Shown here one piece after another: positions 1 through 55,225 of a stretch of 55,225 nucleotides of DNA. The notes under the pieces were generated by a model that did no database searches, was not told where the DNA came from, and saw nothing but the letters and a program-made list of their open reading frames with translations. The stretch covers positions 1 through 55,225 of the IMG/VR virus record IMGVR_UViG_3300020473_000034; one strand, given 5' to 3'. The translations under genes were made by a program, and so were the position numbers. The stretch comes from a virus. Position 1 is the first letter of the stretch. Each line of letters begins with the position of its first letter.

Positions 1-165
1 GAGTATGCTGCTAATGCTACCGCATGTGAAGAGTTCCTATATGTGTTCACTTTAGATCATACATGGGAGTGCTATGCAATCAATCATACTTATGATGATG
101 ATTGGAATGTTATAGACACTAACATAGAAGGAAGAGAAATCCCATCTGAAGTGCCAGCAGAATAA
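1..165 (+). CDS. Hypothetical protein, 3' part only
   Basis: The first reading frame is open from the first base to a TAA at 163-165 (54 codons visible). The start lies outside the window. The visible part is acidic and rich in Thr, Tyr, Asp and Trp and ends in VPAE. I do not recognise a family. The last codons and the stop fall inside an inverted repeat (151-172) that recurs at the ends of other genes here. Confidence 0.6.
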   Translation, partial: EYAANATACEEFLYVFTLDHTWECYAINHTYDDDWNVIDTNIEGREIPSEVPAE

Positions 166-172
166 CTGGCAC
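151..172. repeat. Intergenic inverted-repeat element, copy 1
   Basis: GTGCCAG (151-157) and CTGGCAC (166-172) are perfect 7-bp inverted arms around an 8-base loop that contains the stop codon of the preceding gene. It is the first of ten related elements whose shared core approximates TGACAST-N5-AASTGGCAC. Confidence 0.7.
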
Positions 173-180
173 ACTCGTCC

Positions 181-208
181 TTGAAGCATGACGTTAAACT
201 GCTATACT
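181..208 (+). promoter_or_regulatory. Sigma70-type promoter for the RNA at 214-513
   Basis: TTGAAG (181-186), 16 bases, then TATACT (203-208). Transcription would begin near 214-216, exactly where the first long RNA stem starts, which supports both calls. Confidence 0.55.
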
Positions 209-213
209 ATAGA

Positions 214-513
214 AGTTGAGGCAAGGGTTCAATAATTTTGGATACGGCATACCAACACCTTATACCCCTCTATGGGTGAGGTCAATGCGAAAGATGGTAC
301 ACTCCTTATATTATTACTTGCTTCAACTGCTCTAATCTCCTTTGGTAGTTTCAGGATTAGGGGCGATAGGAAACTACCATGATAGGCAGTTAGGTCTAAA
401 GATGCTTTGACCTCTGATTCACTTATGATGATTTAAGTCCGTACTGCAATTACTAACTGCCTATCACCATTATTTCAGGGCAAGGATCTATGGTTGTCTC
501 TGTTCAGCAGAGA
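214..513 (+). ncRNA. Candidate large structured RNA (about 300 nt)
   Basis: No convincing ORF lies between 166 and 560, but the stretch is full of inverted repeats. P1 is a 12-bp pairing of 214-225 with 317-328 (one G-U). P3 pairs 257-260 with 279-282 and, inside it, 264-267 with 274-277. P4 is a perfect 10-bp stem, 343-352 with 370-379. P5 is a perfect 13-bp stem, 381-393 (GATAGGCAGTTAG) with 453-465. P6 is a 6-bp hairpin, 497-502 with 508-513. In addition 278-285 (GAGGTCAA) is complementary to 407-414 inside the P5 loop, a possible pseudoknot or switch. It is not a tRNA, and I see no group I intron or tmRNA core. It could be a cis-acting leader of the small gene at 561 or a free RNA. Structured RNAs such as the manA and wcaG motifs are known from cyanophages, but I cannot assign this one. 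Confidence 0.6.
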
Positions 514-560
514 AATTACGTCCTGTAAGTCCCATTTTGTAAACCCTAGACACATTTATT

Positions 561-689
561 ATGTCAGCACCAGTTCAATCAGCAGTATCTCCAAACTTTG
601 CAGAGTTCCTATTGGACAATGCAGTAGATGGAAATGAAATCCTAGCAGTCCTTGATGATATTGCAGAGGTGAGTGATACTGCACTATGA
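561..689 (+). CDS. Small hypothetical protein (42 aa)
   Basis: ATG at 561, TGA at 687-689. The product is acidic and probably helical, with N-terminal MSAPVQSAVSP and a core containing EFLLDNAVDGNEILAVLDDI. It lies 48 bases after the last stem of the structured RNA. No clear Shine-Dalgarno sequence is visible. The leader TTGTAAACC plus ACATTTATTATG is nearly repeated before the gene at 1420. Function unknown. Confidence 0.6.
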   Translation: MSAPVQSAVSPNFAEFLLDNAVDGNEILAVLDDIAEVSDTAL

Positions 690-692
690 TTG

Positions 693-715
693 TGACAGTA
701 CATTAAGATACACAC
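693..715. repeat. Intergenic element, copy 2 (diverged)
   Basis: TGACAGT followed by an A/T-rich centre and ACACAC matches the left arm and outer right arm of the family. It lies just after the stop at 689 and runs straight into the terminator at 717, as in copies at 4504 and 7154. The right arm is degenerate, so pairing is weak. Confidence 0.45.
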
Positions 716-716
716 C

Positions 717-739
717 AAACCCCCGAAAGGGGGTTTTTT
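717..739 (+). terminator. Intrinsic terminator
   Basis: AAACCCCC (717-724), GAAA tetraloop, GGGGGTTT (729-736), continuing into a T run to 739. An 8-bp stem with a GNRA loop: a strong Rho-independent terminator. Confidence 0.85.
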
Positions 740-741
740 AT

Positions 742-750
742 TGGTATAAT
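742..750 (+). promoter_or_regulatory. Extended -10 promoter
   Basis: TGGTATAAT is a TGn extended -10 box with consensus TATAAT (745-750). The -35 position falls inside the terminator hairpin, so recognition would rest on the -10. It serves the gene at 777. Confidence 0.55.
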
Positions 751-776
751 ATAAGAGTAAACAACAAAGAACTCTT

Positions 777-938
777 ATGAGGTATTCAGTTCATTGCCCA
801 TCCGCACCCTATGAGAACTCTTCATTTGTTGAACTTGACGATTGTTGGGGTTTATGCCTTGACCTATCCGAAGAGTATGGATATGCGGAAGTAAGAAATG
901 GGAATTGTTTTTTGGGTTCCTATACTAACGGACAGTAA
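777..938 (+). CDS. Small hypothetical protein (53 aa), Cys-containing
   Basis: ATG at 777, TAA at 936-938. The product has Cys at positions 7, 23, 27 and 44 (HC, DDC, GLC, GNC), acidic stretches and aromatic residues. The spacing does not match a classical zinc finger. It follows the promoter at 742-750, and its stop codon sits in an inverted repeat (930-949). Function unknown. Confidence 0.55.
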   Translation: MRYSVHCPSAPYENSSFVELDDCWGLCLDLSEEYGYAEVRNGNCFLGSYTNGQ

Positions 939-949
939 AGAAACTGTCC
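930..949. repeat. Intergenic element, copy 3
   Basis: GGACAGT (930-936) and ACTGTCC (943-949) form a perfect 7-bp hairpin with a 6-base loop, again spanning the stop codon of the upstream gene. Confidence 0.7.
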
Positions 950-951
950 AT

Positions 952-977
952 AAATGCCCTATTAAGGGGCATTTTCC
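952..977 (+). terminator. Intrinsic terminator
   Basis: AAATGCCC (952-959) pairs with GGGCATTT (967-974) across a 7-base loop, followed by TCC. The U-tract is interrupted, so termination may be partial. Confidence 0.65.
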
Positions 978-979
978 TT

Positions 980-985
980 TATAAT
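980..985 (+). promoter_or_regulatory. -10 box TATAAT
   Basis: A consensus TATAAT begins three bases after the terminator. There is no -35 match at 957-962. It is positioned for the gene at 1013. Confidence 0.5.
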
Positions 986-1012
986 AGAAAAGTAAACAAC
1001 ATTCAGGAGAGT

Positions 1013-1381
1013 ATGCCACTAACAGCAATTCCAACAATAGCAGTTTTTCCTGAAGAGAAACTAACTCAGGAACAAAAAATTGAAAAGTGGGTATGGCAAT
1101 TATGCCGTTCACTTGAACAGAATTATGAGTTGAGGTATCCAAACTCAAGTAACCCTGTAACATTCTCAATGAGTGGGGGTCGTAAGTATTGGAAGGTCAA
1201 CCAAGTTAATGGTGGAGTTCATGCTTTTGTTGATAAGAAAACTGGTGAGGTTTATAAACCTGCTAGTTGGAGGTCACCAGCAAAGTATGTAAGATTTGAT
1301 TTAAGACTCATTAAAGATCGTGCATTATTACATGATCCAACATTCACAGATTGGGCAGGTGGTTATCTCTATATTAGATAA
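1013..1381 (+). CDS. Conserved-type phage hypothetical protein (122 aa)
   Basis: AGGAG lies just before the ATG and supports this start. The product has an N-terminal helix (EEKLTQEQKIEKWVWQLCRS), then a beta-rich section with VHAFVDKKTGEVYKPASW, and ends DWAGGYLYIR. The motif 'FVDKKTGEVYKPASWRSPAK' is familiar from uncharacterised proteins of tailed phages, but I know no function. It opens a run of tightly packed small genes. Confidence 0.75.
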   Translation: MPLTAIPTIAVFPEEKLTQEQKIEKWVWQLCRSLEQNYELRYPNSSNPVTFSMSGGRKYWKVNQVNGGVHAFVDKKTGEVYKPASWRSPAKYVRFDLRLIKDRALLHDPTFTDWAGGYLYIR

Positions 1382-1419
1382 TCATCCCCACAAATTGTAA
1401 ACCTTCGATAACATTTATT

Positions 1420-1611
1420 ATGCGTATTACTACCAACAAACTTGACTTTCTATCTGATGTATTAGAGGATTTTTGTGATTTGCACAAAATTGAATTGATG
1501 TCCGCGGATGATATTTTATATGGTAGTTACAGAGACAAATTAACATCATATCAAATATCATGGTTGGAACAATACATTGAAACATGGGACATTATTCAGG
1601 AGGTAAATTAA
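1420..1611 (+). CDS. Small hypothetical protein (63 aa)
   Basis: ATG at 1420, TAA at 1609-1611. An acidic, mostly helical protein (DFLSDVLEDFCDLHKIEL...). The leader before the start resembles that of the gene at 561. Its stop overlaps the next start by one base (TAATG), indicating translational coupling. Confidence 0.65.
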   Translation: MRITTNKLDFLSDVLEDFCDLHKIELMSADDILYGSYRDKLTSYQISWLEQYIETWDIIQEVN

Positions 1612-1823
1612 TGAGTGAAGATCTAAATCGTAAGCACTCAGTAACATTAACTGAAGGGCAAATATCCACCATATTATACATTATGGAGGGATATATTCAA
1701 GGGTCTGATGATTATACTGAAGAATCCGAATTTGGCATTGATGTAAATAGTATTTTTGAAGAATTAGAGAGTGTTACCGACCAAACTTTCTTAGATGTAA
1801 ATAACACTGGAGGTAAGTATTAG
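1611..1823 (+). CDS. Small hypothetical acidic protein (70 aa)
   Basis: I place the start at 1611 rather than the in-frame ATG at 1584, because AGGAGGT at 1597-1603 is correctly spaced for 1611 and the TAATG overlap fits the local style. The product begins MSEDLNRKHSVTLTEGQIS and is acidic in its second half. The pattern 'L.LTEGQ...I...' resembles other small proteins of this cluster (1823, 8127). Confidence 0.65.
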   Translation: MSEDLNRKHSVTLTEGQISTILYIMEGYIQGSDDYTEESEFGIDVNSIFEELESVTDQTFLDVNNTGGKY

Positions 1824-1981
1824 TGAGAACATTACATCTAACCCATGATGAGTTTGATACACTTTATGATGTAATCTTAGAGAGTTATCAACATGTAAAG
1901 CATGAAAAGGTTGAGACAGAAAGTGATGAAAATCTTTATAAAATCTATCAAAAATTAATTCACATTAGAGGAAACAATTAA
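1823..1981 (+). CDS. Small hypothetical protein with GTG start (52 aa)
   Basis: A GTG at 1823 overlaps the TAG of the upstream gene by one base and is preceded by GGAGGT at about 1809-1814 with good spacing. The frame stays open to TAA at 1979-1981. The product (start MRTLHLTHDEFDTLYDVIL, GTG read as Met) is helical and charged. It appears to share a 'LT..E...L...I' pattern with its neighbours at 1611 and 8127, perhaps a local gene family. Confidence 0.6.
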   Translation: MRTLHLTHDEFDTLYDVILESYQHVKHEKVETESDENLYKIYQKLIHIRGNN

Positions 1982-1982
1982 C

Positions 1983-2180
1983 ATGAATAAATTAACCTAT
2001 TCTGACTCACCATTCTTCTCAAATTGGAGTCAAAGTTACTTCACTAATTTAACATTAAGTCAACACATTGCTAACAACAACTGGTTTATGAATACACTCT
2101 CTATGTTAAAAGATGATGGTGTATTATATGTCCCAGTTCTTGATAAGAACTTCAACAGATTAGGAGAAGAAGTATGTTAG
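1983..2180 (+). CDS. Small hypothetical protein (65 aa)
   Basis: ATG at 1983 follows AGAGGAAAC. The first half is rich in Ser, Asn and aromatic residues (FFSNWSQSYFTN). No family recognised. Its last codons overlap the start of the membrane peptide at 2174. Confidence 0.6.
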   Translation: MNKLTYSDSPFFSNWSQSYFTNLTLSQHIANNNWFMNTLSMLKDDGVLYVPVLDKNFNRLGEEVC

Positions 2181-2257
2181 TCTATGTAATTGGATTACTA
2201 ATGGTAATCACAATCTGTTTATTCGTTTACTATCTTTCACTTTACAATCCTCATTAA
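2174..2257 (+). CDS. Predicted single-span membrane microprotein (27 aa)
   Basis: ATG at 2174 lies inside the end of the upstream gene, preceded by TAGGAGAAGAAGT, a strong ribosome site. The peptide is nearly all hydrophobic (LVYVIGLLMVITICLFVYY) with a short polar tail, so it should span the inner membrane once. Such short membrane peptides are frequent in phages; the role is unknown. Confidence 0.5.
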   Translation: MLVYVIGLLMVITICLFVYYLSLYNPH

Positions 2258-2259
2258 CC

Positions 2260-2520
2260 ATGAAAAATTACACAATTACTATTGATGTATTAGATGCAGT
2301 TTATGATTTTTATCCTGGATTATCAACAGAAGATGCTACGAGAATTGCTGACCTAATTGTTGATAGGTGGGATTACACTGGAGATTATGATAGAGTTGCA
2401 GATGATATTACATGGTATGCTGATTCACTAGATATAGATTTAAAAGGTAAAGATGGGGTTGAGGAACAACCCGATAACATTTATGTACTAGATTCGCCTA
2501 AGACTTCTTTATTTCCATGA
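2260..2520 (+). CDS. Small acidic hypothetical protein (86 aa)
   Basis: ATG at 2260, TGA at 2518-2520. Very acidic, with many Asp residues and the segment TEDATRIADLIVDRWDYTGDYD. Its end overlaps the zinc-ribbon gene at 2517 (ATGA). No family recognised. Confidence 0.65.
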   Translation: MKNYTITIDVLDAVYDFYPGLSTEDATRIADLIVDRWDYTGDYDRVADDITWYADSLDIDLKGKDGVEEQPDNIYVLDSPKTSLFP

Positions 2521-2708
2521 TTAACACTACTATATCTTTTAAACCGACTACGAGATTTACACGTGCAGGTAAACGTGGTAAACATATTATGTGTCCTAAT
2601 TGTAAATCAATCTCTAAAGTTTATCACTTCTCATGGTCATCATTACATTGTAACCATTGTGAAGAATACATTGATAAATCATTGTGGAGTGTTGAACAAT
2701 GCAAATGA
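2517..2708 (+). CDS. Small zinc-ribbon protein (63 aa)
   Basis: Two Cys pairs, CPNC (26-29) and CNHC (45-48), with a basic N-terminus (RFTRAGKRGKH) form a compact four-Cys zinc ribbon. This suggests nucleic-acid binding or a protein-protein contact in transcription, but no specific family is evident. It overlaps the upstream gene by four bases (ATGA) and the next gene by ten, so it is part of one translationally coupled string. Confidence 0.65.
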   Translation: MINTTISFKPTTRFTRAGKRGKHIMCPNCKSISKVYHFSWSSLHCNHCEEYIDKSLWSVEQCK

Positions 2709-3004
2709 ATAATCAAACTAAATTAACATTTGCATTGGAACATATTGCACACCTTGAAGATTACATTGAAAAGGAATCTTCGTTGTTTCAACCACTCTCA
2801 ACGATCAAGATTGAATTAGAAAAACAACTCAAATTAGAACAAAATAGGAAAACTAAAATGTCACAAACTCCAGAAGATTTAATCGTTAAATTAACAGAAA
2901 TTGCCGACAAATTAGGTGGTAGTTTATCACATTTTACTACACATAATAGTTCAGGTAGAACATCAAATAAGATTGTAATCGAATATGACATAAAAGAGAA
3001 ATAG
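2699..3004 (+). CDS. Hypothetical coiled-coil protein (101 aa)
   Basis: The start at 2699 overlaps the zinc-ribbon gene; a second Met at 2705 is possible. Residues about 5-50 are a charged amphipathic helix (EHIAHLEDYIEKESS... LEKQLKLEQNRK), likely a coiled coil. The C-terminal part (EDLIVKLTEIADKLGG, then beta strands) may be a small globular domain. It is the last gene before an inverted repeat at 3012. Confidence 0.6.
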   Translation: MQMNNQTKLTFALEHIAHLEDYIEKESSLFQPLSTIKIELEKQLKLEQNRKTKMSQTPEDLIVKLTEIADKLGGSLSHFTTHNSSGRTSNKIVIEYDIKEK

Positions 3005-3011
3005 TGTATGC

Positions 3012-3025
3012 CACTTTATAAAGTG
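3012..3025. repeat. Intergenic element, copy 4 (perfect palindrome)
   Basis: CACTTTATAAAGTG is a perfect 14-bp palindrome seven bases after the stop at 3004, flanked by TGC and AACAC. It is the most symmetrical copy of the family and looks like an operator or DNA-binding site as much as an RNA hairpin. Confidence 0.65.
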
Positions 3026-3087
3026 AACACTAAATCGTTAAATGTTAATGTTTTGGTGTAATATGTAAACAATGTATAACAAATCCC

Positions 3088-3642
3088 ATGAACGATTTTA
3101 TTAAACATTTGGAAAATATTGTAGACTGGGATAAAGTTTTTGGTGTTGTCAATTCTTTATACTTAGATAAAGGATTTACATCAAACGCTGATAACTTTGC
3201 AAGGGCAACTATGGTAGAGAAAGCATTAGATAAGTTCTCTAATTTGAAAAGAGTTGATAAGAATGGATATGATTTCTTATTTAATGATAAGAAAGTAGAG
3301 TTAAAGATGGGTAAAAACTTATTCTATAAGAGGAAAGATCCCAATGCAACTAAGAAGTTTAAGGTTAAATCTTTCCTAAGTGAGACTAAAACAGTGGAGG
3401 ATTTTAAACAAATTAGTACATACGATTATCTCCTTGTTATAGATTTAACGGCAAAAAGAGTGGTGGTAGTTAATGATGAACATGCACGAAGTTTATATAC
3501 TGAAGGTGCTGACGGTGCTATGATTTCATTGAATAAAGGTGATTATTATGAGTGTAATTTACCTGAAATAAATGTTATCGAACCACCTGTAAATCTTTCA
3601 GTATTGTATAATAGAGCAGATGAACAGTTCTTATCATTTTAG
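3088..3642 (+). CDS. Candidate PD-(D/E)XK restriction-endonuclease-like protein (184 aa)
   Basis: Helical N-terminus, then VEKALDKFSNLKRVDKNGYDF and KKVELKMGK. The arrangement Glu44 ... Asp62 (GYDF) ... Glu71-Leu-Lys73 matches the catalytic pattern of the PD-(D/E)XK fold, where Asp, Glu and Lys bind metal and cut DNA. The C-terminal half has alternating strands (YDYLLVIDLTAKRVVVVND), as in such folds. If right, it could be a nuclease that degrades host DNA or takes part in recombination. No flanking methylase is present. The assignment is by motif only. It stands alone between two intergenic elements, so it may be a single-gene unit. Confidence 0.5.
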   Translation: MNDFIKHLENIVDWDKVFGVVNSLYLDKGFTSNADNFARATMVEKALDKFSNLKRVDKNGYDFLFNDKKVELKMGKNLFYKRKDPNATKKFKVKSFLSETKTVEDFKQISTYDYLLVIDLTAKRVVVVNDEHARSLYTEGADGAMISLNKGDYYECNLPEINVIEPPVNLSVLYNRADEQFLSF

Positions 3643-3645
3643 ATA

Positions 3646-3666
3646 TGACACTTTATAAACTGGTAC
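3646..3666. repeat. Intergenic element, copy 5
   Basis: TGACACTTTATAAACTGG starts three bases after the stop at 3642. The arms are imperfect inverted repeats around TTTATAAA. Confidence 0.65.
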
Positions 3667-3714
3667 GTTTTTACAACAGAATGTAACAAAATGCCCCATA
3701 ACGTGATTTCTATC

Positions 3715-3723
3715 TGTTATAAT
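3715..3723 (+). promoter_or_regulatory. Extended -10 promoter
   Basis: TGTTATAAT is a TGn extended -10 with consensus TATAAT (3718-3723) and no evident -35. It is 30 bases upstream of the gene at 3753. Confidence 0.55.
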
Positions 3724-3752
3724 TTGGGAGTTAACATGAATTTTTCTAATTT

Positions 3753-4181
3753 ATGCCTGTAAAGTCAACCTCTGCATCTGCTGTAAAATCAACATCTACA
3801 CGCAAAAGACGCACTCGTAAGACTTCACAAACTGCCGCAAAATCAGTGGCAAAAGTAACACCAACTCTAAAAACAGTTAGTGTTAAGAATGTAGGTCAAT
3901 CTCCTGCAAAAGTAACACCAACTCCAAAAACAGTTAGTGTTAAGAAAGCAGTCAAATCTCCTGCCAAGAAAGTATCAACAAGGAAACTAAAAAGACCTGC
4001 TAAAACAGTTTTAACTCTCAATCATTATGTGAGAGACTATCAATCAAGGGTTAAGATTCACAACTATGAGTTTAACTTATTCCTTGAAGATTGCAAAAAA
4101 GGTTTACAATTAGCAGACAAATCTCTTCGCAGTTTTTATGATTATGCTTTACAATCTTACAAAATACACTTTAATGTGTGA
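3753..4181 (+). CDS. Lys/Ser/Pro-rich histone-H1-like protein (142 aa)
   Basis: Residues 1 to about 88 are a disordered basic tail built from Ala, Lys, Pro, Ser, Thr and Val, with RKRRTRK near residues 17-23. It contains two tandem copies of a 19-residue unit (AKVTPTxKTVSVKxxxQ/KSP) and further SPAKK and RPAK motifs. The C-terminal 50 residues are a more ordered helical domain (NHYVRDYQSRVKIHNYEF...). Such tails bind DNA non-specifically, as in histone H1 and bacterial AlgP/Hc1-type proteins. It could compact phage DNA, coat host DNA or bind RNA. The start is the first ATG after the promoter at 3715-3723. The transcription unit ends in the terminator at 4202. Confidence 0.7.
   Translation: MPVKSTSASAVKSTSTRKRRTRKTSQTAAKSVAKVTPTLKTVSVKNVGQSPAKVTPTPKTVSVKKAVKSPAKKVSTRKLKRPAKTVLTLNHYVRDYQSRVKIHNYEFNLFLEDCKKGLQLADKSLRSFYDYALQSYKIHFNV
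3849..3962 (+). repeat. 57-bp tandem repeat, two copies
   Basis: GCAAAAGTAACACCAACT begins at 3849 and again at 3906. The first 41 bases of the two units differ by one base; the remainder has diverged. The period is 19 codons, so the repeat preserves frame inside the basic tail gene. Confidence 0.85.
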
Positions 4182-4198
4182 CAGTAAGATTAGTGGCA
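4179..4198. repeat. Intergenic element, copy 6
   Basis: TGACAGTAAGATTAGTGGCA begins with the TGA stop of the upstream gene. Both half-sites match the family, but the pairing between them is poor, so sequence rather than hairpin strength seems to be conserved. Confidence 0.55.
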
Positions 4199-4201
4199 TA
4201 T

Positions 4202-4225
4202 AAAACCCCCACTTGGGGGTTTTTT
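4202..4225 (+). terminator. Intrinsic terminator
   Basis: AAAACCCCC (4202-4210), loop ACTT, GGGGGTTTTTT (4215-4225). A GC-rich stem directly followed by a T run. Confidence 0.85.
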
Positions 4226-4232
4226 AATGTAT

Positions 4233-4238
4233 TATAAT
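4233..4238 (+). promoter_or_regulatory. -10 box TATAAT in cassette
   Basis: The context ATGTATTATAATA is almost identical to that at 4552-4564. The -35 position would overlap the terminator stem. Confidence 0.5.
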
Positions 4239-4264
4239 AATATAAACAAATTTCCAGGAATTTT

Positions 4265-4513
4265 ATGACAGTATTGATTGAGACAATGGTAGACACTTCT
4301 CCAAACGTCCCATCATTATTTGAAATCATTAAGGACAATGTTGAGTTTTATTTCAGTGATGCTCACGAAATCGGTTCCTCAGATGTTTCAATATGTGTCA
4401 ATTCAGTCATCCAAGATTATTCACCCTTGACTGCCAATTTCGCAAGTGTCCCAACGCGTAGGGAAATTCGTAGGTCAGTCAACGAGGCAATCAGTGTGAT
4501 GGGTGACGACTGA
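4265..4513 (+). CDS. Small hypothetical protein (82 aa)
   Basis: ATG at 4265 follows CCAGGAATTTT. An acidic protein, probably globular (SLFEIIKDNVEFYFSDA...), with a basic helix near the C-terminus (TRREIRRSVNEAIS). It is a one-gene transcription unit between two terminator-promoter cassettes. Function unknown. Confidence 0.65.
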   Translation: MTVLIETMVDTSPNVPSLFEIIKDNVEFYFSDAHEIGSSDVSICVNSVIQDYSPLTANFASVPTRREIRRSVNEAISVMGDD

Positions 4514-4526
4514 TAAAGTGGCACAC
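4504..4526. repeat. Intergenic element, copy 7
   Basis: TGACGACTGATAAAGTGG plus CACAC contains the TGA stop of the upstream gene (4511-4513). The arms are imperfectly complementary. It runs into the terminator at 4530. Confidence 0.6.
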
Positions 4527-4529
4527 TAA

Positions 4530-4550
4530 ACCCCCATTTGGGGGTATTTT
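4530..4550 (+). terminator. Intrinsic terminator
   Basis: ACCCCC (4530-4535), loop ATTT, GGGGGT (4540-4545), then ATTTT. Confidence 0.8.
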
Positions 4551-4557
4551 CATGTAT

Positions 4558-4563
4558 TATAAT
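4558..4563 (+). promoter_or_regulatory. -10 box TATAAT in cassette
   Basis: TATAAT lies just after the terminator. Transcription would begin near 4570, which rules out an in-frame ATG at 4552 as the start of the next gene. Confidence 0.5.
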
Positions 4564-4587
4564 AGAGTAGTCAATCAAAGGTATTTC

Positions 4588-4827
4588 ATGGAAATCACTT
4601 CAAAAGATGGAAATATGGTTGTTGACTTCTATCCTGTAAAGAATTGGGATGGTAAATTGATTAACAATCGTATGCTCAAAGTATTATCATTTCGTGGTGA
4701 TACTCAAAAGAAAATGATAATATCTCGTGCTGAGTTTGGTCATCAAGTAAGAGAGTATATTCATCACTATAAGTATAAACTTACATCTAAGTATTCACCA
4801 GCACAATTTGTTACTTTGGAGGGTTAA
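4588..4827 (+). CDS. Small hypothetical protein (79 aa)
   Basis: I use the ATG at 4588 (MEITSKDG), because the frame's earlier ATG at 4552 precedes the -10 box and would not be transcribed from it; AAAGG precedes 4588. The product is beta-rich then basic (VREYIHHYKYKLTSKY). First gene of a four- to five-gene string reaching the ligase-like gene at 5538. Confidence 0.65.
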   Translation: MEITSKDGNMVVDFYPVKNWDGKLINNRMLKVLSFRGDTQKKMIISRAEFGHQVREYIHHYKYKLTSKYSPAQFVTLEG

Positions 4828-4829
4828 TC

Positions 4830-5057
4830 ATGTTTAAAAGTGAAACATTTGGAAGAATTTTCTGGGTTGATGATAACAATGATTTCAAATCATGCCCACT
4901 AAATGTAGATGGAACGGGTGATTTTACCTGTGAAGATTATGTTTCAGAGTGGACAGATTGGGAGGGAGTTGATTATGAAACTCTCTTTAATATCCATCAG
5001 TCATGTGTACTTAACAAGAATAATTACGCAGGTTCACTAACAATCAATGGAGTGTAA
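4830..5057 (+). CDS. Small acidic hypothetical protein (75 aa)
   Basis: ATG at 4830 with GGAGGG just upstream. Rich in Asp, Trp and Cys (FWVDDNNDFKSC, FTCEDYVSEWTDWEGVDYE). No family recognised. Confidence 0.6.
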   Translation: MFKSETFGRIFWVDDNNDFKSCPLNVDGTGDFTCEDYVSEWTDWEGVDYETLFNIHQSCVLNKNNYAGSLTINGV

Positions 5058-5063
5058 TTAATA

Positions 5064-5291
5064 ATGAAATTATTAGTAACCCAAATTGAATTTGATTTCA
5101 ATGATAGTTTAAGTGATGAATATAGTTTATCATTAGATGAGCAAATTGCCATTACTAATGATAACTTAGGCATTTGGGAAGTTGATAACGAGGATGAATT
5201 AGTTGATAAGATAAGTGATAATTCAGGTTGGTGTATTAAGTCTATTGATTATACTTCTAATCTTATAAATCCACTCACAAGTTATCTTTAA
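5064..5291 (+). CDS. Small acidic hypothetical protein (75 aa)
   Basis: ATG at 5064 after TGGAGTGTAATTAATA. Strongly acidic, containing LSLDEQIAITNDNLGIWEV. No family recognised. It ends 14 bases before the next start. Confidence 0.6.
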   Translation: MKLLVTQIEFDFNDSLSDEYSLSLDEQIAITNDNLGIWEVDNEDELVDKISDNSGWCIKSIDYTSNLINPLTSYL

Positions 5292-5305
5292 GGAGGACAA
5301 TTCTA

Positions 5306-5536
5306 ATGACTAAATTATTAAACAGTTACACATTTGAAGCAAAGAAAATTGTATATTATTCAGTAACAGTTGGTGCAAATAATAAAACTGAAGCAAGAAG
5401 AATTGCATCTGATTTTGAACATTGCCAACATTATGAGGAGGTTGAGTATGTAGAAGGATATGAATATAAGGTAGGTAAGTTATTAGAATCAACTGATGAA
5501 AAGGCATGTAAATCAATTAAATCAACGGAGGATTAA
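5306..5536 (+). CDS. Small hypothetical protein (76 aa)
   Basis: A strong AAGGAGG precedes the ATG. The product looks like one small alpha/beta domain (SYTFEAKKIVYYSVTVGANNKTEARRIASDF...), a strand-helix pattern. It lies one base from the ligase-like gene and is probably coupled to it. Confidence 0.65.
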   Translation: MTKLLNSYTFEAKKIVYYSVTVGANNKTEARRIASDFEHCQHYEEVEYVEGYEYKVGKLLESTDEKACKSIKSTED

Positions 5537-5537
5537 C

Positions 5538-6446
5538 ATGACTAATTTACATATAGAACACCCCGAAGATACTATTTTAACTGGTGATTTATCAGTGCTT
5601 GATGCACTATTAGTACCCTCACATTTATCTGTTAAAATAGACGGAGCACCTGCAATCGTATGGGGGAAACATCCACAAACTAACAGGTTTTTTGTAGGTA
5701 CAAAATCAGTTTTTAATAAGAAGTTAGTCAAGGTAAATTATAATCACGATGAAATAGAAACTAATCATGGAACTGGAGATGTTGCCACTATTTTACACAA
5801 ATGCCTTTGTTATTTGCCCTTTACTGATAACATTTATCAAGGTGATTTTATCGGGTTTGGTGGTAAATCAGAATACACACCTAACACAATAACTTATACA
5901 TTTGATGATGAAATTGATGAGCAAATTATAATAGCACCTCACACAAGATATGTGCTTGATGGTGAATATAATGGTGATGAAAATGTACTGCGTGAGTGTG
6001 TATCAATACCATTATTATATGAACTAATTGATAGCGAAGAGTGTAAATTTGTTCAACCAAATGCAACTTATGATCTTGAAGATTCACTTGTTAATAGAAT
6101 CAAATTTGCCAAAAGTATGGCACAATTAGTAACATTTGTGGATGATAAAGAGTCAATAAGATTAAAGAAAGTGTTGAATGAATGTATTAAACAACAGATA
6201 GAAATAGACTCTTATGATTTTCCAGGAAATGAAAGTCTTATTGACTATTGGTTACTTATCAAGAGTATTAAGGAGGAATTGTTATCATCATGTTTCGATG
6301 ATTGTGAGATGATGAGTTACATTGAATATGAGGAATGTGATGGGGAAGGTTATGTTTTAACAAACCCGATTGGCACCTATAAAATAATAGATAGGGAATA
6401 TTTTAGTCATAAAAACTTCACTTTAGCAAAGCGATGGGACAGTTGA
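5538..6446 (+). CDS. Nucleotidyltransferase of the DNA/RNA-ligase superfamily (302 aa), DUF6267-like
   Basis: The start at 5538 is chosen because GGAGG lies at 5527-5531; the frame extends upstream without such a site. Residues 33-38 read KIDGAP, the KxDG motif I whose Lys33 becomes adenylated in ATP-dependent ligases and capping enzymes. The following FVGTKSVFNKK and YQGDFIGF fit the middle motifs. EGYVL (270-274) fits motif IV, and YKIID (281-285) supplies the late lysine of motif V. There is no obvious OB-fold domain after motif V, so it is a minimal adenylation domain. T4-like marine phages carry uncharacterised homologues with K-x-DGAPA and FVGTK-FNK signatures. Possible roles are end sealing or modification of RNA or DNA; the substrate is unknown. 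Confidence 0.75.
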   Translation: MTNLHIEHPEDTILTGDLSVLDALLVPSHLSVKIDGAPAIVWGKHPQTNRFFVGTKSVFNKKLVKVNYNHDEIETNHGTGDVATILHKCLCYLPFTDNIYQGDFIGFGGKSEYTPNTITYTFDDEIDEQIIIAPHTRYVLDGEYNGDENVLRECVSIPLLYELIDSEECKFVQPNATYDLEDSLVNRIKFAKSMAQLVTFVDDKESIRLKKVLNECIKQQIEIDSYDFPGNESLIDYWLLIKSIKEELLSSCFDDCEMMSYIEYEECDGEGYVLTNPIGTYKIIDREYFSHKNFTLAKRWDS

Positions 6447-6457
6447 TAAACTGGTAT
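6437..6457. repeat. Intergenic element, copy 8
   Basis: GGACAGTTGATAAACTGG includes the stop of the ligase-like gene (TGA, 6444-6446). ACAGT and ACTGG form the imperfect arms. Confidence 0.6.
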
Positions 6458-6464
6458 AAAATCA

Positions 6465-6494
6465 TTGACTTTTACCCCTTTTTATGTGTATAAT
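6465..6494 (+). promoter_or_regulatory. Near-consensus sigma70 promoter, leaderless
   Basis: TTGACT (6465-6470), 18 bases, TATAAT (6489-6494). The expected start point is about 6501, which is the A of the next gene's ATG, so the mRNA would have essentially no leader. Confidence 0.75.
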
Positions 6495-6500
6495 AAAGGT

Positions 6501-6809
6501 ATGAAAAATTCAAAATCACTATTCTCTCAGTCCATAGATTTGACTGATGACTATCTATCATTTGAGTATGTTAAAGGTGTAACAACCTCAGTATTTGACA
6601 CCTATCGTAGACAAAATGATCTCGGAATTAATATCACTATCTATCATTATGCCAATGATATTTTCAAGGTTAATGTTATGGATTATGATGATTCTAAGGG
6701 TTGCATTGTAGGAAATGAAACTCAATTAGGTGAGTTCGATAACATTTATGATGCCGAAGATTGTGTCGAAACATATCTCAAAGATGTATTACTTGACTTA
6801 GGAGTTTAA
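6501..6809 (+). CDS. Hypothetical protein (102 aa), probably leaderless
   Basis: The ATG at 6501 is taken because the longer frame from 6465 would begin inside the promoter. The sequence begins MKNSKSLFSQSIDLTDD and contains TIYHYANDIFKVNVMDYDDS and a C-terminal acidic helix (DAEDCVETYLKDVLLDLG). No family recognised. It heads a three-gene unit ending at 7149. Confidence 0.65.
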   Translation: MKNSKSLFSQSIDLTDDYLSFEYVKGVTTSVFDTYRRQNDLGINITIYHYANDIFKVNVMDYDDSKGCIVGNETQLGEFDNIYDAEDCVETYLKDVLLDLGV

Positions 6810-6811
6810 CA

Positions 6812-6940
6812 ATGAGTTGCCTACAAAATGAATTAATTCTTGAAACTTTATTCGATGAAGTTTGCGAAGAGTTTCCTAACAATAGTGATGAAATTAATGC
6901 CACTATTGCACAACAAAGATTTGACGATTTATGTCAATGA
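6812..6940 (+). CDS. Small acidic hypothetical protein (42 aa)
   Basis: ATG at 6812 with AGGAGTTTAAC before it; TGA at 6938-6940. A helical acidic peptide (ELILETLFDEVCEEFP...). It overlaps the start of the membrane protein gene by ten bases. Confidence 0.55.
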   Translation: MSCLQNELILETLFDEVCEEFPNNSDEINATIAQQRFDDLCQ

Positions 6941-7149
6941 AAGTATTAACAACAGGCAGAATTATCGGGTCATTCTTGATAGTTACTGCCTATTTTATTG
7001 TTTTACATGTATCGGCAACATTAGGGGCATTAATGCACTTAATTGCCAACGTAATTAGTATCCCATTCTTTATAAGAACTAAGGCACATGATGTGGTTAT
7101 TATGTTAACATTCCTTATGGTAATATCACTCAGCAAAATTATTACATAG
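6931..7149 (+). CDS. Small membrane protein (72 aa)
   Basis: Starts at ATG 6931 or 6937, both overlapping the upstream gene. There are two to three hydrophobic segments: about 11-30 (IIGSFLIVTAYFIVLHV), 31-47 and 55-71 (VVIMLTFLMVISLSKII). The conserved-looking loop ISIPFFIRTKAHDVV lies between them. Proteins with the same layout are common in marine T4-like phages, without known function. Probably inner-membrane. Confidence 0.7.
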   Translation: MSMKVLTTGRIIGSFLIVTAYFIVLHVSATLGALMHLIANVISIPFFIRTKAHDVVIMLTFLMVISLSKIIT

Positions 7150-7153
7150 CGGG

Positions 7154-7175
7154 TGACAGTCTGCAAAGTGTCCAC
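7154..7175. repeat. Intergenic element, copy 9
   Basis: TGACAGTCTGCAAAGTGTCC plus AC lies four bases after the stop at 7149. TGACA and TGTCC are near-complementary arms. It joins the terminator at 7177. Confidence 0.6.
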
Positions 7176-7176
7176 T

Positions 7177-7201
7177 AAATCCCCCATAGAGGGGATTTTT
7201 T
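7177..7201 (+). terminator. Intrinsic terminator
   Basis: AAATCCCC (7177-7184), loop CATAGA, GGGGATTT (7191-7198), T run to 7201. Confidence 0.8.
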
Positions 7202-7203
7202 GC

Positions 7204-7209
7204 TATTAT
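7204..7209 (+). promoter_or_regulatory. -10 box for the RNA at 7215
   Basis: TATTAT (7204-7209), overlapping TATAAATG (7209-7216), which resembles a late promoter in 7 of 8 positions. A start at about 7215-7216 would coincide with the 5' end of the RNA stem. Confidence 0.4.
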
Positions 7210-7214
7210 ATAAA

Positions 7215-7306
7215 TGTGGAGGGGGGTTGAGCATCCCTGAGACTCTTAATTAGACTGAGCAAATCAGTTAGCATAGAGTCAGACATCTGCTAATCCCTCT
7301 CCCACA
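7215..7306 (+). ncRNA. Candidate structured leader RNA (about 92 nt)
   Basis: TGTGGAGGGGGGTT (7215-7228) pairs with 7292-7306 in a 14-bp stem (two G-U, one bulged C). Stacked on it, AGCA (7230-7233) pairs with TGCT (7288-7291). Then GACTCT (7241-7246) pairs with AGAGTC (7275-7280), and GACTGA (7253-7258) with TCAGTT (7264-7269) around GCAAA. This makes one long irregular hairpin that closes at the inferred transcription start. It ends 31 bases before the gene at 7338, so it may be a riboswitch-like or stabilising leader, or a free small RNA. A GGAGG is hidden in the closing stem. Confidence 0.6.
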
Positions 7307-7337
7307 CTAACCAAAGTCCCTTTAATTCTTTTTACTT

Positions 7338-7685
7338 ATGAGAAAAATTGAAAGACAAATGAATTTCGCAATCTCAAATAAGGGTAATTGGTCATCATCA
7401 AATACCAGAGTTGAGTATAACGAAAATTCAAATTGTTCTTCTGTTTATCTACATGGTCATCAAATTGCAACCGTTTGCCATGAAACTAAAGCAGTTAAAT
7501 TGTCATCTTGTGGATATGAAACTAACACCACAAAATCAAGACTAAATGCTATTTTAGATGAGGTAAAATACGGTTGTAAAGTATTTCAAAAGAACTTTGT
7601 TTGGTTCGTTAATTATAACAATCAAAACCTAATGTTCTGGGATGGAATGATACTTATTGATGCCAATCATCTGGAGGTTGCGTAA
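7338..7685 (+). CDS. Hypothetical protein (115 aa)
   Basis: ATG at 7338 with no Shine-Dalgarno sequence, following the structured RNA at 7215-7306. The product is beta-rich with many Asn and Ser (AISNKGNWSSSNTRVEYNENSN) and a C-terminal part VFQKNFVWFVNYNNQNLMFWDGM. No family recognised. The stop codon lies inside a strong terminator, so this is probably a single-gene unit. Confidence 0.65.
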   Translation: MRKIERQMNFAISNKGNWSSSNTRVEYNENSNCSSVYLHGHQIATVCHETKAVKLSSCGYETNTTKSRLNAILDEVKYGCKVFQKNFVWFVNYNNQNLMFWDGMILIDANHLEVA

Positions 7686-7705
7686 CATTTACGCACCTCT
7701 TTTTT
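7674..7705 (+). terminator. Intrinsic terminator overlapping a stop codon
   Basis: GAGGTTGCGTAA (7674-7685) pairs with TTACGCACCTC (7689-7699) with one bulged T and a 3-base loop, then TTTTTT. The 11-bp stem includes the last codons of the gene at 7338. Confidence 0.8.
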
Positions 7706-7734
7706 CTTATTAATTATTACTTTCTTTCTTTATT

Positions 7735-7887
7735 ATGGAACCACTAACTATCAACATTTACGAAGAAGTTTGCAAGAGTTATGAACAATTTGGAAGCAAA
7801 TCTTTTGACGATATGTTTATAGGATTTGACGATCATTCTGTTTCATATCTTTATAACGAAGATTATTACAATGTAGAGGTGAAATAA
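7735..7887 (+). CDS. Small acidic hypothetical protein (50 aa)
   Basis: ATG at 7735, TAA at 7885-7887, one base before the next start. Rich in Tyr, Asp and Glu (IYEEVCKSYEQFG, NEDYYNVEVK). It shares the 'YEEVC' style with the peptide at 6812 (FDEVCEEF). No family recognised. Confidence 0.55.
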   Translation: MEPLTINIYEEVCKSYEQFGSKSFDDMFIGFDDHSVSYLYNEDYYNVEVK

Positions 7888-7888
7888 T

Positions 7889-8125
7889 ATGAATAGTTTA
7901 CAAGAATTCGTGGATTATGTGTGGTCATTCTATAACCCACAATCCGAACTTTATCCTATTAAAGGTTTAACTAAGCAAGACATATTAGAGGCAAGTTGGT
8001 TATATTTACAGATGTGTTGTTATCCATCTATGCCTGAATATTCGTGGGGTGATGGTGATAGTTTAGATAGAGAAAATGTAAGAGATATATTACTTAAAAG
8101 TCCACAATTTACATTCGGAGGTTAA
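7889..8125 (+). CDS. Hypothetical protein (78 aa)
   Basis: The sequence has two notable segments, YPIKGLTKQDILEASWLYLQ and WGDGDSLDRENVRDIL. This layout recurs in uncharacterised proteins of marine T4-like phages. Probably helical and cytoplasmic. AGAGG precedes the ATG. Confidence 0.65.
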   Translation: MNSLQEFVDYVWSFYNPQSELYPIKGLTKQDILEASWLYLQMCCYPSMPEYSWGDGDSLDRENVRDILLKSPQFTFGG

Positions 8126-8126
8126 C

Positions 8127-8297
8127 ATGAACAAATTATCACTAACTGATGCTGAATTAGATTTCCTTAGTAACATTTTAGATCAGTACGATTACACTGA
8201 GGAAGATGTTGATTTATTTACCAAATTAGAGTATAAAGTATATAAAACAAGACCACAATCTTATCAAGACAAACTAACAACAATCGGGGGTAATTAA
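8127..8297 (+). CDS. Small hypothetical protein (56 aa)
   Basis: CGGAGG precedes the ATG at 8127; TAA at 8295-8297. It begins MNKLSLTDAELDFLSNILD, a pattern like the genes at 1611 and 1823, suggesting a dispersed family of short helical proteins. Confidence 0.6.
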   Translation: MNKLSLTDAELDFLSNILDQYDYTEEDVDLFTKLEYKVYKTRPQSYQDKLTTIGGN

Positions 8298-8299
8298 CC

Positions 8300-8614
8300 A
8301 TGACTTATTATTCACAATCCGCAAATCCAAATGCAACTAATTCAGAATTAGATGCAAAGGTAATTATAAAGAATTACCAACTAAATTCGTCTCAGAAAGA
8401 TGAACTTATTGAGCAATTTGTTGAGTTACAAGTTGATAGTATGGACACGAAAACTTTAGTTGAGTTTGTAACAGATATTCTCATAGATGACTATTCTAAA
8501 TTAACAGATAATGAGTTAAAAGAGAGAGTTAATTTATTCCAAGATGATGAACAATTATATAATGAATTAGTTGAGAATGTATTAATTAGTGAACTATGTG
8601 AGGAGGTTAATTAA
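8300..8614 (+). CDS. Hypothetical acidic helical protein (104 aa)
   Basis: GGGGG precedes the start. Almost all helix, acidic, with LVEFVTDILIDDYSKLTDNELKERV, a phrase familiar from uncharacterised marine phage proteins. It directly precedes the MazF-like gene (two bases apart) and so could be its antidote, but the same kind of protein occurs without one, so this is only a possibility. Confidence 0.6.
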   Translation: MTYYSQSANPNATNSELDAKVIIKNYQLNSSQKDELIEQFVELQVDSMDTKTLVEFVTDILIDDYSKLTDNELKERVNLFQDDEQLYNELVENVLISELCEEVN

Positions 8615-8616
8615 CA

Positions 8617-8946
8617 ATGAAAACAGGTGACGTAATCTACACTAAAATTGCAAAGATGGGAAACAAAGTAAGACCATGTATTGCAATCTGTGGTAATAGT
8701 TTAAAAGAACTGTTTTTAGTTCCAATATCATCTAAGGATTGGAATACACTATCTACAGTATCAATTAGTTTCAAAGATAAGCAAGGAAGTGCAGTATTAA
8801 ACGAGGCATTTATAGGGTCAGTAAATAACATTCAAACTTCACAATGGTCAGTTAGTGATAATGCTTTTAATAAGATATTTCAGAGACTAAATGAAAGACT
8901 AGATGATAATTGGAAAGCGTTTATATCAACTTATGGGTGCGTATAA
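8617..8946 (+). CDS. MazF/PemK-like protein (109 aa)
   Basis: The N-terminus MKTGDVIYTKIAK and KVRPCIAICG (17-26) match the GD-I and K-RP-V strands of the MazF/PemK/CcdB barrel. VPISSKD (35-41) fits the piTs segment, and GSAVLNEAFIGSVNNIQT (57-74) fits the strand preceding the 'S.i..i.t' motif. MazF-type enzymes cut single-stranded RNA at short sequences. In a phage this could help shut off host translation or act as a stability module. Length fits the family (about 110 aa). Whether catalysis is retained cannot be judged here. Gene order toxin-after-small-acidic-gene is compatible with a TA pair. Confidence 0.5.
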   Translation: MKTGDVIYTKIAKMGNKVRPCIAICGNSLKELFLVPISSKDWNTLSTVSISFKDKQGSAVLNEAFIGSVNNIQTSQWSVSDNAFNKIFQRLNERLDDNWKAFISTYGCV

Positions 8947-8983
8947 TGTTATTTTTATTCCCAAATTCACCCCCTAATTAACA

Positions 8984-9148
8984 ATGAACTCTACAGAATT
9001 AGACAATTTCAGTATCAGAAACAAATCTGATTTAGACAAGTTAAGTGATGCTTACGAAGGCAATCTTCTCAACTATTTTTATGGATTTACACCCGAAGAA
9101 TCCAAACAATTTAATCAAGTAAAAAGACAAATTAGGAGGACTAAGTAA
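8984..9148 (+). CDS. Small hypothetical protein (54 aa)
   Basis: ATG at 8984, TAA at 9146-9148. Acidic N-terminal half, strongly basic C-terminus (QVKRQIRRTK). The 27 bases before and including its start are nearly repeated before the gene at 9285. Confidence 0.55.
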   Translation: MNSTELDNFSIRNKSDLDKLSDAYEGNLLNYFYGFTPEESKQFNQVKRQIRRTK

Positions 9149-9150
9149 CA

Positions 9151-9282
9151 ATGAAAAACTTTTTATTAGGTGCATTAAGTGTTATTTTAGTATATCAAGT
9201 CGTACTCCCTAAGTATGTTGATGACCTATGGTATTTGGAACAAGAATATAACATTTCATTTCAAACTTCACCCCTTAATTAA
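9151..9282 (+). CDS. Small membrane-anchored protein (43 aa)
   Basis: TTAGGAGG lies 13 bases before the ATG. The N-terminal segment NFLLGALSVILVYQVVLP is one hydrophobic span or uncleaved signal anchor, followed by an acidic tail. TAA at 9280-9282 is two bases before the next ATG. Confidence 0.55.
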   Translation: MKNFLLGALSVILVYQVVLPKYVDDLWYLEQEYNISFQTSPLN

Positions 9283-9284
9283 CA

Positions 9285-9503
9285 ATGAAAACAACACAAT
9301 TAGAAAAGGACATTGCATTTTGTATTGATGAATTAGACCTTTCTGATGAACAAATAGGAGAGATATTACGTGCATGTGAGAAACTAGGTAACATCAGTTG
9401 TGAATACTTTTGTGAGGAATTTATCTTCGAAGAGTATAACGAAGATGCCCTAGATCGTTACCATGATGATAACTATCTCAAGATAAATTGGTCATTAGAT
9501 TGA
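9285..9503 (+). CDS. Small acidic hypothetical protein (72 aa)
   Basis: Very acidic and helical (DIAFCIDELDLSDEQIGEIL, FCEEFIFEEYNEDALD), which could mimic nucleic acid or bind a basic partner. Its stop codon (TGA, 9501-9503) overlaps the -35 box of the next promoter. Confidence 0.6.
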   Translation: MKTTQLEKDIAFCIDELDLSDEQIGEILRACEKLGNISCEYFCEEFIFEEYNEDALDRYHDDNYLKINWSLD

Positions 9504-9528
9504 CAATTAATTCCAATAAGTGTATAAT
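9500..9528 (+). promoter_or_regulatory. Perfect-consensus sigma70 promoter, leaderless
   Basis: TTGACA (9500-9505), exactly 17 bases, TATAAT (9523-9528). Only seven bases separate the -10 from the ATG at 9536, so transcription should begin at or next to the start codon. Confidence 0.85.
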
Positions 9529-9535
9529 ATAAAGT

Positions 9536-9766
9536 ATGAAATACGTTTACATTATTGACTATTGGATAACATTTCCCTCATCAGAATATGGGGGAATTGT
9601 TATATGTATTGCCGAGACAGATACAGAGGTATTCGAGTTACTTTTAAATGAACAATCGTTCCCTGAAAGTAATACAAACGCTATCATGGAAAGTATTAAA
9701 AGTGCGACCAAATTAGCATTAAAAGATGAATATGAATCTGGTATAATTGAGGCATTTACTACATAA
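9536..9766 (+). CDS. Hypothetical protein (76 aa), probably leaderless
   Basis: ATG at 9536. An alpha/beta product, starting MKYVYIIDYWITFPSSEYGG and ending in an acidic helix. The strand YGGIVICIAETDTEVFELL suggests a small single-domain fold. No family recognised. The second leaderless-type gene besides 6501. Confidence 0.65.
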   Translation: MKYVYIIDYWITFPSSEYGGIVICIAETDTEVFELLLNEQSFPESNTNAIMESIKSATKLALKDEYESGIIEAFTT

Positions 9767-9793
9767 ATTAAATTAGCAATTACACTCACTATT

Positions 9794-9958
9794 ATGACAT
9801 TACTTTATGCGATTGAGGAACAAAGTACAACTGGATGGAACAAATTAGATCAACAATATAGACATTTAACAAGAGAAGAATGTAAGACTAAGTATGATTT
9901 TCTAATCCTAGATGGAGCAAATCCAGAAGATTTAAGGATAGTAAGAGACGACCTTTAA
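9794..9958 (+). CDS. Hypothetical protein (54 aa)
   Basis: ATG at 9794, TAA at 9956-9958. It begins MTLLYAIEEQSTTGWNKLD and contains LTREECKTKYDFLILDGANPEDLR. Short proteins of this type are widely shared among marine T4-like phages with no known role. Confidence 0.6.
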   Translation: MTLLYAIEEQSTTGWNKLDQQYRHLTREECKTKYDFLILDGANPEDLRIVRDDL

Positions 9959-9980
9959 TTAACACTCACTTCGTACAATC

Positions 9981-10382
9981 ATGTCTACTAAGTATATCCC
10001 GGAAGTAAATGATTACGTGATTTGGAATAGACCTAATGGAGATATTGATGAAGGTTGGATATATTTTATTGGTGATATTCCCGAAGTTAAAAAAGGTTTT
10101 CCTACTCGTGATCGTTACCTTACTATAGAAATAGGAACGAAAGATAAGAACCCTTGTGTATATACAAGTGGCAAACCAATGTTACATAAGAAGCATCATA
10201 TTTGCCTACTATGTTATGAACAGTGCTGGAAAGAGTTGGTATTTGTTAAAAGAAGAAAGAGTAAATTAGACGATACGATAATACTAACCGCCGAAGAATT
10301 GTCTGTGGAAAAGTATAAACAATCAGATGATAATAGTGTTGATATGTATAAGTCACAAGAGCACAGATATGAGGATGTGTGA
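9981..10382 (+). CDS. Conserved-type phage hypothetical protein (133 aa)
   Basis: Early strands read DYVIWNRPNGDIDEGWIYFIGD; the centre has RYLTIEIGTKDK, and HKKHHICLLCYEQCW carries clustered His and Cys that could bind metal. It is basic near 115-118 (KRRKSK) with an acidic tail. Related proteins occur in marine T4-like phages. Function unknown. Last gene before the non-coding block. Confidence 0.7.
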   Translation: MSTKYIPEVNDYVIWNRPNGDIDEGWIYFIGDIPEVKKGFPTRDRYLTIEIGTKDKNPCVYTSGKPMLHKKHHICLLCYEQCWKELVFVKRRKSKLDDTIILTAEELSVEKYKQSDDNSVDMYKSQEHRYEDV

Positions 10383-10473
10383 TAACAATCGATTTGAAGA
10401 TTTATTCGTTAAATATCATTGAAACGGTATAATCTGATACATAAAATGTTAAAAATAAGGTTTTAAATACCTT

Positions 10474-10481
10474 TATAAATA
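10474..10481 (+). promoter_or_regulatory. T4-type late promoter octamer (TATAAATA)
   Basis: Exact TATAAATA in the non-coding block. It is 355 bases from the nearest gene start, so it may drive an untranslated RNA across the DnaA-box cluster or be chance in AT-rich DNA. Confidence 0.35.
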
Positions 10482-10784
10482 TACATCTGTTTATTATAGT
10501 TTTCCACATAGTTGTTAAAAAAGGGGGTGTAATCTGTGGATAAAGTGTTAATTAACTGTGGAAAAGTATTGTGGAAAAAGTATTATATAGCGTTGTAATA
10601 TGATTTAATTAGTGTTATAAACGTCTTGTAATCTGCCGAGTTGATGCAACCTTTGCGAGCATAATATGAGGAAGGCAAGTTGTCAAGTATCAGGGACGAT
10701 TTTTCAGCAATTCTTAACATTTAGCAACGCAAATACATATATACTATTATGAGTAAATAAAAACACTAAGTAACACTATATGTG

Positions 10785-10813
10785 TTGCAATATTCTGAGG
10801 TTTATGTTATAAT
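10785..10813 (+). promoter_or_regulatory. Sigma70 promoter with extended -10
   Basis: TTGCAA (10785-10790), 17 bases, TATAAT (10808-10813), with TG one base before the -10. The -35 overlaps one arm of the hairpin AACAC-TATAT-GTGTT, which could modulate it. Confidence 0.7.
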
Positions 10814-10836
10814 AACTCTATAATCACAGGGGAATT

Positions 10837-10980
10837 ATGAACGATTATGATGCCGAATTCGTGTGGGATTATGATAACTCATGCCATGATTTTCTTGAAG
10901 AAGATTCACAGTATGATGAAGATTATGCAAGGTTCGATGATAACAACTATCAAGAACTTGCCTATCGTCATTATGCATAA
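10837..10980 (+). CDS. Very acidic microprotein (47 aa)
   Basis: CAGGGGAATT precedes the ATG at 10837; TAA at 10978-10980. More than a third of the residues are Asp or Glu, with many Tyr (DYDAEFVWDYDNS, EEDSQYDEDYARFDDNNY). It is driven by the strong promoter at 10785-10813. Phages use similar small acidic proteins as DNA mimics or inhibitors, but nothing specific can be claimed. Confidence 0.65.
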   Translation: MNDYDAEFVWDYDNSCHDFLEEDSQYDEDYARFDDNNYQELAYRHYA

Positions 10981-11136
10981 AGGCACGTAAATTTGGTCTT
11001 ATAGACTAACAACAATATAGGCACGATTAGGGCACGCTAAGTATAAACAATTGCGTGTTAGATTGTACTGCGTAGAATTATAAGAACGTCGGGACGATTA
11101 TATCACAAAGTAGAAAGAACTGCAAGCGAATCTGTG

Positions 11137-11155
11137 TGACTTTATAAACTGGCAC
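11137..11155. repeat. Intergenic element, copy 10
   Basis: TGACTTTATAAACTGGCAC is very close to the copy at 3646, but here it stands 157 bases from the nearest gene end and just upstream of a promoter. Its position favours a role tied to the following promoter. Confidence 0.6.
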
Positions 11156-11163
11156 AGGACATA

Positions 11164-11192
11164 TTGCAATGCGTTCAGTAATAGTGTAATAT
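11164..11192 (+). promoter_or_regulatory. Sigma70-type promoter
   Basis: TTGCAA (11164-11169), 17 bases, TAATAT (11187-11192). It uses the same -35 hexamer and spacing as the promoter at 10785 and lies 28 bases upstream of the gene at 11221. Confidence 0.5.
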
Positions 11193-11220
11193 TAATATAT
11201 TGATTCGTTAATTGAAAACA

Positions 11221-11346
11221 ATGGAAGACAAATTACTCGAAGATCTTATCAACGAACCAGGTGAAATCTTTGACATCCCAGAGTTACAAACTGACGACAA
11301 ATTTGATGTCGAAAGTTATATTAATGGGGACACAGATTATGCGTGA
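11221..11346 (+). CDS. Acidic microprotein (41 aa)
   Basis: ATG at 11221, TGA at 11344-11346. A highly acidic peptide (EDKLLEDLINEPGEIFDIPEL). No clear ribosome site. It overlaps the next gene by eight bases. Confidence 0.55.
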   Translation: MEDKLLEDLINEPGEIFDIPELQTDDKFDVESYINGDTDYA

Positions 11347-11479
11347 TAAAATGATAAGATATCCAGACGGATTTTATGCGGAAATTGAGAAATATGCCAG
11401 TGAATTAGAGGTCACTTGTGATTACTATCTCTCCGAATTTTATCTCCAAACTAACAACAACTCTTCACCCACTAAATGA
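11339..11479 (+). CDS. Small hypothetical protein (46 aa)
   Basis: ATG at 11339 with GGGGA eight bases upstream, overlapping the previous stop; an ATG at 11351 is also possible. The longer frame from 11261 would run through the upstream gene and is not used. The helical core reads FYAEIEKYASELEVTCDYY. Confidence 0.5.
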   Translation: MRDKMIRYPDGFYAEIEKYASELEVTCDYYLSEFYLQTNNNSSPTK

Positions 11480-11607
11480 CAACAATTCGTTACTGCTTTC
11501 CTAACAATCAACGATACAAATTAATGTCCTTTAATTCTTATAATAAAGCACTAAAATGCATTGAGTTATTGAAAACAATTGATTGCAAGGTTGAGTTACA
11601 ACAATGA
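11476..11607 (+). CDS. Small basic hypothetical protein (43 aa)
   Basis: The ATG overlaps the previous stop (ATGA). It begins MTTIRYCFPNNQRYKLMSF and is a short strand-plus-helix peptide (NKALKCIELLKTIDCKVEL). It ends at TGA 11605-11607, shortly before a terminator. Confidence 0.5.
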   Translation: MTTIRYCFPNNQRYKLMSFNSYNKALKCIELLKTIDCKVELQQ

Positions 11608-11633
11608 CCATGTAATCCTTATTCGTTCGTGAT

Positions 11634-11668
11634 AACAACAGTCCCCCGTATTTATGGGGGGTTGTTTA
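11634..11668 (+). terminator. Intrinsic terminator
   Basis: AACAA ... CCCCC pairs with GGGGG ... TTGTT around the loop GTATTTAT, followed by TATATTTT. It closes the microgene unit 10837-11607. A 5-bp hairpin (11706-11719) and a T8 run near 11737 follow, in the spacer before 11777. Confidence 0.75.
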
Positions 11669-11776
11669 TATTTTCAATGGATCCCCTAAGCTATAAACGA
11701 CCCAGATCGACCTTTCGATATAAGGAATATAGAAATTTTTTTTGCTATATAAAAACGACCACAGGGTTTTCAGAGA

Positions 11777-11950
11777 ATGAAAAAAAATTTCGATGATATT
11801 TTTAGCACCATAGAGATCGATCCAGTAACAGATAGATATCATATAACGATACCAGAGGAAATAATTAATGAATTTGGATGGTACGAAGACCTTAGATTAA
11901 AGTGGAATATAGATAGTGGTGAAATCTTTATTACAGAGGCAGATGAGTGA
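11777..11950 (+). CDS. AbrB/MazE/SpoVT-like small protein (57 aa)
   Basis: After a short charged start, the sequence IDPVTDRYHITIPEEIINEFGWYEDLRLKWNID... follows the swapped-hairpin pattern: strand, I-x-IP-x-E helix, hydrophobic 'GW', then a strand ending EIFITEADE. AbrB-type dimers bind DNA as regulators or antitoxins; here it could act on phage promoters. The only MazF-like gene is 3 kb upstream, so pairing is not implied. TATATAAA lies about 30 bases upstream. Confidence 0.6.
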   Translation: MKKNFDDIFSTIEIDPVTDRYHITIPEEIINEFGWYEDLRLKWNIDSGEIFITEADE

Positions 11951-12119
11951 TTCAACATTTCATATCTACTTAAAGGATGAATGTATATTTAAAGATTTAA
12001 ACGAAGAAGAATTCAATATAATATGGGGAAGGATATATAAATCTTATTTTAAGGAAGACATAACATATTCAGAGGTTACGGAAAACCCGACTAAGGTATA
12101 TGAAGAATCTTCATATTGA
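11943..12119 (+). CDS. Conserved-type phage hypothetical protein (58 aa)
   Basis: The ATG at 11943 overlaps the previous stop (ATGAGTGA) and has AGAGG upstream; the longer frame from 11916 lies inside the previous gene. It reads MSDSTFHIYLKDECIFKDLNEEEF and NIIWGRIYKSY, a type often found before the glycosyltransferase-like gene in marine T4-like phages. Function unknown. Confidence 0.65.
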   Translation: MSDSTFHIYLKDECIFKDLNEEEFNIIWGRIYKSYFKEDITYSEVTENPTKVYEESSY

Positions 12120-12144
12120 CAATTACTATATAAACTGATATAAT
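12116..12144 (+). promoter_or_regulatory. Perfect-consensus sigma70 promoter
   Basis: TTGACA (12116-12121), exactly 17 bases, TATAAT (12139-12144). It overlaps the stop of the gene at 11943 and drives the gene at 12167 and its followers. Confidence 0.85.
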
Positions 12145-12166
12145 TGATATGTAATTACAACAGATT

Positions 12167-12922
12167 ATGGCAAAAGGATTTACAGTAAAGGCAAAGGCAC
12201 CTGTTGCCCAAAAAGCCCCTGAATGGGACTATGCAAAAGCAAAGGAGATGGTCAAGGGAAAATCAGTAGTATTTTGTTTACCTGGTAGAGGAGTATCATA
12301 TGCATTCTTAAAATCTTTCGTTCAGCTTTGTTTTGATCTTGTGCAGAGTGGTGCAAGTATACAAATATCACAAGATTATAGTTCCATGGTGAATTTTGCA
12401 AGATGTAAGTGTCTTGGTGCAAATGTTTTAAGAGGGCCAGATCAAATTCCATGGGACGGAAAGTTAAAGTATGATTGGCAACTATGGATCGACTCGGACA
12501 TTGTTTTTAATTCTGAGAAGTTCTGGCAATTAGTTCTTATGGATCAGGATATTGCAGGTGGTTGGTACTGTACCGAAGATGGTAAGACTACTTCTGTAGC
12601 ACATTGGTTAGAAGAGGATGATTTTCGTAACAACGGTGGAGTGATGAATCACGAGACTATCGAAAGTATATCCAAACGTCGCAAACCATTCACAGTAGAC
12701 TATACAGGTTTCGGATGGTTATTAATTAAGCACGGAGTATTTGAGCACGATGGAATGCCTTATCCATGGTTTGCACCTAAGATGCAGGTATTCGATTCAG
12801 GAGAAGTTCAGGATATGTGTGGAGAGGACGTTTCTTTCTGCTTAGATGCCAAGGAAGCAGGTTTTGAAATATGGTGTGATCCTCGTATAAGGGTTGGGCA
12901 TGAAAAAACAAGAGTCATATAG
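12167..12922 (+). CDS. Glycosyltransferase-like protein (251 aa)
   Basis: A GT-A-type layout: first strand SVVFCLPGRGVSY (33-45), then a Rossmann-like half and the metal/nucleotide-sugar DxD motif WIDSDIVF (108-114; Asp109, Asp111). The acceptor half ends in CGEDVSFCLDAKEAGFEIWCDP with the ED dyad, and RVGHEK has the His typical of the last metal-binding position. It probably transfers a sugar to DNA, a virion protein or a cell-surface polymer. The substrate is unknown. Marine T4-like phages often carry it just before the baseplate genes. Start fits the promoter at 12116-12144. Confidence 0.7.
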   Translation: MAKGFTVKAKAPVAQKAPEWDYAKAKEMVKGKSVVFCLPGRGVSYAFLKSFVQLCFDLVQSGASIQISQDYSSMVNFARCKCLGANVLRGPDQIPWDGKLKYDWQLWIDSDIVFNSEKFWQLVLMDQDIAGGWYCTEDGKTTSVAHWLEEDDFRNNGGVMNHETIESISKRRKPFTVDYTGFGWLLIKHGVFEHDGMPYPWFAPKMQVFDSGEVQDMCGEDVSFCLDAKEAGFEIWCDPRIRVGHEKTRVI

Positions 12923-13067
12923 TATATTTCTAAATGGCAAAGAAGTATTCTCCCAACTCACTGAAGGAGAATACTTTGACCGTATGCAAGATTATGCAAT
13001 TGAATTTTACCAAACTGGGCATCCCACTGAGGATGAATTGAAAACTGTTATTAACACGGAGGACTAA
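12900..13067 (+). CDS. Small conserved-type hypothetical protein (55 aa)
   Basis: ATG at 12900 lies inside the end of the glycosyltransferase-like gene; TAA at 13065-13067. It reads MKKQESYSIFLNGKEVFSQL then TEGEYFDRMQDYAIEFYQTG. It commonly accompanies the upstream gene in this phage group. Function unknown. Confidence 0.65.
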   Translation: MKKQESYSIFLNGKEVFSQLTEGEYFDRMQDYAIEFYQTGHPTEDELKTVINTED

Positions 13068-13213
13068 TGGCAAAAGCAAAGACGGGACTAACAGGTGCTG
13101 ATACTATAGAGGCAACACCGAAGAAGTCTCGACAAGGAAGGGGCAAACACTCAAAATACTCGGCAACATCCCGTAACTCGGCTCGCAAAAGATATAGAGG
13201 GCAAGGAAGATAA
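13067..13213 (+). CDS. Small, highly basic protein (48 aa)
   Basis: The ATG shares one base with the previous TAA and has GGAGG just upstream. About a third of the residues are Lys or Arg, ending SARKRYRGQGR. It could bind nucleic acid or be an internal virion protein. Followed by a terminator. Confidence 0.65.
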   Translation: MAKAKTGLTGADTIEATPKKSRQGRGKHSKYSATSRNSARKRYRGQGR

Positions 13214-13219
13214 ATAAAG

Positions 13220-13247
13220 GACTCCATTCTATATGGGGTCTTTTTTT
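13220..13247 (+). terminator. Intrinsic terminator
   Basis: GACTCCAT (13220-13227), loop TCTAT, ATGGGGTC (13233-13240), T7. It separates the sigma70-driven unit from the late structural genes. Confidence 0.85.
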
Positions 13248-13259
13248 ATTAACAATTCA

Positions 13260-13267
13260 TATAAATA
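13260..13267 (+). promoter_or_regulatory. T4-type late promoter (TATAAATA)
   Basis: An exact octamer 17 bases before the ATG at 13285. T4-type late promoters need only this -10-like element, read by the phage sigma gp55 with gp33 and gp45. Confidence 0.75.
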
Positions 13268-13284
13268 GATAAAAAACTATTACC

Positions 13285-13818
13285 ATGTCTTCTGTCTATA
13301 GACCCTTTCCAGAAAAATTGGGAGGGCAAAACGCAGCCACCTTTGTAGGAAATGAAGGGGATTTATTTTACGATCCAACAACCACCACTCTTAGAATTTC
13401 TGATGGAAGCACTCCAGGTGGTGTAGGAATTGGAGGTGGTGGTTCTACTACTTTAGATAAAATAGAAGAAGGTAATACTTCTGTTGAAACTATCGATACA
13501 GGTAATAATGGTACGATTAAATTCGAAACAGAAGGAACTGATCGTTGGAAGATCACTAGTGCTGGTCACATCATTCCATATGCTAATGCTGCTTATGATA
13601 TAGGTAATGCAGAGTATAAGGTAAGACACTTATTCTTATCTGATAATACTATGTACTTCCAAGGAGATTTCCTTAAAGTAGCACAACATAACGCAGGTGG
13701 AGCTGCTCAATCACCAAGTTATCTTATACCACTTGCCAAGTTAAAGGACGCATTGAATGCATCTGCTGACTATGAAGCATTCAAAGCAGCAATTCTTGCT
13801 ATTGGTGATGCTAGTTGA
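13285..13818 (+). CDS. Virion structural protein, tail-fibre-like (177 aa)
   Basis: Starts MSSVYRPFPEKLGGQNAATF. The segment FVGNEGDLFYDPTTTTLRIS and DGSTPGG (residues about 20-46) is the 'G..GDLYYD....LRISDG' unit found at the base of many phage tail fibres and tropism determinants. A flexible Gly/Ser linker follows, then YDIGNAEYKVRHLFLSDNTMY, another fibre-type strand unit. Likely an attachment or fibre-adaptor protein near the baseplate. It has its own late promoter at 13260-13267. Confidence 0.7.
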   Translation: MSSVYRPFPEKLGGQNAATFVGNEGDLFYDPTTTTLRISDGSTPGGVGIGGGGSTTLDKIEEGNTSVETIDTGNNGTIKFETEGTDRWKITSAGHIIPYANAAYDIGNAEYKVRHLFLSDNTMYFQGDFLKVAQHNAGGAAQSPSYLIPLAKLKDALNASADYEAFKAAILAIGDAS

Positions 13819-13844
13819 TGTATAATATAGTTTTGGAATAAAGA

Positions 13845-13852
13845 TATAAATA
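13845..13852 (+). promoter_or_regulatory. T4-type late promoter (TATAAATA)
   Basis: An exact octamer 16 bases upstream of gene 25, heading the baseplate operon. A TATAAT at 13821-13826 lies just upstream and might add weak host-type activity. Confidence 0.75.
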
Positions 13853-13868
13853 AATAAAAACTTTGTAT

Positions 13869-14270
13869 ATGGCCATTACAAGGATATCAAGATCATTCAA
13901 GGACATTAGTTTGTCTTTTGTGCCACATCCAGTGACAAAAGATCTTCCCATATTAAAAAATGAGAATGCGATTCGTAGATCGGTAAGGAATATTGTGGAA
14001 ACAATTCCTACTGAGAAGTTTTTTGATTCTGATTTTGGGTCTGACGTATATAAAAGTTTATTTGACTTTGTTGATTTTGGTACTGCATCTATTATACAGG
14101 ATCAAATTAAAACATGTATTGATAATTTCGAACCCAGAGTAAATAATGTGAATGTTGAAGTAAATCCACAACCTGATGATAATTCATTTGAGTGTATAGT
14201 TATATTTGATATTATTGGTCAAGAATTTCCTACACAGGAATATTCATTCATATTAGAAGCAACAAGATAA
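13869..14270 (+). CDS. 25: Baseplate wedge subunit gp25 (133 aa)
   Basis: The gpW/gp25 lysozyme-like family: the sequence begins MAITRISRSFKDISLSFVPH and has NENAIRRSVRNIVETIPTEK followed by FFDSDFGSDVYKSLFDFVD, the signature helix and 'P.dp.fGS.v' motif. gp25 joins the wedge to the hub and helps polymerise the sheath; it is also the minimal sheath initiator in contractile machines. ATG 13869 is preferred over an upstream TTG. It abuts gene 6. Confidence 0.9.
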   Translation: MAITRISRSFKDISLSFVPHPVTKDLPILKNENAIRRSVRNIVETIPTEKFFDSDFGSDVYKSLFDFVDFGTASIIQDQIKTCIDNFEPRVNNVNVEVNPQPDDNSFECIVIFDIIGQEFPTQEYSFILEATR

Positions 14271-16181
14271 ATGACTCTTACCAAATTTTCAAATTTAGAT
14301 TTCGATCAAATAAAAACATCGATTAAAGATTATCTTAGGTCAAACACAAACTTTTCAGATTTTGACTTTGAGGGGTCCAATTTCTCTGTTTTAATTGATA
14401 CTCTTGCATATAATACCTATATCACTGCATTTAACTCTAATTTGATTGTGAATGAGTCGTTTTTGGACTCTGCAACCGTTAGAGAGAACGTTGTGTCTCT
14501 TTCTAGCAACATTGGGTACACACCCCGTTCTAGGACTGCTGCGATAGCACAGGTAGATTTAGAATTAACCATATTAGATGATGCTAATTCGGTTAATGCA
14601 GTATCTTTACAACCAGGATTGGTTTGTACGGGAGATATATCAGACAGTTCTTACCTATTTTCAATAGTAGATAAGGTAACTACACCAGTTGTTGATAAAA
14701 TTGCGAAATTTGAAGGGTTAAACATCTATCAGGGGACATTTTTAAAGAAAAAATTTGAATATGATGGTTCATTAGACCAAAGATTCATTTTAGATAACCC
14801 AAATATTGATTCATCTAAGGTAAGAGTGTATATTAGCTCCGATCAATCCGAACTTGGTATTGAATATTCGGCAGTAAATAACATTATTTCTATCAATTCT
14901 GACTCTAGGATCTATTTTATACGTGAAATACAGGATGAAAGGTATGAATTAAGGTTTGGTGATGGTATTTTTGGTAAAAAATTGGGTGATTATACTGGTT
15001 CTGACGGTAAATACATTACTGTTCACTATATGACCACAGAAGGAGAAGATGGTAATGGTGCACAATCATTTACATATGCTGGAATAGTCAATAATGAGAA
15101 CGATGTATCGCAAAATATAACAAATGTTCGTGTAACTAAGAAGCAATCTTCGCAAAATGGGTCTGCAATTGAGAATATTGACTCAATTAAGTACTATTCA
15201 CCACTACTTTATTCCGCACAGAATCGTGCAGTGACTGCTAGGGACTATGAAGCTATTATTAAGAGAATATATCCAAATACAGAGTCTGTTTCTGTTGTTG
15301 GTGGTGAAGAATTAGACCCACCAGAGTTTGGAACGGTTAGAATAAGTATTAAACCAACCAATGGTAGCTATGTTTCGGACTTTTCTAAGTCAAATATACT
15401 ATCAAAGTTAAAACAGTACTCTGTATCTGGTATTAATCAGTCTATTGTAGACCTCAAAGTACTATATGTGGAAATTGATTCAAGTGTTTATTACAATGAT
15501 GCCTTTATATCTGACCCAAATACATTAAAATCAAGTGTAGTTAGTACATTAACAAACTATTCAAAGTCTGTTAACTTGAATAAATTTGGTGGTAGATTCA
15601 AATATAGTAAGGTGTTACAAACTATTGATGATACTGATCAAGCAATAACATCAAATATCACTAAAGTAAGGATTAGAAGGGATTTAAAGGTCTCTGTTAA
15701 CCAATTTGCACAATATGAATTGTGTTTTGGTAATCAATTCCATGTAGATCCTAAAGGATTTAATATTAAATCTACTGGATTTAATATTCCTGGAGAACAA
15801 TCCACAGTATATTTGACTGATGTACCTAAAGAAGATCGTAAAACTGGAGCACTAGCAATTATAAAACCAATTAATGATACTGAATCAAGAGTTATTGTTG
15901 GTAATGCAGGTGTAGTTGATTATATTAAAGGTGAAGTTACTCTCACTACTGTCAAAATAACCTCAACAGTAAAGCCAAATGATATTATAGAGATACAGGC
16001 ATTTCCAGAATCCAATGATGTCGTAGGATTGAAGGATTTATACATCTCATTTAGCATATCTGAAAGTACAATAAATATGGTAAGAGATGTTATTGCATCT
16101 GGAGATGAAATTTCTGGGGTTAAATTCACCAAAGATTTCTATACATCAAGTTATTCTAACGGGAAAATAACAAGAGAGTAG
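14271..16181 (+). CDS. 6: Baseplate wedge subunit gp6 (636 aa)
   Basis: Directly follows gp25 with no gap. The N-terminal YLRSNTNFSDFDFEGSNFSV and LIDTLAYNTYITAFNSNLIV, then RENVVSLSSNIGYTPRSRTA, are characteristic of gp6/Baseplate-J proteins. Length is close to T4 gp6 (660 aa). gp6 dimers tie neighbouring wedges into the ring that opens during sheath contraction. The centre (SAQNRAVTARDYEAIIKRIYP) matches the Baseplate-J core. The C-terminal 150 residues are beta-rich and less conserved. Confidence 0.9.
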   Translation: MTLTKFSNLDFDQIKTSIKDYLRSNTNFSDFDFEGSNFSVLIDTLAYNTYITAFNSNLIVNESFLDSATVRENVVSLSSNIGYTPRSRTAAIAQVDLELTILDDANSVNAVSLQPGLVCTGDISDSSYLFSIVDKVTTPVVDKIAKFEGLNIYQGTFLKKKFEYDGSLDQRFILDNPNIDSSKVRVYISSDQSELGIEYSAVNNIISINSDSRIYFIREIQDERYELRFGDGIFGKKLGDYTGSDGKYITVHYMTTEGEDGNGAQSFTYAGIVNNENDVSQNITNVRVTKKQSSQNGSAIENIDSIKYYSPLLYSAQNRAVTARDYEAIIKRIYPNTESVSVVGGEELDPPEFGTVRISIKPTNGSYVSDFSKSNILSKLKQYSVSGINQSIVDLKVLYVEIDSSVYYNDAFISDPNTLKSSVVSTLTNYSKSVNLNKFGGRFKYSKVLQTIDDTDQAITSNITKVRIRRDLKVSVNQFAQYELCFGNQFHVDPKGFNIKSTGFNIPGEQSTVYLTDVPKEDRKTGALAIIKPINDTESRVIVGNAGVVDYIKGEVTLTTVKITSTVKPNDIIEIQAFPESNDVVGLKDLYISFSISESTINMVRDVIASGDEISGVKFTKDFYTSSYSNGKITRE

Positions 16182-16182
16182 T

Positions 16183-19100
16183 ATGATACAAACAGGATTT
16201 GAAAGTAGAGTAAAGATTCAAGATATTATATCGAATCAACTTCCAAATTATATTTTGGATGAGAGTCCTCTTACCTCTGACTTTCTTAAACAATATTATA
16301 TTTCACAAGAATATCAGGGTGGTCCTATCGACCTTTCTGATAATTTGGATCAATATTTAAAGCTTGATAATTTAACTCCTGATGTAATAGTCGATTCAAC
16401 AACATTATCAGAAGATATTAGTAGCACAGATTTAACAATAACAGTATCGGATACAAAAGGATTTCCGAATAGTTATGGATTATTGAAGATTGATAATGAA
16501 ATTATTACATATACAGAAAAAACATCTACTACATTTACTGGATGTGAACGTGGATTTAGTGGTATTACAAGTTATCATCAATCTTTAAATAGTGAAGAAT
16601 TAATATTTTCTACTTCAGATGCTGCAAGTCATAAGAAGGATTCAAGTATTCAAAATTTAAGTTCTTTATTTCTTAAAGAATTTTATAAAAAAACCAAAAG
16701 AACATTTACTCCAGGATTAGAAGATTCCACTTTCACTTCAGATTTAGATGCTGGTAATTTTATAAGAGAAGCAAAATCTTTATATGATACAAAAGGAACG
16801 GATGAATCGTTCAGAATACTGTTTAATATTCTTTATAATGAAACTCCAGATATAATTAATCTTGAGGAAAGATTAATTAAACCATCAACCTCAAAGTATG
16901 TTAGAAGAAGAATTGCTGTTGGGGAGGTAATTCAAGGAAATCCTACAAAATTAAAAGGGCAATCAATTTTTAAGAGTAAACTTAATAATACTGATATTAA
17001 TGTTTCTGTATCAGAAGTAGAAGCTTTTGTCAGAACTGGTATAGGAACTTATTATAAATTTGGATTATTCATTGATAATAGTGGATCTGATGAAATTTCA
17101 AATACGTTTAATATTATTCCAAACTCAAGAGTAATTGGAAATGTATCTGTTGGTTCTTCAATTATTACTGTAGATTCTACCGTTGGATTTAGTACTTCAG
17201 GAACTTTAATAACTGGAGATAACACATCTATTCAGTATACAAGTAAAACAATAAATCAATTTTTAGGTGTAAGTGATATTACTTCTGATATTAAATCAAT
17301 GGATAATGTTAGAAGTGATGATTATTATTATGGATATGAGGATGGTGATATTACTAAAGAGGTAAGATTAAGATTTACTGGTGTTCTGTCAGAATTTGTA
17401 CAAGACGGAAAACTAATTGTTGATGAAGGTGATATTATTGGGATAAAAAATATTGGAGATAAAATTGATAATCCAGAAAATAATTCAACTTTTAAAGAAA
17501 TATTTGCAAATTCATGGATTTATAATAGTAGTTCCTCATATAAACTAAAATATGATCCACTTCAAGCTACATCTGTAACATTTTTTAGTCCTGTAGATAG
17601 ATCTAGCTTAAAATATGGTGATGATATAGAAATTGTTGATGATGGAAGTAAAGATATTGTATATCCAACACCTACTAGTGATTTACCATATGTTAGTCAA
17701 GAACTTGAAAATGGTGAAGTTGGAGTTAATTTATCGAATTATACTCATACTTTGGGGGAAAATAGTCATCAATCATTAAGAAGAAAACTAAAGACGGCAA
17801 ATAGTTCTAATACACCAATACAATTTGGTAATGATAATGTAACATCAGATGTTCAAAATGTATATGTAAAAGATGATGTAGCATACGTAGCATCAAATTC
17901 ATTACCATCATATAGTTCAATAGGATCTTTTCCATATAATGAACAAATAACAGTTAATATTAGAACTTCAACTCTAGATTTTGATGGTTCTGCTGGTGGT
18001 AAATTGGAGGATATAATTGATGTTAGTAGTGATTTATATTCTACAATATCTTTTGAATCTCCTCATCCATTTAAAAATGGAGATAAAATTTATTATGATC
18101 CATCAGAATCTAGTTTAGTTGGATTAGAAACGGGAATTTATTATATTAAAAAAATTAGTGGTAATAAAATAAAATTATATGGTTCTACTTCTGGTATTTT
18201 AGGTGATAGGTATATTCCTCTTGGATATCCTCCTACAGAGTTTGATGGGAATCACAAATTTACATTATATTCCCAAAAATCTGGAGTAATTGGACCTCAA
18301 AAATTATTAAAGAAATTTCCATTAAAACAGAATCTTAAAAATGGTACATCAGTAGAAACACTTCCTGGTGGGACTGGTATGTTGGTTAATGGTGTTGAAA
18401 TTAATAATTATAAGTCATTAGATAAAATTCATTATGGTCCAATAAATTCAGTTTCTGTATTAAATTCTGGTGAAGATTATGATGTTATAAATCCACCAAA
18501 TATAACTTTATCATCACCAATTAGTACTGGTACAACTGCACTTATACATCCAGTGTTATCGGGTAAGATTGATAAAATTTTATTAGATAATCAAGATTTT
18601 GATATCGACTCTATTGTTTCTATAGGAATTACTGGTGGTAATAGTAGTGGATACGCTCTACAACCAATATTTAAGACAAGATATAGAGAAATTGAATTTA
18701 ATGCTAAAAAATCACCAGCTGGTGGTATTAATACTTCACCTGGTGATCCAGCATCATGTCAAATTACATTTTTATCAAATCACAATCTTACTACAGGTCA
18801 GTCTGTAGTCTATGAAAGTATTGGAAATCCAGAAGTTGGTGTTGGTATTGGAACTAGTACACTAGTTAATTTTTCAACCTATTATGTTGAAAGAATTAAT
18901 CAAGATACAATAAGACTTTATAATAGTCTTTCTGATGCTAATGGTACTTCATTGAATGGTATTGGTGGTATTGGAATTAATACAATTCATCTTAATGGTA
19001 GTGGGTCTGGTGTTCAAAGGTTTGTAGTTAATCAAAAAAATACATTATCAAGTGTCAAGGTATTAGATGGTGGTAATTATACAAATAGAAGTTTACTGGT

Positions 19101-22100
19101 GAAACCATCTGGAATTTCTACTTCTTTGAATAATATAACGTTTAAAAATCATGGTTTTAATAGTGGTGAATTAATTCAATATTCTGCTGTTGATGGAATT
19201 TCTAATAAAATTGATGGATTATCATTTGATAACCAATATTATGTTCTTAAAGATAATGATGATTCGTTCAGATTATGTGATGCTGGTATTGGTGGAACTA
19301 TTTCACAAAACTATATTTCTAGAAATATAGTTTCATTAGGTTCTACAACTGGAGTTGGATATCAACAATTTAAATATCCTGATATTAAAGGTTATTTGCA
19401 AATTATTAATAGTGATGGTGGACAAAATAATATTGAGGAAATTCCAATAACTCCTGTAATTAAAGGTTCGATTACTGATATTATACTTTATGAAAGTGGG
19501 TCTGGATATGGTTCAACTATCCTCAACAATATAAAGAGTCCAATAGTTACTATAAAGACTGGAAAAGATGCAGAATTAAGACCATTTTTTAATAATGGGA
19601 AGATTAGTGATGTTAGTGTTGAATATGGTGGAGAAGATTATTATTCATTACCTGATTTGGAGGTTGTTGATCCTACAGGAAGTGGTTCTGGAGCTGAATT
19701 AAGACCTATTATTACAAATTTAAAAATAACAGGTGTTGAAATTTCAAATGCAGGTATAGGATACTCATCATCTTCTTCAATTTTAATTAAATCTTCTGGT
19801 AAAAATTTAATATTAAAACCAGAAATTAGATCACTTACAGTTAATAACCAAGTTAGATTTAAGGAAGATAGTAAACATTATCAATTAGTAGATACAGAGA
19901 ATAATTTAAAATATACTGCATATGGATATAAACCAGATACATTTGGTGATTCTGTCACTGAAGGATCTAGTGCATCAAAATTAATTGGATGGGCATATGA
20001 TGGGAACCCAATATATGGTGGATATGGATTAGTAAGTCCAAATGAAAATCCATCAAATCCTAATGCACCTACAAAGAGAATGCAATCTGGATATACTTTA
20101 GATATATCTAAAGTTGTTGATAGGCCCATAGGATTTTCAAATGGTTATTTTGTTGATGATTATACTTATGATAATAGTGGTGATTTGGATGAATATAATG
20201 GTAGATTTGAAAAAACTGTAGATTTTCCTGATGGTGTATATGCATACCATGCAACGTTAGATGAAGATAATGATCCTACATTTCCTTACTTTATAGGAAA
20301 CAAATACAGATCTATTCCAATAGAAGAAAATCTTACAACTTTTGATCAATTATCATTCGATTTTAATACTTCTGGAGTTTTAAGAAATACTCTTCCATAT
20401 AAAGTTTCCGATATTAATGCGGATAATGATTTTATTGTCGAAAGTTCAGAAGTTGATACTCAAGAAATAGAAATTGAATCAATTTCAAGTGGAAATATAT
20501 CAGAATTTGATTTATTGAATAGGGGTTCTGGTTATAAAGTAAATGAAAATTTAAATTTTGACAATTCAGGAACTGAAGGTCAAGGATTGCTTGCAAGAGT
20601 TAGGTCTTTAGATGGTAAAGATTTGCAATCTATTAATACTGATATTGAAACTTATACTAATTCAGTATTAACATGGAATGATAGAAAATTAACTGTAACA
20701 GTTGATCCACATCATAATTTTAATGAGAATGATTATATTACAATTTCTGGAATTTCTACTGATTTATCTCATATTAATGGATCATATAAAGTTGGAATAA
20801 CATCATTTGTTTCAAATACAATATCAACTATTGCTGCATCACCATCAGCTGGATTTACCACTGAAATATATGTTTCAAGAATACCAACTGTTTCTATTGG
20901 AAGTAGTATACAGATAGGTTCTGAAAAGATGAAGATTCTGAATATATTTGAAAATCTGAATGTTCTTAGAGTAAAAAGAGGTAATAATTCTAGTGATTAT
21001 ACAGTAGAAATTCCAGAAAATAGTAGAGTAGAGTTTTTAACAAATTCTTTTAAAATTGATGAAAAAGTAGATTATTTTGATTCTTCTATTTCGGATAAGA
21101 TTTATTTCAACCCATCTAAGTCGGTTGGTGTGGGTGTAGATGATGGAACTACTCATTCAGTAGTATTTAATTTTGCAGGTAATGATATTGTAAGAAATAT
21201 ACCCATAAAACAATTATATATTGAAAATCATCCATTCCACAACAATCAAAAAGTTAATTTAACTGTTCCTAGTGGTTATGGTAATGCTAATAATTTTGGA
21301 AATGTATCAATTTCAACGAATAAAACATCCACACAATTTGATTTACCAACATCTGATTTATATATTGTCAATAAAGGTATTAATACTATAGGAATTAAAA
21401 CTGGAATTGGTACAGCTAGTGATGGATATGAATATGAAGAGGTTTATTTCCGTAATATACACAGCATGGATGATGATAATTATTTACTAGAAAGTGCTGA
21501 TGATAAACAGGTTTTATGTAAAGCTCAAAGGATTAGAACAGTAGTATCTGTTTCTACATCACATAATTTAACCAATAATGATAGTGTTTCTTTAGAAGTT
21601 AAACCTAATATTTCTTCTGGAATTGGATCTGATGTAAATGTAGAAGTAAAAAGAGATATTCTTACTGGACATTTATTAATTAATCCAATTACGTTTAGTA
21701 GTGGTGATATTAATCTTGGTAATAACACCATTACTTTGGGTAGTAAAGGAAGTAATTTAAAAACAGGAGATAAGGTTTTATATTCGGGTGATGCTACAGG
21801 ATTAACACCAGGAAATTATTATGTTTATAAAGTTGATGATAAAATAATTAAATTATGCCAAACATATTATGATGCAACTAGAATAGTACCTAATATTGTA
21901 GATATTACAGGCACTGGTTCTACGGGACAAATAATTAGCTTAGTTAATCCACAAATTCTTGCAACAAAAAATACTGATCTAGTTTTTGATCATTCAGATT
22001 CTTCATTAACTGGATATAATTTTAATTTATATTATGATCAAGAATTTAAAAATAGATTTGTTGGTACTGGTAAAACTTCATCATTTAATGTCTCTGCACA

Positions 22101-25100
22101 GTCATCAATAACTACTGTAAGTTATGGTAGTAGTTTATCTAGGAAATTATATTACAATATAGAAAAATCTGGGTTTATTTCCACTTCTGATACAGATGTT
22201 ATTAATAATTCAGAAATAGTATATATTGATAGTGTATATCATGGTGATTATAAAATTTCTGGGGTTGGAAATACAGATTTTACAATATATTTAAATAAAA
22301 TTCCAGAAAAATCTTCATATACTTCAACACAATGTGATTTACTTAAATATACTACTACTTCAAAATCTTATAGTGGTCCTATTGATAAAATAGAGATAAT
22401 TTCTGGTGGGTCTGGATATAAAAAAGTTCCAACTTTCGTTGGTGTTGGGTCTACATCAATCGGTAAGGATGCTGTAATAATACCAAAATCTAAAAATATA
22501 GGTAATGTATCTAAAATTAGAATAATTAACCAAGGATTTGAATATTCATCAGATAAAACATTAAATCCAACTGCGTATGTTTCACCAATAATTGAGTTGA
22601 AAAATTCAAATTCAATTGGAATAGTTACTGTAACTTCTGGTGGAAAAAATTATCTATCATCACCAAATATTGTTATTGTTAATTCTGAAACTAGAAAGTT
22701 AATTGATAGTGGATTCTTAGAACCAAAAATGATAGATAATTCTATTTTAGATGTAAATATTGTTGAAAAACCCCATGGACTTCCAGATTCTACAGTAACA
22801 TTAAAAACAACAAATAATACTAATGGAATTACAATTTCTTCTGTAGATTCTTCAACTCCAGCAAGTGATACTGGATATACTGTAATATTAGTTACACCAA
22901 CACTTGGTTTTAAAGAAGCACCATTTAAGGCTGGGGATAAAGTATTTATTGAAGGTATTGAAAAATATGGTGTACTTGGTGATGGTTTCAATTCGGAGAA
23001 TCTTGGATATGAATTTTTAACAATAGAATCTATTGTAGGTGGAGATAATCCAAATCCATTTAAATTTACAGTTAGTGCTGTTGGATTAACAACAATGGTT
23101 GGTACTGCAGTTACAACACCAACAGGATTTACGGCAGTTATCCCAGAATCTGATTATCCAACATTAATTGCCACTCAATCTAAAGAAGGGTTTGATATAG
23201 GTGAATTTATTACAGTAAATTCTATAGACTCACAAATCAAAGTAACATCAAATGATGATTCATCTATTAAAGTTACTGGACTTGGTGTTGATGATTTATC
23301 TGTTGGTGATGTTATTCTTGGAAAAACATCAGGTAATAAAGCAACTATATCAAAAATTACAGAAAATCATGGTAAATATGAAATTGATTTTTCGTCTGTG
23401 AAGGATGTTGGTTGGATTGATTCGGTTGGAAGACTAAATGATGATAGTCAAGTAATACCTGATAATGATTATTACCAAAATTTATCATATTCTGTTAAGA
23501 GTTCAATTACTTGGGATACATTACAAACTCCAGTCAATAATGTCCTTCATACAAGTGGATTGAAGAATTTTGCTGATACTGGAATTACTTCAACTGCTTC
23601 TGTTGGTATAGGTTATTCTATTGGAACTACAATAATTAGAGATATTTTTGAGGAGAAGAGAGTTGATGAAATTCAAGGTGTTGATCTAGTTAGAGATACT
23701 GAGGTTACAGGTGATGTTGCTAGATTAATAGAATTTAAAAATATAAGATTATCTGATTATATTGCATGTTTAACAAATGAAGTATTTACATTTGATAATA
23801 TTAATCAACAGTTTTCAAATTTAGAAGATACTGAAACATATTATGTAGATCTTATGGATATACCTGCAGATGGTAGGTATCAAAATTTTATAGTTAGGGT
23901 TGAAAGTAATACTAATACTGGAATATCAACACAAGTTCAATTATCAGAATTGGTTCTGATAAATTCTTATCCATATTCTAATAATGATCAAAATGTATTA
24001 TTGGAAAAATATCAATTATTTAATTCTGATAATGATGGATTTGTTTCTGTTGAAAAAGATCAATTAGGAACATTTAAAATTGTTAAAGATGAATTAACTG
24101 CAGTAAATACTCTTAGATTTTATCCAAAAGAAAAGTTTAATGTTGACTATGATTTAAAAATTCTTAAAGGTGAATTTACAAATGTAGTTTCTACTGCAGC
24201 AACTGTTAAAGTTGGTCCGATTGACAACAGTATATTTGTTCAACAAGTTACTAGTGGATCTACAAATGATATTTTATCCGTTGGTATTACTAGTATAAAT
24301 TCATTCTTTGTTAATGCACAAATTGTTGATAAATCAACTGGACAATTAAATTTTGTTGAAGCTTATGTTACCCATAATGGTCAAGATAGTTTTATATCAG
24401 AATCATATATTGACTCTGAACCATCTATAATTTCATCAAATAGAATTGGTATTTTAACTTCGAATTTAGATTCTGGAACATTAAAATTGAGTTATGAGAA
24501 TGATACATCTACTGATGTTATTGTTAGATCAAAGGTTGTTGGTTTTGGTACAACTGGATTTATTACTCCAGAAGGACATACTGGTGTTGGAACATATAGA
24601 TTCCAGAATCCAGCAGAACCAGATGGATATGAAAGGTCTGTAATCTATCAAGGAATATCTACTAGTGGTGTAGGAAAGACAACTATATTAGGGATAAGTT
24701 CCTCTTTATTTAATTCTGCTACATCTATAGTAGAAGTTAGTATAGGATCATCCAAAGCAGTACATGAAGTATTGAGTTTACATGATGGTATAGATGTTTA
24801 TGTGCAACCAGCACAATTCTTGGCTGATAGTTCCAATAATTTGGGATTAGGTACTTTTGGTGGTGAATATGATCCTGCTAGTGGTGATTATGTGGTAAGT
24901 TTTTACCCTGATAACTTAGTAGGTGTAACAACAGTATCAATATTTAATAAGTGTTTTTATAGATCTATTGATAGATTTAATATTTCCGACACTTTAGTTT
25001 ATGGTAGTGGATATACTGAAAATTTAGATTTTAAATTGTATAATGCTATTAATGGATTTAGAATTAGTAAGAAAGATTTTGAATTAACTACAAATTCAAT

Positions 25101-28100
25101 ACCAGTATTCTCTAAAAAAGTTAATCCTAGTTTCGAATCAGATTTAGTTCTTTCTACAGGTAAATTTAAGGTTAATGATCACTTCTTCAGAACCAACCAA
25201 ACCTTAAGTTATGAACCAAAATCAACAATACTTGGTATTGGATCTACTGCAATGCAGTATATGTCTGCAGATAACATAATGGATACATTACCATCTACAG
25301 TCTTTGCTATAAAGAATGATGATAATACATTCCAAATTTCTACTACAAGAACTGGAACTGCTGTTACCTTTACAGGAATTGGAGAAGGAAATGCTCATAC
25401 ATTCTCTATGGTCAATCCAAATGAAAAATCAATAATAAGTATTGATGATATTGTCCAATATCCAATAACACCAACTCCAATATCTCACAAATTAAGATAT
25501 AATGATGGTGGTCAAATAGGTTTTGCTAATACTATTTTCTCTTTGAGTGGAATATCAACTATACTTGTTGATGATATAATAAAAATTGATAATGAGTATA
25601 TGAAGGTTATCAACGTTGGTGTTGGAACAACTGGTGCTGGACCAATCACACCAGGAATTGGAACATTCCCATGTGTAGGAGTTGAAAGGGGTGCTCTTGG
25701 TACTCTTTCATCTATACACACAAACGAGGCTGTAGTTGATAGATTTAAGGGTAGTTTTAATATAGTTGATAGCACTCTTTGGTTTGCTACCCCACCTAGA
25801 GGAAATCCTACATTAAGTATATTACCAAATGGGTTGAAATTCCCAACTTCTGATTTTAATGGAAGAACATTTTTAAGAAATGATTATACAACAAATGATG
25901 TATATGATGATATTAGTGATCAATTTAATGGATTAACAACCTCATTTACATTGACTGTAGGTGGTGCAAATACTATAGGTATTGGAACTAGTGGTGGAAA
26001 TGGAGTTTTATTCATAAATGGAATATTCCAAACACCAACAACAGACAATAATCCAGCAAATAATTTTAAAATTATAGAAACTGGTAGTGGTGCTACTGGT
26101 GTAACTAGTGTTGTATTCTCTGGCATAACATCCACAGATGGAACATTAATTAAATCTGAGTATGATATTAATAGAAATGAATTACCAAGAGGTGGAATTC
26201 CAATTTCCTTCGGTTCAACTACTGGTTCTGGATATGCACCTCTTGTTGGAGCAAATGTAAGACCTATCTTAGATGCTAGTGGATCAATTACAAGTATAGT
26301 TGGTGTTGCAACCACTGGGGCAGCACTGGGAGTACATACAGCAGTGTATGATAATACTAGTGGAATATTAACAGTTACTACTATTGTAGATCATCAATTA
26401 GTTGATGGTGGACATGTTGATGAGGTTAAATTATCTCGTTTAGGATTCACATGTCCATCTGGAAGTGGTATAACAACAAATTACTTCCCAAGTGGAGCAT
26501 ATGGAGATACATTCTCTATTATTGGTGTAGAAGATACTAATAAGTTTAGTGTCAATGTTGGAACAAGTACTATTCCACATACTTATGTTGGTGCTGGAGA
26601 TAGTTCTGGAACTGTTTTCCCATGGTATGGAGATCTTACATTAGGTTCTGGTTATAATGGTATAGTTCCTATTTCAGTAACAGTTAAAGATAGTGGATAT
26701 GATCATGAATTTATAAGTGCCACTAATAATGCTATTACTAAAACTACATGGAATGGTACTGGAATTACTCCTACAAATGCTATTTTTGATTCACTTTCTG
26801 GAATTGTTACGTTTACGGCAACTTCTCATGGCTTGGTTACAGGTGATAAAGTAGGTATTGCAACAGGGTCATTAACATTTAAGTGTTCTAAGGATAATTA
26901 CGCATCAGAACATAAGTATCCTCGTGGACCATTTACTCATCAGTTTGATAGTGCTGATGCTAATGCTGTTAATAACTCATTACAACCTATTGGTGCTGAT
27001 TACAACGCCCTAACAGGTGACATGGTATTGACATTTGCTTCTGCTCATAATATAAGTAATGGAGCATTTATAACAATTACTGATAATTCTATTAGATTTA
27101 AGTGTGCTAAAGATAATTATACAACAATACATAGTTATCCAAGATTATCAGATCCTGCATCTGGGTCTAATTTAACGGTTTCTAATGCAACTGCTAATGA
27201 TCTTACAGTTAATGTTGGAGCATCTAATACAAAAGAAGATCCAGTAACTGGTATTTTAACTACAGTTACTAAGTTAAATAATAATATCTTTAGTGTATTT
27301 GTTGGAAGTGCAGTTGGTGAAGATGCTAATATCACAGCTACTCCAAAAACAGTTAATACTCATGTATTTGATAGTGCAAATAGTACTTTAAGTAATTGTA
27401 TTTTCATTAATAATTGGAGTGGTTCAGGTGGTCAAAAATCAATATCAGGTGCTGCATATACTGCATCTACTGGAGAATTGATGTTAGATATTGGGACTAC
27501 AGGTATGCCTTCAGCAGGTTCAGATAAAGTTGGTATTAAGACTAGTTCTCTAGCATTTAGATGTAATCAAGATGATTATAATAGTGTACATAAGTATCCT
27601 AGAACAAGTGACCCAGTTAATGGAACATTAATTGATATTACTAAGGTGGATACTAACACAGGAATGATTTTTGTTAATGTTGGAAAATCCAATACAAATT
27701 GTGGTGGTGCGTTAGACTTTACAGTAGTTGGTGGTGGAACAAGTTATACCAATCCTAAGATATTTGTTACAGAACCTTCTTATGCTGGTTTAGGTATAAC
27801 AGGAGTTTCAAGAGTTGGTGAAGGTCCAACGACAGATACTGGTTTTGGACTGCGTTTGGATGTTGAAGTAGGTGCTGCTCAGACTTCTGGTATAGGATCT
27901 GGTTTTTATGAAATTTCTAATTTTGATATTACTAGAAGTGGATATTCATTTAAACGTGGTGATGTTTTCTCACCAATTGGATTGGTTACTGATAGAAAAT
28001 TATATGAACCATTTGAACAAGCAACTATTGAAGTTGATAATATCTACACTGATAATTTCTCAATGTGGCAGTTTGGAGAATTTGATTATATAGATTCAAT

Positions 28101-29577
28101 TAAAAATTACCAAGATGGTATAAGAACTAGATTCCCATTATTCTATAATGGATCAAAAATTAGTGTTGATGCTGATCCTAATTTTGATAGTATTCTTGCA
28201 AATGTAATGTTTGTTGTTGTAAATGGAGTTATTCAGCAACCAATAGAATCATATGATTTTATTGGTGGAGCATCTATAAACTTCACAATGCCTCTAGATC
28301 CTGAAGATAATGTTGCAATATTCTTCTATAAAGGAACAGATAATGAAGATGCTGTTGTATCTACAGGAACAACTGTTTATCTTGAACTTGGTGATACTGT
28401 TGAGATTTCAGGTATTGGAACTATTGCCGAACAGGATGATAGAATTATTAAGTCTTTAAATACATCAACTAGTTTAGAGACAAACTTATATACTAGTGTT
28501 GGTATTAATGATGATGTTTATAGACCAATAAATCTTATAAAACAAAAACAGGATAAAATAATTGATAGAGAATTTATATCCAAGAAAAGAGTTAATTTGG
28601 AACCATTAATTCTTCCAGCTGCAAAAATAATTAGTGATGTCACCACATCTAATACTACATTTTTTGTTGATAATGCACATTTATTTGATTATGAAGGATC
28701 AAGTTCACAATTTAGTGGAATAATTGTTTCTGGTAAAGAAAATCCATCTATACCATCTGCAACTGCAACCATTAATACTACAGCAACTACAGTAACATCA
28801 ATTTCAGTTACTGGAGGTTCTGGATATACTTCAGTTCCATCTGTTTCAATTTCTGCACCACCAGAAATTGGTGTTGGTATTGGAACTACTGCAACTGCAA
28901 CTGCAACCATATCTAATGGTACTGTAGACAATATTACAGTAACTGAAGTAGGACTTGGATATACAATCGCACCTAAAGTTTTAATTGAACCACCAGATTC
29001 TATAGATGAGTTGGTGAAATGCCCTACAGGAAGTAATATTACAGTTGAATCTACTTCAGGTATAATTACAGGAATAGGAACTACTACTGTTGGTTCATTA
29101 TTGGGGATCAAATTCTTTGCTAAGGGACCAACTGTAGCTTCATTTAATCCCATATCTGTTGGGAATCCAATTTATGTTTATGATACAGCAGTTGGAACAG
29201 GATTAACTTCAATGAATGTTGCTAATACTACTGCAGTTGGAATCGGAACTAGTTTTACTGATAATGTATATTCTGTTGCAGAATTTACTACTCGTGGAGA
29301 TGGTAATAATGAATTCCTTGGAATTATTACATGTGTGATAAAATCAGATACTAATGTAGTTGGTTTTGCATCAACTGGAGCAAGTATTAACGATCCTGTT
29401 GGATATTATTCTGTTGGAAAACTATCAGGATTTGATAGAAGTAGTTCACCAATTTCTATTGGTGTAAATGGATTAACAGTTGATGTAGGGTTAACAACAT
29501 ACCCAACATTACAAAGAAGAGGTGGTCCAGGAGATGATACTTGGAAACAAACTGGAGGTTTAATAACACCAGAATAA
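16183..29577 (+). CDS. 7: Giant gp7-like baseplate wedge protein (4464 aa)
   Basis: About 24% of the window. Residues about 170-240 (LFLKEFYKKTKRTF ... AKSLYDTKGTDESFRILFNI, LYNE) match the T4 gp7 C-terminal segment 'FYSTKG..AS.KFLFKVLYNEE', so this is a gp7-type wedge in which the conserved domain sits at the N-terminus. The rest is repeats: many 'GSGY..-P.V' units; 'GD.V.Y....GL...YYV....I.L' units; and 'KIDNE...Y..-ERG' units near residues 100-130 and 3130-3185. There is a YHYH-type domain (GWAYDGNPIYGGYG near 1268, YAYHATL near 1352), and three 'F.C..D.Y...H.YPR' repeats near 3566, 3637 and 3790. T4 gp7 is 1032 aa. The extra mass may form baseplate appendages or side fibres. Coding is intact with no frameshift over 13.4 kb. 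Confidence 0.75.
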   Translation: MIQTGFESRVKIQDIISNQLPNYILDESPLTSDFLKQYYISQEYQGGPIDLSDNLDQYLKLDNLTPDVIVDSTTLSEDISSTDLTITVSDTKGFPNSYGLLKIDNEIITYTEKTSTTFTGCERGFSGITSYHQSLNSEELIFSTSDAASHKKDSSIQNLSSLFLKEFYKKTKRTFTPGLEDSTFTSDLDAGNFIREAKSLYDTKGTDESFRILFNILYNETPDIINLEERLIKPSTSKYVRRRIAVGEVIQGNPTKLKGQSIFKSKLNNTDINVSVSEVEAFVRTGIGTYYKFGLFIDNSGSDEISNTFNIIPNSRVIGNVSVGSSIITVDSTVGFSTSGTLITGDNTSIQYTSKTINQFLGVSDITSDIKSMDNVRSDDYYYGYEDGDITKEVRLRFTGVLSEFVQDGKLIVDEGDIIGIKNIGDKIDNPENNSTFKEIFANSWIYNSSSSYKLKYDPLQATSVTFFSPVDRSSLKYGDDIEIVDDGSKDIVYPTPTSDLPYVSQELENGEVGVNLSNYTHTLGENSHQSLRRKLKTANSSNTPIQFGNDNVTSDVQNVYVKDDVAYVASNSLPSYSSIGSFPYNEQITVNIRTSTLDFDGSAGGKLEDIIDVSSDLYSTISFESPHPFKNGDKIYYDPSESSLVGLETGIYYIKKISGNKIKLYGSTSGILGDRYIPLGYPPTEFDGNHKFTLYSQKSGVIGPQKLLKKFPLKQNLKNGTSVETLPGGTGMLVNGVEINNYKSLDKIHYGPINSVSVLNSGEDYDVINPPNITLSSPISTGTTALIHPVLSGKIDKILLDNQDFDIDSIVSIGITGGNSSGYALQPIFKTRYREIEFNAKKSPAGGINTSPGDPASCQITFLSNHNLTTGQSVVYESIGNPEVGVGIGTSTLVNFSTYYVERINQDTIRLYNSLSDANGTSLNGIGGIGINTIHLNGSGSGVQRFVVNQKNTLSSVKVLDGGNYTNRSLLVKPSGISTSLNNITFKNHGFNSGELIQYSAVDGISNKIDGLSFDNQYYVLKDNDDSFRLCDAGIGGTISQNYISRNIVSLGSTTGVGYQQFKYPDIKGYLQIINSDGGQNNIEEIPITPVIKGSITDIILYESGSGYGSTILNNIKSPIVTIKTGKDAELRPFFNNGKISDVSVEYGGEDYYSLPDLEVVDPTGSGSGAELRPIITNLKITGVEISNAGIGYSSSSSILIKSSGKNLILKPEIRSLTVNNQVRFKEDSKHYQLVDTENNLKYTAYGYKPDTFGDSVTEGSSASKLIGWAYDGNPIYGGYGLVSPNENPSNPNAPTKRMQSGYTLDISKVVDRPIGFSNGYFVDDYTYDNSGDLDEYNGRFEKTVDFPDGVYAYHATLDEDNDPTFPYFIGNKYRSIPIEENLTTFDQLSFDFNTSGVLRNTLPYKVSDINADNDFIVESSEVDTQEIEIESISSGNISEFDLLNRGSGYKVNENLNFDNSGTEGQGLLARVRSLDGKDLQSINTDIETYTNSVLTWNDRKLTVTVDPHHNFNENDYITISGISTDLSHINGSYKVGITSFVSNTISTIAASPSAGFTTEIYVSRIPTVSIGSSIQIGSEKMKILNIFENLNVLRVKRGNNSSDYTVEIPENSRVEFLTNSFKIDEKVDYFDSSISDKIYFNPSKSVGVGVDDGTTHSVVFNFAGNDIVRNIPIKQLYIENHPFHNNQKVNLTVPSGYGNANNFGNVSISTNKTSTQFDLPTSDLYIVNKGINTIGIKTGIGTASDGYEYEEVYFRNIHSMDDDNYLLESADDKQVLCKAQRIRTVVSVSTSHNLTNNDSVSLEVKPNISSGIGSDVNVEVKRDILTGHLLINPITFSSGDINLGNNTITLGSKGSNLKTGDKVLYSGDATGLTPGNYYVYKVDDKIIKLCQTYYDATRIVPNIVDITGTGSTGQIISLVNPQILATKNTDLVFDHSDSSLTGYNFNLYYDQEFKNRFVGTGKTSSFNVSAQSSITTVSYGSSLSRKLYYNIEKSGFISTSDTDVINNSEIVYIDSVYHGDYKISGVGNTDFTIYLNKIPEKSSYTSTQCDLLKYTTTSKSYSGPIDKIEIISGGSGYKKVPTFVGVGSTSIGKDAVIIPKSKNIGNVSKIRIINQGFEYSSDKTLNPTAYVSPIIELKNSNSIGIVTVTSGGKNYLSSPNIVIVNSETRKLIDSGFLEPKMIDNSILDVNIVEKPHGLPDSTVTLKTTNNTNGITISSVDSSTPASDTGYTVILVTPTLGFKEAPFKAGDKVFIEGIEKYGVLGDGFNSENLGYEFLTIESIVGGDNPNPFKFTVSAVGLTTMVGTAVTTPTGFTAVIPESDYPTLIATQSKEGFDIGEFITVNSIDSQIKVTSNDDSSIKVTGLGVDDLSVGDVILGKTSGNKATISKITENHGKYEIDFSSVKDVGWIDSVGRLNDDSQVIPDNDYYQNLSYSVKSSITWDTLQTPVNNVLHTSGLKNFADTGITSTASVGIGYSIGTTIIRDIFEEKRVDEIQGVDLVRDTEVTGDVARLIEFKNIRLSDYIACLTNEVFTFDNINQQFSNLEDTETYYVDLMDIPADGRYQNFIVRVESNTNTGISTQVQLSELVLINSYPYSNNDQNVLLEKYQLFNSDNDGFVSVEKDQLGTFKIVKDELTAVNTLRFYPKEKFNVDYDLKILKGEFTNVVSTAATVKVGPIDNSIFVQQVTSGSTNDILSVGITSINSFFVNAQIVDKSTGQLNFVEAYVTHNGQDSFISESYIDSEPSIISSNRIGILTSNLDSGTLKLSYENDTSTDVIVRSKVVGFGTTGFITPEGHTGVGTYRFQNPAEPDGYERSVIYQGISTSGVGKTTILGISSSLFNSATSIVEVSIGSSKAVHEVLSLHDGIDVYVQPAQFLADSSNNLGLGTFGGEYDPASGDYVVSFYPDNLVGVTTVSIFNKCFYRSIDRFNISDTLVYGSGYTENLDFKLYNAINGFRISKKDFELTTNSIPVFSKKVNPSFESDLVLSTGKFKVNDHFFRTNQTLSYEPKSTILGIGSTAMQYMSADNIMDTLPSTVFAIKNDDNTFQISTTRTGTAVTFTGIGEGNAHTFSMVNPNEKSIISIDDIVQYPITPTPISHKLRYNDGGQIGFANTIFSLSGISTILVDDIIKIDNEYMKVINVGVGTTGAGPITPGIGTFPCVGVERGALGTLSSIHTNEAVVDRFKGSFNIVDSTLWFATPPRGNPTLSILPNGLKFPTSDFNGRTFLRNDYTTNDVYDDISDQFNGLTTSFTLTVGGANTIGIGTSGGNGVLFINGIFQTPTTDNNPANNFKIIETGSGATGVTSVVFSGITSTDGTLIKSEYDINRNELPRGGIPISFGSTTGSGYAPLVGANVRPILDASGSITSIVGVATTGAALGVHTAVYDNTSGILTVTTIVDHQLVDGGHVDEVKLSRLGFTCPSGSGITTNYFPSGAYGDTFSIIGVEDTNKFSVNVGTSTIPHTYVGAGDSSGTVFPWYGDLTLGSGYNGIVPISVTVKDSGYDHEFISATNNAITKTTWNGTGITPTNAIFDSLSGIVTFTATSHGLVTGDKVGIATGSLTFKCSKDNYASEHKYPRGPFTHQFDSADANAVNNSLQPIGADYNALTGDMVLTFASAHNISNGAFITITDNSIRFKCAKDNYTTIHSYPRLSDPASGSNLTVSNATANDLTVNVGASNTKEDPVTGILTTVTKLNNNIFSVFVGSAVGEDANITATPKTVNTHVFDSANSTLSNCIFINNWSGSGGQKSISGAAYTASTGELMLDIGTTGMPSAGSDKVGIKTSSLAFRCNQDDYNSVHKYPRTSDPVNGTLIDITKVDTNTGMIFVNVGKSNTNCGGALDFTVVGGGTSYTNPKIFVTEPSYAGLGITGVSRVGEGPTTDTGFGLRLDVEVGAAQTSGIGSGFYEISNFDITRSGYSFKRGDVFSPIGLVTDRKLYEPFEQATIEVDNIYTDNFSMWQFGEFDYIDSIKNYQDGIRTRFPLFYNGSKISVDADPNFDSILANVMFVVVNGVIQQPIESYDFIGGASINFTMPLDPEDNVAIFFYKGTDNEDAVVSTGTTVYLELGDTVEISGIGTIAEQDDRIIKSLNTSTSLETNLYTSVGINDDVYRPINLIKQKQDKIIDREFISKKRVNLEPLILPAAKIISDVTTSNTTFFVDNAHLFDYEGSSSQFSGIIVSGKENPSIPSATATINTTATTVTSISVTGGSGYTSVPSVSISAPPEIGVGIGTTATATATISNGTVDNITVTEVGLGYTIAPKVLIEPPDSIDELVKCPTGSNITVESTSGIITGIGTTTVGSLLGIKFFAKGPTVASFNPISVGNPIYVYDTAVGTGLTSMNVANTTAVGIGTSFTDNVYSVAEFTTRGDGNNEFLGIITCVIKSDTNVVGFASTGASINDPVGYYSVGKLSGFDRSSSPISIGVNGLTVDVGLTTYPTLQRRGGPGDDTWKQTGGLITPE

Positions 29578-29596
29578 TGATTATTTAAATATGTTG

Positions 29597-29604
29597 TATA
29601 AATA
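29597..29604 (+). promoter_or_regulatory. T4-type late promoter (TATAAATA)
   Basis: An exact octamer in the 44-base gap between the gp7-like gene and gene 8, 17 bases before the ATG. Confidence 0.75.
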
Positions 29605-29621
29605 TCTAAAAAACTATTAAG

Positions 29622-31241
29622 ATGCCAGCGGTAGTAACAGATCAATTTAGAATATCAAATGCTAGTAATTTTATAGATTCTATATCAGATACTAGTAATT
29701 CTTATTATGTATTTTTAGGATTAGCAAATCCCACAGGTGGAGGTGGAGTGGATGAAGGTGGATTGGGAATTGGAAGAACTTCCACATGGAATAGTGGAAA
29801 TTTAGCAAGTATTCCATCACCAGTTGACAATTTTCAATATCAATCACTTTATGCAAAAACATCTCTTTTTGGTAAAAAGATAAATTCATCTAATGCAAGA
29901 AGAGTAGTTAAAAAACATACATGGGTAGCTAATACTAGTTATGATATGTATAGGCATGATTATGATATATTAAAAAATCCAACACCTAATGGTCAAAGTA
30001 ATTTGTATAATACAAATTATTATGTAATGAACTCTGATTATAGAGTTTATATTTGTATTGATAATGGTTCATCTGGTACTTTACCAAAAGGTAAAAAATC
30101 ATTAAATGAACCAATATTTACTGATTTGGAACCAGCTCCAGCTGGAGATGGTAGTGATGGTTATATATGGAAATATCTTTTTACAGTTAATCCTAGTGAT
30201 ATTATAAAATTTGATTCTACTGATTATATTGTATTACCAAATAATTGGTCTACATCAACCGATCCTCAAATACAAAATGTTAGGGAAGCTGGTGATTCTG
30301 AAATTTATGGTAATCAAATTAAAAAGGTTTATATACAAGATGCTGGAAGTGGTTATACTAAAGGAACACATACAGTAAATATATTGGGTGATGGAACAGG
30401 TGCTAAAGCATTAGTAACTGTTGATAGCAATTTTATTTCTAGTGTTGATATCATATCTGGAGGTTCTGGATATACTTACGGTATTTTAGATTTAAGTGGA
30501 TTCAATTCTGGTGCTGACCTTGCTAGTGGATCTTATGCAACACTAATACCCATTATTCCACCATCAAAAGGTCATGGATATGATCTTTATAGGGAACTAG
30601 GTGCAGATAAAGTTCTAGTTTATGCTAGATTTGATGATTCCACTAAAGATTTTCCAGTTGATGCTCATTTTGGGCAGGTTGGTATTATAAAGAATCCACA
30701 AACGTTTGGTTCTACTCAAATATATACGGGAAGTGTATATTCGTCCTTAAATTCAATGATGCTTACAAGAAGTTCTGTCGCAACTGATCTTGATAATAAA
30801 TCAAGTGTTGTAGGTGTTGCTATCACACAAACTCGTGCTGATAATAAAATTGCTAAAGGATATGTTGCATCATATGATAAAGATACTAAAGTATTAAAAT
30901 ATTGGCAAGATAGATCATTATATTTCCCAAATCATGAGGATCAAAAAGATAATATTAATGTTGATAGCATAGGAGATGTAGTACCGTTCACATCAGATGG
31001 TGGTGAAATTGAATCTGTATATCCTTCTAATGCATTTAGTGTTGTTATTGATAATAATATGTCAGGTATTTCAACATCAGTTGGTAATAAATTAGTAAAT
31101 CTTGGGGTTGAATTTACAAATGGTCTTGCAAATCCTGAGATAAATAAAAAGACGGGTGATATAATCTATATCGACAACCGCAAAGAGGTTGAACGTGATT
31201 CAAGACAAAAAGAAGACGTTAAAATTATTCTGGAATTCTAA
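29622..31241 (+). CDS. 8: Baseplate wedge subunit gp8 (539 aa)
   Basis: Starts MPAVVTDQFRISNASNFIDS. The strand SYYVFLGLANP, the central DGYIWKYLFTVNPSDIIKFD and the C-terminal end GDIIYIDNRKEVERDSRQKE plus VKIILEF parallel T4 gp8 (NTIFITFGRSEP, DGYVWEYLFEIPP, GEMIYMENRPPI...INILFTF). gp8 dimers sit on gp7 and gp10 in the wedge. It is 200 aa longer than T4 gp8 because of inserted repeat units (QDAGSGYTKG, SGGSGYTYG; residues about 240-310) of the same type as in the upstream giant. Confidence 0.85.
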   Translation: MPAVVTDQFRISNASNFIDSISDTSNSYYVFLGLANPTGGGGVDEGGLGIGRTSTWNSGNLASIPSPVDNFQYQSLYAKTSLFGKKINSSNARRVVKKHTWVANTSYDMYRHDYDILKNPTPNGQSNLYNTNYYVMNSDYRVYICIDNGSSGTLPKGKKSLNEPIFTDLEPAPAGDGSDGYIWKYLFTVNPSDIIKFDSTDYIVLPNNWSTSTDPQIQNVREAGDSEIYGNQIKKVYIQDAGSGYTKGTHTVNILGDGTGAKALVTVDSNFISSVDIISGGSGYTYGILDLSGFNSGADLASGSYATLIPIIPPSKGHGYDLYRELGADKVLVYARFDDSTKDFPVDAHFGQVGIIKNPQTFGSTQIYTGSVYSSLNSMMLTRSSVATDLDNKSSVVGVAITQTRADNKIAKGYVASYDKDTKVLKYWQDRSLYFPNHEDQKDNINVDSIGDVVPFTSDGGEIESVYPSNAFSVVIDNNMSGISTSVGNKLVNLGVEFTNGLANPEINKKTGDIIYIDNRKEVERDSRQKEDVKIILEF

Positions 31242-31247
31242 AAAACA

Positions 31248-34200
31248 ATGGCACAAAAAACAAATTTAAATATAAGTCCATATTATGATGATTTTGAATC
31301 TGATAAAAATTTTTATAAGGTTTTATATAAACCAGGATTTCCAGTTCAAGCAAGAGAATTAACTGGTTCTCAGTCTATTGTCCAAAATCAGATACAATCA
31401 TTTGGAGATCATATATTTAAAGAAGGGTCTGTTGTTATTCCTGGTGATATTGCATATGTTGGAAATTATTCAGCTGTTAAATTAAGTCCAGAAAATTATG
31501 GAACAGATATATCACTTTATATTAAAGATTATATAGGTAAGAAAATTACAGGAAGATCATCTGGAATAAATGCTACTGTTAAGCATGTTGCTTTACCAAA
31601 TACCGATCCTGTTGATGATGTAACAATTTATGTTACTTATACTAGTGCAGATAATAATAATCAAATAGGTTCATTTATTGATGGTGAACAATTAGTTTGT
31701 TCCGATAATATTAATTATGGTAATACAACTATAAATGCAGATACACCATTTGCTTCATTGATTTCTTCTGATGCAACTGCTATTGGATCAGCAGCATATA
31801 TCCAAAAGGGTGTTTATTTTATAAGAGGTTATTTTGTAAATGTTAGTTCTCAAACTATCATTTTAGATTACTATGGTAATGCACCATCTTATAGGGTTGG
31901 ATTAAAAGTAGATGAATTAATTGTTAATGCAAAGGATGATGATTCATTATATGATAATGCTAAGGGATTTAATAATTTTGCTGCACCTGGTGCAGATAGA
32001 TTAAAAATTAATTTAACTCTTGTTAAAAAGGTATTAGAAGATCAAGATGATACTGATTTTGTTGAATTATTAAGAATTAAGAATGGAAAAATTAAAATAA
32101 TTAATTCCAAAACAGATTATAATATAGTTAAAGATTGGATAGCAGAAAGAACATATGATGAATCTGGGGATTATACTGTAAATCCTTTTAAATTATCTGT
32201 ATTAAATTCTTTAAATGATAATTTAGGTAATGGTGGATTATTCTATAAAGATGAGAAAACAGACCAATTAAATACACCATCAGATAATTTAATGTGTTTA
32301 AAAATTTCTGATGGAAAAGCATATGTTAATGGGTATGATGTAGAAAAAACTGGAACTACTATAATTGATGTTGAAAAACCTAGAGATGTTGGAATTAATA
32401 GTACAGGAAGTGTTAATTTTAATATAGGAAGTGTTCTTAGGGTTAATAAAGTATCTGGTGTTATAAAGCAAGGAGGTCCAGTTCAATTATTTTCTGAGTT
32501 GGGGCAGCAAGGTGATATTATAGGTGTTGCAAGAGCATATGGTATAAATTTAAGAAATGAGGAATATAAGGATAATACAACTGTTTGGGATTTGAGGTTA
32601 TTTGATATACAGACAAATACACAAATCACACTTAACGAAGATGTTAATGCAACTCAATTACCAAATACTTCTTTTGTTAAGGGAAAGAGTAGTGGTGCCA
32701 GTGGATATGCTACGGCTGCTGGTTCTGGAAAAAGAATTGATTTAAATCAAACTACTGGAACTTTTTTTAAGGGGGAGCAAATACAAATAAATGGTGTAGA
32801 TTTTCCTAGAAGCATTGGTATATCTACTGTATTTGGTACACAAGGAATTAAATCTGTAAAACAACTATCTGTAGATAATTATCCAGAATTTACTGCAGAT
32901 TCACAATTAGATGTATTTGCACTTCCAAATGGTATTAGAAATGTTTCTATTGATGGGGCAGGTAAAGTAACTGCTGGTGCAAAGCAATTTAGTGGACTTA
33001 GACCAGGAGCTGTTGTAATATATAAAACATCTAGTGATGATATAACATACAATAAAGTTACATCTATAGATGCTGGTGGAACATCTCTTGAAATAGAAGC
33101 AATTACTCCAGATGTAGCAGGTGTTTTTGAAGGTGCATTGGGAAGCAATATTACAGTAGACATGTATGTTGGTGCACCAATAGTAAGAGGAAGTGGTAGA
33201 TTACACGCACCATTAGGTAATTTAAATGTTTCTACTGTAGATCTTTCAAATTCAAATATAAAAGTTACAAAACAATATAAACCAGGTGGTGCTCTTAGTG
33301 GATCTTTAACAGTTTCTATTTCCAATTTATCGGGAACTTATCCAGAAATTACTTCATCAAATTCAACCTTTGAATCTTTTGATGAAGAAAGATATTCATT
33401 ACATCATAGTGGTGGTACTATAGGTACAATTAATGAAGATACATTTGCCTATAATAATAGTGGTGATCAAATTGTTTTAAGTAATTTAGGAACTCCTAGT
33501 GGCACTAATTGGGTATTAAATGTCTCTGTTAAAAAGAATGGAATTCAAAGCAAAATAAAAGATTATAATAAGAGTAGAATGTTAGATGTTGTATATTCAA
33601 AATATGAAACATCTGGTGATGTTGCTATCGGTATAGGTGCTTCTACACTTGCAGATGGTCTTACATATGATCAAAATCAAAGATATGGATTAAGAGTACA
33701 GGATGAAAAAATATCATTAAATTGTCCAGATGTGGCTAAATTTATAGCAGTATACGAATCTATTGATGCTGAAAAACCAACTTTAGATCAGTTTAGATTT
33801 AGTAGTACTGCTGCTGTCCAAACAAATGCCGTTCTTGGTGAAAATATTGTTGGGTATAGTAGTAAAGCAATTGCTAGGGTTGTTGAGAAATCATCAACAG
33901 AAGGAAATACATTAGGAATTGTTTATTTAACTGGAGCACGTTTTAATGAAGGTGAAACAGTTAATTTTGAGGAATCAAATATAGATACTAATATTGAAGA
34001 AATAACTAATGGAATATATAAAGATCTTACAAATTCTTTCAAATTAGATAAAGGACAGAAGGATGAATATTATGATTATTCATCTATTGTTAGAAATGCA
34101 GGAGTATCTGAACCATCTGGTAGATTGTTAGTTATCTTTGATTATTATTCAGTTCCAAATGATGATGAAGGTGATCTATTCACAGCATTAAGTTATGATA

Positions 34201-37200
34201 AAGATAGATTTAATTATGATATTCCAAGTATTGGAGTATCTGGAATACGAGCAACAGATACTTTAGACTTTAGACCTAGAGTAGCAGATTATAATGTTAA
34301 TACTTCTACAGTATCACCTTTCAATATTGAATCAAGAGACTTTAGTGGTTCCATAAAACAATATGTTGTTCCTGACGAAACTTCTAGCTTGGGGTATGAA
34401 TACTACTTACCAAGAATTGATAAAGTTTATTTGAATAAATTTGGTGAATTTGTATATGAAAAAGGAATATCAAGTCCAGATCCAAAACCTCCAGTAAGAA
34501 CTGAAGGTGTGATGGAATTAGGAACTGTAAATCTTCCTCCCTATCTTTACAATCCAGAATCTGCAACATTATCATTAAAGGATAATAGAAGATTTACTAT
34601 GAGGGATATTGGTAATATTGAGGATAGAGTTTCAAATTTAGAGGAAGTAACTACTTTATCTCTATTGGAAATGGATATACAATCACTCCAAATTCAAGAT
34701 TCTGAAGGTAGAAATAGATTTAAAACAGGATTTTTTGTTGATCCGTTCAGAAATTATAGATCAATTAGTAGACAATCTCAAATTCAAATCAATAGACGAG
34801 CTCAAGAGTTAATTCCAGTACGTAGTAGAAATACTCTTGCATCTCAAATTACACCAAAATTATCTACAACATCATCATCTCTTGATTTTAATAGTAATTT
34901 TGAGTTATTTGATGAAAATGTTCAAAAAACTGGTGATGCAGTAACTTTGAAATATGATGAAGAGGTTTGGTTTGGACAATATTATGCAACTTTATTAAAG
35001 GATGGTTCACTTGGAATAATAAATGTAAACCCATATGAACTACCTGCAATATTGGGTAATGTTGATTTACAACCAAATACTGATGTTTGGACAAGAACTC
35101 ATCAATTAGATGATAATATAATCAATCAAAGTGGTACAGATTCTAGTGTAGATCTGAATTTGGCAGCTAATGGAACACTAGATCTTGGAGATATCACAAA
35201 TACTACTCAAACTAGTGAACATCATGTAGATCCAAGTAGTAATATTCAAACTGGAACTACAGTGACATCTAATACTTCCGACATAAATAGTAGTTTGGTA
35301 TTAACAGGATCTGATTCTGTTCAAATTAGTAATACTGATATAACAATTCAAAATAGATTAGTATCATCTTCAGCAGAAGATCATATGCGTTCTAGAAATA
35401 CTGAATTTAAAGCATCGGGATTTCCTGGAGGTGTTAGAACATATTTGTTTATTGATGGTCAAAAAATAGAAGATGTTATTCCAAAATTAGTTGCAATAAG
35501 TAAAACTTCTGGTGGAAATGAATATGGTTCTGATATTAATTTCATAGTTAATGAAAATGTTGTGGCAGAAGATCCAACAACTGGTGAAGAGATAATGACC
35601 TTTAAACTTTGCAGACCTGATCATAAATCTGGTCCTGTTACTGGACAACCAGAAGAAGTTTATGCTAAAGATCCATATTCAAACTCAGATCTTAGTAACC
35701 AATATACAATATCATCAACAGTTTTAAATATTGATACTCGTGCTTTAGCAGAAGAGGCTCAAGGTCAGTATTTTGGATATTTAGTTGCTAATGCAAAATT
35801 AATTGGTCAAGAAAGTGGTGCGGTAGCATATGTTAAGGATTGGGAAAATACTAAAATGGTTTCTGATGAATATGGTGATGTAATTGGAACATTTTTCTTA
35901 AGAGATCCAAATGAAACACCACAACCACCAATCAAAATTACAACTGGAAGAAAAAGTGTTAGGGTAACAACAAGTTCTACAAATGTAAAAGTTCCAGCAG
36001 GACAAGATCCTGATATTGTTATTGCAGAGGGAGTATATACCGCACAAGGAACATATGAGGTATGGCAAAATGATAGAACTATTAGAGTAGATACAACTAC
36101 AGTTAATGCTAGCTTTACAGCAACAGTTAATGCTGAAGGTACAATAACAAATAATCATGAGCATACAGTAACAGCTGAATATTCCGATCCTGTTGCACAA
36201 ACATTTGTTGTTGGTGGTAATGTAAATGCACCTTCTGCTGTTGGGGCAAACGAAGATTTTAATGGTTTATTCTTAACTGCTGTAGAGGTGTTCTTTGCTT
36301 CTATAGAGGATGAAACTAATGCACCTATAAGATGTGAGATAAGAACTACAACGGGTGATGCACGTCCTTCTAGGACTATTTTAGGTAGAAGTAGAACATT
36401 ATATCCATTTACAACTAATGAAAATGGTCAAAGGGTTCAAAATATTCAAACAGATGATGTTAATGCCAGTGTAGGAACTAAATTTACATTCCCAGAACCA
36501 ATATTCTTACCACCTGGAGAATCTTATTGTTTTGTTTTACTTGCACCAAGGAGTGTTAGGTATACAGTTTGGTTAGGTGAGCATGGTGGGCAAGCAGTTA
36601 ATCCTCAAAGTATTCCAGGATCTACTGGTGAATCTACAACATATTCTAGACAATATGGTGCTGGTGCATTATTTAAATCTCAAAATGGAGCACTTTGGAC
36701 TGAAGATCAAACACAAGATATGAAATTTGTTCTTTATAGGGCTAAATTTACATCTTCAGAGGGTTCTGTATTCTTTAATAATCCAGATTTAGATGCAAGT
36801 AATGGATTTACTCCAAGATTGAGGAGAAATGCATTAAGGACATTACCTAAAACTGGATATCTTAGAATAGGTTATTATGATGGTACTGGAGGTGGTGTTG
36901 ATCAATTACATGAATGGATTAAACCTGGTAGAAAACTTGCAGCAGGAACAGATAATAAGAGTACTGCTGTGGTTGAATCTGTTGGTTCAAGAGGTGTAAT
37001 TTCTGGTGCATCTAATATTCTTGATGGTGGAGCAAATTATACTACTAGTAATACAGTAGACACATATACCATAACTGGAAGGGGAAGTGGTCTGAAATTA
37101 AATATAACTTCCGTAGATTCTACAACAGGAGCTATAACAGGTGTATCATTATCTGCTGCTGGTTCTGGATATCAAGAAGGTGATGTTGTTGGTATTGATA

Positions 37201-38825
37201 ATACTACTGCCGGGAATCAAGGAAGAGATGCAAAAATTACAGTAACAATTGGTAATAATACTATAGATACGATATATCTTACTGATATTAAAGGAAAAAG
37301 TGGTACAGGTGGTAGTTGGACTAATGGTATAGCATTAAAATATTTTAAGGATGATGGTACTGTAGAATCTGGTGTTAATTCTAATTACAATGTTGAAAGC
37401 ACTAATGGATATATAGATACTGGTGGTGTAAATGATGGAAATCACCTAAAGATTAACCAATTTAATCATGGTATGTATAGTTCTACAAATAAAGTAGAAT
37501 TGAGTAATATTAAATCTGATCAACCAACTTCTACATTAACAGCAAACTTGATAAGGTCAGAAACAAGTACAATTAGTGTTGCTTCTACTTTACCATTCCA
37601 ATATTTTGAAGGAATTGAAGTTAATGCCAATACATCTTACAAAGGATATGTAAAAATTGGTAATGAGGTTATAGAGTATGATAATGTTACTGCAAATGGA
37701 TTAAGTATAGCATCAAACGGTAGAGGAGTGGAGGGAAATACCATAATTCATGATATAGGTGATACTGTTGAAAAATATGAATTAAATGGTGTTTCTTTAA
37801 GAAGAATTTGTATATCTTCTGGAAAACAAATTAGTTCAAATGATATTGGAATGGATCATTATCATCTTGAATTTGATAATGGTACCACATACGGACAAGA
37901 TAGAAGTTCAGATGAAGTATATGGTGGAGTTCAATACCCACAATTATCATTTAATAGTGATGCATTAGTTGGTGGAAATGGTGCTAGAGCAACTCAGAAT
38001 CTCATATATTCTGCTATAGTTCCTAGATATGATGCTCTTACTCCAAGTGGAGTTGATGGATCATCAACAAGTCTTACTGGTAGTATAAGAACTGTTAGTG
38101 GCAGTAGTGTTGATGGAACTGAAGGGTCATTTAATGATCAAGGATATCAAGATATTCAATTAAATTCGTTTAATACTTTAGATAAGGTTTCACTTGTTGC
38201 ATCTAAAGTAAATGAAAATGAATATTTACCAAATATGCCTAGAAATAAATCATTTACGACAGTATTAAATATGAAATCAAATAATGAATATATATCACCA
38301 ATGGTTTATCTTGGAGAATCAAATACTGAATTCATAAGTTATCGTTTAAATAATCCTATTGGTGCTGAAGATTATCCAACAGATAATAGAGTTAATTCTA
38401 TTGTTGATGATCCTCATAGTGCAGTTTACTATTCAACTACTGTTAGATTAACTAAACCTGCTACATCATTAAAAATATTATTAACTGCATTTAGACCAGA
38501 ATCATCAGATATTAGAGTTCTGTATAGATTGGAAAGAACGGATTCAAGTGGAGTTGTTGGTGAATTTGAATTATTCCCTGGATATAAAAATTTAATTGAT
38601 AATGATGAAGATGGTTTTGGTGATGTTGTAATTGATGAGGTTAAAAATGATGGTAGATCGGATTCATTTGTTGGTCCTAGTGTAAGTAATAGATTCTTGG
38701 ATTATAGATATACTGCTGATAATCTAGATTTATTTAATGGATATACTATTAAGATTGTTATGTCTGGTACAAATCAGGCACAACCACCAAGGATTAGAGA
38801 ACTTAGGAGTGTAGCTGTAAGATGA
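31248..38825 (+). CDS. Giant virion structural protein with DUF4815 (2525 aa)
   Basis: The N-terminus (MAQKTNLNISPYYDDFESDK, then KVLYKPGFPVQARELTGSQS, NQIQSFGDHIFKEGSVVIPG) is the DUF4815 signature of baseplate-associated proteins in marine T4-like phages. Later parts have a spike-like region (residues about 1000-1550), the strand SDPVAQTFVVGG (about 1640), and EDETNAPIRCEIRTTTGDAR with FPEPIFLPPGESYCFVLLAP (about 1680-1770), a jelly-roll-like domain. Then come 'GSGY' repeats (about 1930-1990) and a GYVKIGNEVIEYDNVTANG plus NGRGVEGN unit (about 2130-2165). It probably forms a long tail-tip or baseplate fibre. No frameshift is seen. Confidence 0.75.
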   Translation: MAQKTNLNISPYYDDFESDKNFYKVLYKPGFPVQARELTGSQSIVQNQIQSFGDHIFKEGSVVIPGDIAYVGNYSAVKLSPENYGTDISLYIKDYIGKKITGRSSGINATVKHVALPNTDPVDDVTIYVTYTSADNNNQIGSFIDGEQLVCSDNINYGNTTINADTPFASLISSDATAIGSAAYIQKGVYFIRGYFVNVSSQTIILDYYGNAPSYRVGLKVDELIVNAKDDDSLYDNAKGFNNFAAPGADRLKINLTLVKKVLEDQDDTDFVELLRIKNGKIKIINSKTDYNIVKDWIAERTYDESGDYTVNPFKLSVLNSLNDNLGNGGLFYKDEKTDQLNTPSDNLMCLKISDGKAYVNGYDVEKTGTTIIDVEKPRDVGINSTGSVNFNIGSVLRVNKVSGVIKQGGPVQLFSELGQQGDIIGVARAYGINLRNEEYKDNTTVWDLRLFDIQTNTQITLNEDVNATQLPNTSFVKGKSSGASGYATAAGSGKRIDLNQTTGTFFKGEQIQINGVDFPRSIGISTVFGTQGIKSVKQLSVDNYPEFTADSQLDVFALPNGIRNVSIDGAGKVTAGAKQFSGLRPGAVVIYKTSSDDITYNKVTSIDAGGTSLEIEAITPDVAGVFEGALGSNITVDMYVGAPIVRGSGRLHAPLGNLNVSTVDLSNSNIKVTKQYKPGGALSGSLTVSISNLSGTYPEITSSNSTFESFDEERYSLHHSGGTIGTINEDTFAYNNSGDQIVLSNLGTPSGTNWVLNVSVKKNGIQSKIKDYNKSRMLDVVYSKYETSGDVAIGIGASTLADGLTYDQNQRYGLRVQDEKISLNCPDVAKFIAVYESIDAEKPTLDQFRFSSTAAVQTNAVLGENIVGYSSKAIARVVEKSSTEGNTLGIVYLTGARFNEGETVNFEESNIDTNIEEITNGIYKDLTNSFKLDKGQKDEYYDYSSIVRNAGVSEPSGRLLVIFDYYSVPNDDEGDLFTALSYDKDRFNYDIPSIGVSGIRATDTLDFRPRVADYNVNTSTVSPFNIESRDFSGSIKQYVVPDETSSLGYEYYLPRIDKVYLNKFGEFVYEKGISSPDPKPPVRTEGVMELGTVNLPPYLYNPESATLSLKDNRRFTMRDIGNIEDRVSNLEEVTTLSLLEMDIQSLQIQDSEGRNRFKTGFFVDPFRNYRSISRQSQIQINRRAQELIPVRSRNTLASQITPKLSTTSSSLDFNSNFELFDENVQKTGDAVTLKYDEEVWFGQYYATLLKDGSLGIINVNPYELPAILGNVDLQPNTDVWTRTHQLDDNIINQSGTDSSVDLNLAANGTLDLGDITNTTQTSEHHVDPSSNIQTGTTVTSNTSDINSSLVLTGSDSVQISNTDITIQNRLVSSSAEDHMRSRNTEFKASGFPGGVRTYLFIDGQKIEDVIPKLVAISKTSGGNEYGSDINFIVNENVVAEDPTTGEEIMTFKLCRPDHKSGPVTGQPEEVYAKDPYSNSDLSNQYTISSTVLNIDTRALAEEAQGQYFGYLVANAKLIGQESGAVAYVKDWENTKMVSDEYGDVIGTFFLRDPNETPQPPIKITTGRKSVRVTTSSTNVKVPAGQDPDIVIAEGVYTAQGTYEVWQNDRTIRVDTTTVNASFTATVNAEGTITNNHEHTVTAEYSDPVAQTFVVGGNVNAPSAVGANEDFNGLFLTAVEVFFASIEDETNAPIRCEIRTTTGDARPSRTILGRSRTLYPFTTNENGQRVQNIQTDDVNASVGTKFTFPEPIFLPPGESYCFVLLAPRSVRYTVWLGEHGGQAVNPQSIPGSTGESTTYSRQYGAGALFKSQNGALWTEDQTQDMKFVLYRAKFTSSEGSVFFNNPDLDASNGFTPRLRRNALRTLPKTGYLRIGYYDGTGGGVDQLHEWIKPGRKLAAGTDNKSTAVVESVGSRGVISGASNILDGGANYTTSNTVDTYTITGRGSGLKLNITSVDSTTGAITGVSLSAAGSGYQEGDVVGIDNTTAGNQGRDAKITVTIGNNTIDTIYLTDIKGKSGTGGSWTNGIALKYFKDDGTVESGVNSNYNVESTNGYIDTGGVNDGNHLKINQFNHGMYSSTNKVELSNIKSDQPTSTLTANLIRSETSTISVASTLPFQYFEGIEVNANTSYKGYVKIGNEVIEYDNVTANGLSIASNGRGVEGNTIIHDIGDTVEKYELNGVSLRRICISSGKQISSNDIGMDHYHLEFDNGTTYGQDRSSDEVYGGVQYPQLSFNSDALVGGNGARATQNLIYSAIVPRYDALTPSGVDGSSTSLTGSIRTVSGSSVDGTEGSFNDQGYQDIQLNSFNTLDKVSLVASKVNENEYLPNMPRNKSFTTVLNMKSNNEYISPMVYLGESNTEFISYRLNNPIGAEDYPTDNRVNSIVDDPHSAVYYSTTVRLTKPATSLKILLTAFRPESSDIRVLYRLERTDSSGVVGEFELFPGYKNLIDNDEDGFGDVVIDEVKNDGRSDSFVGPSVSNRFLDYRYTADNLDLFNGYTIKIVMSGTNQAQPPRIRELRSVAVR

Positions 38826-39028
38826 TTAAAGTTGAAGGACACCCAAATCTCTATAGAGATGAAAAAACTGGTGCAATAATTAATTGTGATGATAATGGTT
38901 ATGATGAATATGTAAAATCTTTACATATTAGGGAAAAAAAGGACAGAGAACTCAGTGATATGAGAAAAGATATTGATGAAATCAAGTCTTCTCTGGCAAT
39001 TTTAATCAATGGCCTTAATAAGTCCTAA
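38822..39028 (+). CDS. Small coiled-coil protein (68 aa)
   Basis: Overlaps the upstream stop by four bases (ATGA). Residues 1-28 resemble a small beta hairpin (GHPNLYRDEKTGAIINCDD). Residues 33-65 are a heptad helix (LHIREKKDRELSDMRKDIDE), a likely coiled coil. Its place between structural genes suggests an assembly or chaperone role. Similar short proteins occupy this position in related phages. Confidence 0.65.
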   Translation: MIKVEGHPNLYRDEKTGAIINCDDNGYDEYVKSLHIREKKDRELSDMRKDIDEIKSSLAILINGLNKS

Positions 39029-39031
39029 ATA
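39024..39031 (+). promoter_or_regulatory. Late-promoter-like octamer (CCTAAATA)
   Basis: The octamer spans the stop codon of the gene at 38822 and differs from TATAAATA at the first two positions. It is 26 bases before the next ATG. Confidence 0.4.
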
Positions 39032-39057
39032 ATAAGAGAAGTTATTATTAGAAATAG

Positions 39058-39399
39058 ATGGCAGCTGTATATGTTTCTAATCTTGTAATCAACGCAGGAG
39101 CCACATTTAGTCAACAATTTGATTTAGCACAGAGTGACGATTCTTCCCCATTGAATCTCACTGGGTATACGATTGCGGCACAAATTAGAAAACATGCTGG
39201 AAGTTCCAATTCTGTAGCATTTACTGCTACCGCAATGGATGCTGTTAATGGGTTGGTATTGATTTCGTTGACTCCAGTACAAACTGCCTCATTAAAAACA
39301 GGTAGACATGTTTATGATATTGTTATAACTGATTCTGCTGGTGATAAAACACGGGTTGTCGAAGGATCAGTTCTTGTTCGGGAAGGGGTTACCAGATAA
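39058..39399 (+). CDS. Virion protein with BppU-like beta domain (113 aa)
   Basis: A single beta-sandwich: VYVSNLVINAGATFSQQFDL, then LNLTGYTIAAQIRKHAGSSN, LVLISLTPVQTASLKTGRHV and YDIVITDSAGDKTRVVEGSV. This strand order (intrinsic 'T...f.l....g..ldLtG.tv..qir.') is that of BppU/baseplate upper-protein N-terminal domains and of fibre attachment domains. It could dock the next gene's product to the baseplate. It shares one base with the next start (TAATG). Confidence 0.65.
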   Translation: MAAVYVSNLVINAGATFSQQFDLAQSDDSSPLNLTGYTIAAQIRKHAGSSNSVAFTATAMDAVNGLVLISLTPVQTASLKTGRHVYDIVITDSAGDKTRVVEGSVLVREGVTR

Positions 39400-40424
39400 T
39401 GGCAGCAATTAAAGTTAGAGTTGGACAAGCAGATGCTGTAAAAGTTATCTCCAGTCAAGGTGGAGGTTCAATTTCAGCACAAAATGCAACAAATGTAATT
39501 GGTGGTATTGCATCGGTTACTCAGTTGAATGTTTCTGGTGTTTCAACTTTTCTTAATGATGTTAGTATTACAGGTGCAACAACACTTGCTGTTAATGGTG
39601 GTATAACAACCACTGGTGGTGATTTATATGTTGGTGGTGATTTATATGTTGGTGATGATATAACGTTTGATGAAATAAATGGTAGAAATCTTAATATTAC
39701 TGGTAATTCAACATTAAATGTATTAGGTGTTTCTGGAATTGTTACCACTAATCATTTATTGGTAACAGGTATTGCAACCATAGGTGGATCAACCATAAAT
39801 GATGGAACATTTGAGCAAATAAAAGTTGCTGGTGTATCTACATTTGTTGGGCAAGTTAATTTCCAATCACATGCAACATTTCAAGATAATGATAAGATAA
39901 AATTAGGAACTGATGAAGATTTTGTTTTATATCATAATAATTCAAATGCATATATTACCAATAATACTGGAAATCTATACATAATTAATAATGTAAATGA
40001 TGATGATGATGGAGATGTTGTTATCCAGGCTAAGTCTGGTGAAAACTCTGCCATATTTTATGATGATGAAGGTGTAGCTCTTTTTTATAATGGTGTACAA
40101 AAATTCATCACTACAAATGATGGATTAATTGTAAGTGGTATTGCTACTGCAACTTCATTTAGAGGTGCTGGAAATACTGCTGCTTCATTCCCACTTGGAT
40201 TGACAGCAACAAATGCTACTTTTAGTGGAAATGTAAGTGTTGGTGGAACATTAACCTACGAAGATGTAACTAATATTGATTCGGTAGGTCTTATTACTGC
40301 TAGAACAGGAGTAAGAATAACAAATGGTGGATTGATTGTAACTGCAGGTGTTTCCACTTTTAATGATGCAGTTAATATAACTGGAACATTATCTGCAGGA
40401 CTTATAGATGGAGGATCGTTCTGA
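39399..40424 (+). CDS. Tail-fibre-like protein with beta repeats (341 aa)
   Basis: Many short repeats of the type 'L.VSGVSTF....' and 'TTGGDLYVGGDLYVGDDITF' (adjacent near-identical 'DLYVGGDL' units near residues 72-82). A FVLYHNNSNAYITNNTGNLY unit and IDSVGLITARTGVRITNGGL typify fibre proteins of marine T4-like phages. At 341 aa it is short for such fibres, so it may be a truncated or simple variant. Likely a trimeric beta-helical fibre that touches the cell surface. Confidence 0.65.
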   Translation: MAAIKVRVGQADAVKVISSQGGGSISAQNATNVIGGIASVTQLNVSGVSTFLNDVSITGATTLAVNGGITTTGGDLYVGGDLYVGDDITFDEINGRNLNITGNSTLNVLGVSGIVTTNHLLVTGIATIGGSTINDGTFEQIKVAGVSTFVGQVNFQSHATFQDNDKIKLGTDEDFVLYHNNSNAYITNNTGNLYIINNVNDDDDGDVVIQAKSGENSAIFYDDEGVALFYNGVQKFITTNDGLIVSGIATATSFRGAGNTAASFPLGLTATNATFSGNVSVGGTLTYEDVTNIDSVGLITARTGVRITNGGLIVTAGVSTFNDAVNITGTLSAGLIDGGSF

Positions 40425-41269
40425 TGGCAAAACCAACTACTAAACAAGAATTAATTGATTATGCTCTTAGGAAATTAGGAGCTCCTGTTTTAGAAATTAA
40501 TGTAGACGAAGATCAAATAGATGATGCTGTAGATGACACTATACAATTATTCAATGAACGTCATTATGATGGTATTGAAAGAATGTATTTAAAATATGAG
40601 TTAACTCAGGATGATATTGATAGGGGAAAAGCATCTGGTACAACTGGAGTTGGTATTGTAACTACTACCGCAGAATCAACATCTGTTAGTGGTTTGGGTA
40701 CTATTACTTCTAATTGGTATGAAAATTCTAATTTCCTTCAGGTTCCAGATTCTGTAATTGGGGTAGAAAAGATATTTAAATTTGATAGTAGTACTATATC
40801 AGGTGGGATGTTCAGTCTTAAATATCAATTATTTTTGAATGACTTATATAGATTTAATTCAATTGATCTTCTTCAATATTCAATGACAAAAACATATCTT
40901 GAAGATATTGATTTTTTACTTACAACAGATAAACAACTAAGATTCAATAAGAAACAGGATAGATTGTATATTGATATTGATTGGGCTGCTGAAGAGGCAG
41001 GTACATATCTTGTTCTTGATTGTTATAGAGCATTAGATCCTGAAGCATTTAAGCAAATTTATAATGATAGTTTTGTAAAACCATATGTAACTGCTTTAAT
41101 TAAGAAGCAATGGGGTCAGAATTTGATCAAATTTAAAGGAACTAAACTTCCTGGTGGAATTGAACTTAATGGTAGGGAATTATATGACGACGCAGTTAAT
41201 GAATTATCAGAAATTAAAGAAAGGATGACTTTAGAATATGAAGTTCCACCCCTTGATATGATAGGATAA
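40424..41269 (+). CDS. 13: Neck protein gp13 (281 aa)
   Basis: Starts MAKPTTKQELIDYALRKLGA with PVLEINVDEDQIDDAVDDTI, the typical N-terminus of T4-type gp13 (head completion). gp13 closes the portal after packaging and, with gp14, makes the surface that binds the tail. Overlaps the fibre gene by one base (TGATG), and gp14 follows after four bases. T4 gp13 is 309 aa. Confidence 0.85.
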   Translation: MAKPTTKQELIDYALRKLGAPVLEINVDEDQIDDAVDDTIQLFNERHYDGIERMYLKYELTQDDIDRGKASGTTGVGIVTTTAESTSVSGLGTITSNWYENSNFLQVPDSVIGVEKIFKFDSSTISGGMFSLKYQLFLNDLYRFNSIDLLQYSMTKTYLEDIDFLLTTDKQLRFNKKQDRLYIDIDWAAEEAGTYLVLDCYRALDPEAFKQIYNDSFVKPYVTALIKKQWGQNLIKFKGTKLPGGIELNGRELYDDAVNELSEIKERMTLEYEVPPLDMIG

Positions 41270-41273
41270 GATA

Positions 41274-42710
41274 ATGCCATTAAATCCCTTTTTTCTACAA
41301 GGTTCACAGAGTGAGCAACGACTTGTTCAAGATTTAATTAATGAACAATTAGGAATATATGGTGTAGAGGTATTGTATCTACCCAGAAGAATTGTTAAGA
41401 AAGATAGCCTTTTCACTGAATTAGAATCTTCTAGGTTTAGTGATAATTTTGCTATAGAAGCATATGTAAACACCTATGAGGGATATGGTGGTGCAGGTGA
41501 TATAATGACAAAGTTTGGTATGAGTTTGAAAGATGAATTAACGGTAACAATATCTAAAGAAAGATTTGAAGATTTTATATCTCCATTTTTGATACAAATG
41601 CCAGCAGATCAGATAGAAGTTACATCTAGACCTAGTGAAGGAGATTTAATTTATTTTCCATTAGGTAAAAGAATTTTTGAAATTAAATTTGTAGAACATG
41701 AAAAACCTTTTTATCAGCTAGGTAAAAATTATGTTTATGAACTACAGTGTGAACTATTCGAACTTGAAGATGAAATGGGTGGATGGGATCAAGTTGATGC
41801 TAATAGTGAGGAAATTGATAATACATTAGTAGAATCTGGATATATAACATCTTTAAAACTTATTTCCATTGGTTCAACAGCATCTTTGGGAGTAACAACT
41901 ACTACTGGATATGTAAGAAATATTATTCTCAATAATGATGGATATGATTATACAAAAGTTCCTAGTGTTGCAATTAGTACTGCACCTTCTGGAGGAGTTA
42001 ATGCAACTGCTGTAGCAATAACAACTTCTATTAATGGTATCTACTCTGTTAAAGAAATTCTATTAACGAATGCTGGTGCTGGATATACAGTCACACCTAC
42101 AGTTACTATAGTTAGTGCTGGTGCTACTATTTTGGGTATTGGTTCTACAACATATGGTGTTGGAGCAGCTGCTACTGCAACATTAGTAACTTCTGGTACT
42201 GGTATTGGAGAAGTTTCTATTGGTCTTGGTAATAGTGGAACGGGATATCCTTCAGAACCAACAGTATACTTTGGAACGCCAACTTCTGGTATAGGTACTG
42301 CAGTTGGTAGAGCAGAAATTAGTTCTGATAATATGGTAACTAGAATTCTTATTTCTGATGCTGGTATTGGATATGATAATACTACTGGAATTGCAACCGT
42401 TTCACCACCACCAGTTATTACAGGTATAGGTACATACAAGTTTAATGAGATTGTAACTGGTTCTCTTTCTTCTGCTAAAGGTAGAGTTAAGACTTGGGAT
42501 GTTACCAAAGGAGTTCTTAAGTTGGGTACAACTGATGGAACATTTGTTTCTGGTGATATTGCAATTGGATCTACATCTGGAGCTCAATATACTGTTGACT
42601 ATATACAGGAAGCAGAATTTTCTGATAAATACGATAAAGGTGATGAAATCGAAACAGAAGCTGATTCTATTATCGATTTCTCAGAAACTAATCCATTTGG
42701 TCAAGTATAA
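41274..42710 (+). CDS. 14: Neck protein gp14 with inserted repeats (478 aa)
   Basis: The N-terminal 190 residues (NPFFLQGSQSEQRLVQDLIN, VEVLYLPRRIVKKD, EAYVNTYEGYGGAGDIMTKFG, YELQCELFELEDE) follow T4 gp14, which is 256 aa. Residues about 195-430 are added beta repeats with GYDYTKVPSVAI, GAGYTVTPTVTI, GTGYPSEPTVYF and GIGYD. The end (KFNEIVTGSLSSAKGRVKTW ... ETNPFG) returns to a gp14-type tail. Such repeats in a neck protein may form the collar or whisker-like decorations. Confidence 0.85.
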   Translation: MPLNPFFLQGSQSEQRLVQDLINEQLGIYGVEVLYLPRRIVKKDSLFTELESSRFSDNFAIEAYVNTYEGYGGAGDIMTKFGMSLKDELTVTISKERFEDFISPFLIQMPADQIEVTSRPSEGDLIYFPLGKRIFEIKFVEHEKPFYQLGKNYVYELQCELFELEDEMGGWDQVDANSEEIDNTLVESGYITSLKLISIGSTASLGVTTTTGYVRNIILNNDGYDYTKVPSVAISTAPSGGVNATAVAITTSINGIYSVKEILLTNAGAGYTVTPTVTIVSAGATILGIGSTTYGVGAAATATLVTSGTGIGEVSIGLGNSGTGYPSEPTVYFGTPTSGIGTAVGRAEISSDNMVTRILISDAGIGYDNTTGIATVSPPPVITGIGTYKFNEIVTGSLSSAKGRVKTWDVTKGVLKLGTTDGTFVSGDIAIGSTSGAQYTVDYIQEAEFSDKYDKGDEIETEADSIIDFSETNPFGQV

Positions 42711-43507
42711 TGTTAGGTACTTATTATTACCATGAAATAATGCGAAAGACGATTGTGTCTTTTGGAACATTATTTAATCAACTATATATCCGTCATGATG
42801 ATGCCGCCGGAAATACATATAGTGAACTTAAAGTTCCATTAGCATATGGTCCTGCACAGAAATTTCTTGCTAGGTTGGAACAACAGGCTGATTTAAATAA
42901 ACCTGTTCAAACAACTCTTCCTAGAATGTCATTTGAAATGACTTCAGTAAATTATGATTCTACAAGAAAGGTTGGTGTAACACAGACATTTAAGGCATCT
43001 GATGGAACCAATATGAAAAAGGTTTATATGCCAGTTCCTTATAATGTTGGATTTGAATTAAATATTCTAACTAAATTAAATGATGATGCATTGCAGATTG
43101 TAGAACAGATATTGCCATATTTTCAACCATCATTCAATTTAACTGTAGATTTAGTAAAATCAATAGGAGAAAAGAGAGATATACCAATTGTTTTGGATAG
43201 TATCAATTTCCAAGATGATTATGAAGGAGATTTTTCTACAAGAAGAGCACTTATATACACATTGAATTTTACAGCAAAAACATATCTCTTTGGTCCTGTT
43301 GCAGAGTCTTCAGAGGGTCTTATTAAGAAAGTTCAAGTCGATTATCATACTGATACTAACGTTAAGACATCAAAACGTGAAATGAGATATACTGTTACTC
43401 CTGATCCAGTTGATGCTGGACCAGATGATGATTTTGGATTTAGTGAAACATCAACTGTTTTCTCTGATGCTAAATCATATAGTCCAACACAAAGGAAGGA
43501 TATTTAA
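42710..43507 (+). CDS. 15: Tail sheath stabiliser and completion protein gp15 (265 aa)
   Basis: MLGTYYYHEIMRKTIVSFGT and LFNQLYIRHDD open the protein as in T4-type gp15 (272 aa in T4). gp15 caps the finished tail and joins it to the head. The ATG overlaps gp14's TAA by one base. The C-terminus has a Pro/Asp-rich tail. Confidence 0.85.
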   Translation: MLGTYYYHEIMRKTIVSFGTLFNQLYIRHDDAAGNTYSELKVPLAYGPAQKFLARLEQQADLNKPVQTTLPRMSFEMTSVNYDSTRKVGVTQTFKASDGTNMKKVYMPVPYNVGFELNILTKLNDDALQIVEQILPYFQPSFNLTVDLVKSIGEKRDIPIVLDSINFQDDYEGDFSTRRALIYTLNFTAKTYLFGPVAESSEGLIKKVQVDYHTDTNVKTSKREMRYTVTPDPVDAGPDDDFGFSETSTVFSDAKSYSPTQRKDI

Positions 43508-43512
43508 TTATT

Positions 43513-43971
43513 ATGTCTAGTTATGATCCTATAGATGAAGCACTAAACACTACTAGTGCTATTGAAGTGAGTAATACACCTGAAAATGGTGGTATTAGGA
43601 GAAAAGATCAATTAAAAGATGTTAGTGATCATATAGAAAAGGATTACGATTATACTCGTGCCAATCTATATTCATTAATTGAAAAAGGACAAGAAACTTT
43701 AAATGGTATTATGGAACTTGCAGGTGAAAGTGCAAGTCCCAGAGCATATGAAGTTGCAGGGCAGATTATTAAATCAGTTGCTGATACTACTGATAAGTTA
43801 ATGGATCTTCAAAAGAAGGTTAAAGAAGTTGATGAGGAGAAAGTAAAAGGTCCAAGTCAAGTTACAAACAATGCTTTATTTGTTGGATCAACATCAGATT
43901 TATCAAAGATGATTAAACAACAATTTCTAAATACTAATAATACCAAAAATACTAAAAATGAAAAAGTGTAG
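43513..43971 (+). CDS. 16: Terminase small subunit gp16 (152 aa)
   Basis: Acidic N-terminus, then a long helical centre (DYDYTRANLYSLIEKGQETL, GIMELAGESASPRAYEVAGQ, VADTTDKLMDLQKKVKEVDE) as in T4-type gp16 (164 aa), which forms an oligomeric ring that recognises concatemer DNA and stimulates gp17. The C-terminal 40 residues are polar and Asn/Lys-rich (NTNNTKNTKNEKV). Gene order 15-16-17 supports it. Confidence 0.85.
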   Translation: MSSYDPIDEALNTTSAIEVSNTPENGGIRRKDQLKDVSDHIEKDYDYTRANLYSLIEKGQETLNGIMELAGESASPRAYEVAGQIIKSVADTTDKLMDLQKKVKEVDEEKVKGPSQVTNNALFVGSTSDLSKMIKQQFLNTNNTKNTKNEKV

Positions 43972-44197
43972 AATTGGTTATTATTATTGTCACACTGAGA
44001 AAAAGTGTAAGAAAATTCCTCTTGGATGGCATGTAGGTCGTGGTGGATATATAGAACAAGATGAAGATAGTAAGAATGGAAAAAATGGTAACGGTGGAAA
44101 TGGTAACGGTAGTTCTGGGAATGGCAACGGTGGCAACGGCAACGGTGGTGGAATGGGAGAATCATACTCTTGGAGAAAAGATTTTGGATTAAAGTGA
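43958..44197 (+). CDS. Cys-rich head plus Gly-Asn repeat protein (79 aa)
   Basis: Overlaps gp16 by 14 bases. It starts MKKCRIGYYYCHTEKKCKKI with three Cys, then GWHVGRGGYI, then low-complexity Gly-Asn repeats (KNGNGGNGNGSSGNGNGG), ending SYSWRKDFGLK. The same layout is known from marine T4-like phages between the terminase genes. The Gly-Asn tract is probably flexible. Function unknown. Confidence 0.7.
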   Translation: MKKCRIGYYYCHTEKKCKKIPLGWHVGRGGYIEQDEDSKNGKNGNGGNGNGSSGNGNGGNGNGGGMGESYSWRKDFGLK

Positions 44198-44207
44198 GGT
44201 TTATTTT

Positions 44208-45860
44208 ATGTCTGCAGCTGAAGTATATCTAGGTAATCCCAACCTAAAAAAGGCAAATACGCCTATAGAATTTTCTCAGGATAATATTCTTGAGTTTTTG
44301 AAGTGTAAAGATGACCCAATATATTTTACTAGAAAGTATATAAAAATTGTTTCTCTTGATGAGGGACTAGTTCCTTTTAATATGTACGATTTCCAAGAGA
44401 AATTGATTAGAAGGTTCCATGAGAATAGATTTAATATCTGTAAGATGCCTCGGCAGACAGGTAAATCTACTACATGTATATCATATCTTTTACATTATGC
44501 AGTTTTTAATGATAATGTCAACATTGCTGTTCTGGCAAACAAGGCATCTACTGCTAGAGATTTATTAGGTAGATTACAACTTGCATATGAAAATTTGCCT
44601 AGATGGATGCAACAAGGTATAATATCATGGAATAAAGGTTCTTTAGAGTTAGAAAATGGATCAAAAATTTCAGCTAACTCTACGTCTTCATCTGCTGTCC
44701 GAGGTGGTTCCTATAATGTCATCTTTCTCGACGAGTTCGCATTCATCCCGAATCACATTGCTGACGACTTCTTTGCCTCTGTTTATCCTACTATTACGTC
44801 TGGACAAAGTACTAAAGTAATTATCGTTTCAACCCCAAGGGGTATGAACCATTTCTATCGTATGTGGCACGATAGTGAAAAAGGTAAAAGTGAATATGTA
44901 CCAACTGATGTTCATTGGTCTGAAGTTCCAGGTAGAGATTCTGTATGGAAAGAACAAACAATAGCAAACACATCAGAAGCACAATTTAAGATTGAGTTTG
45001 AATGTGAGTTCTTAGGATCTGTTAATACTCTAATCAATCCAGCAAAACTTAAAAATCTTGTATATGAAGAACCATTAAAACGAAATGCAGGTCTCGATAT
45101 TTATGAAGATCCTGTAAAGGATCATAATTATGTAATGACAGTTGATGTTGCCAGAGGATTGGGAAATGATTATTCTGCATTTATAGTTTTTGATACTACA
45201 GAGTTTCCGTATAGAGTAGTTGCTAAGTATAGGAATAATGAAATAAAACCCATGCTATTTCCCAATATTATTATGGATGTGGCAAAAGGATACAATGAAG
45301 CATTTTTATTGGTAGAAGTTAATGATATTGGAGATCAGGTTGCAAGTATTATTCAATATGATTTGGAATATGAGAATCTTCTTATGGCATCTATGAGAGG
45401 ACGTAATGGACAAGTTGTTGGACAAGGATTTTCTGGAAAGAAAACACAACTTGGTGTACGAATGACATCTGCAGTTAAAAAATTAGGATGTAGTAATCTT
45501 AAAGCAATAATTGAAGATGATAAATTATTATCTTGTGATTATGAGATTATATCAGAATTAACTACATTTGCACAAAAAGGTAATTCATTTGAAGCAGAAG
45601 AAGGATGTAATGATGACTTAGCAATGTGTCTTGTTATATTTGCTTGGTTAGTTGCACAAGATTATTTCAAAGAAATGACAGATAATGATATTCGTAAGAG
45701 ACTTTATGAAGAACAAAAGAATCAGATAGAGCAAGATATGGCTCCATTTGGATTTATTTCAGATGGATTTGATAGTATGGAAAGTTTTAAGGATAAAGAT
45801 GGTGATACTTGGCATACTGATGAGTATGGTGATCGTTCTTATATGTGGGATTATATGTAA
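44208..45860 (+). CDS. 17: Terminase large subunit gp17 (550 aa)
   Basis: The ATPase of the packaging motor: Walker A MPRQTGKST (80-88), Walker B VIFLDEF (171-177, catalytic Glu176), and SAVRGGS before it. The C-terminal RNase-H-like nuclease starts at VMTVDVARGLGNDYS (about 308-322), where the first Asp binds metal, with further acidic residues at VEVNDIGDQ and EGCNDDLAM. It pumps DNA through gp20 and cuts the concatemer. T4 gp17 is 610 aa. Preceded by GTGAGG. Confidence 0.95.
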   Translation: MSAAEVYLGNPNLKKANTPIEFSQDNILEFLKCKDDPIYFTRKYIKIVSLDEGLVPFNMYDFQEKLIRRFHENRFNICKMPRQTGKSTTCISYLLHYAVFNDNVNIAVLANKASTARDLLGRLQLAYENLPRWMQQGIISWNKGSLELENGSKISANSTSSSAVRGGSYNVIFLDEFAFIPNHIADDFFASVYPTITSGQSTKVIIVSTPRGMNHFYRMWHDSEKGKSEYVPTDVHWSEVPGRDSVWKEQTIANTSEAQFKIEFECEFLGSVNTLINPAKLKNLVYEEPLKRNAGLDIYEDPVKDHNYVMTVDVARGLGNDYSAFIVFDTTEFPYRVVAKYRNNEIKPMLFPNIIMDVAKGYNEAFLLVEVNDIGDQVASIIQYDLEYENLLMASMRGRNGQVVGQGFSGKKTQLGVRMTSAVKKLGCSNLKAIIEDDKLLSCDYEIISELTTFAQKGNSFEAEEGCNDDLAMCLVIFAWLVAQDYFKEMTDNDIRKRLYEEQKNQIEQDMAPFGFISDGFDSMESFKDKDGDTWHTDEYGDRSYMWDYM

Positions 45861-46091
45861 GTGGAGATAGATGAACAGGTCAAATTAGGTCACCTATTAT
45901 TTTCAGAAAGAAAATGTAGGATTTGTGGGGAAACAAAAGATTTGATTGATGGTTTTTATATCACACGCAAAAATAGAAAGAATTTAATGTCTTCTTATTC
46001 TTATGAATGTAAAGTGTGTACTATAAGAAGAGTTGTAGAAAATAGAAAAAAAAGTAAACCATTTGAAGATTGGAATTATCCAGACTGGTAG
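45861..46091 (+). CDS. Zinc-ribbon protein with GTG start (76 aa)
   Basis: GTG directly follows gp17's TAA; no in-frame ATG gives a full-length product. It has CRIC (19-22) and CKVC (50-53), a four-Cys zinc site, with a basic linker (RKNRKN) and basic tail (RRVVENRKKSKP). The layout resembles the zinc module at the front of endonuclease-VII/HNH proteins but lacks the nuclease part. It probably binds nucleic acid. It recurs between genes 17 and 18 in marine T4-like phages. Confidence 0.65.
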   Translation: MEIDEQVKLGHLLFSERKCRICGETKDLIDGFYITRKNRKNLMSSYSYECKVCTIRRVVENRKKSKPFEDWNYPDW

Positions 46092-46131
46092 GTTGTTCAT
46101 GCAATGTTTCCCCAACGAAAATCCCTGTTTT

Positions 46132-46139
46132 CATAAATA
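46132..46139 (+). promoter_or_regulatory. Late promoter for gene 18 (CATAAATA)
   Basis: One mismatch from TATAAATA, 36 bases before the gene 18 ATG, in the gap after the zinc-ribbon gene. Confidence 0.55.
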
Positions 46140-46175
46140 TTTTTAGATAAATTTGGATTGCGAGGGGAAAACAAG

Positions 46176-48857
46176 ATGCCTTTAAATTTAGCATCTCCTG
46201 GAATTCTGGTAAGGGAAGTCGATTTAACCATTGGTGGTGTCGATCCGACTACAGACAAAATTGGAGGTCTTGTTGGACCTTTCGAAAAAGGTCCTGTAGA
46301 CGTTCCTACAACAGTTGTCAGTGAGAACGATTTAGTTAATAAATTTGGAAGACCGTTTGATACGGACAAGCAGTATGAGTCATGGATGGTTGGATCATCA
46401 TATCTTGCATATGGTGGACGATTAAGTGTTGTTAGAGCAGATGATACTGGTCTTAAGAACGGATTTAGTGGAACTGCAGGATCTGTTAAGATCAAAAGTG
46501 TAGATCATTACGATGAATTGGGTTATGCTGATAATGCCATTACTGGTGTTACTGTAGCTGCTAAAAACCCAGGAACATGGGCAAATGATATTAGAGTTGC
46601 AATAATTGATGGTAAAGCAGATCAGACTGTTACTTTAAGTGATGTAACTGGTTTGGCTGTTGGTGCTGGTGTATCACAGTCACCTGCTTCAGGAACAGTT
46701 AGGCAAGTTGGTGCTGGTGTAACTGAAGATATGGATGGATACTATAAGGGTATCATAACTGGTATTGATACAACTAAAAAAACAGTTGATATCAAGTTTT
46801 TGAGTAATGTAAAGGCAGATGGTACTGAAGTTGCAAAAGATTATAACAGTACTTACAAATTTGCAAATGGTTCTTTACAGTTCCCAAATAGTGGAGCAGG
46901 AACAACTTCAGCAAATATTGGAAGAGCTAGATATGGATCAACTGCAGCATCACATAATGCTGGAGTTGTTATAAATTCATACTATAACACCAAGACATCA
47001 GTTCTTGATCAGGCAGGTAATGCACCTTTACAAGCAGCAGATACTGCTGTTGGTATTGATACTACTGGTATAGACGATTTTATTGGTTCTGCAGGTAAAT
47101 TTATTGGAATTGGTAATGAGATTATTGATGTTAGTAGTGCTCAAATTGGAGCAGGTGAAATTACATCTGTGACAAGAGCTCAAGAAGGAACACCTGCATC
47201 CGTTCATGTTGATGGTGTTGCTATTAAGTTCTTTACTAAGAATGTTGCTGTTGGTGATGTAACAGATGATATAAATGCTTCTGCAGGATTAGTTGGTATA
47301 ACAACAACTGCTGATATCAGTGATAAAGTTAATGCTAATGGTGTTTTGAAAATTGGAAGTGAATTTTTAGATGTCACAACATTTTCTAATGGAAGTCAAT
47401 CAGAAATTACTGGTAGTGGAATTGTTGATTGGTTTGATCAGCAGACCATAGCAACAGGAACTGCTACTGTTGGTGGAACTGAGACTTTAACAACTATAAA
47501 GTGGAATACTGTTGCTGATACACCAGGAACATCAGATTTTGCTTCTTCTAGAGGTTCAAGATTTGATGAGGTTCATGTTGTTGTAATTGATGGTAAGGGA
47601 AGTGTTACAGGTAATGCTGGAACAATTCTTGAAAAGCATTTAAATCTTTCAAAGGCAAAAGATTCTGAGTTCTCTGTAGGTTCTCCTGCATACTGGAGAT
47701 CATACTTAGAGAGTAATTCTGATTACATCTTTGGTGGAACAGGTGCTATTATTGGAGTTACTACTACTGGATTTACAGGTAGTAATTACACTGAATTTGG
47801 TGATGGTGGATGGGATCAAAATACAGAAGGTATTCTCTTTAATGCATCTGGAAAACAGGATCTTACATTAACTGGTGGATTAAATTATGGTGGAAAGGCA
47901 GATTTAATTACTGCTGGAGCACTTGATTCTGGACTAGATGATTTAATTGGTGGTTATGGTAAGTTTGAGAATGATACTACAGTAGATGTAGACTTCTTAC
48001 TTATGGGTTCTGGAAAATATGGTGAAGATAAGACCAGAGCACTTGCAGAGAAGTTAATTGCTGTTGCTGATATAAGAAAGGATGCAGTTGCATTTATTTC
48101 TCCATATAGAGCATCAATGATAACTGATACTGCTGATGAGACTGCAGCAACACTTTTCAGTGATGCTGAGATAACTCAAAAGGTAGTTGATTTCTATAGC
48201 ACAATATCATCTTCATCATATGCTGTATTCGATAGTGGATACAAGTACATGTATGATAGATTTAATGATAAGTTCCGTTATATTCCATTAAATGGTGATA
48301 TTGCAGGAACTTGTGCAAGAACTGACATCAATGATTTCCCATGGTTCTCACCAGCTGGAACAGATAGAGGTGCTATTCTAAACGCAGTAAAACTTCCATA
48401 CAATCCAACCAAGTTACAAAGAGATTCACTCTATTCAAATAGAGTAAACCCTGTAATATTCTCACCTGGAGCAGGAATTGTCCTATTCGGTGATAAAACT
48501 GGATTTGCTAAGAGATCTGCATTTGATAGAATTAATGTTCGTAGATTATTCATCTACCTTGAAGATGCTATTTCTGCTGCTGCAAAAGATTTATTATTCG
48601 AATTCAACGATGAAATTACAAGGTCGAACTTCGTGAATATCGTTGAACCATTCCTCCGTGACGTGCAGGCTAAGAGAGGAATTCAAGATTATGTTGTAAT
48701 TTGTGACGAAACAAATAACACTGCTGCAATCATTGATGCAAATGAATTCATTGCAGATATATACATCAAACCTGCAAGATCAATTAACTTCATTGGTCTA
48801 ACATTTATTGCCACTAGAACTGGCGTTTCGTTCGAAGAAGTAATCGGTAAAGTTTAA
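46176..48857 (+). CDS. 18: Tail sheath protein gp18 (893 aa)
   Basis: ATG at 46176 has GAGGGG eight bases upstream; a TTG at 46158 is not needed. N-terminal MPLNLASPGILVREVDLTIG and VGPFEKGPVDVPT are typical of sheath proteins. The C-terminal LFEFNDEITRSNFVNIVEPF and GIQDYVVICDETNN, DANEFIADIYIKPARSINFI form the conserved core that drives contraction. The middle (about 100-560) contains inserted beta modules, such as KFIGIGNEIIDVSS with SVTRAQEGTPASVHVDG and VLKIGSEFLDVTTF. T4 gp18 is 659 aa, so the extra residues are surface domains. Confidence 0.95.
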   Translation: MPLNLASPGILVREVDLTIGGVDPTTDKIGGLVGPFEKGPVDVPTTVVSENDLVNKFGRPFDTDKQYESWMVGSSYLAYGGRLSVVRADDTGLKNGFSGTAGSVKIKSVDHYDELGYADNAITGVTVAAKNPGTWANDIRVAIIDGKADQTVTLSDVTGLAVGAGVSQSPASGTVRQVGAGVTEDMDGYYKGIITGIDTTKKTVDIKFLSNVKADGTEVAKDYNSTYKFANGSLQFPNSGAGTTSANIGRARYGSTAASHNAGVVINSYYNTKTSVLDQAGNAPLQAADTAVGIDTTGIDDFIGSAGKFIGIGNEIIDVSSAQIGAGEITSVTRAQEGTPASVHVDGVAIKFFTKNVAVGDVTDDINASAGLVGITTTADISDKVNANGVLKIGSEFLDVTTFSNGSQSEITGSGIVDWFDQQTIATGTATVGGTETLTTIKWNTVADTPGTSDFASSRGSRFDEVHVVVIDGKGSVTGNAGTILEKHLNLSKAKDSEFSVGSPAYWRSYLESNSDYIFGGTGAIIGVTTTGFTGSNYTEFGDGGWDQNTEGILFNASGKQDLTLTGGLNYGGKADLITAGALDSGLDDLIGGYGKFENDTTVDVDFLLMGSGKYGEDKTRALAEKLIAVADIRKDAVAFISPYRASMITDTADETAATLFSDAEITQKVVDFYSTISSSSYAVFDSGYKYMYDRFNDKFRYIPLNGDIAGTCARTDINDFPWFSPAGTDRGAILNAVKLPYNPTKLQRDSLYSNRVNPVIFSPGAGIVLFGDKTGFAKRSAFDRINVRRLFIYLEDAISAAAKDLLFEFNDEITRSNFVNIVEPFLRDVQAKRGIQDYVVICDETNNTAAIIDANEFIADIYIKPARSINFIGLTFIATRTGVSFEEVIGKV

Positions 48858-48877
48858 TTAATTTAGAGGTTTAAAAA

Positions 48878-49471
48878 ATGCCTTCACGTCAACAACAAAA
48901 CACTATTCCATTAAGGAAAATTAGTGATTTTAAAAGCAGACTATCTGGTGGTGGTGCTAGACCGAATCTCTTTGAGGTTGAGCTAGCATTCCCAGATGCT
49001 GTATCCATAGCAAATGATGTTTTACAGAAGTCAAGATTTCTTGTAAAAGCTGCTGCTCTTCCAACATCAACCATTGCTCCAGTTGATATCCCATTCAGGG
49101 GTCGTATTTTGAAAGTTGCTGGTGACAGAACTTTCGAAACTTGGACAGTCACTGTTATCAACGATACTGACTTTGCAATTCGTTCTGCTTTTGAAAAGTG
49201 GATGAATGCAATCAACAAATTGGATGATGCCACTGGTCTCACAAATCCAGAGACATACCAGAAAGATGCTCAGGTTCATCAATTAGATAGAGATGGATCT
49301 GTTCTCAGATCTTATAAGTTCTGGGACATTTACCCAACTAATATTTCAACAATAGACCTAAGTTATGAAACAACTGATACTATTGAAGAATTTACAGTAG
49401 AATTCCAAGTTCACTGGTGGGAAGCATTCAAAGGTAACGGTCCAAATGCTGGTGGTGAAAATATCAGCTAA
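48878..49471 (+). CDS. 19: Tail tube protein gp19 (197 aa)
   Basis: AGAGG precedes the ATG. ISDFKSRLSGGGARPNLFEV opens the tube fold; FRGRILKVAGDRTFETWTVT and FAIRSAFEKWMNAIN, then TNISTIDLSYETTDTIEEFT, match T4-type gp19 (163 aa). gp19 hexamers stack as the inner tube under the sheath. The C-terminal tail (KGNGPNAGGENIS) is short and Gly/Asn-rich. Confidence 0.95.
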   Translation: MPSRQQQNTIPLRKISDFKSRLSGGGARPNLFEVELAFPDAVSIANDVLQKSRFLVKAAALPTSTIAPVDIPFRGRILKVAGDRTFETWTVTVINDTDFAIRSAFEKWMNAINKLDDATGLTNPETYQKDAQVHQLDRDGSVLRSYKFWDIYPTNISTIDLSYETTDTIEEFTVEFQVHWWEAFKGNGPNAGGENIS

Positions 49472-49474
49472 ATA
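49467..49474 (+). promoter_or_regulatory. Late-promoter-like octamer (GCTAAATA)
   Basis: It spans the stop codon of gene 19 and lies 32 bases before gene 20; a TATAAT follows at 49479-49484. A two-mismatch match to TATAAATA. Confidence 0.4.
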
Positions 49475-49506
49475 GTGCTATAATAGTAAGATAAAGCAAT
49501 TATACG

Positions 49507-51174
49507 ATGGCACGACTCTTTGGATTCTCCGTTGAGGATAAAGAAAAACAATCAAAATCTATAGTCTCACCCGTTCCTCAAACCAATGAGGACGGGTCAG
49601 ACTTTTATATTTCTAGTGGTTTTTACGGACAATACGTAGATATTGAAGGAGTATATAAAAACGAATTTGATTTAATTAGAAGATATCGTGAAATGGCACT
49701 ACACCCTGAGTGTGATGGTGCTATCGAAGATGTTGTTAATGAAGCAATTGTTAGTGATTTGTATGATTCACCAGTTGAAATAGAATTAACAAATTTAAAT
49801 GCAAGTGATAAATTAAAGAAAATTATTAGAGAAGAATTTAAAACTATCAAAGAGATATTAGATTTTGATAGAAAGGCACATGAGATATTTAAAAATTGGT
49901 ATATTGATGGTAAATTAGCATATCTAAAAGTTATTGATCAAAAGCATCCTGAAGAGGGTATTAAAGATTTAAGATATATTGATTCACTAAAAATAAGATT
50001 TATTAGGCAGGAAAAGAAAAAGAATAGGGATCATTATATTAATGTTGCTAGTAATAGGGATAATCCTGCATCTTCAATAACTCCAGAACTTGAAGAGTAT
50101 TACCTTTATACTCCAACACCTGCGTACCCATCAAATTCAATAACTGGTGGTGGTGGAAGCAAAGGAGTTAAAATTGCAAAGGATGCAATTACCTATTGCA
50201 CATCTGGATTAATTGATAGAAATAAAGGAACAGTTCTTTCATATCTCAATAAAGCAATCAAGGCACTTAATCAACTTAGAATGATTGAGGATAGCCTTGT
50301 AATTTATAGGTTATCAAGAGCACCAGAGAGAAGAATATTCTATATTGATGTTGGTAATCTTCCTAAAGTTAAAGCAGAGCAATACCTTAAAGAGGTAATG
50401 TATCGTTATAGGAATAAGTTAGTATATAATGCCTCTACTGGTGAAGTTAGAGATGATCGTAAGTTCATGTCTATGATGGAAGATTTCTGGCTACCTAGAA
50501 GAGAAGGTGGTAGAGGAACTGAAATTACAACACTTCCAGGTGGACAAAATCTTGGTGAACTTGCTGACATTGAGTATTTCCAAAAGAAATTATATCGTTC
50601 ATTAGGTGTTCCTGAGTCTAGAATTGCTGCAGAAGGTGGTTTTAATTTAGGACGTTCATCTGAGATATTAAGAGACGAATTAAAATTCTCTAAATTTGTA
50701 GGACGTTTGAGAAAGAGATTTGCTCAAATGTTTAATGATATGCTTAAGACTCAATTAATTCTTAAGAATATTGTAACACCAGAGGATTGGGAATCTATTA
50801 GAGAGCATATTCAGTATGATTTCATCTATGATAATCAGTTTGCCGAACTCAAAGAAACTGAGATGATGAATGAGAGACTAGGAACTCTTGCTACCATTGA
50901 ACCCTATATTGGACAATATTACTCAAAAGAGTGGGTTCGTAGAAAAGTCTTACGTCAGACTGATAGTGAGATGATAGAAATGGATGAGCAAATAGAACAG
51001 GAAATTAAAGATGGTGTAATACCAGATCCAGCAGCAATTGACCCTATAACAGGAGAACCATTACCTCCAGAGGGTGAAATGGGAATGATGGGTGAAGTCC
51101 CAATGGAACCAGAAATTGATGGTGGAGTTACCAACGCACAGATGCAAAAAGATACCAAGAAGGCAGAGATATAA
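49507..51174 (+). CDS. 20: Portal protein gp20 (555 aa)
   Basis: T4-type portal vertex protein: YREMALHPECDGAIEDVVNE, PERRIFYIDVGNLPKVKAEQ, the phrase EDFWLPRREGGRGTEITTLP, and YRSLGVPESRIAAEGG with LGRSSEI, widely used as a marker of marine myoviruses. A dodecamer forms the DNA gateway, the docking site of gp17 and nucleus of head assembly. The C-terminus is Pro/Met/Glu-rich. T4 gp20 is 524 aa. Confidence 0.95.
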   Translation: MARLFGFSVEDKEKQSKSIVSPVPQTNEDGSDFYISSGFYGQYVDIEGVYKNEFDLIRRYREMALHPECDGAIEDVVNEAIVSDLYDSPVEIELTNLNASDKLKKIIREEFKTIKEILDFDRKAHEIFKNWYIDGKLAYLKVIDQKHPEEGIKDLRYIDSLKIRFIRQEKKKNRDHYINVASNRDNPASSITPELEEYYLYTPTPAYPSNSITGGGGSKGVKIAKDAITYCTSGLIDRNKGTVLSYLNKAIKALNQLRMIEDSLVIYRLSRAPERRIFYIDVGNLPKVKAEQYLKEVMYRYRNKLVYNASTGEVRDDRKFMSMMEDFWLPRREGGRGTEITTLPGGQNLGELADIEYFQKKLYRSLGVPESRIAAEGGFNLGRSSEILRDELKFSKFVGRLRKRFAQMFNDMLKTQLILKNIVTPEDWESIREHIQYDFIYDNQFAELKETEMMNERLGTLATIEPYIGQYYSKEWVRRKVLRQTDSEMIEMDEQIEQEIKDGVIPDPAAIDPITGEPLPPEGEMGMMGEVPMEPEIDGGVTNAQMQKDTKKAEI

Positions 51175-51177
51175 ATA
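51170..51177 (+). promoter_or_regulatory. Late promoter (TATAAATA) overlapping gene 20 stop
   Basis: An exact octamer that includes the TAA of gene 20 (51172-51174), 23 bases before the next ATG. Confidence 0.7.
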
Positions 51178-51200
51178 AAGTATAATAATATATTAATAAA

Positions 51201-51401
51201 ATGGATGAGATTATCGATTTGATTGCGACTGATTCTAGTTCTTCAGATGTTAGTGATAAGATTAAAGATCTTTTATATACTAAAGCTGCAGATAAGATAG
51301 AATCTCAACGCTCTGATGTTGCAATGTCTATGTTCAATCAATCTGAACCAGAAGTTGAACCCGAAGTTACAAATGAACCAGAGGAACAAGAAGAAGAATG
51401 A
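51201..51401 (+). CDS. 67: Prohead core protein, gp67-like (66 aa)
   Basis: MDEIIDLIATDSSSSDVSDK, then IKDLLYTKAADKIESQRSDV and an acidic tail (EPEVEPEVTNEPEEQEEE). T4 gp67 has the same design: a short helical part beginning 'MEGLIEAI', a 'IDLIK..K..IA' helix, and a Glu/Asp tail. It lies between 20 and 21 as in T4. gp67 is a core component cleaved to internal peptides by gp21. Homology is remote, mainly layout and place. Confidence 0.65.
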   Translation: MDEIIDLIATDSSSSDVSDKIKDLLYTKAADKIESQRSDVAMSMFNQSEPEVEPEVTNEPEEQEEE

Positions 51402-51631
51402 TTATTAAACCTTTAAGTACAGAATATGCAGCTGATAATGCAGCAATTGCTGCTGCAAGAGTAGTAAGATTAGTTAATACTGGAGCAACAGAAAAAGTTG
51501 CTATTGGTAATTCTACTCCAGCAGAATTAACTATACTTGCTAATACATCGGTTGTTATTGAAAAAGAAGTTGGAGCAGCAGTTGCTGCCACAGGTTCAGT
51601 TTTGGCAACCATAGTCGCATTTACTAACTAA
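51398..51631 (+). CDS. Small structural-region protein (77 aa)
   Basis: Overlaps the previous stop (ATGA). MIIKPLSTEYAADNAAIAAA then beta strands (VVRLVNTGATEKVAIGN, TSVVIEKEV, GSVLATIVAFTN). It occupies the place of T4 gene 68 but looks different: an all-beta fold after a short helix, possibly a capsid or core accessory protein. Similar proteins sit here in marine T4-like phages. Confidence 0.6.
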   Translation: MIIKPLSTEYAADNAAIAAARVVRLVNTGATEKVAIGNSTPAELTILANTSVVIEKEVGAAVAATGSVLATIVAFTN

Positions 51632-51632
51632 A

Positions 51633-52283
51633 ATGAAACTCATTACGGAAGAAATATCTAGCGTCAAATTTATCACTGAAGGTAAAGGTGCTAAGAAAAA
51701 AATGTATATTGAAGGAGTTTTCCTACAAGGAGATCTCAAAAATCGTAATGGTAGAATGTATCCAGTATCAACTCTTACAAGAGAAGTTGGTAGATACAAT
51801 GAGTCTTTTATTCAAAAAGGACGTGCTCTTGGTGAGTTGGGACATCCAGATGGTCCAACCGTAAACCTTGATAGGGTTTCACATAAAATTACTTCACTAA
51901 AACAAGAAGGTAATAATTTTATTGGTAAGGCACAACTTCTCGATACCCCTATGGGTAAGATTGCAAAATCTTTAATTGATGAAGGTGTAACTCTTGGAGT
52001 TTCTTCTCGTGGAGTTGGTTCTATCAGAGAAGACCGTAGTGGTTGCAAGGTTGTTGGAGAAGATTTTATGTTAGCAACTGCTGCTGATATCGTAGCAGAT
52101 CCTAGTGCTCCAGATGCTTTTGTCTCTGGAATCATGGAAGGAAAAGAGTGGGTTTGGGAAGGAGGAATTCTTCGTGAACAACATGCCCAAAGTATTAAGG
52201 ATAGAATTAATGCTTTAGGAGGGCAAAATAGATTGGAAGAACACAAGTTGAATTTATTCAATGATTTCTTATCAAATCTATAA
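51633..52283 (+). CDS. 21: Prohead core scaffold and protease gp21 (216 aa)
   Basis: A herpes-like (S78) serine protease. His71 lies in GELGHPDGPTVNLDRVSHKI and the nucleophile Ser124/125 in LGVSSRGVG; the third member cannot be fixed by eye. YIEGVFLQGDLKNRNGRMYP is the family's N-terminal signature. It cleaves core and capsid proteins after short (I/L)-x-E sites before DNA entry. T4 gp21 is 212 aa. Confidence 0.93.
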   Translation: MKLITEEISSVKFITEGKGAKKKMYIEGVFLQGDLKNRNGRMYPVSTLTREVGRYNESFIQKGRALGELGHPDGPTVNLDRVSHKITSLKQEGNNFIGKAQLLDTPMGKIAKSLIDEGVTLGVSSRGVGSIREDRSGCKVVGEDFMLATAADIVADPSAPDAFVSGIMEGKEWVWEGGILREQHAQSIKDRINALGGQNRLEEHKLNLFNDFLSNL

Positions 52284-52287
52284 GTTC

Positions 52288-52295
52288 TATAAATA
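52288..52295 (+). promoter_or_regulatory. T4-type late promoter (TATAAATA)
   Basis: An exact octamer in the gap between genes 21 and 22, 28 bases before the ATG. Confidence 0.75.
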
Positions 52296-52323
52296 AACAT
52301 AGATTAAACAGATATCTAAACAA

Positions 52324-53475
52324 ATGTCCGTTGGTAGCAAATTACAAGAAATGGAAAACATCGAAGAAAACGCGGTAACCAAAGGTGCTAAACCTGCGGA
52401 ACCAATGCAGAAACTTACCACAGGTGGAACTCCCGCTACATGGGAAGACCTTGGTGGTCCTACTCCAGAAAACTATAAAGCTGATGATGATTCAGCCAAG
52501 TTAAAAACTCCTGGTGCATCTTTAAAGCAAGTAAAAGATGTTGTCAATAAAGGTGCTAAACCTGCTGAACCTATGAAAGCAGGTCTTAAGAAGGAAGAGG
52601 AAGAGAAGCCTGCAGATCAAGTTGTTTCCGAAGAAGAGACTACCGAAGAGGAAGTCGTTTCTGAAGAAGAAACTACAGAAACTACTGAGACACAAGAAGT
52701 AGTTGCTGAAGAAGAAACAACTGAAGAGGAAGTCGTCGTCGAAGATAAGATTGATGTTGAGGAAGACCTCAATGCTCTTATTTCTGGTGAAGAACTTTCT
52801 GAAGCGTTTCAAGAAAAGGCAAGAACCATTTTTGAAGCTGCTATCAAAACAAAGATTTCAGAACTTAAGGAAGAACTCAAAGTTGAGTACGAGAAATCTC
52901 TAGTTGAAGAGGTTAACGTCATCAGAACAGAACTCACAGAGAGAACTGATTCTTACCTTGAGTACGTTGCCGATGAGTGGATTTCTGAAAATCAACTCGC
53001 AGTCGAGCATGGACTTAAGACTGAAATGACTGAATCATTCCTTGAAGGAATGAAGAGTCTTTTTGAAGATCATTATGTAACAATCCCTGAAGAAAAATAT
53101 GATGTGCTTAATAGCATGGTAGAAAAACTTGATGAGATGGAAGATAAACTCAACGAGCAAATCAATAAGAACGTTGCTCTTAATAAGAGATTATCAGAAT
53201 CTGCTGCAGATGTAATTCTAGCAGATGTATCTGAAGGTCTCGCAGTTTCGCAAAAGGATAAATTACATTCGCTTGCTGAAAATGTTGAGTTTGATAGTGA
53301 AGACAAGTATCGTGAGAAGCTAGAGACATTAAGGGAATCTTATTTCCCAGCTAATCCTGGCACTCCAAAAGACAAGCCTGAGAATCTATCTGAAGGAACT
53401 GCATCTGAACCACAGAAGCAAGTATCTAGTTCAATGGAAGCATATATGCAATCTTTTGGCCGTATGTCTAAGTGA
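52324..53475 (+). CDS. 22: Prohead core scaffolding protein gp22 (383 aa)
   Basis: The Pro/Gly-containing N-terminal 90 residues have two KGAKPAEPM copies (residues 20-28 and 76-84, plus VNKGAKPAEP). A very acidic Glu/Thr/Val stretch follows (about 100-140), then long helices (AFQEKARTIFEAAIKTKISE, EVNVIRTELTERTDSYLEYV, NSMVEKLDEMEDKLNEQINK) as in T4 gp22 (269 aa). It forms the core around which gp23 assembles. Many (I/L)-x-E sites fit digestion by gp21. Confidence 0.85.
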   Translation: MSVGSKLQEMENIEENAVTKGAKPAEPMQKLTTGGTPATWEDLGGPTPENYKADDDSAKLKTPGASLKQVKDVVNKGAKPAEPMKAGLKKEEEEKPADQVVSEEETTEEEVVSEEETTETTETQEVVAEEETTEEEVVVEDKIDVEEDLNALISGEELSEAFQEKARTIFEAAIKTKISELKEELKVEYEKSLVEEVNVIRTELTERTDSYLEYVADEWISENQLAVEHGLKTEMTESFLEGMKSLFEDHYVTIPEEKYDVLNSMVEKLDEMEDKLNEQINKNVALNKRLSESAADVILADVSEGLAVSQKDKLHSLAENVEFDSEDKYREKLETLRESYFPANPGTPKDKPENLSEGTASEPQKQVSSSMEAYMQSFGRMSK

Positions 53476-53532
53476 TTTTAATAGAATAAAGTCAAACAAA
53501 AACTTTTTTAAATTTTAATAGGTAAAACTAAA

Positions 53533-54990
53533 ATGCAAGCCCCAATAAATAACGAGGTTTTGCAGGAAAAGTGGGCACCACTTCTTGACCACGAAGGTGC
53601 AGAGAAGATTACAGACCCACATAAAAGAATGGTTACTGCCGTTCTCCTGGAAAATCAAGAAAACGCAATTAGAGAGGAGAGAGAATTCCTTTCAGAAGCT
53701 GCTCCTGCAAACAGCACAGGTTCATCAGGTGCAAATGCTGGTTTCAGTAATGCTGCTGGTAATGGTCCAACTGCAGGTTTCGACCCTGTACTAATCAGTT
53801 TGATCCGTCGTTCAATGCCTAACTTGGTCGCATATGACCTTGCTGGTGTTCAACCAATGACTGGTCCTACTGGACTAATCTTCGCAATGCGTTCACGCTA
53901 CGATTCACAGACTGGTACTGAAGCATTATTCGACGAAGCAGATACTGGATTCTCTGGTGTTAGTGCTAATAGAGCAGAAACAGACATCGGTAATCCATAT
54001 GTTGCAGGTTCTGATCATAAGTCCGTTGGTTTTGGTACTACTTCACAAAATGAAGGTACTGCAGCTAATGTTCCTCAAGATCCTTCATTACTTAACCCAA
54101 CATCAGGTTCACCTGCAAACCAGAGGAAGTATCCAACTGGTCAGGGTATGAATACAGAGAATGCTGAAGCTCTTGGAACAGATGGTTCACCAGCATTCAA
54201 CCAGATGGCATTCTCAATCGAGAAAGTCACTGTTACTGCGAAGTCACGTGCTTTAAAAGCTGAGTACTCACTAGAACTTGCTCAAGACCTCAAAGCAATC
54301 CACGGATTGAATGCAGAAGCCGAGTTGGCAAACATTCTTTCTACTGAGATTCTTGCTGAGATCAACAGAGAAGTTATCAGAACAATCTACAAGGTTGCTG
54401 AACAGGGTGCTTCTACAAACGTTGCTAACCAAGGTACATTCGACCTTGACGTTGACAGTAATGGTCGTTGGTCTGTTGAGAAGTTCAAAGGACTTATCTT
54501 CCAGATCGAAAGAGATGCCAACAAGATTGCACAGAGAACTCGTCGTGGAAAGGGTAACATGATCCTTTGCTCTGCTGACGTTGCTTCTGCACTCACCATG
54601 GCAGGTGTTCTTGATTACACCCCTGCTCTTAATGCTAACCTTAATGTTGATGACACAGGCAATACATTTGCTGGTGTACTTCAAGGTAAGTATAGAGTAT
54701 ACATCGATCCTTATTCATCAAACTCAGATGCGATTGATGCTACTCAGTACTATGTTATTGGTTATAAGGGTTCTTCACCTTATGATGCAGGACTGTTCTA
54801 CTGCCCATACGTTCCTCTACAGATGGTTCGTGCAGTTGGAGAGAACTCATTCCAGCCAAAAATCGGCTTCAAGACCAGATATGGTATTGTTGCTAACCCA
54901 TTTGCTGAAGGTACCACACAACAGTATGGTAAGCTTAAAGTTAATGCTAACCGTTACTACAGAAGAGTTCAAGTTAAGAACCTTATGTAA
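53533..54990 (+). CDS. 23: Major capsid protein precursor gp23 (485 aa)
   Basis: MQAPINNEVLQEKWAPLLDH opens the T4-type capsid precursor. LSE at 53-55 (EFLSEAAPAN) is the likely gp21 cut, removing 55 residues. SLIRRSMPNLVAYDLAGVQP and MTGPTGLIFAMRSRYD are hallmark strands, and VYIDPYSSNSDAIDATQYYV lies in the C-terminal HK97-fold core. It makes the hexamers of the shell. Its codons look richer in C/G than the AT-rich fibre genes, consistent with very high expression. No clear late octamer lies in the 57-base gap; it may be read from upstream. Confidence 0.95.
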   Translation: MQAPINNEVLQEKWAPLLDHEGAEKITDPHKRMVTAVLLENQENAIREEREFLSEAAPANSTGSSGANAGFSNAAGNGPTAGFDPVLISLIRRSMPNLVAYDLAGVQPMTGPTGLIFAMRSRYDSQTGTEALFDEADTGFSGVSANRAETDIGNPYVAGSDHKSVGFGTTSQNEGTAANVPQDPSLLNPTSGSPANQRKYPTGQGMNTENAEALGTDGSPAFNQMAFSIEKVTVTAKSRALKAEYSLELAQDLKAIHGLNAEAELANILSTEILAEINREVIRTIYKVAEQGASTNVANQGTFDLDVDSNGRWSVEKFKGLIFQIERDANKIAQRTRRGKGNMILCSADVASALTMAGVLDYTPALNANLNVDDTGNTFAGVLQGKYRVYIDPYSSNSDAIDATQYYVIGYKGSSPYDAGLFYCPYVPLQMVRAVGENSFQPKIGFKTRYGIVANPFAEGTTQQYGKLKVNANRYYRRVQVKNLM

Positions 54991-55000
54991 ACAAGGATGC

Positions 55001-55024
55001 TGTGGGTCAGGAAGATGTCCCACA
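55001..55024. repeat. Inverted repeat after gene 23
   Basis: TGTGGG (55001-55006) and CCCACA (55019-55024) form a 6-bp stem just after the gene 23 stop, upstream of the terminator. It may protect the 3' end of the capsid mRNA. Confidence 0.5.
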
Positions 55025-55042
55025 TGTCCATTCAGATCAGAA

Positions 55043-55069
55043 AGACCTCCTTTACGGGGGTCTTTTTTT
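55043..55069 (+). terminator. Intrinsic terminator after gene 23
   Basis: AGACCTCC (55043-55050), loop TTTAC, GGGGGTCT (55056-55063), T run to 55069. It ends the late head operon. Confidence 0.9.
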
Positions 55070-55089
55070 ATGTTCGGTTATTACATATG

Positions 55090-55118
55090 TTGACATTTTT
55101 CTAAGAAGTTGGTATACT
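55090..55118 (+). promoter_or_regulatory. Near-perfect sigma70 promoter
   Basis: TTGACA (55090-55095), exactly 17 bases, TATACT (55113-55118). Host-type, thus probably early, and directly behind the late terminator. Confidence 0.85.
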
Positions 55119-55123
55119 AACTG

Positions 55124-55139
55124 TACGCTTTCGAGCGTA
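55124..55139 (+). promoter_or_regulatory. 5' UTR hairpin with TTCG loop
   Basis: TACGCT (55124-55129), TTCG, AGCGTA (55134-55139): a perfect 6-bp stem with a UUCG loop at the inferred mRNA 5' end, likely an mRNA-stabilising cap or a start-site control element. Confidence 0.65.
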
Positions 55140-55158
55140 TTTCCTATAACAATATCTT

Positions 55159-55225
55159 ATGGACAATTTCATAAAGATCAAAGGTCTAACTCCAGAGCAA
55201 GAAATTGCTGTATTGGAGGAACTGA
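55159..55225 (+). CDS. Unidentified early gene, 5' part only
   Basis: ATG at 55159 and 22 codons visible, beginning MDNFIKIKGLTPEQEIAVLE. A helical, acidic start. The strong promoter at 55090-55118 suggests an early gene rather than a virion gene. Too little is visible to name it. Confidence 0.5.
   Translation, partial: MDNFIKIKGLTPEQEIAVLEEL

What the first reader, a model, noticed from the sequence alone, without database searches (positions are those of the whole stretch)
214..513. Large structured RNA with five or more long stems and a possible pseudoknot
Stems of 12, 10 and 13 bp (214-225/317-328, 343-352/370-379, 381-393/453-465) plus smaller hairpins tile a 300-base non-coding stretch. 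Its 5' end coincides with the start expected from a promoter at 181-208. An 8-base complement (278-285 with 407-414) would link two domains. This is far more pairing than AT-rich spacer should give by chance and does not look like tRNA, tmRNA or a group I intron.
Basis: partly seen in the sequence, partly recalled or inferred. Interest (0 to 1): 0.75.

Follow-up and report, generated by a model that had tools for sequence, protein, structure and literature searches.

The report
Mix-and-match RNA leaders in cyanophages
The stretch is a real structured RNA at the start of a phage messenger RNA, and it belongs to an undescribed family in marine cyanobacterial viruses whose members are built from interchangeable, nested RNA modules in at least 100 different orders, most likely to protect the front end of phage transcripts.

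Summary
The finding holds up and is larger than described. Window 215-533 is the 5' leader of a short transcript: sigma70-type promoter 181-208, leader, 42-aa ORF 561-689, terminator 720-739. It has no Rfam 15 match. F, P, H and D recur across marine cyanophages, including cultured P-SSM2 and P-SSM5 and Synechococcus phages. About 14 modules occur in 100 orders among 258 complete copies, nested in each other's helices. Structures covary strongly: H, D, and a long-range helix in a sister frame with 9 sequence versions in 141 copies. H also precedes tRNAs, so the role is probably not gene-specific translation control. Best guess: an exchangeable 5' cap shielding early phage RNAs from host RNase E/J. 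The RNA family is shown; this mechanism is inferred (about 0.4).

The parts
181..208 (+). sigma70-type promoter: -35 TTGAAG 181-186, 16-nt gap, -10 TATACT 203-208
   Evidence: In relatives a -10-like hexamer (at most 1 mismatch) precedes the closing stem in 74 of 78 leaders, always 6 nt (53 copies of the GUUGAG class) or 8 nt (21 of 21 of the GGGAAA class) away; control positions 12%
215..328 (+). 5'-terminal closing stem P1 (214-225/317-328), an enlarged form of the GUUGAG-AAA-(U)CAAC hairpin that precedes H in simpler leaders; predicted +1 at 215, i.e. the first transcribed base is paired
225..316 (+). module F; inner helix AAUAAU 231-236 / AUUAUU 310-315; socket helix 250-253/296-299
   Evidence: relatives have AAUCAU/AUGAUU, a compensatory change; outer stem differs with each context
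254..295 (+). module P, nested in F's socket
   Evidence: also in F of L040 and L056; related insert in a K frame of L059
328..379 (+). module H, H-type pseudoknot: S1 330-338/354-362, S2 344-352/370-378
   Evidence: 35 distinct sequences, 93.9% of cells paired vs 83.7% shuffled, 61 double changes vs 14.9, 0 of 500 shuffles; slid versions at most 54%
381..465 (+). module G, 13-bp stem 381-393/453-465 with variable interior; no other copy found
   Evidence: fold z = -4.0
478..533 (+). module D: outer helix 478-480/531-533, P 483-486/521-524, hairpin 498-502/508-512, conserved internal loops
   Evidence: 33 distinct sequences, 98.3% of cells paired vs 87.7% shuffled, 37 double changes vs 9.4, 0 of 500 shuffles
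561..689 (+). downstream ORF, 42 aa, NFAEFLL family (the leader's mRNA cargo)
720..739 (+). intrinsic terminator CCCCC-GAAA-GGGGG-T6 ending the unit, followed by the next promoter (-10 at about 745)

Best explanation
Shown: 215-533 is the structured 5' leader of a short phage transcription unit (promoter, leader, 42-aa ORF, terminator). It is one member of a family of modular RNA leaders in marine cyanophages. About 14 independently folding modules are chained and nested in each other's helices, and the composition turns over quickly at a given locus. Inferred: the leader is an RNA cap. The first transcribed base is locked in a long stem and compact modules (H, D) follow, so host 5'-end-dependent decay (RNase E sensing a free 5' end, and the 5'-3' exonuclease RNase J) cannot load or advance. 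Because each module acts as an independent block, modules can be exchanged, added or lost, and can sit in front of any RNA, mRNA or tRNA precursor.
For: No Rfam match. Covariation in H, D, F and the long-range AC helix. 100 orders in 258 complete copies. Sense ORF found downstream of 278 of 283 copies, median 27 nt away. Stem begins at the predicted +1 at a fixed distance from the -10 in 74 of 78 leaders vs 12% of control positions. H stands 5-10 nt before tRNA-Pro or tRNA-Arg in Synechococcus phages, in several behind a promoter and small hairpin, so its role does not require translation of a neighbouring gene. P-SSM2 and P-SSM5: flanks 99.0% and 95.7% identical, leaders different. Cyanobacteria carry RNase E and an apparently essential RNase J, and phage P-SSP7 raises RNase E on infection (PMC10989914).
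Against: No expression, stability or nuclease data were available. If shielding were all that is needed, plain hairpins would do; strongly conserved unpaired bases in H and D suggest specific contacts with a ligand, protein or RNA polymerase. Only 8 of 77 homologues of the 42-aa gene in a gene-seeded set (window included) have a recognisable leader, so the cap is optional. Complete genomes or long contigs scanned hold only 1-3 clear leaders, not one per gene. G has no homologue.
Confidence: 0.42

Rival explanations
1. Each module is a sensor or protein-binding site and the leader controls translation or termination of its gene, like a riboswitch array or the T4 gene 32 operator.
For: The leader ends a fixed short distance before the start codon; conserved unpaired cores in H and D; manA and wcaG, also cyanophage leaders, were proposed as riboswitch candidates (PMC2864571); T4 gene 32 uses a leader pseudoknot (PMC3014915).
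Against: The same modules precede unrelated genes, and H precedes tRNAs. Orthologous genes carry different module sets or none.
Confidence: 0.2
2. The nascent leader binds RNA polymerase and makes it resist terminators, like HK022 putRNA.
For: Leader lies immediately after early-type promoters, is gene-independent, and also heads tRNA operons; HK022 put RNA is a phage early-transcript element that suppresses pausing and termination (PMC9378689).
Against: The window unit has its own terminator right after one short gene. Antitermination should need one conserved polymerase contact, yet module sets vary freely.
Confidence: 0.12
3. The RNA itself is the product: a trans-acting or self-associating RNA whose 3' end carries a small ORF.
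For: The leader makes up most of the unit; the E tail ends in a palindromic hexamer in 123 of 125 copies with six different palindromes, as expected for RNA-RNA self-pairing; ROOL and GOLLD are ornate RNAs that form homo-oligomers (PMC12286853, abstract only).
Against: The window RNA has no E module; many different ORFs follow in sense at a short distance.
Confidence: 0.14
4. The modules are mainly recombination anchors, like the PeSL cassettes that shuffle genes in T4-type phages; the structure is incidental.
For: PeSL-like terminator-promoter junction at 720-757; leader replaced between P-SSM2 and P-SSM5; presence/absence at one locus.
Against: Compensatory changes including G.U intermediates show selection on RNA pairing, which a DNA anchor does not need.
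Confidence: 0.08

Closest known systems
manA RNA (RF01745) and wcaG RNA (RF01761)
   Same: structured elements in potential 5' UTRs of marine T4-like cyanophages; manA lies in the same tRNA operons of S-B43 and ACG-2014f that begin with H, and upstream of purL in P-SSM2
   Different: no manA or wcaG match in the window or in 14 relatives; those motifs are single units, not described as combinations of nested modules
PeSL cassettes of T4-type phages (Arbiol 2010; Comeau 2014, known here through PMC4503421)
   Same: early promoter and terminator cassettes between small genes, linked to shuffling
   Different: PeSLs are promoter-terminator motifs; they have no 300-nt pseudoknotted leader
GOLLD / ROOL / OLE large ornate RNAs
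   Same: intricate large RNAs, some self-associating
   Different: no Rfam match; smaller here; sits in a 5' leader; composition varies by module exchange
T4 gene 32 leader pseudoknot
   Same: H-type pseudoknot in a T4-type phage mRNA leader
   Different: gene-specific autoregulation; H is gene-independent and precedes tRNAs
HK022 putRNA
   Same: structured phage RNA near the start of early transcripts, gene-independent
   Different: acts on RNA polymerase; no sequence relation was tested here

Membership tests
manA RNA (RF01745) | match to the covariance model at gathering score | tested here: not met
   none in window or 14 relatives; the model works, finding manA in L286, L287 and L289
wcaG RNA (RF01761) | match to the covariance model | tested here: not met
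GOLLD, ROOL, OLE and the other Rfam 15 families | match to the covariance model | tested here: not met
   4227 families, nothing at gathering; best permissive matches are far below it and unrelated
tRNA / tmRNA | ARAGORN-detectable fold | tested here: not met
PeSL cassette | composite early promoter and stem-loop terminator between genes | tested here: met
   terminator 720-739 then -10 at about 745, and promoter 181-208; the leader itself is not part of that definition
PeSL cassette | mediates exchange of neighbouring genes by recombination | tested here: inconclusive
   leader exchange with conserved flanks seen; gene exchange not examined
riboswitch | ligand-induced change of expression | not testable with these tools
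   needs in-line probing or reporters
exonuclease-resistant RNA | blocks a 5'-3' exonuclease | not testable with these tools
   needs a nuclease assay
T4 gene 32-type operator | pseudoknot upstream of the ssDNA-binding protein gene | tested here: not met
   window H precedes a 42-aa NFAEFLL ORF

The most novel reading that the evidence does not exclude
Marine cyanophages share a library of at least 14 self-folding RNA parts with helical plugs and sockets and recombine them, chained and recursively nested, into custom 5' caps that shield phage transcripts from host RNA decay or RNA-targeting defence; one tail part (E) additionally makes the transcripts self-dimerise through interchangeable palindromes.
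Probability: 0.35. Interest if true: 0.92.

Novelty: categorically new. Interest (0 to 1): 0.82.

Why it matters
I know of no RNA family assembled combinatorially from interchangeable, recursively nested modules. If confirmed it would show how evolution builds complex RNA from standard parts, supply a set of natural composable RNA modules, and point to an undescribed layer of RNA-level conflict or control in very abundant ocean viruses. It is directly testable because P-SSM2 and P-SSM5 are cultured phages of one species that differ in one leader. Caveat on novelty: the library held only openly licensed papers and no preprint collection, so prior description elsewhere is possible.

Tried and rejected
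1) Rfam, at gathering and permissively: nothing relevant. 2) Coding: no ORF of 40 aa or more over 215-533. D contains a 12-codon ATG..TAA frame after an SD-like AAGGA, but diverged copies lose the frame and the changes follow base pairing. 4) A UUAC/GUAA stem in D: one side varies while the other does not, dropped. 5) Single-sequence folding misses H's stem S1, and H alone is not unusually stable (z = -0.6), so covariation rather than energy is the evidence. 6) Homologues of G: none. 7) D in bacterial genomes: two isolated matches in a Bacteroidetes and an Oscillospiraceae MAG without the rest of the motif, judged chance. 8) Expectation that every gene of a genome carries such a leader: rejected; P-SSM2 has three clear ones. 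9) Expectation that the leader belongs to the 42-aa gene: rejected; most homologues in a gene-seeded set lack a recognised module. 10) Terminator function for E: U-tracts after it are inconsistent.

Full report
What is in the window. The record is a 55-kb fragment of a T4-like cyanophage (terminase and major head protein found). At its left end lies a compact unit: promoter TTGAAG / 16 nt / TATACT (181-208), a non-coding stretch, a 42-aa ORF (561-689), and an intrinsic terminator (720-739) followed at once by the next promoter. Two perfect stems of 10 bp or more against 0.02 expected in shuffles and a fold z-score of -2.75 put it beyond chance. Rfam 15 has no match at gathering and nothing meaningful below it, and there is no tRNA or tmRNA.

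It is modular. A search of cultured phages matched only parts of the region. The last part (D) is 86-98% identical to intergenic spots in P-SSM2, P-SSM5 and single-cell marine viruses, where it stands beside quite different structured sequence. Profiles and patterns for about 14 modules gave 330 zones; 258 complete ones show 100 different module orders. Modules are chained and also nested. D is a tail (L003), sits inside the AC frame (L006, L012), inside J (L005), inside K (L020, L118) or caps a bare stem (L019, L022), with the joining helix changing to fit each host. F accepts short loops, P, M, J or another insert in one socket. In this window the order is F with P inside, then H, G and D. 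G has no other copy.

The structures are real RNA structures. H is an H-type pseudoknot: on 35 distinct sequences 93.9% of cells pair (shuffled 83.7%), with 61 double changes (14.9) and a covariation score of 0.338 (0.132); no shuffle of 500 reaches these, and slid structures reach at most 54% paired. D: 98.3% paired (87.7%), 37 double changes (9.4), covariation score above every shuffle. F in the window has AAUAAU/AUUAUU where relatives have AAUCAU/AUGAUU. In the related AC frame two halves lying 12-229 nt apart form a 6-bp helix in nine sequence versions over 141 copies, fully paired in all but one copy (5 of 6), never matched by 10,000 shuffles. G.U intermediates and the constant orientation to the ORF argue for selection on RNA, not on DNA shape. 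Related sequences can exceed shuffles without structure, as the tool warns, but the slid controls and the number of independent helix versions make that explanation unlikely here.

Where it sits. In 278 of 283 zones a sense ORF starts within 220 nt downstream, median 27 nt. The closing stem begins exactly 6 nt (GUUGAG class) or 8 nt (GGGAAA class) after a -10-like hexamer in 74 of 78 leaders, against 12% at control positions. So the first transcribed base should be at or very near the base of the stem, here about 215. Cargo genes are varied: NFAEFLL peptides (23 orders in 40 copies), an RSRIG/YHHWDGYP family (27 orders in 41), basic proteins, a UvsW-like helicase and others, the names here being read from sequence motifs. 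P-SSM2 has three clear leaders. H alone occurs in Synechococcus phages. In S-SM2, Bellamy, S-B43, ACG-2014f, SynMITS9220M01, S-SCSM2R and S-H68 it is followed within 5-10 nt by a tRNA-Pro or tRNA-Arg gene, in several of them behind a promoter and a small GUUGAG-AAA-UCAAC-type hairpin; in S-SKS1, a Llyrvirus, the same promoter, hairpin and H precede an ORF. The window's 5' stem is the same hairpin enlarged by F.

How fast it changes. P-SSM2 and P-SSM5 are 99.0% identical over 2.4 kb before one leader and 95.7% over 2.4 kb after it, yet the leaders differ: D has a tail position in one and lies within K in the other, and the E tail ends in CCATGG in one and GCTAGC in the other. In a gene-seeded sample only 8 of 77 NFAEFLL homologues (window included) have a recognised leader, so the leader is optional and gained or lost; unrecognised modules could raise that number.

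Interpretation. A gene-independent element at the extreme 5' end of transcripts, able to precede mRNAs and tRNAs, made of exchangeable compact folds, fits best with protection of the RNA against 5'-end-dependent decay. Cyanobacteria have RNase E and an apparently essential RNase J, and P-SSP7 induces RNase E during infection (PMC10989914). This step is inference; nothing here measures stability. Riboswitch-like control, putRNA-like antitermination (PMC9378689), a trans-acting or self-associating RNA, and recombination anchoring of PeSL type (PMC4503421) remain possible at the odds given.

Novelty. Known structured leaders of cyanophages (manA, wcaG; PMC2864571) are single motifs and do not match. 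Searches of the open-access library found no description of a modular family; most subscription papers and preprint collections were not searched. The RNA family and its modular build are shown with high confidence (above 0.95); the protective mechanism is about 0.4.

Noticed in passing
E modules in many loci, e.g. L003:2567-2627, L004:2637-2697: Module E (a likely H-type pseudoknot) is followed at once by a palindromic hexamer in 123 of 125 copies: GCTAGC 60, CACGTG 22, CCTAGG 17, CTATAG 15, CCATGG 8, TCTAGA 1; the two exceptions (CCTTAGG, CCATTGG) are odd palindromes. Suggests RNA self-pairing.
   Followed up: partly
L287:2500-2839, L289:2489-2828, L286:1287-2556: H stands directly before tRNA genes in Synechococcus phages, and manA RNA (RF01745) lies between the tRNAs of the same operon, so manA may belong to the same class of gene-independent elements rather than being a riboswitch.
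   Followed up: partly
L003:2342-2643 versus L004:2455-2711: Two cultured phages of one species have a replaced leader between almost identical flanks, a natural experiment.
   Followed up: yes
window 150-173 and upstream of many leaders: An inverted repeat of the type GTGCCA(N)nTGGCACA, often overlapping or following the previous stop codon, precedes many leader promoters; function unknown.
   Followed up: no
window 479-532: D holds an SD-like AAGGA and a 12-codon ATG..TAA frame in most copies; not kept in diverged copies.
   Followed up: partly
L326:701-750 (S-SKS1): H occurs in a Llyrvirus, outside Kyanoviridae, so the element crosses phage families.
   Followed up: partly
window 16183-29577: A single open frame of 4464 codons among structural genes of this phage.
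   Followed up: no
window 381-465: Module G has a perfect 13-bp stem and no homologue in any scan; it may be a recent addition.
   Followed up: partly
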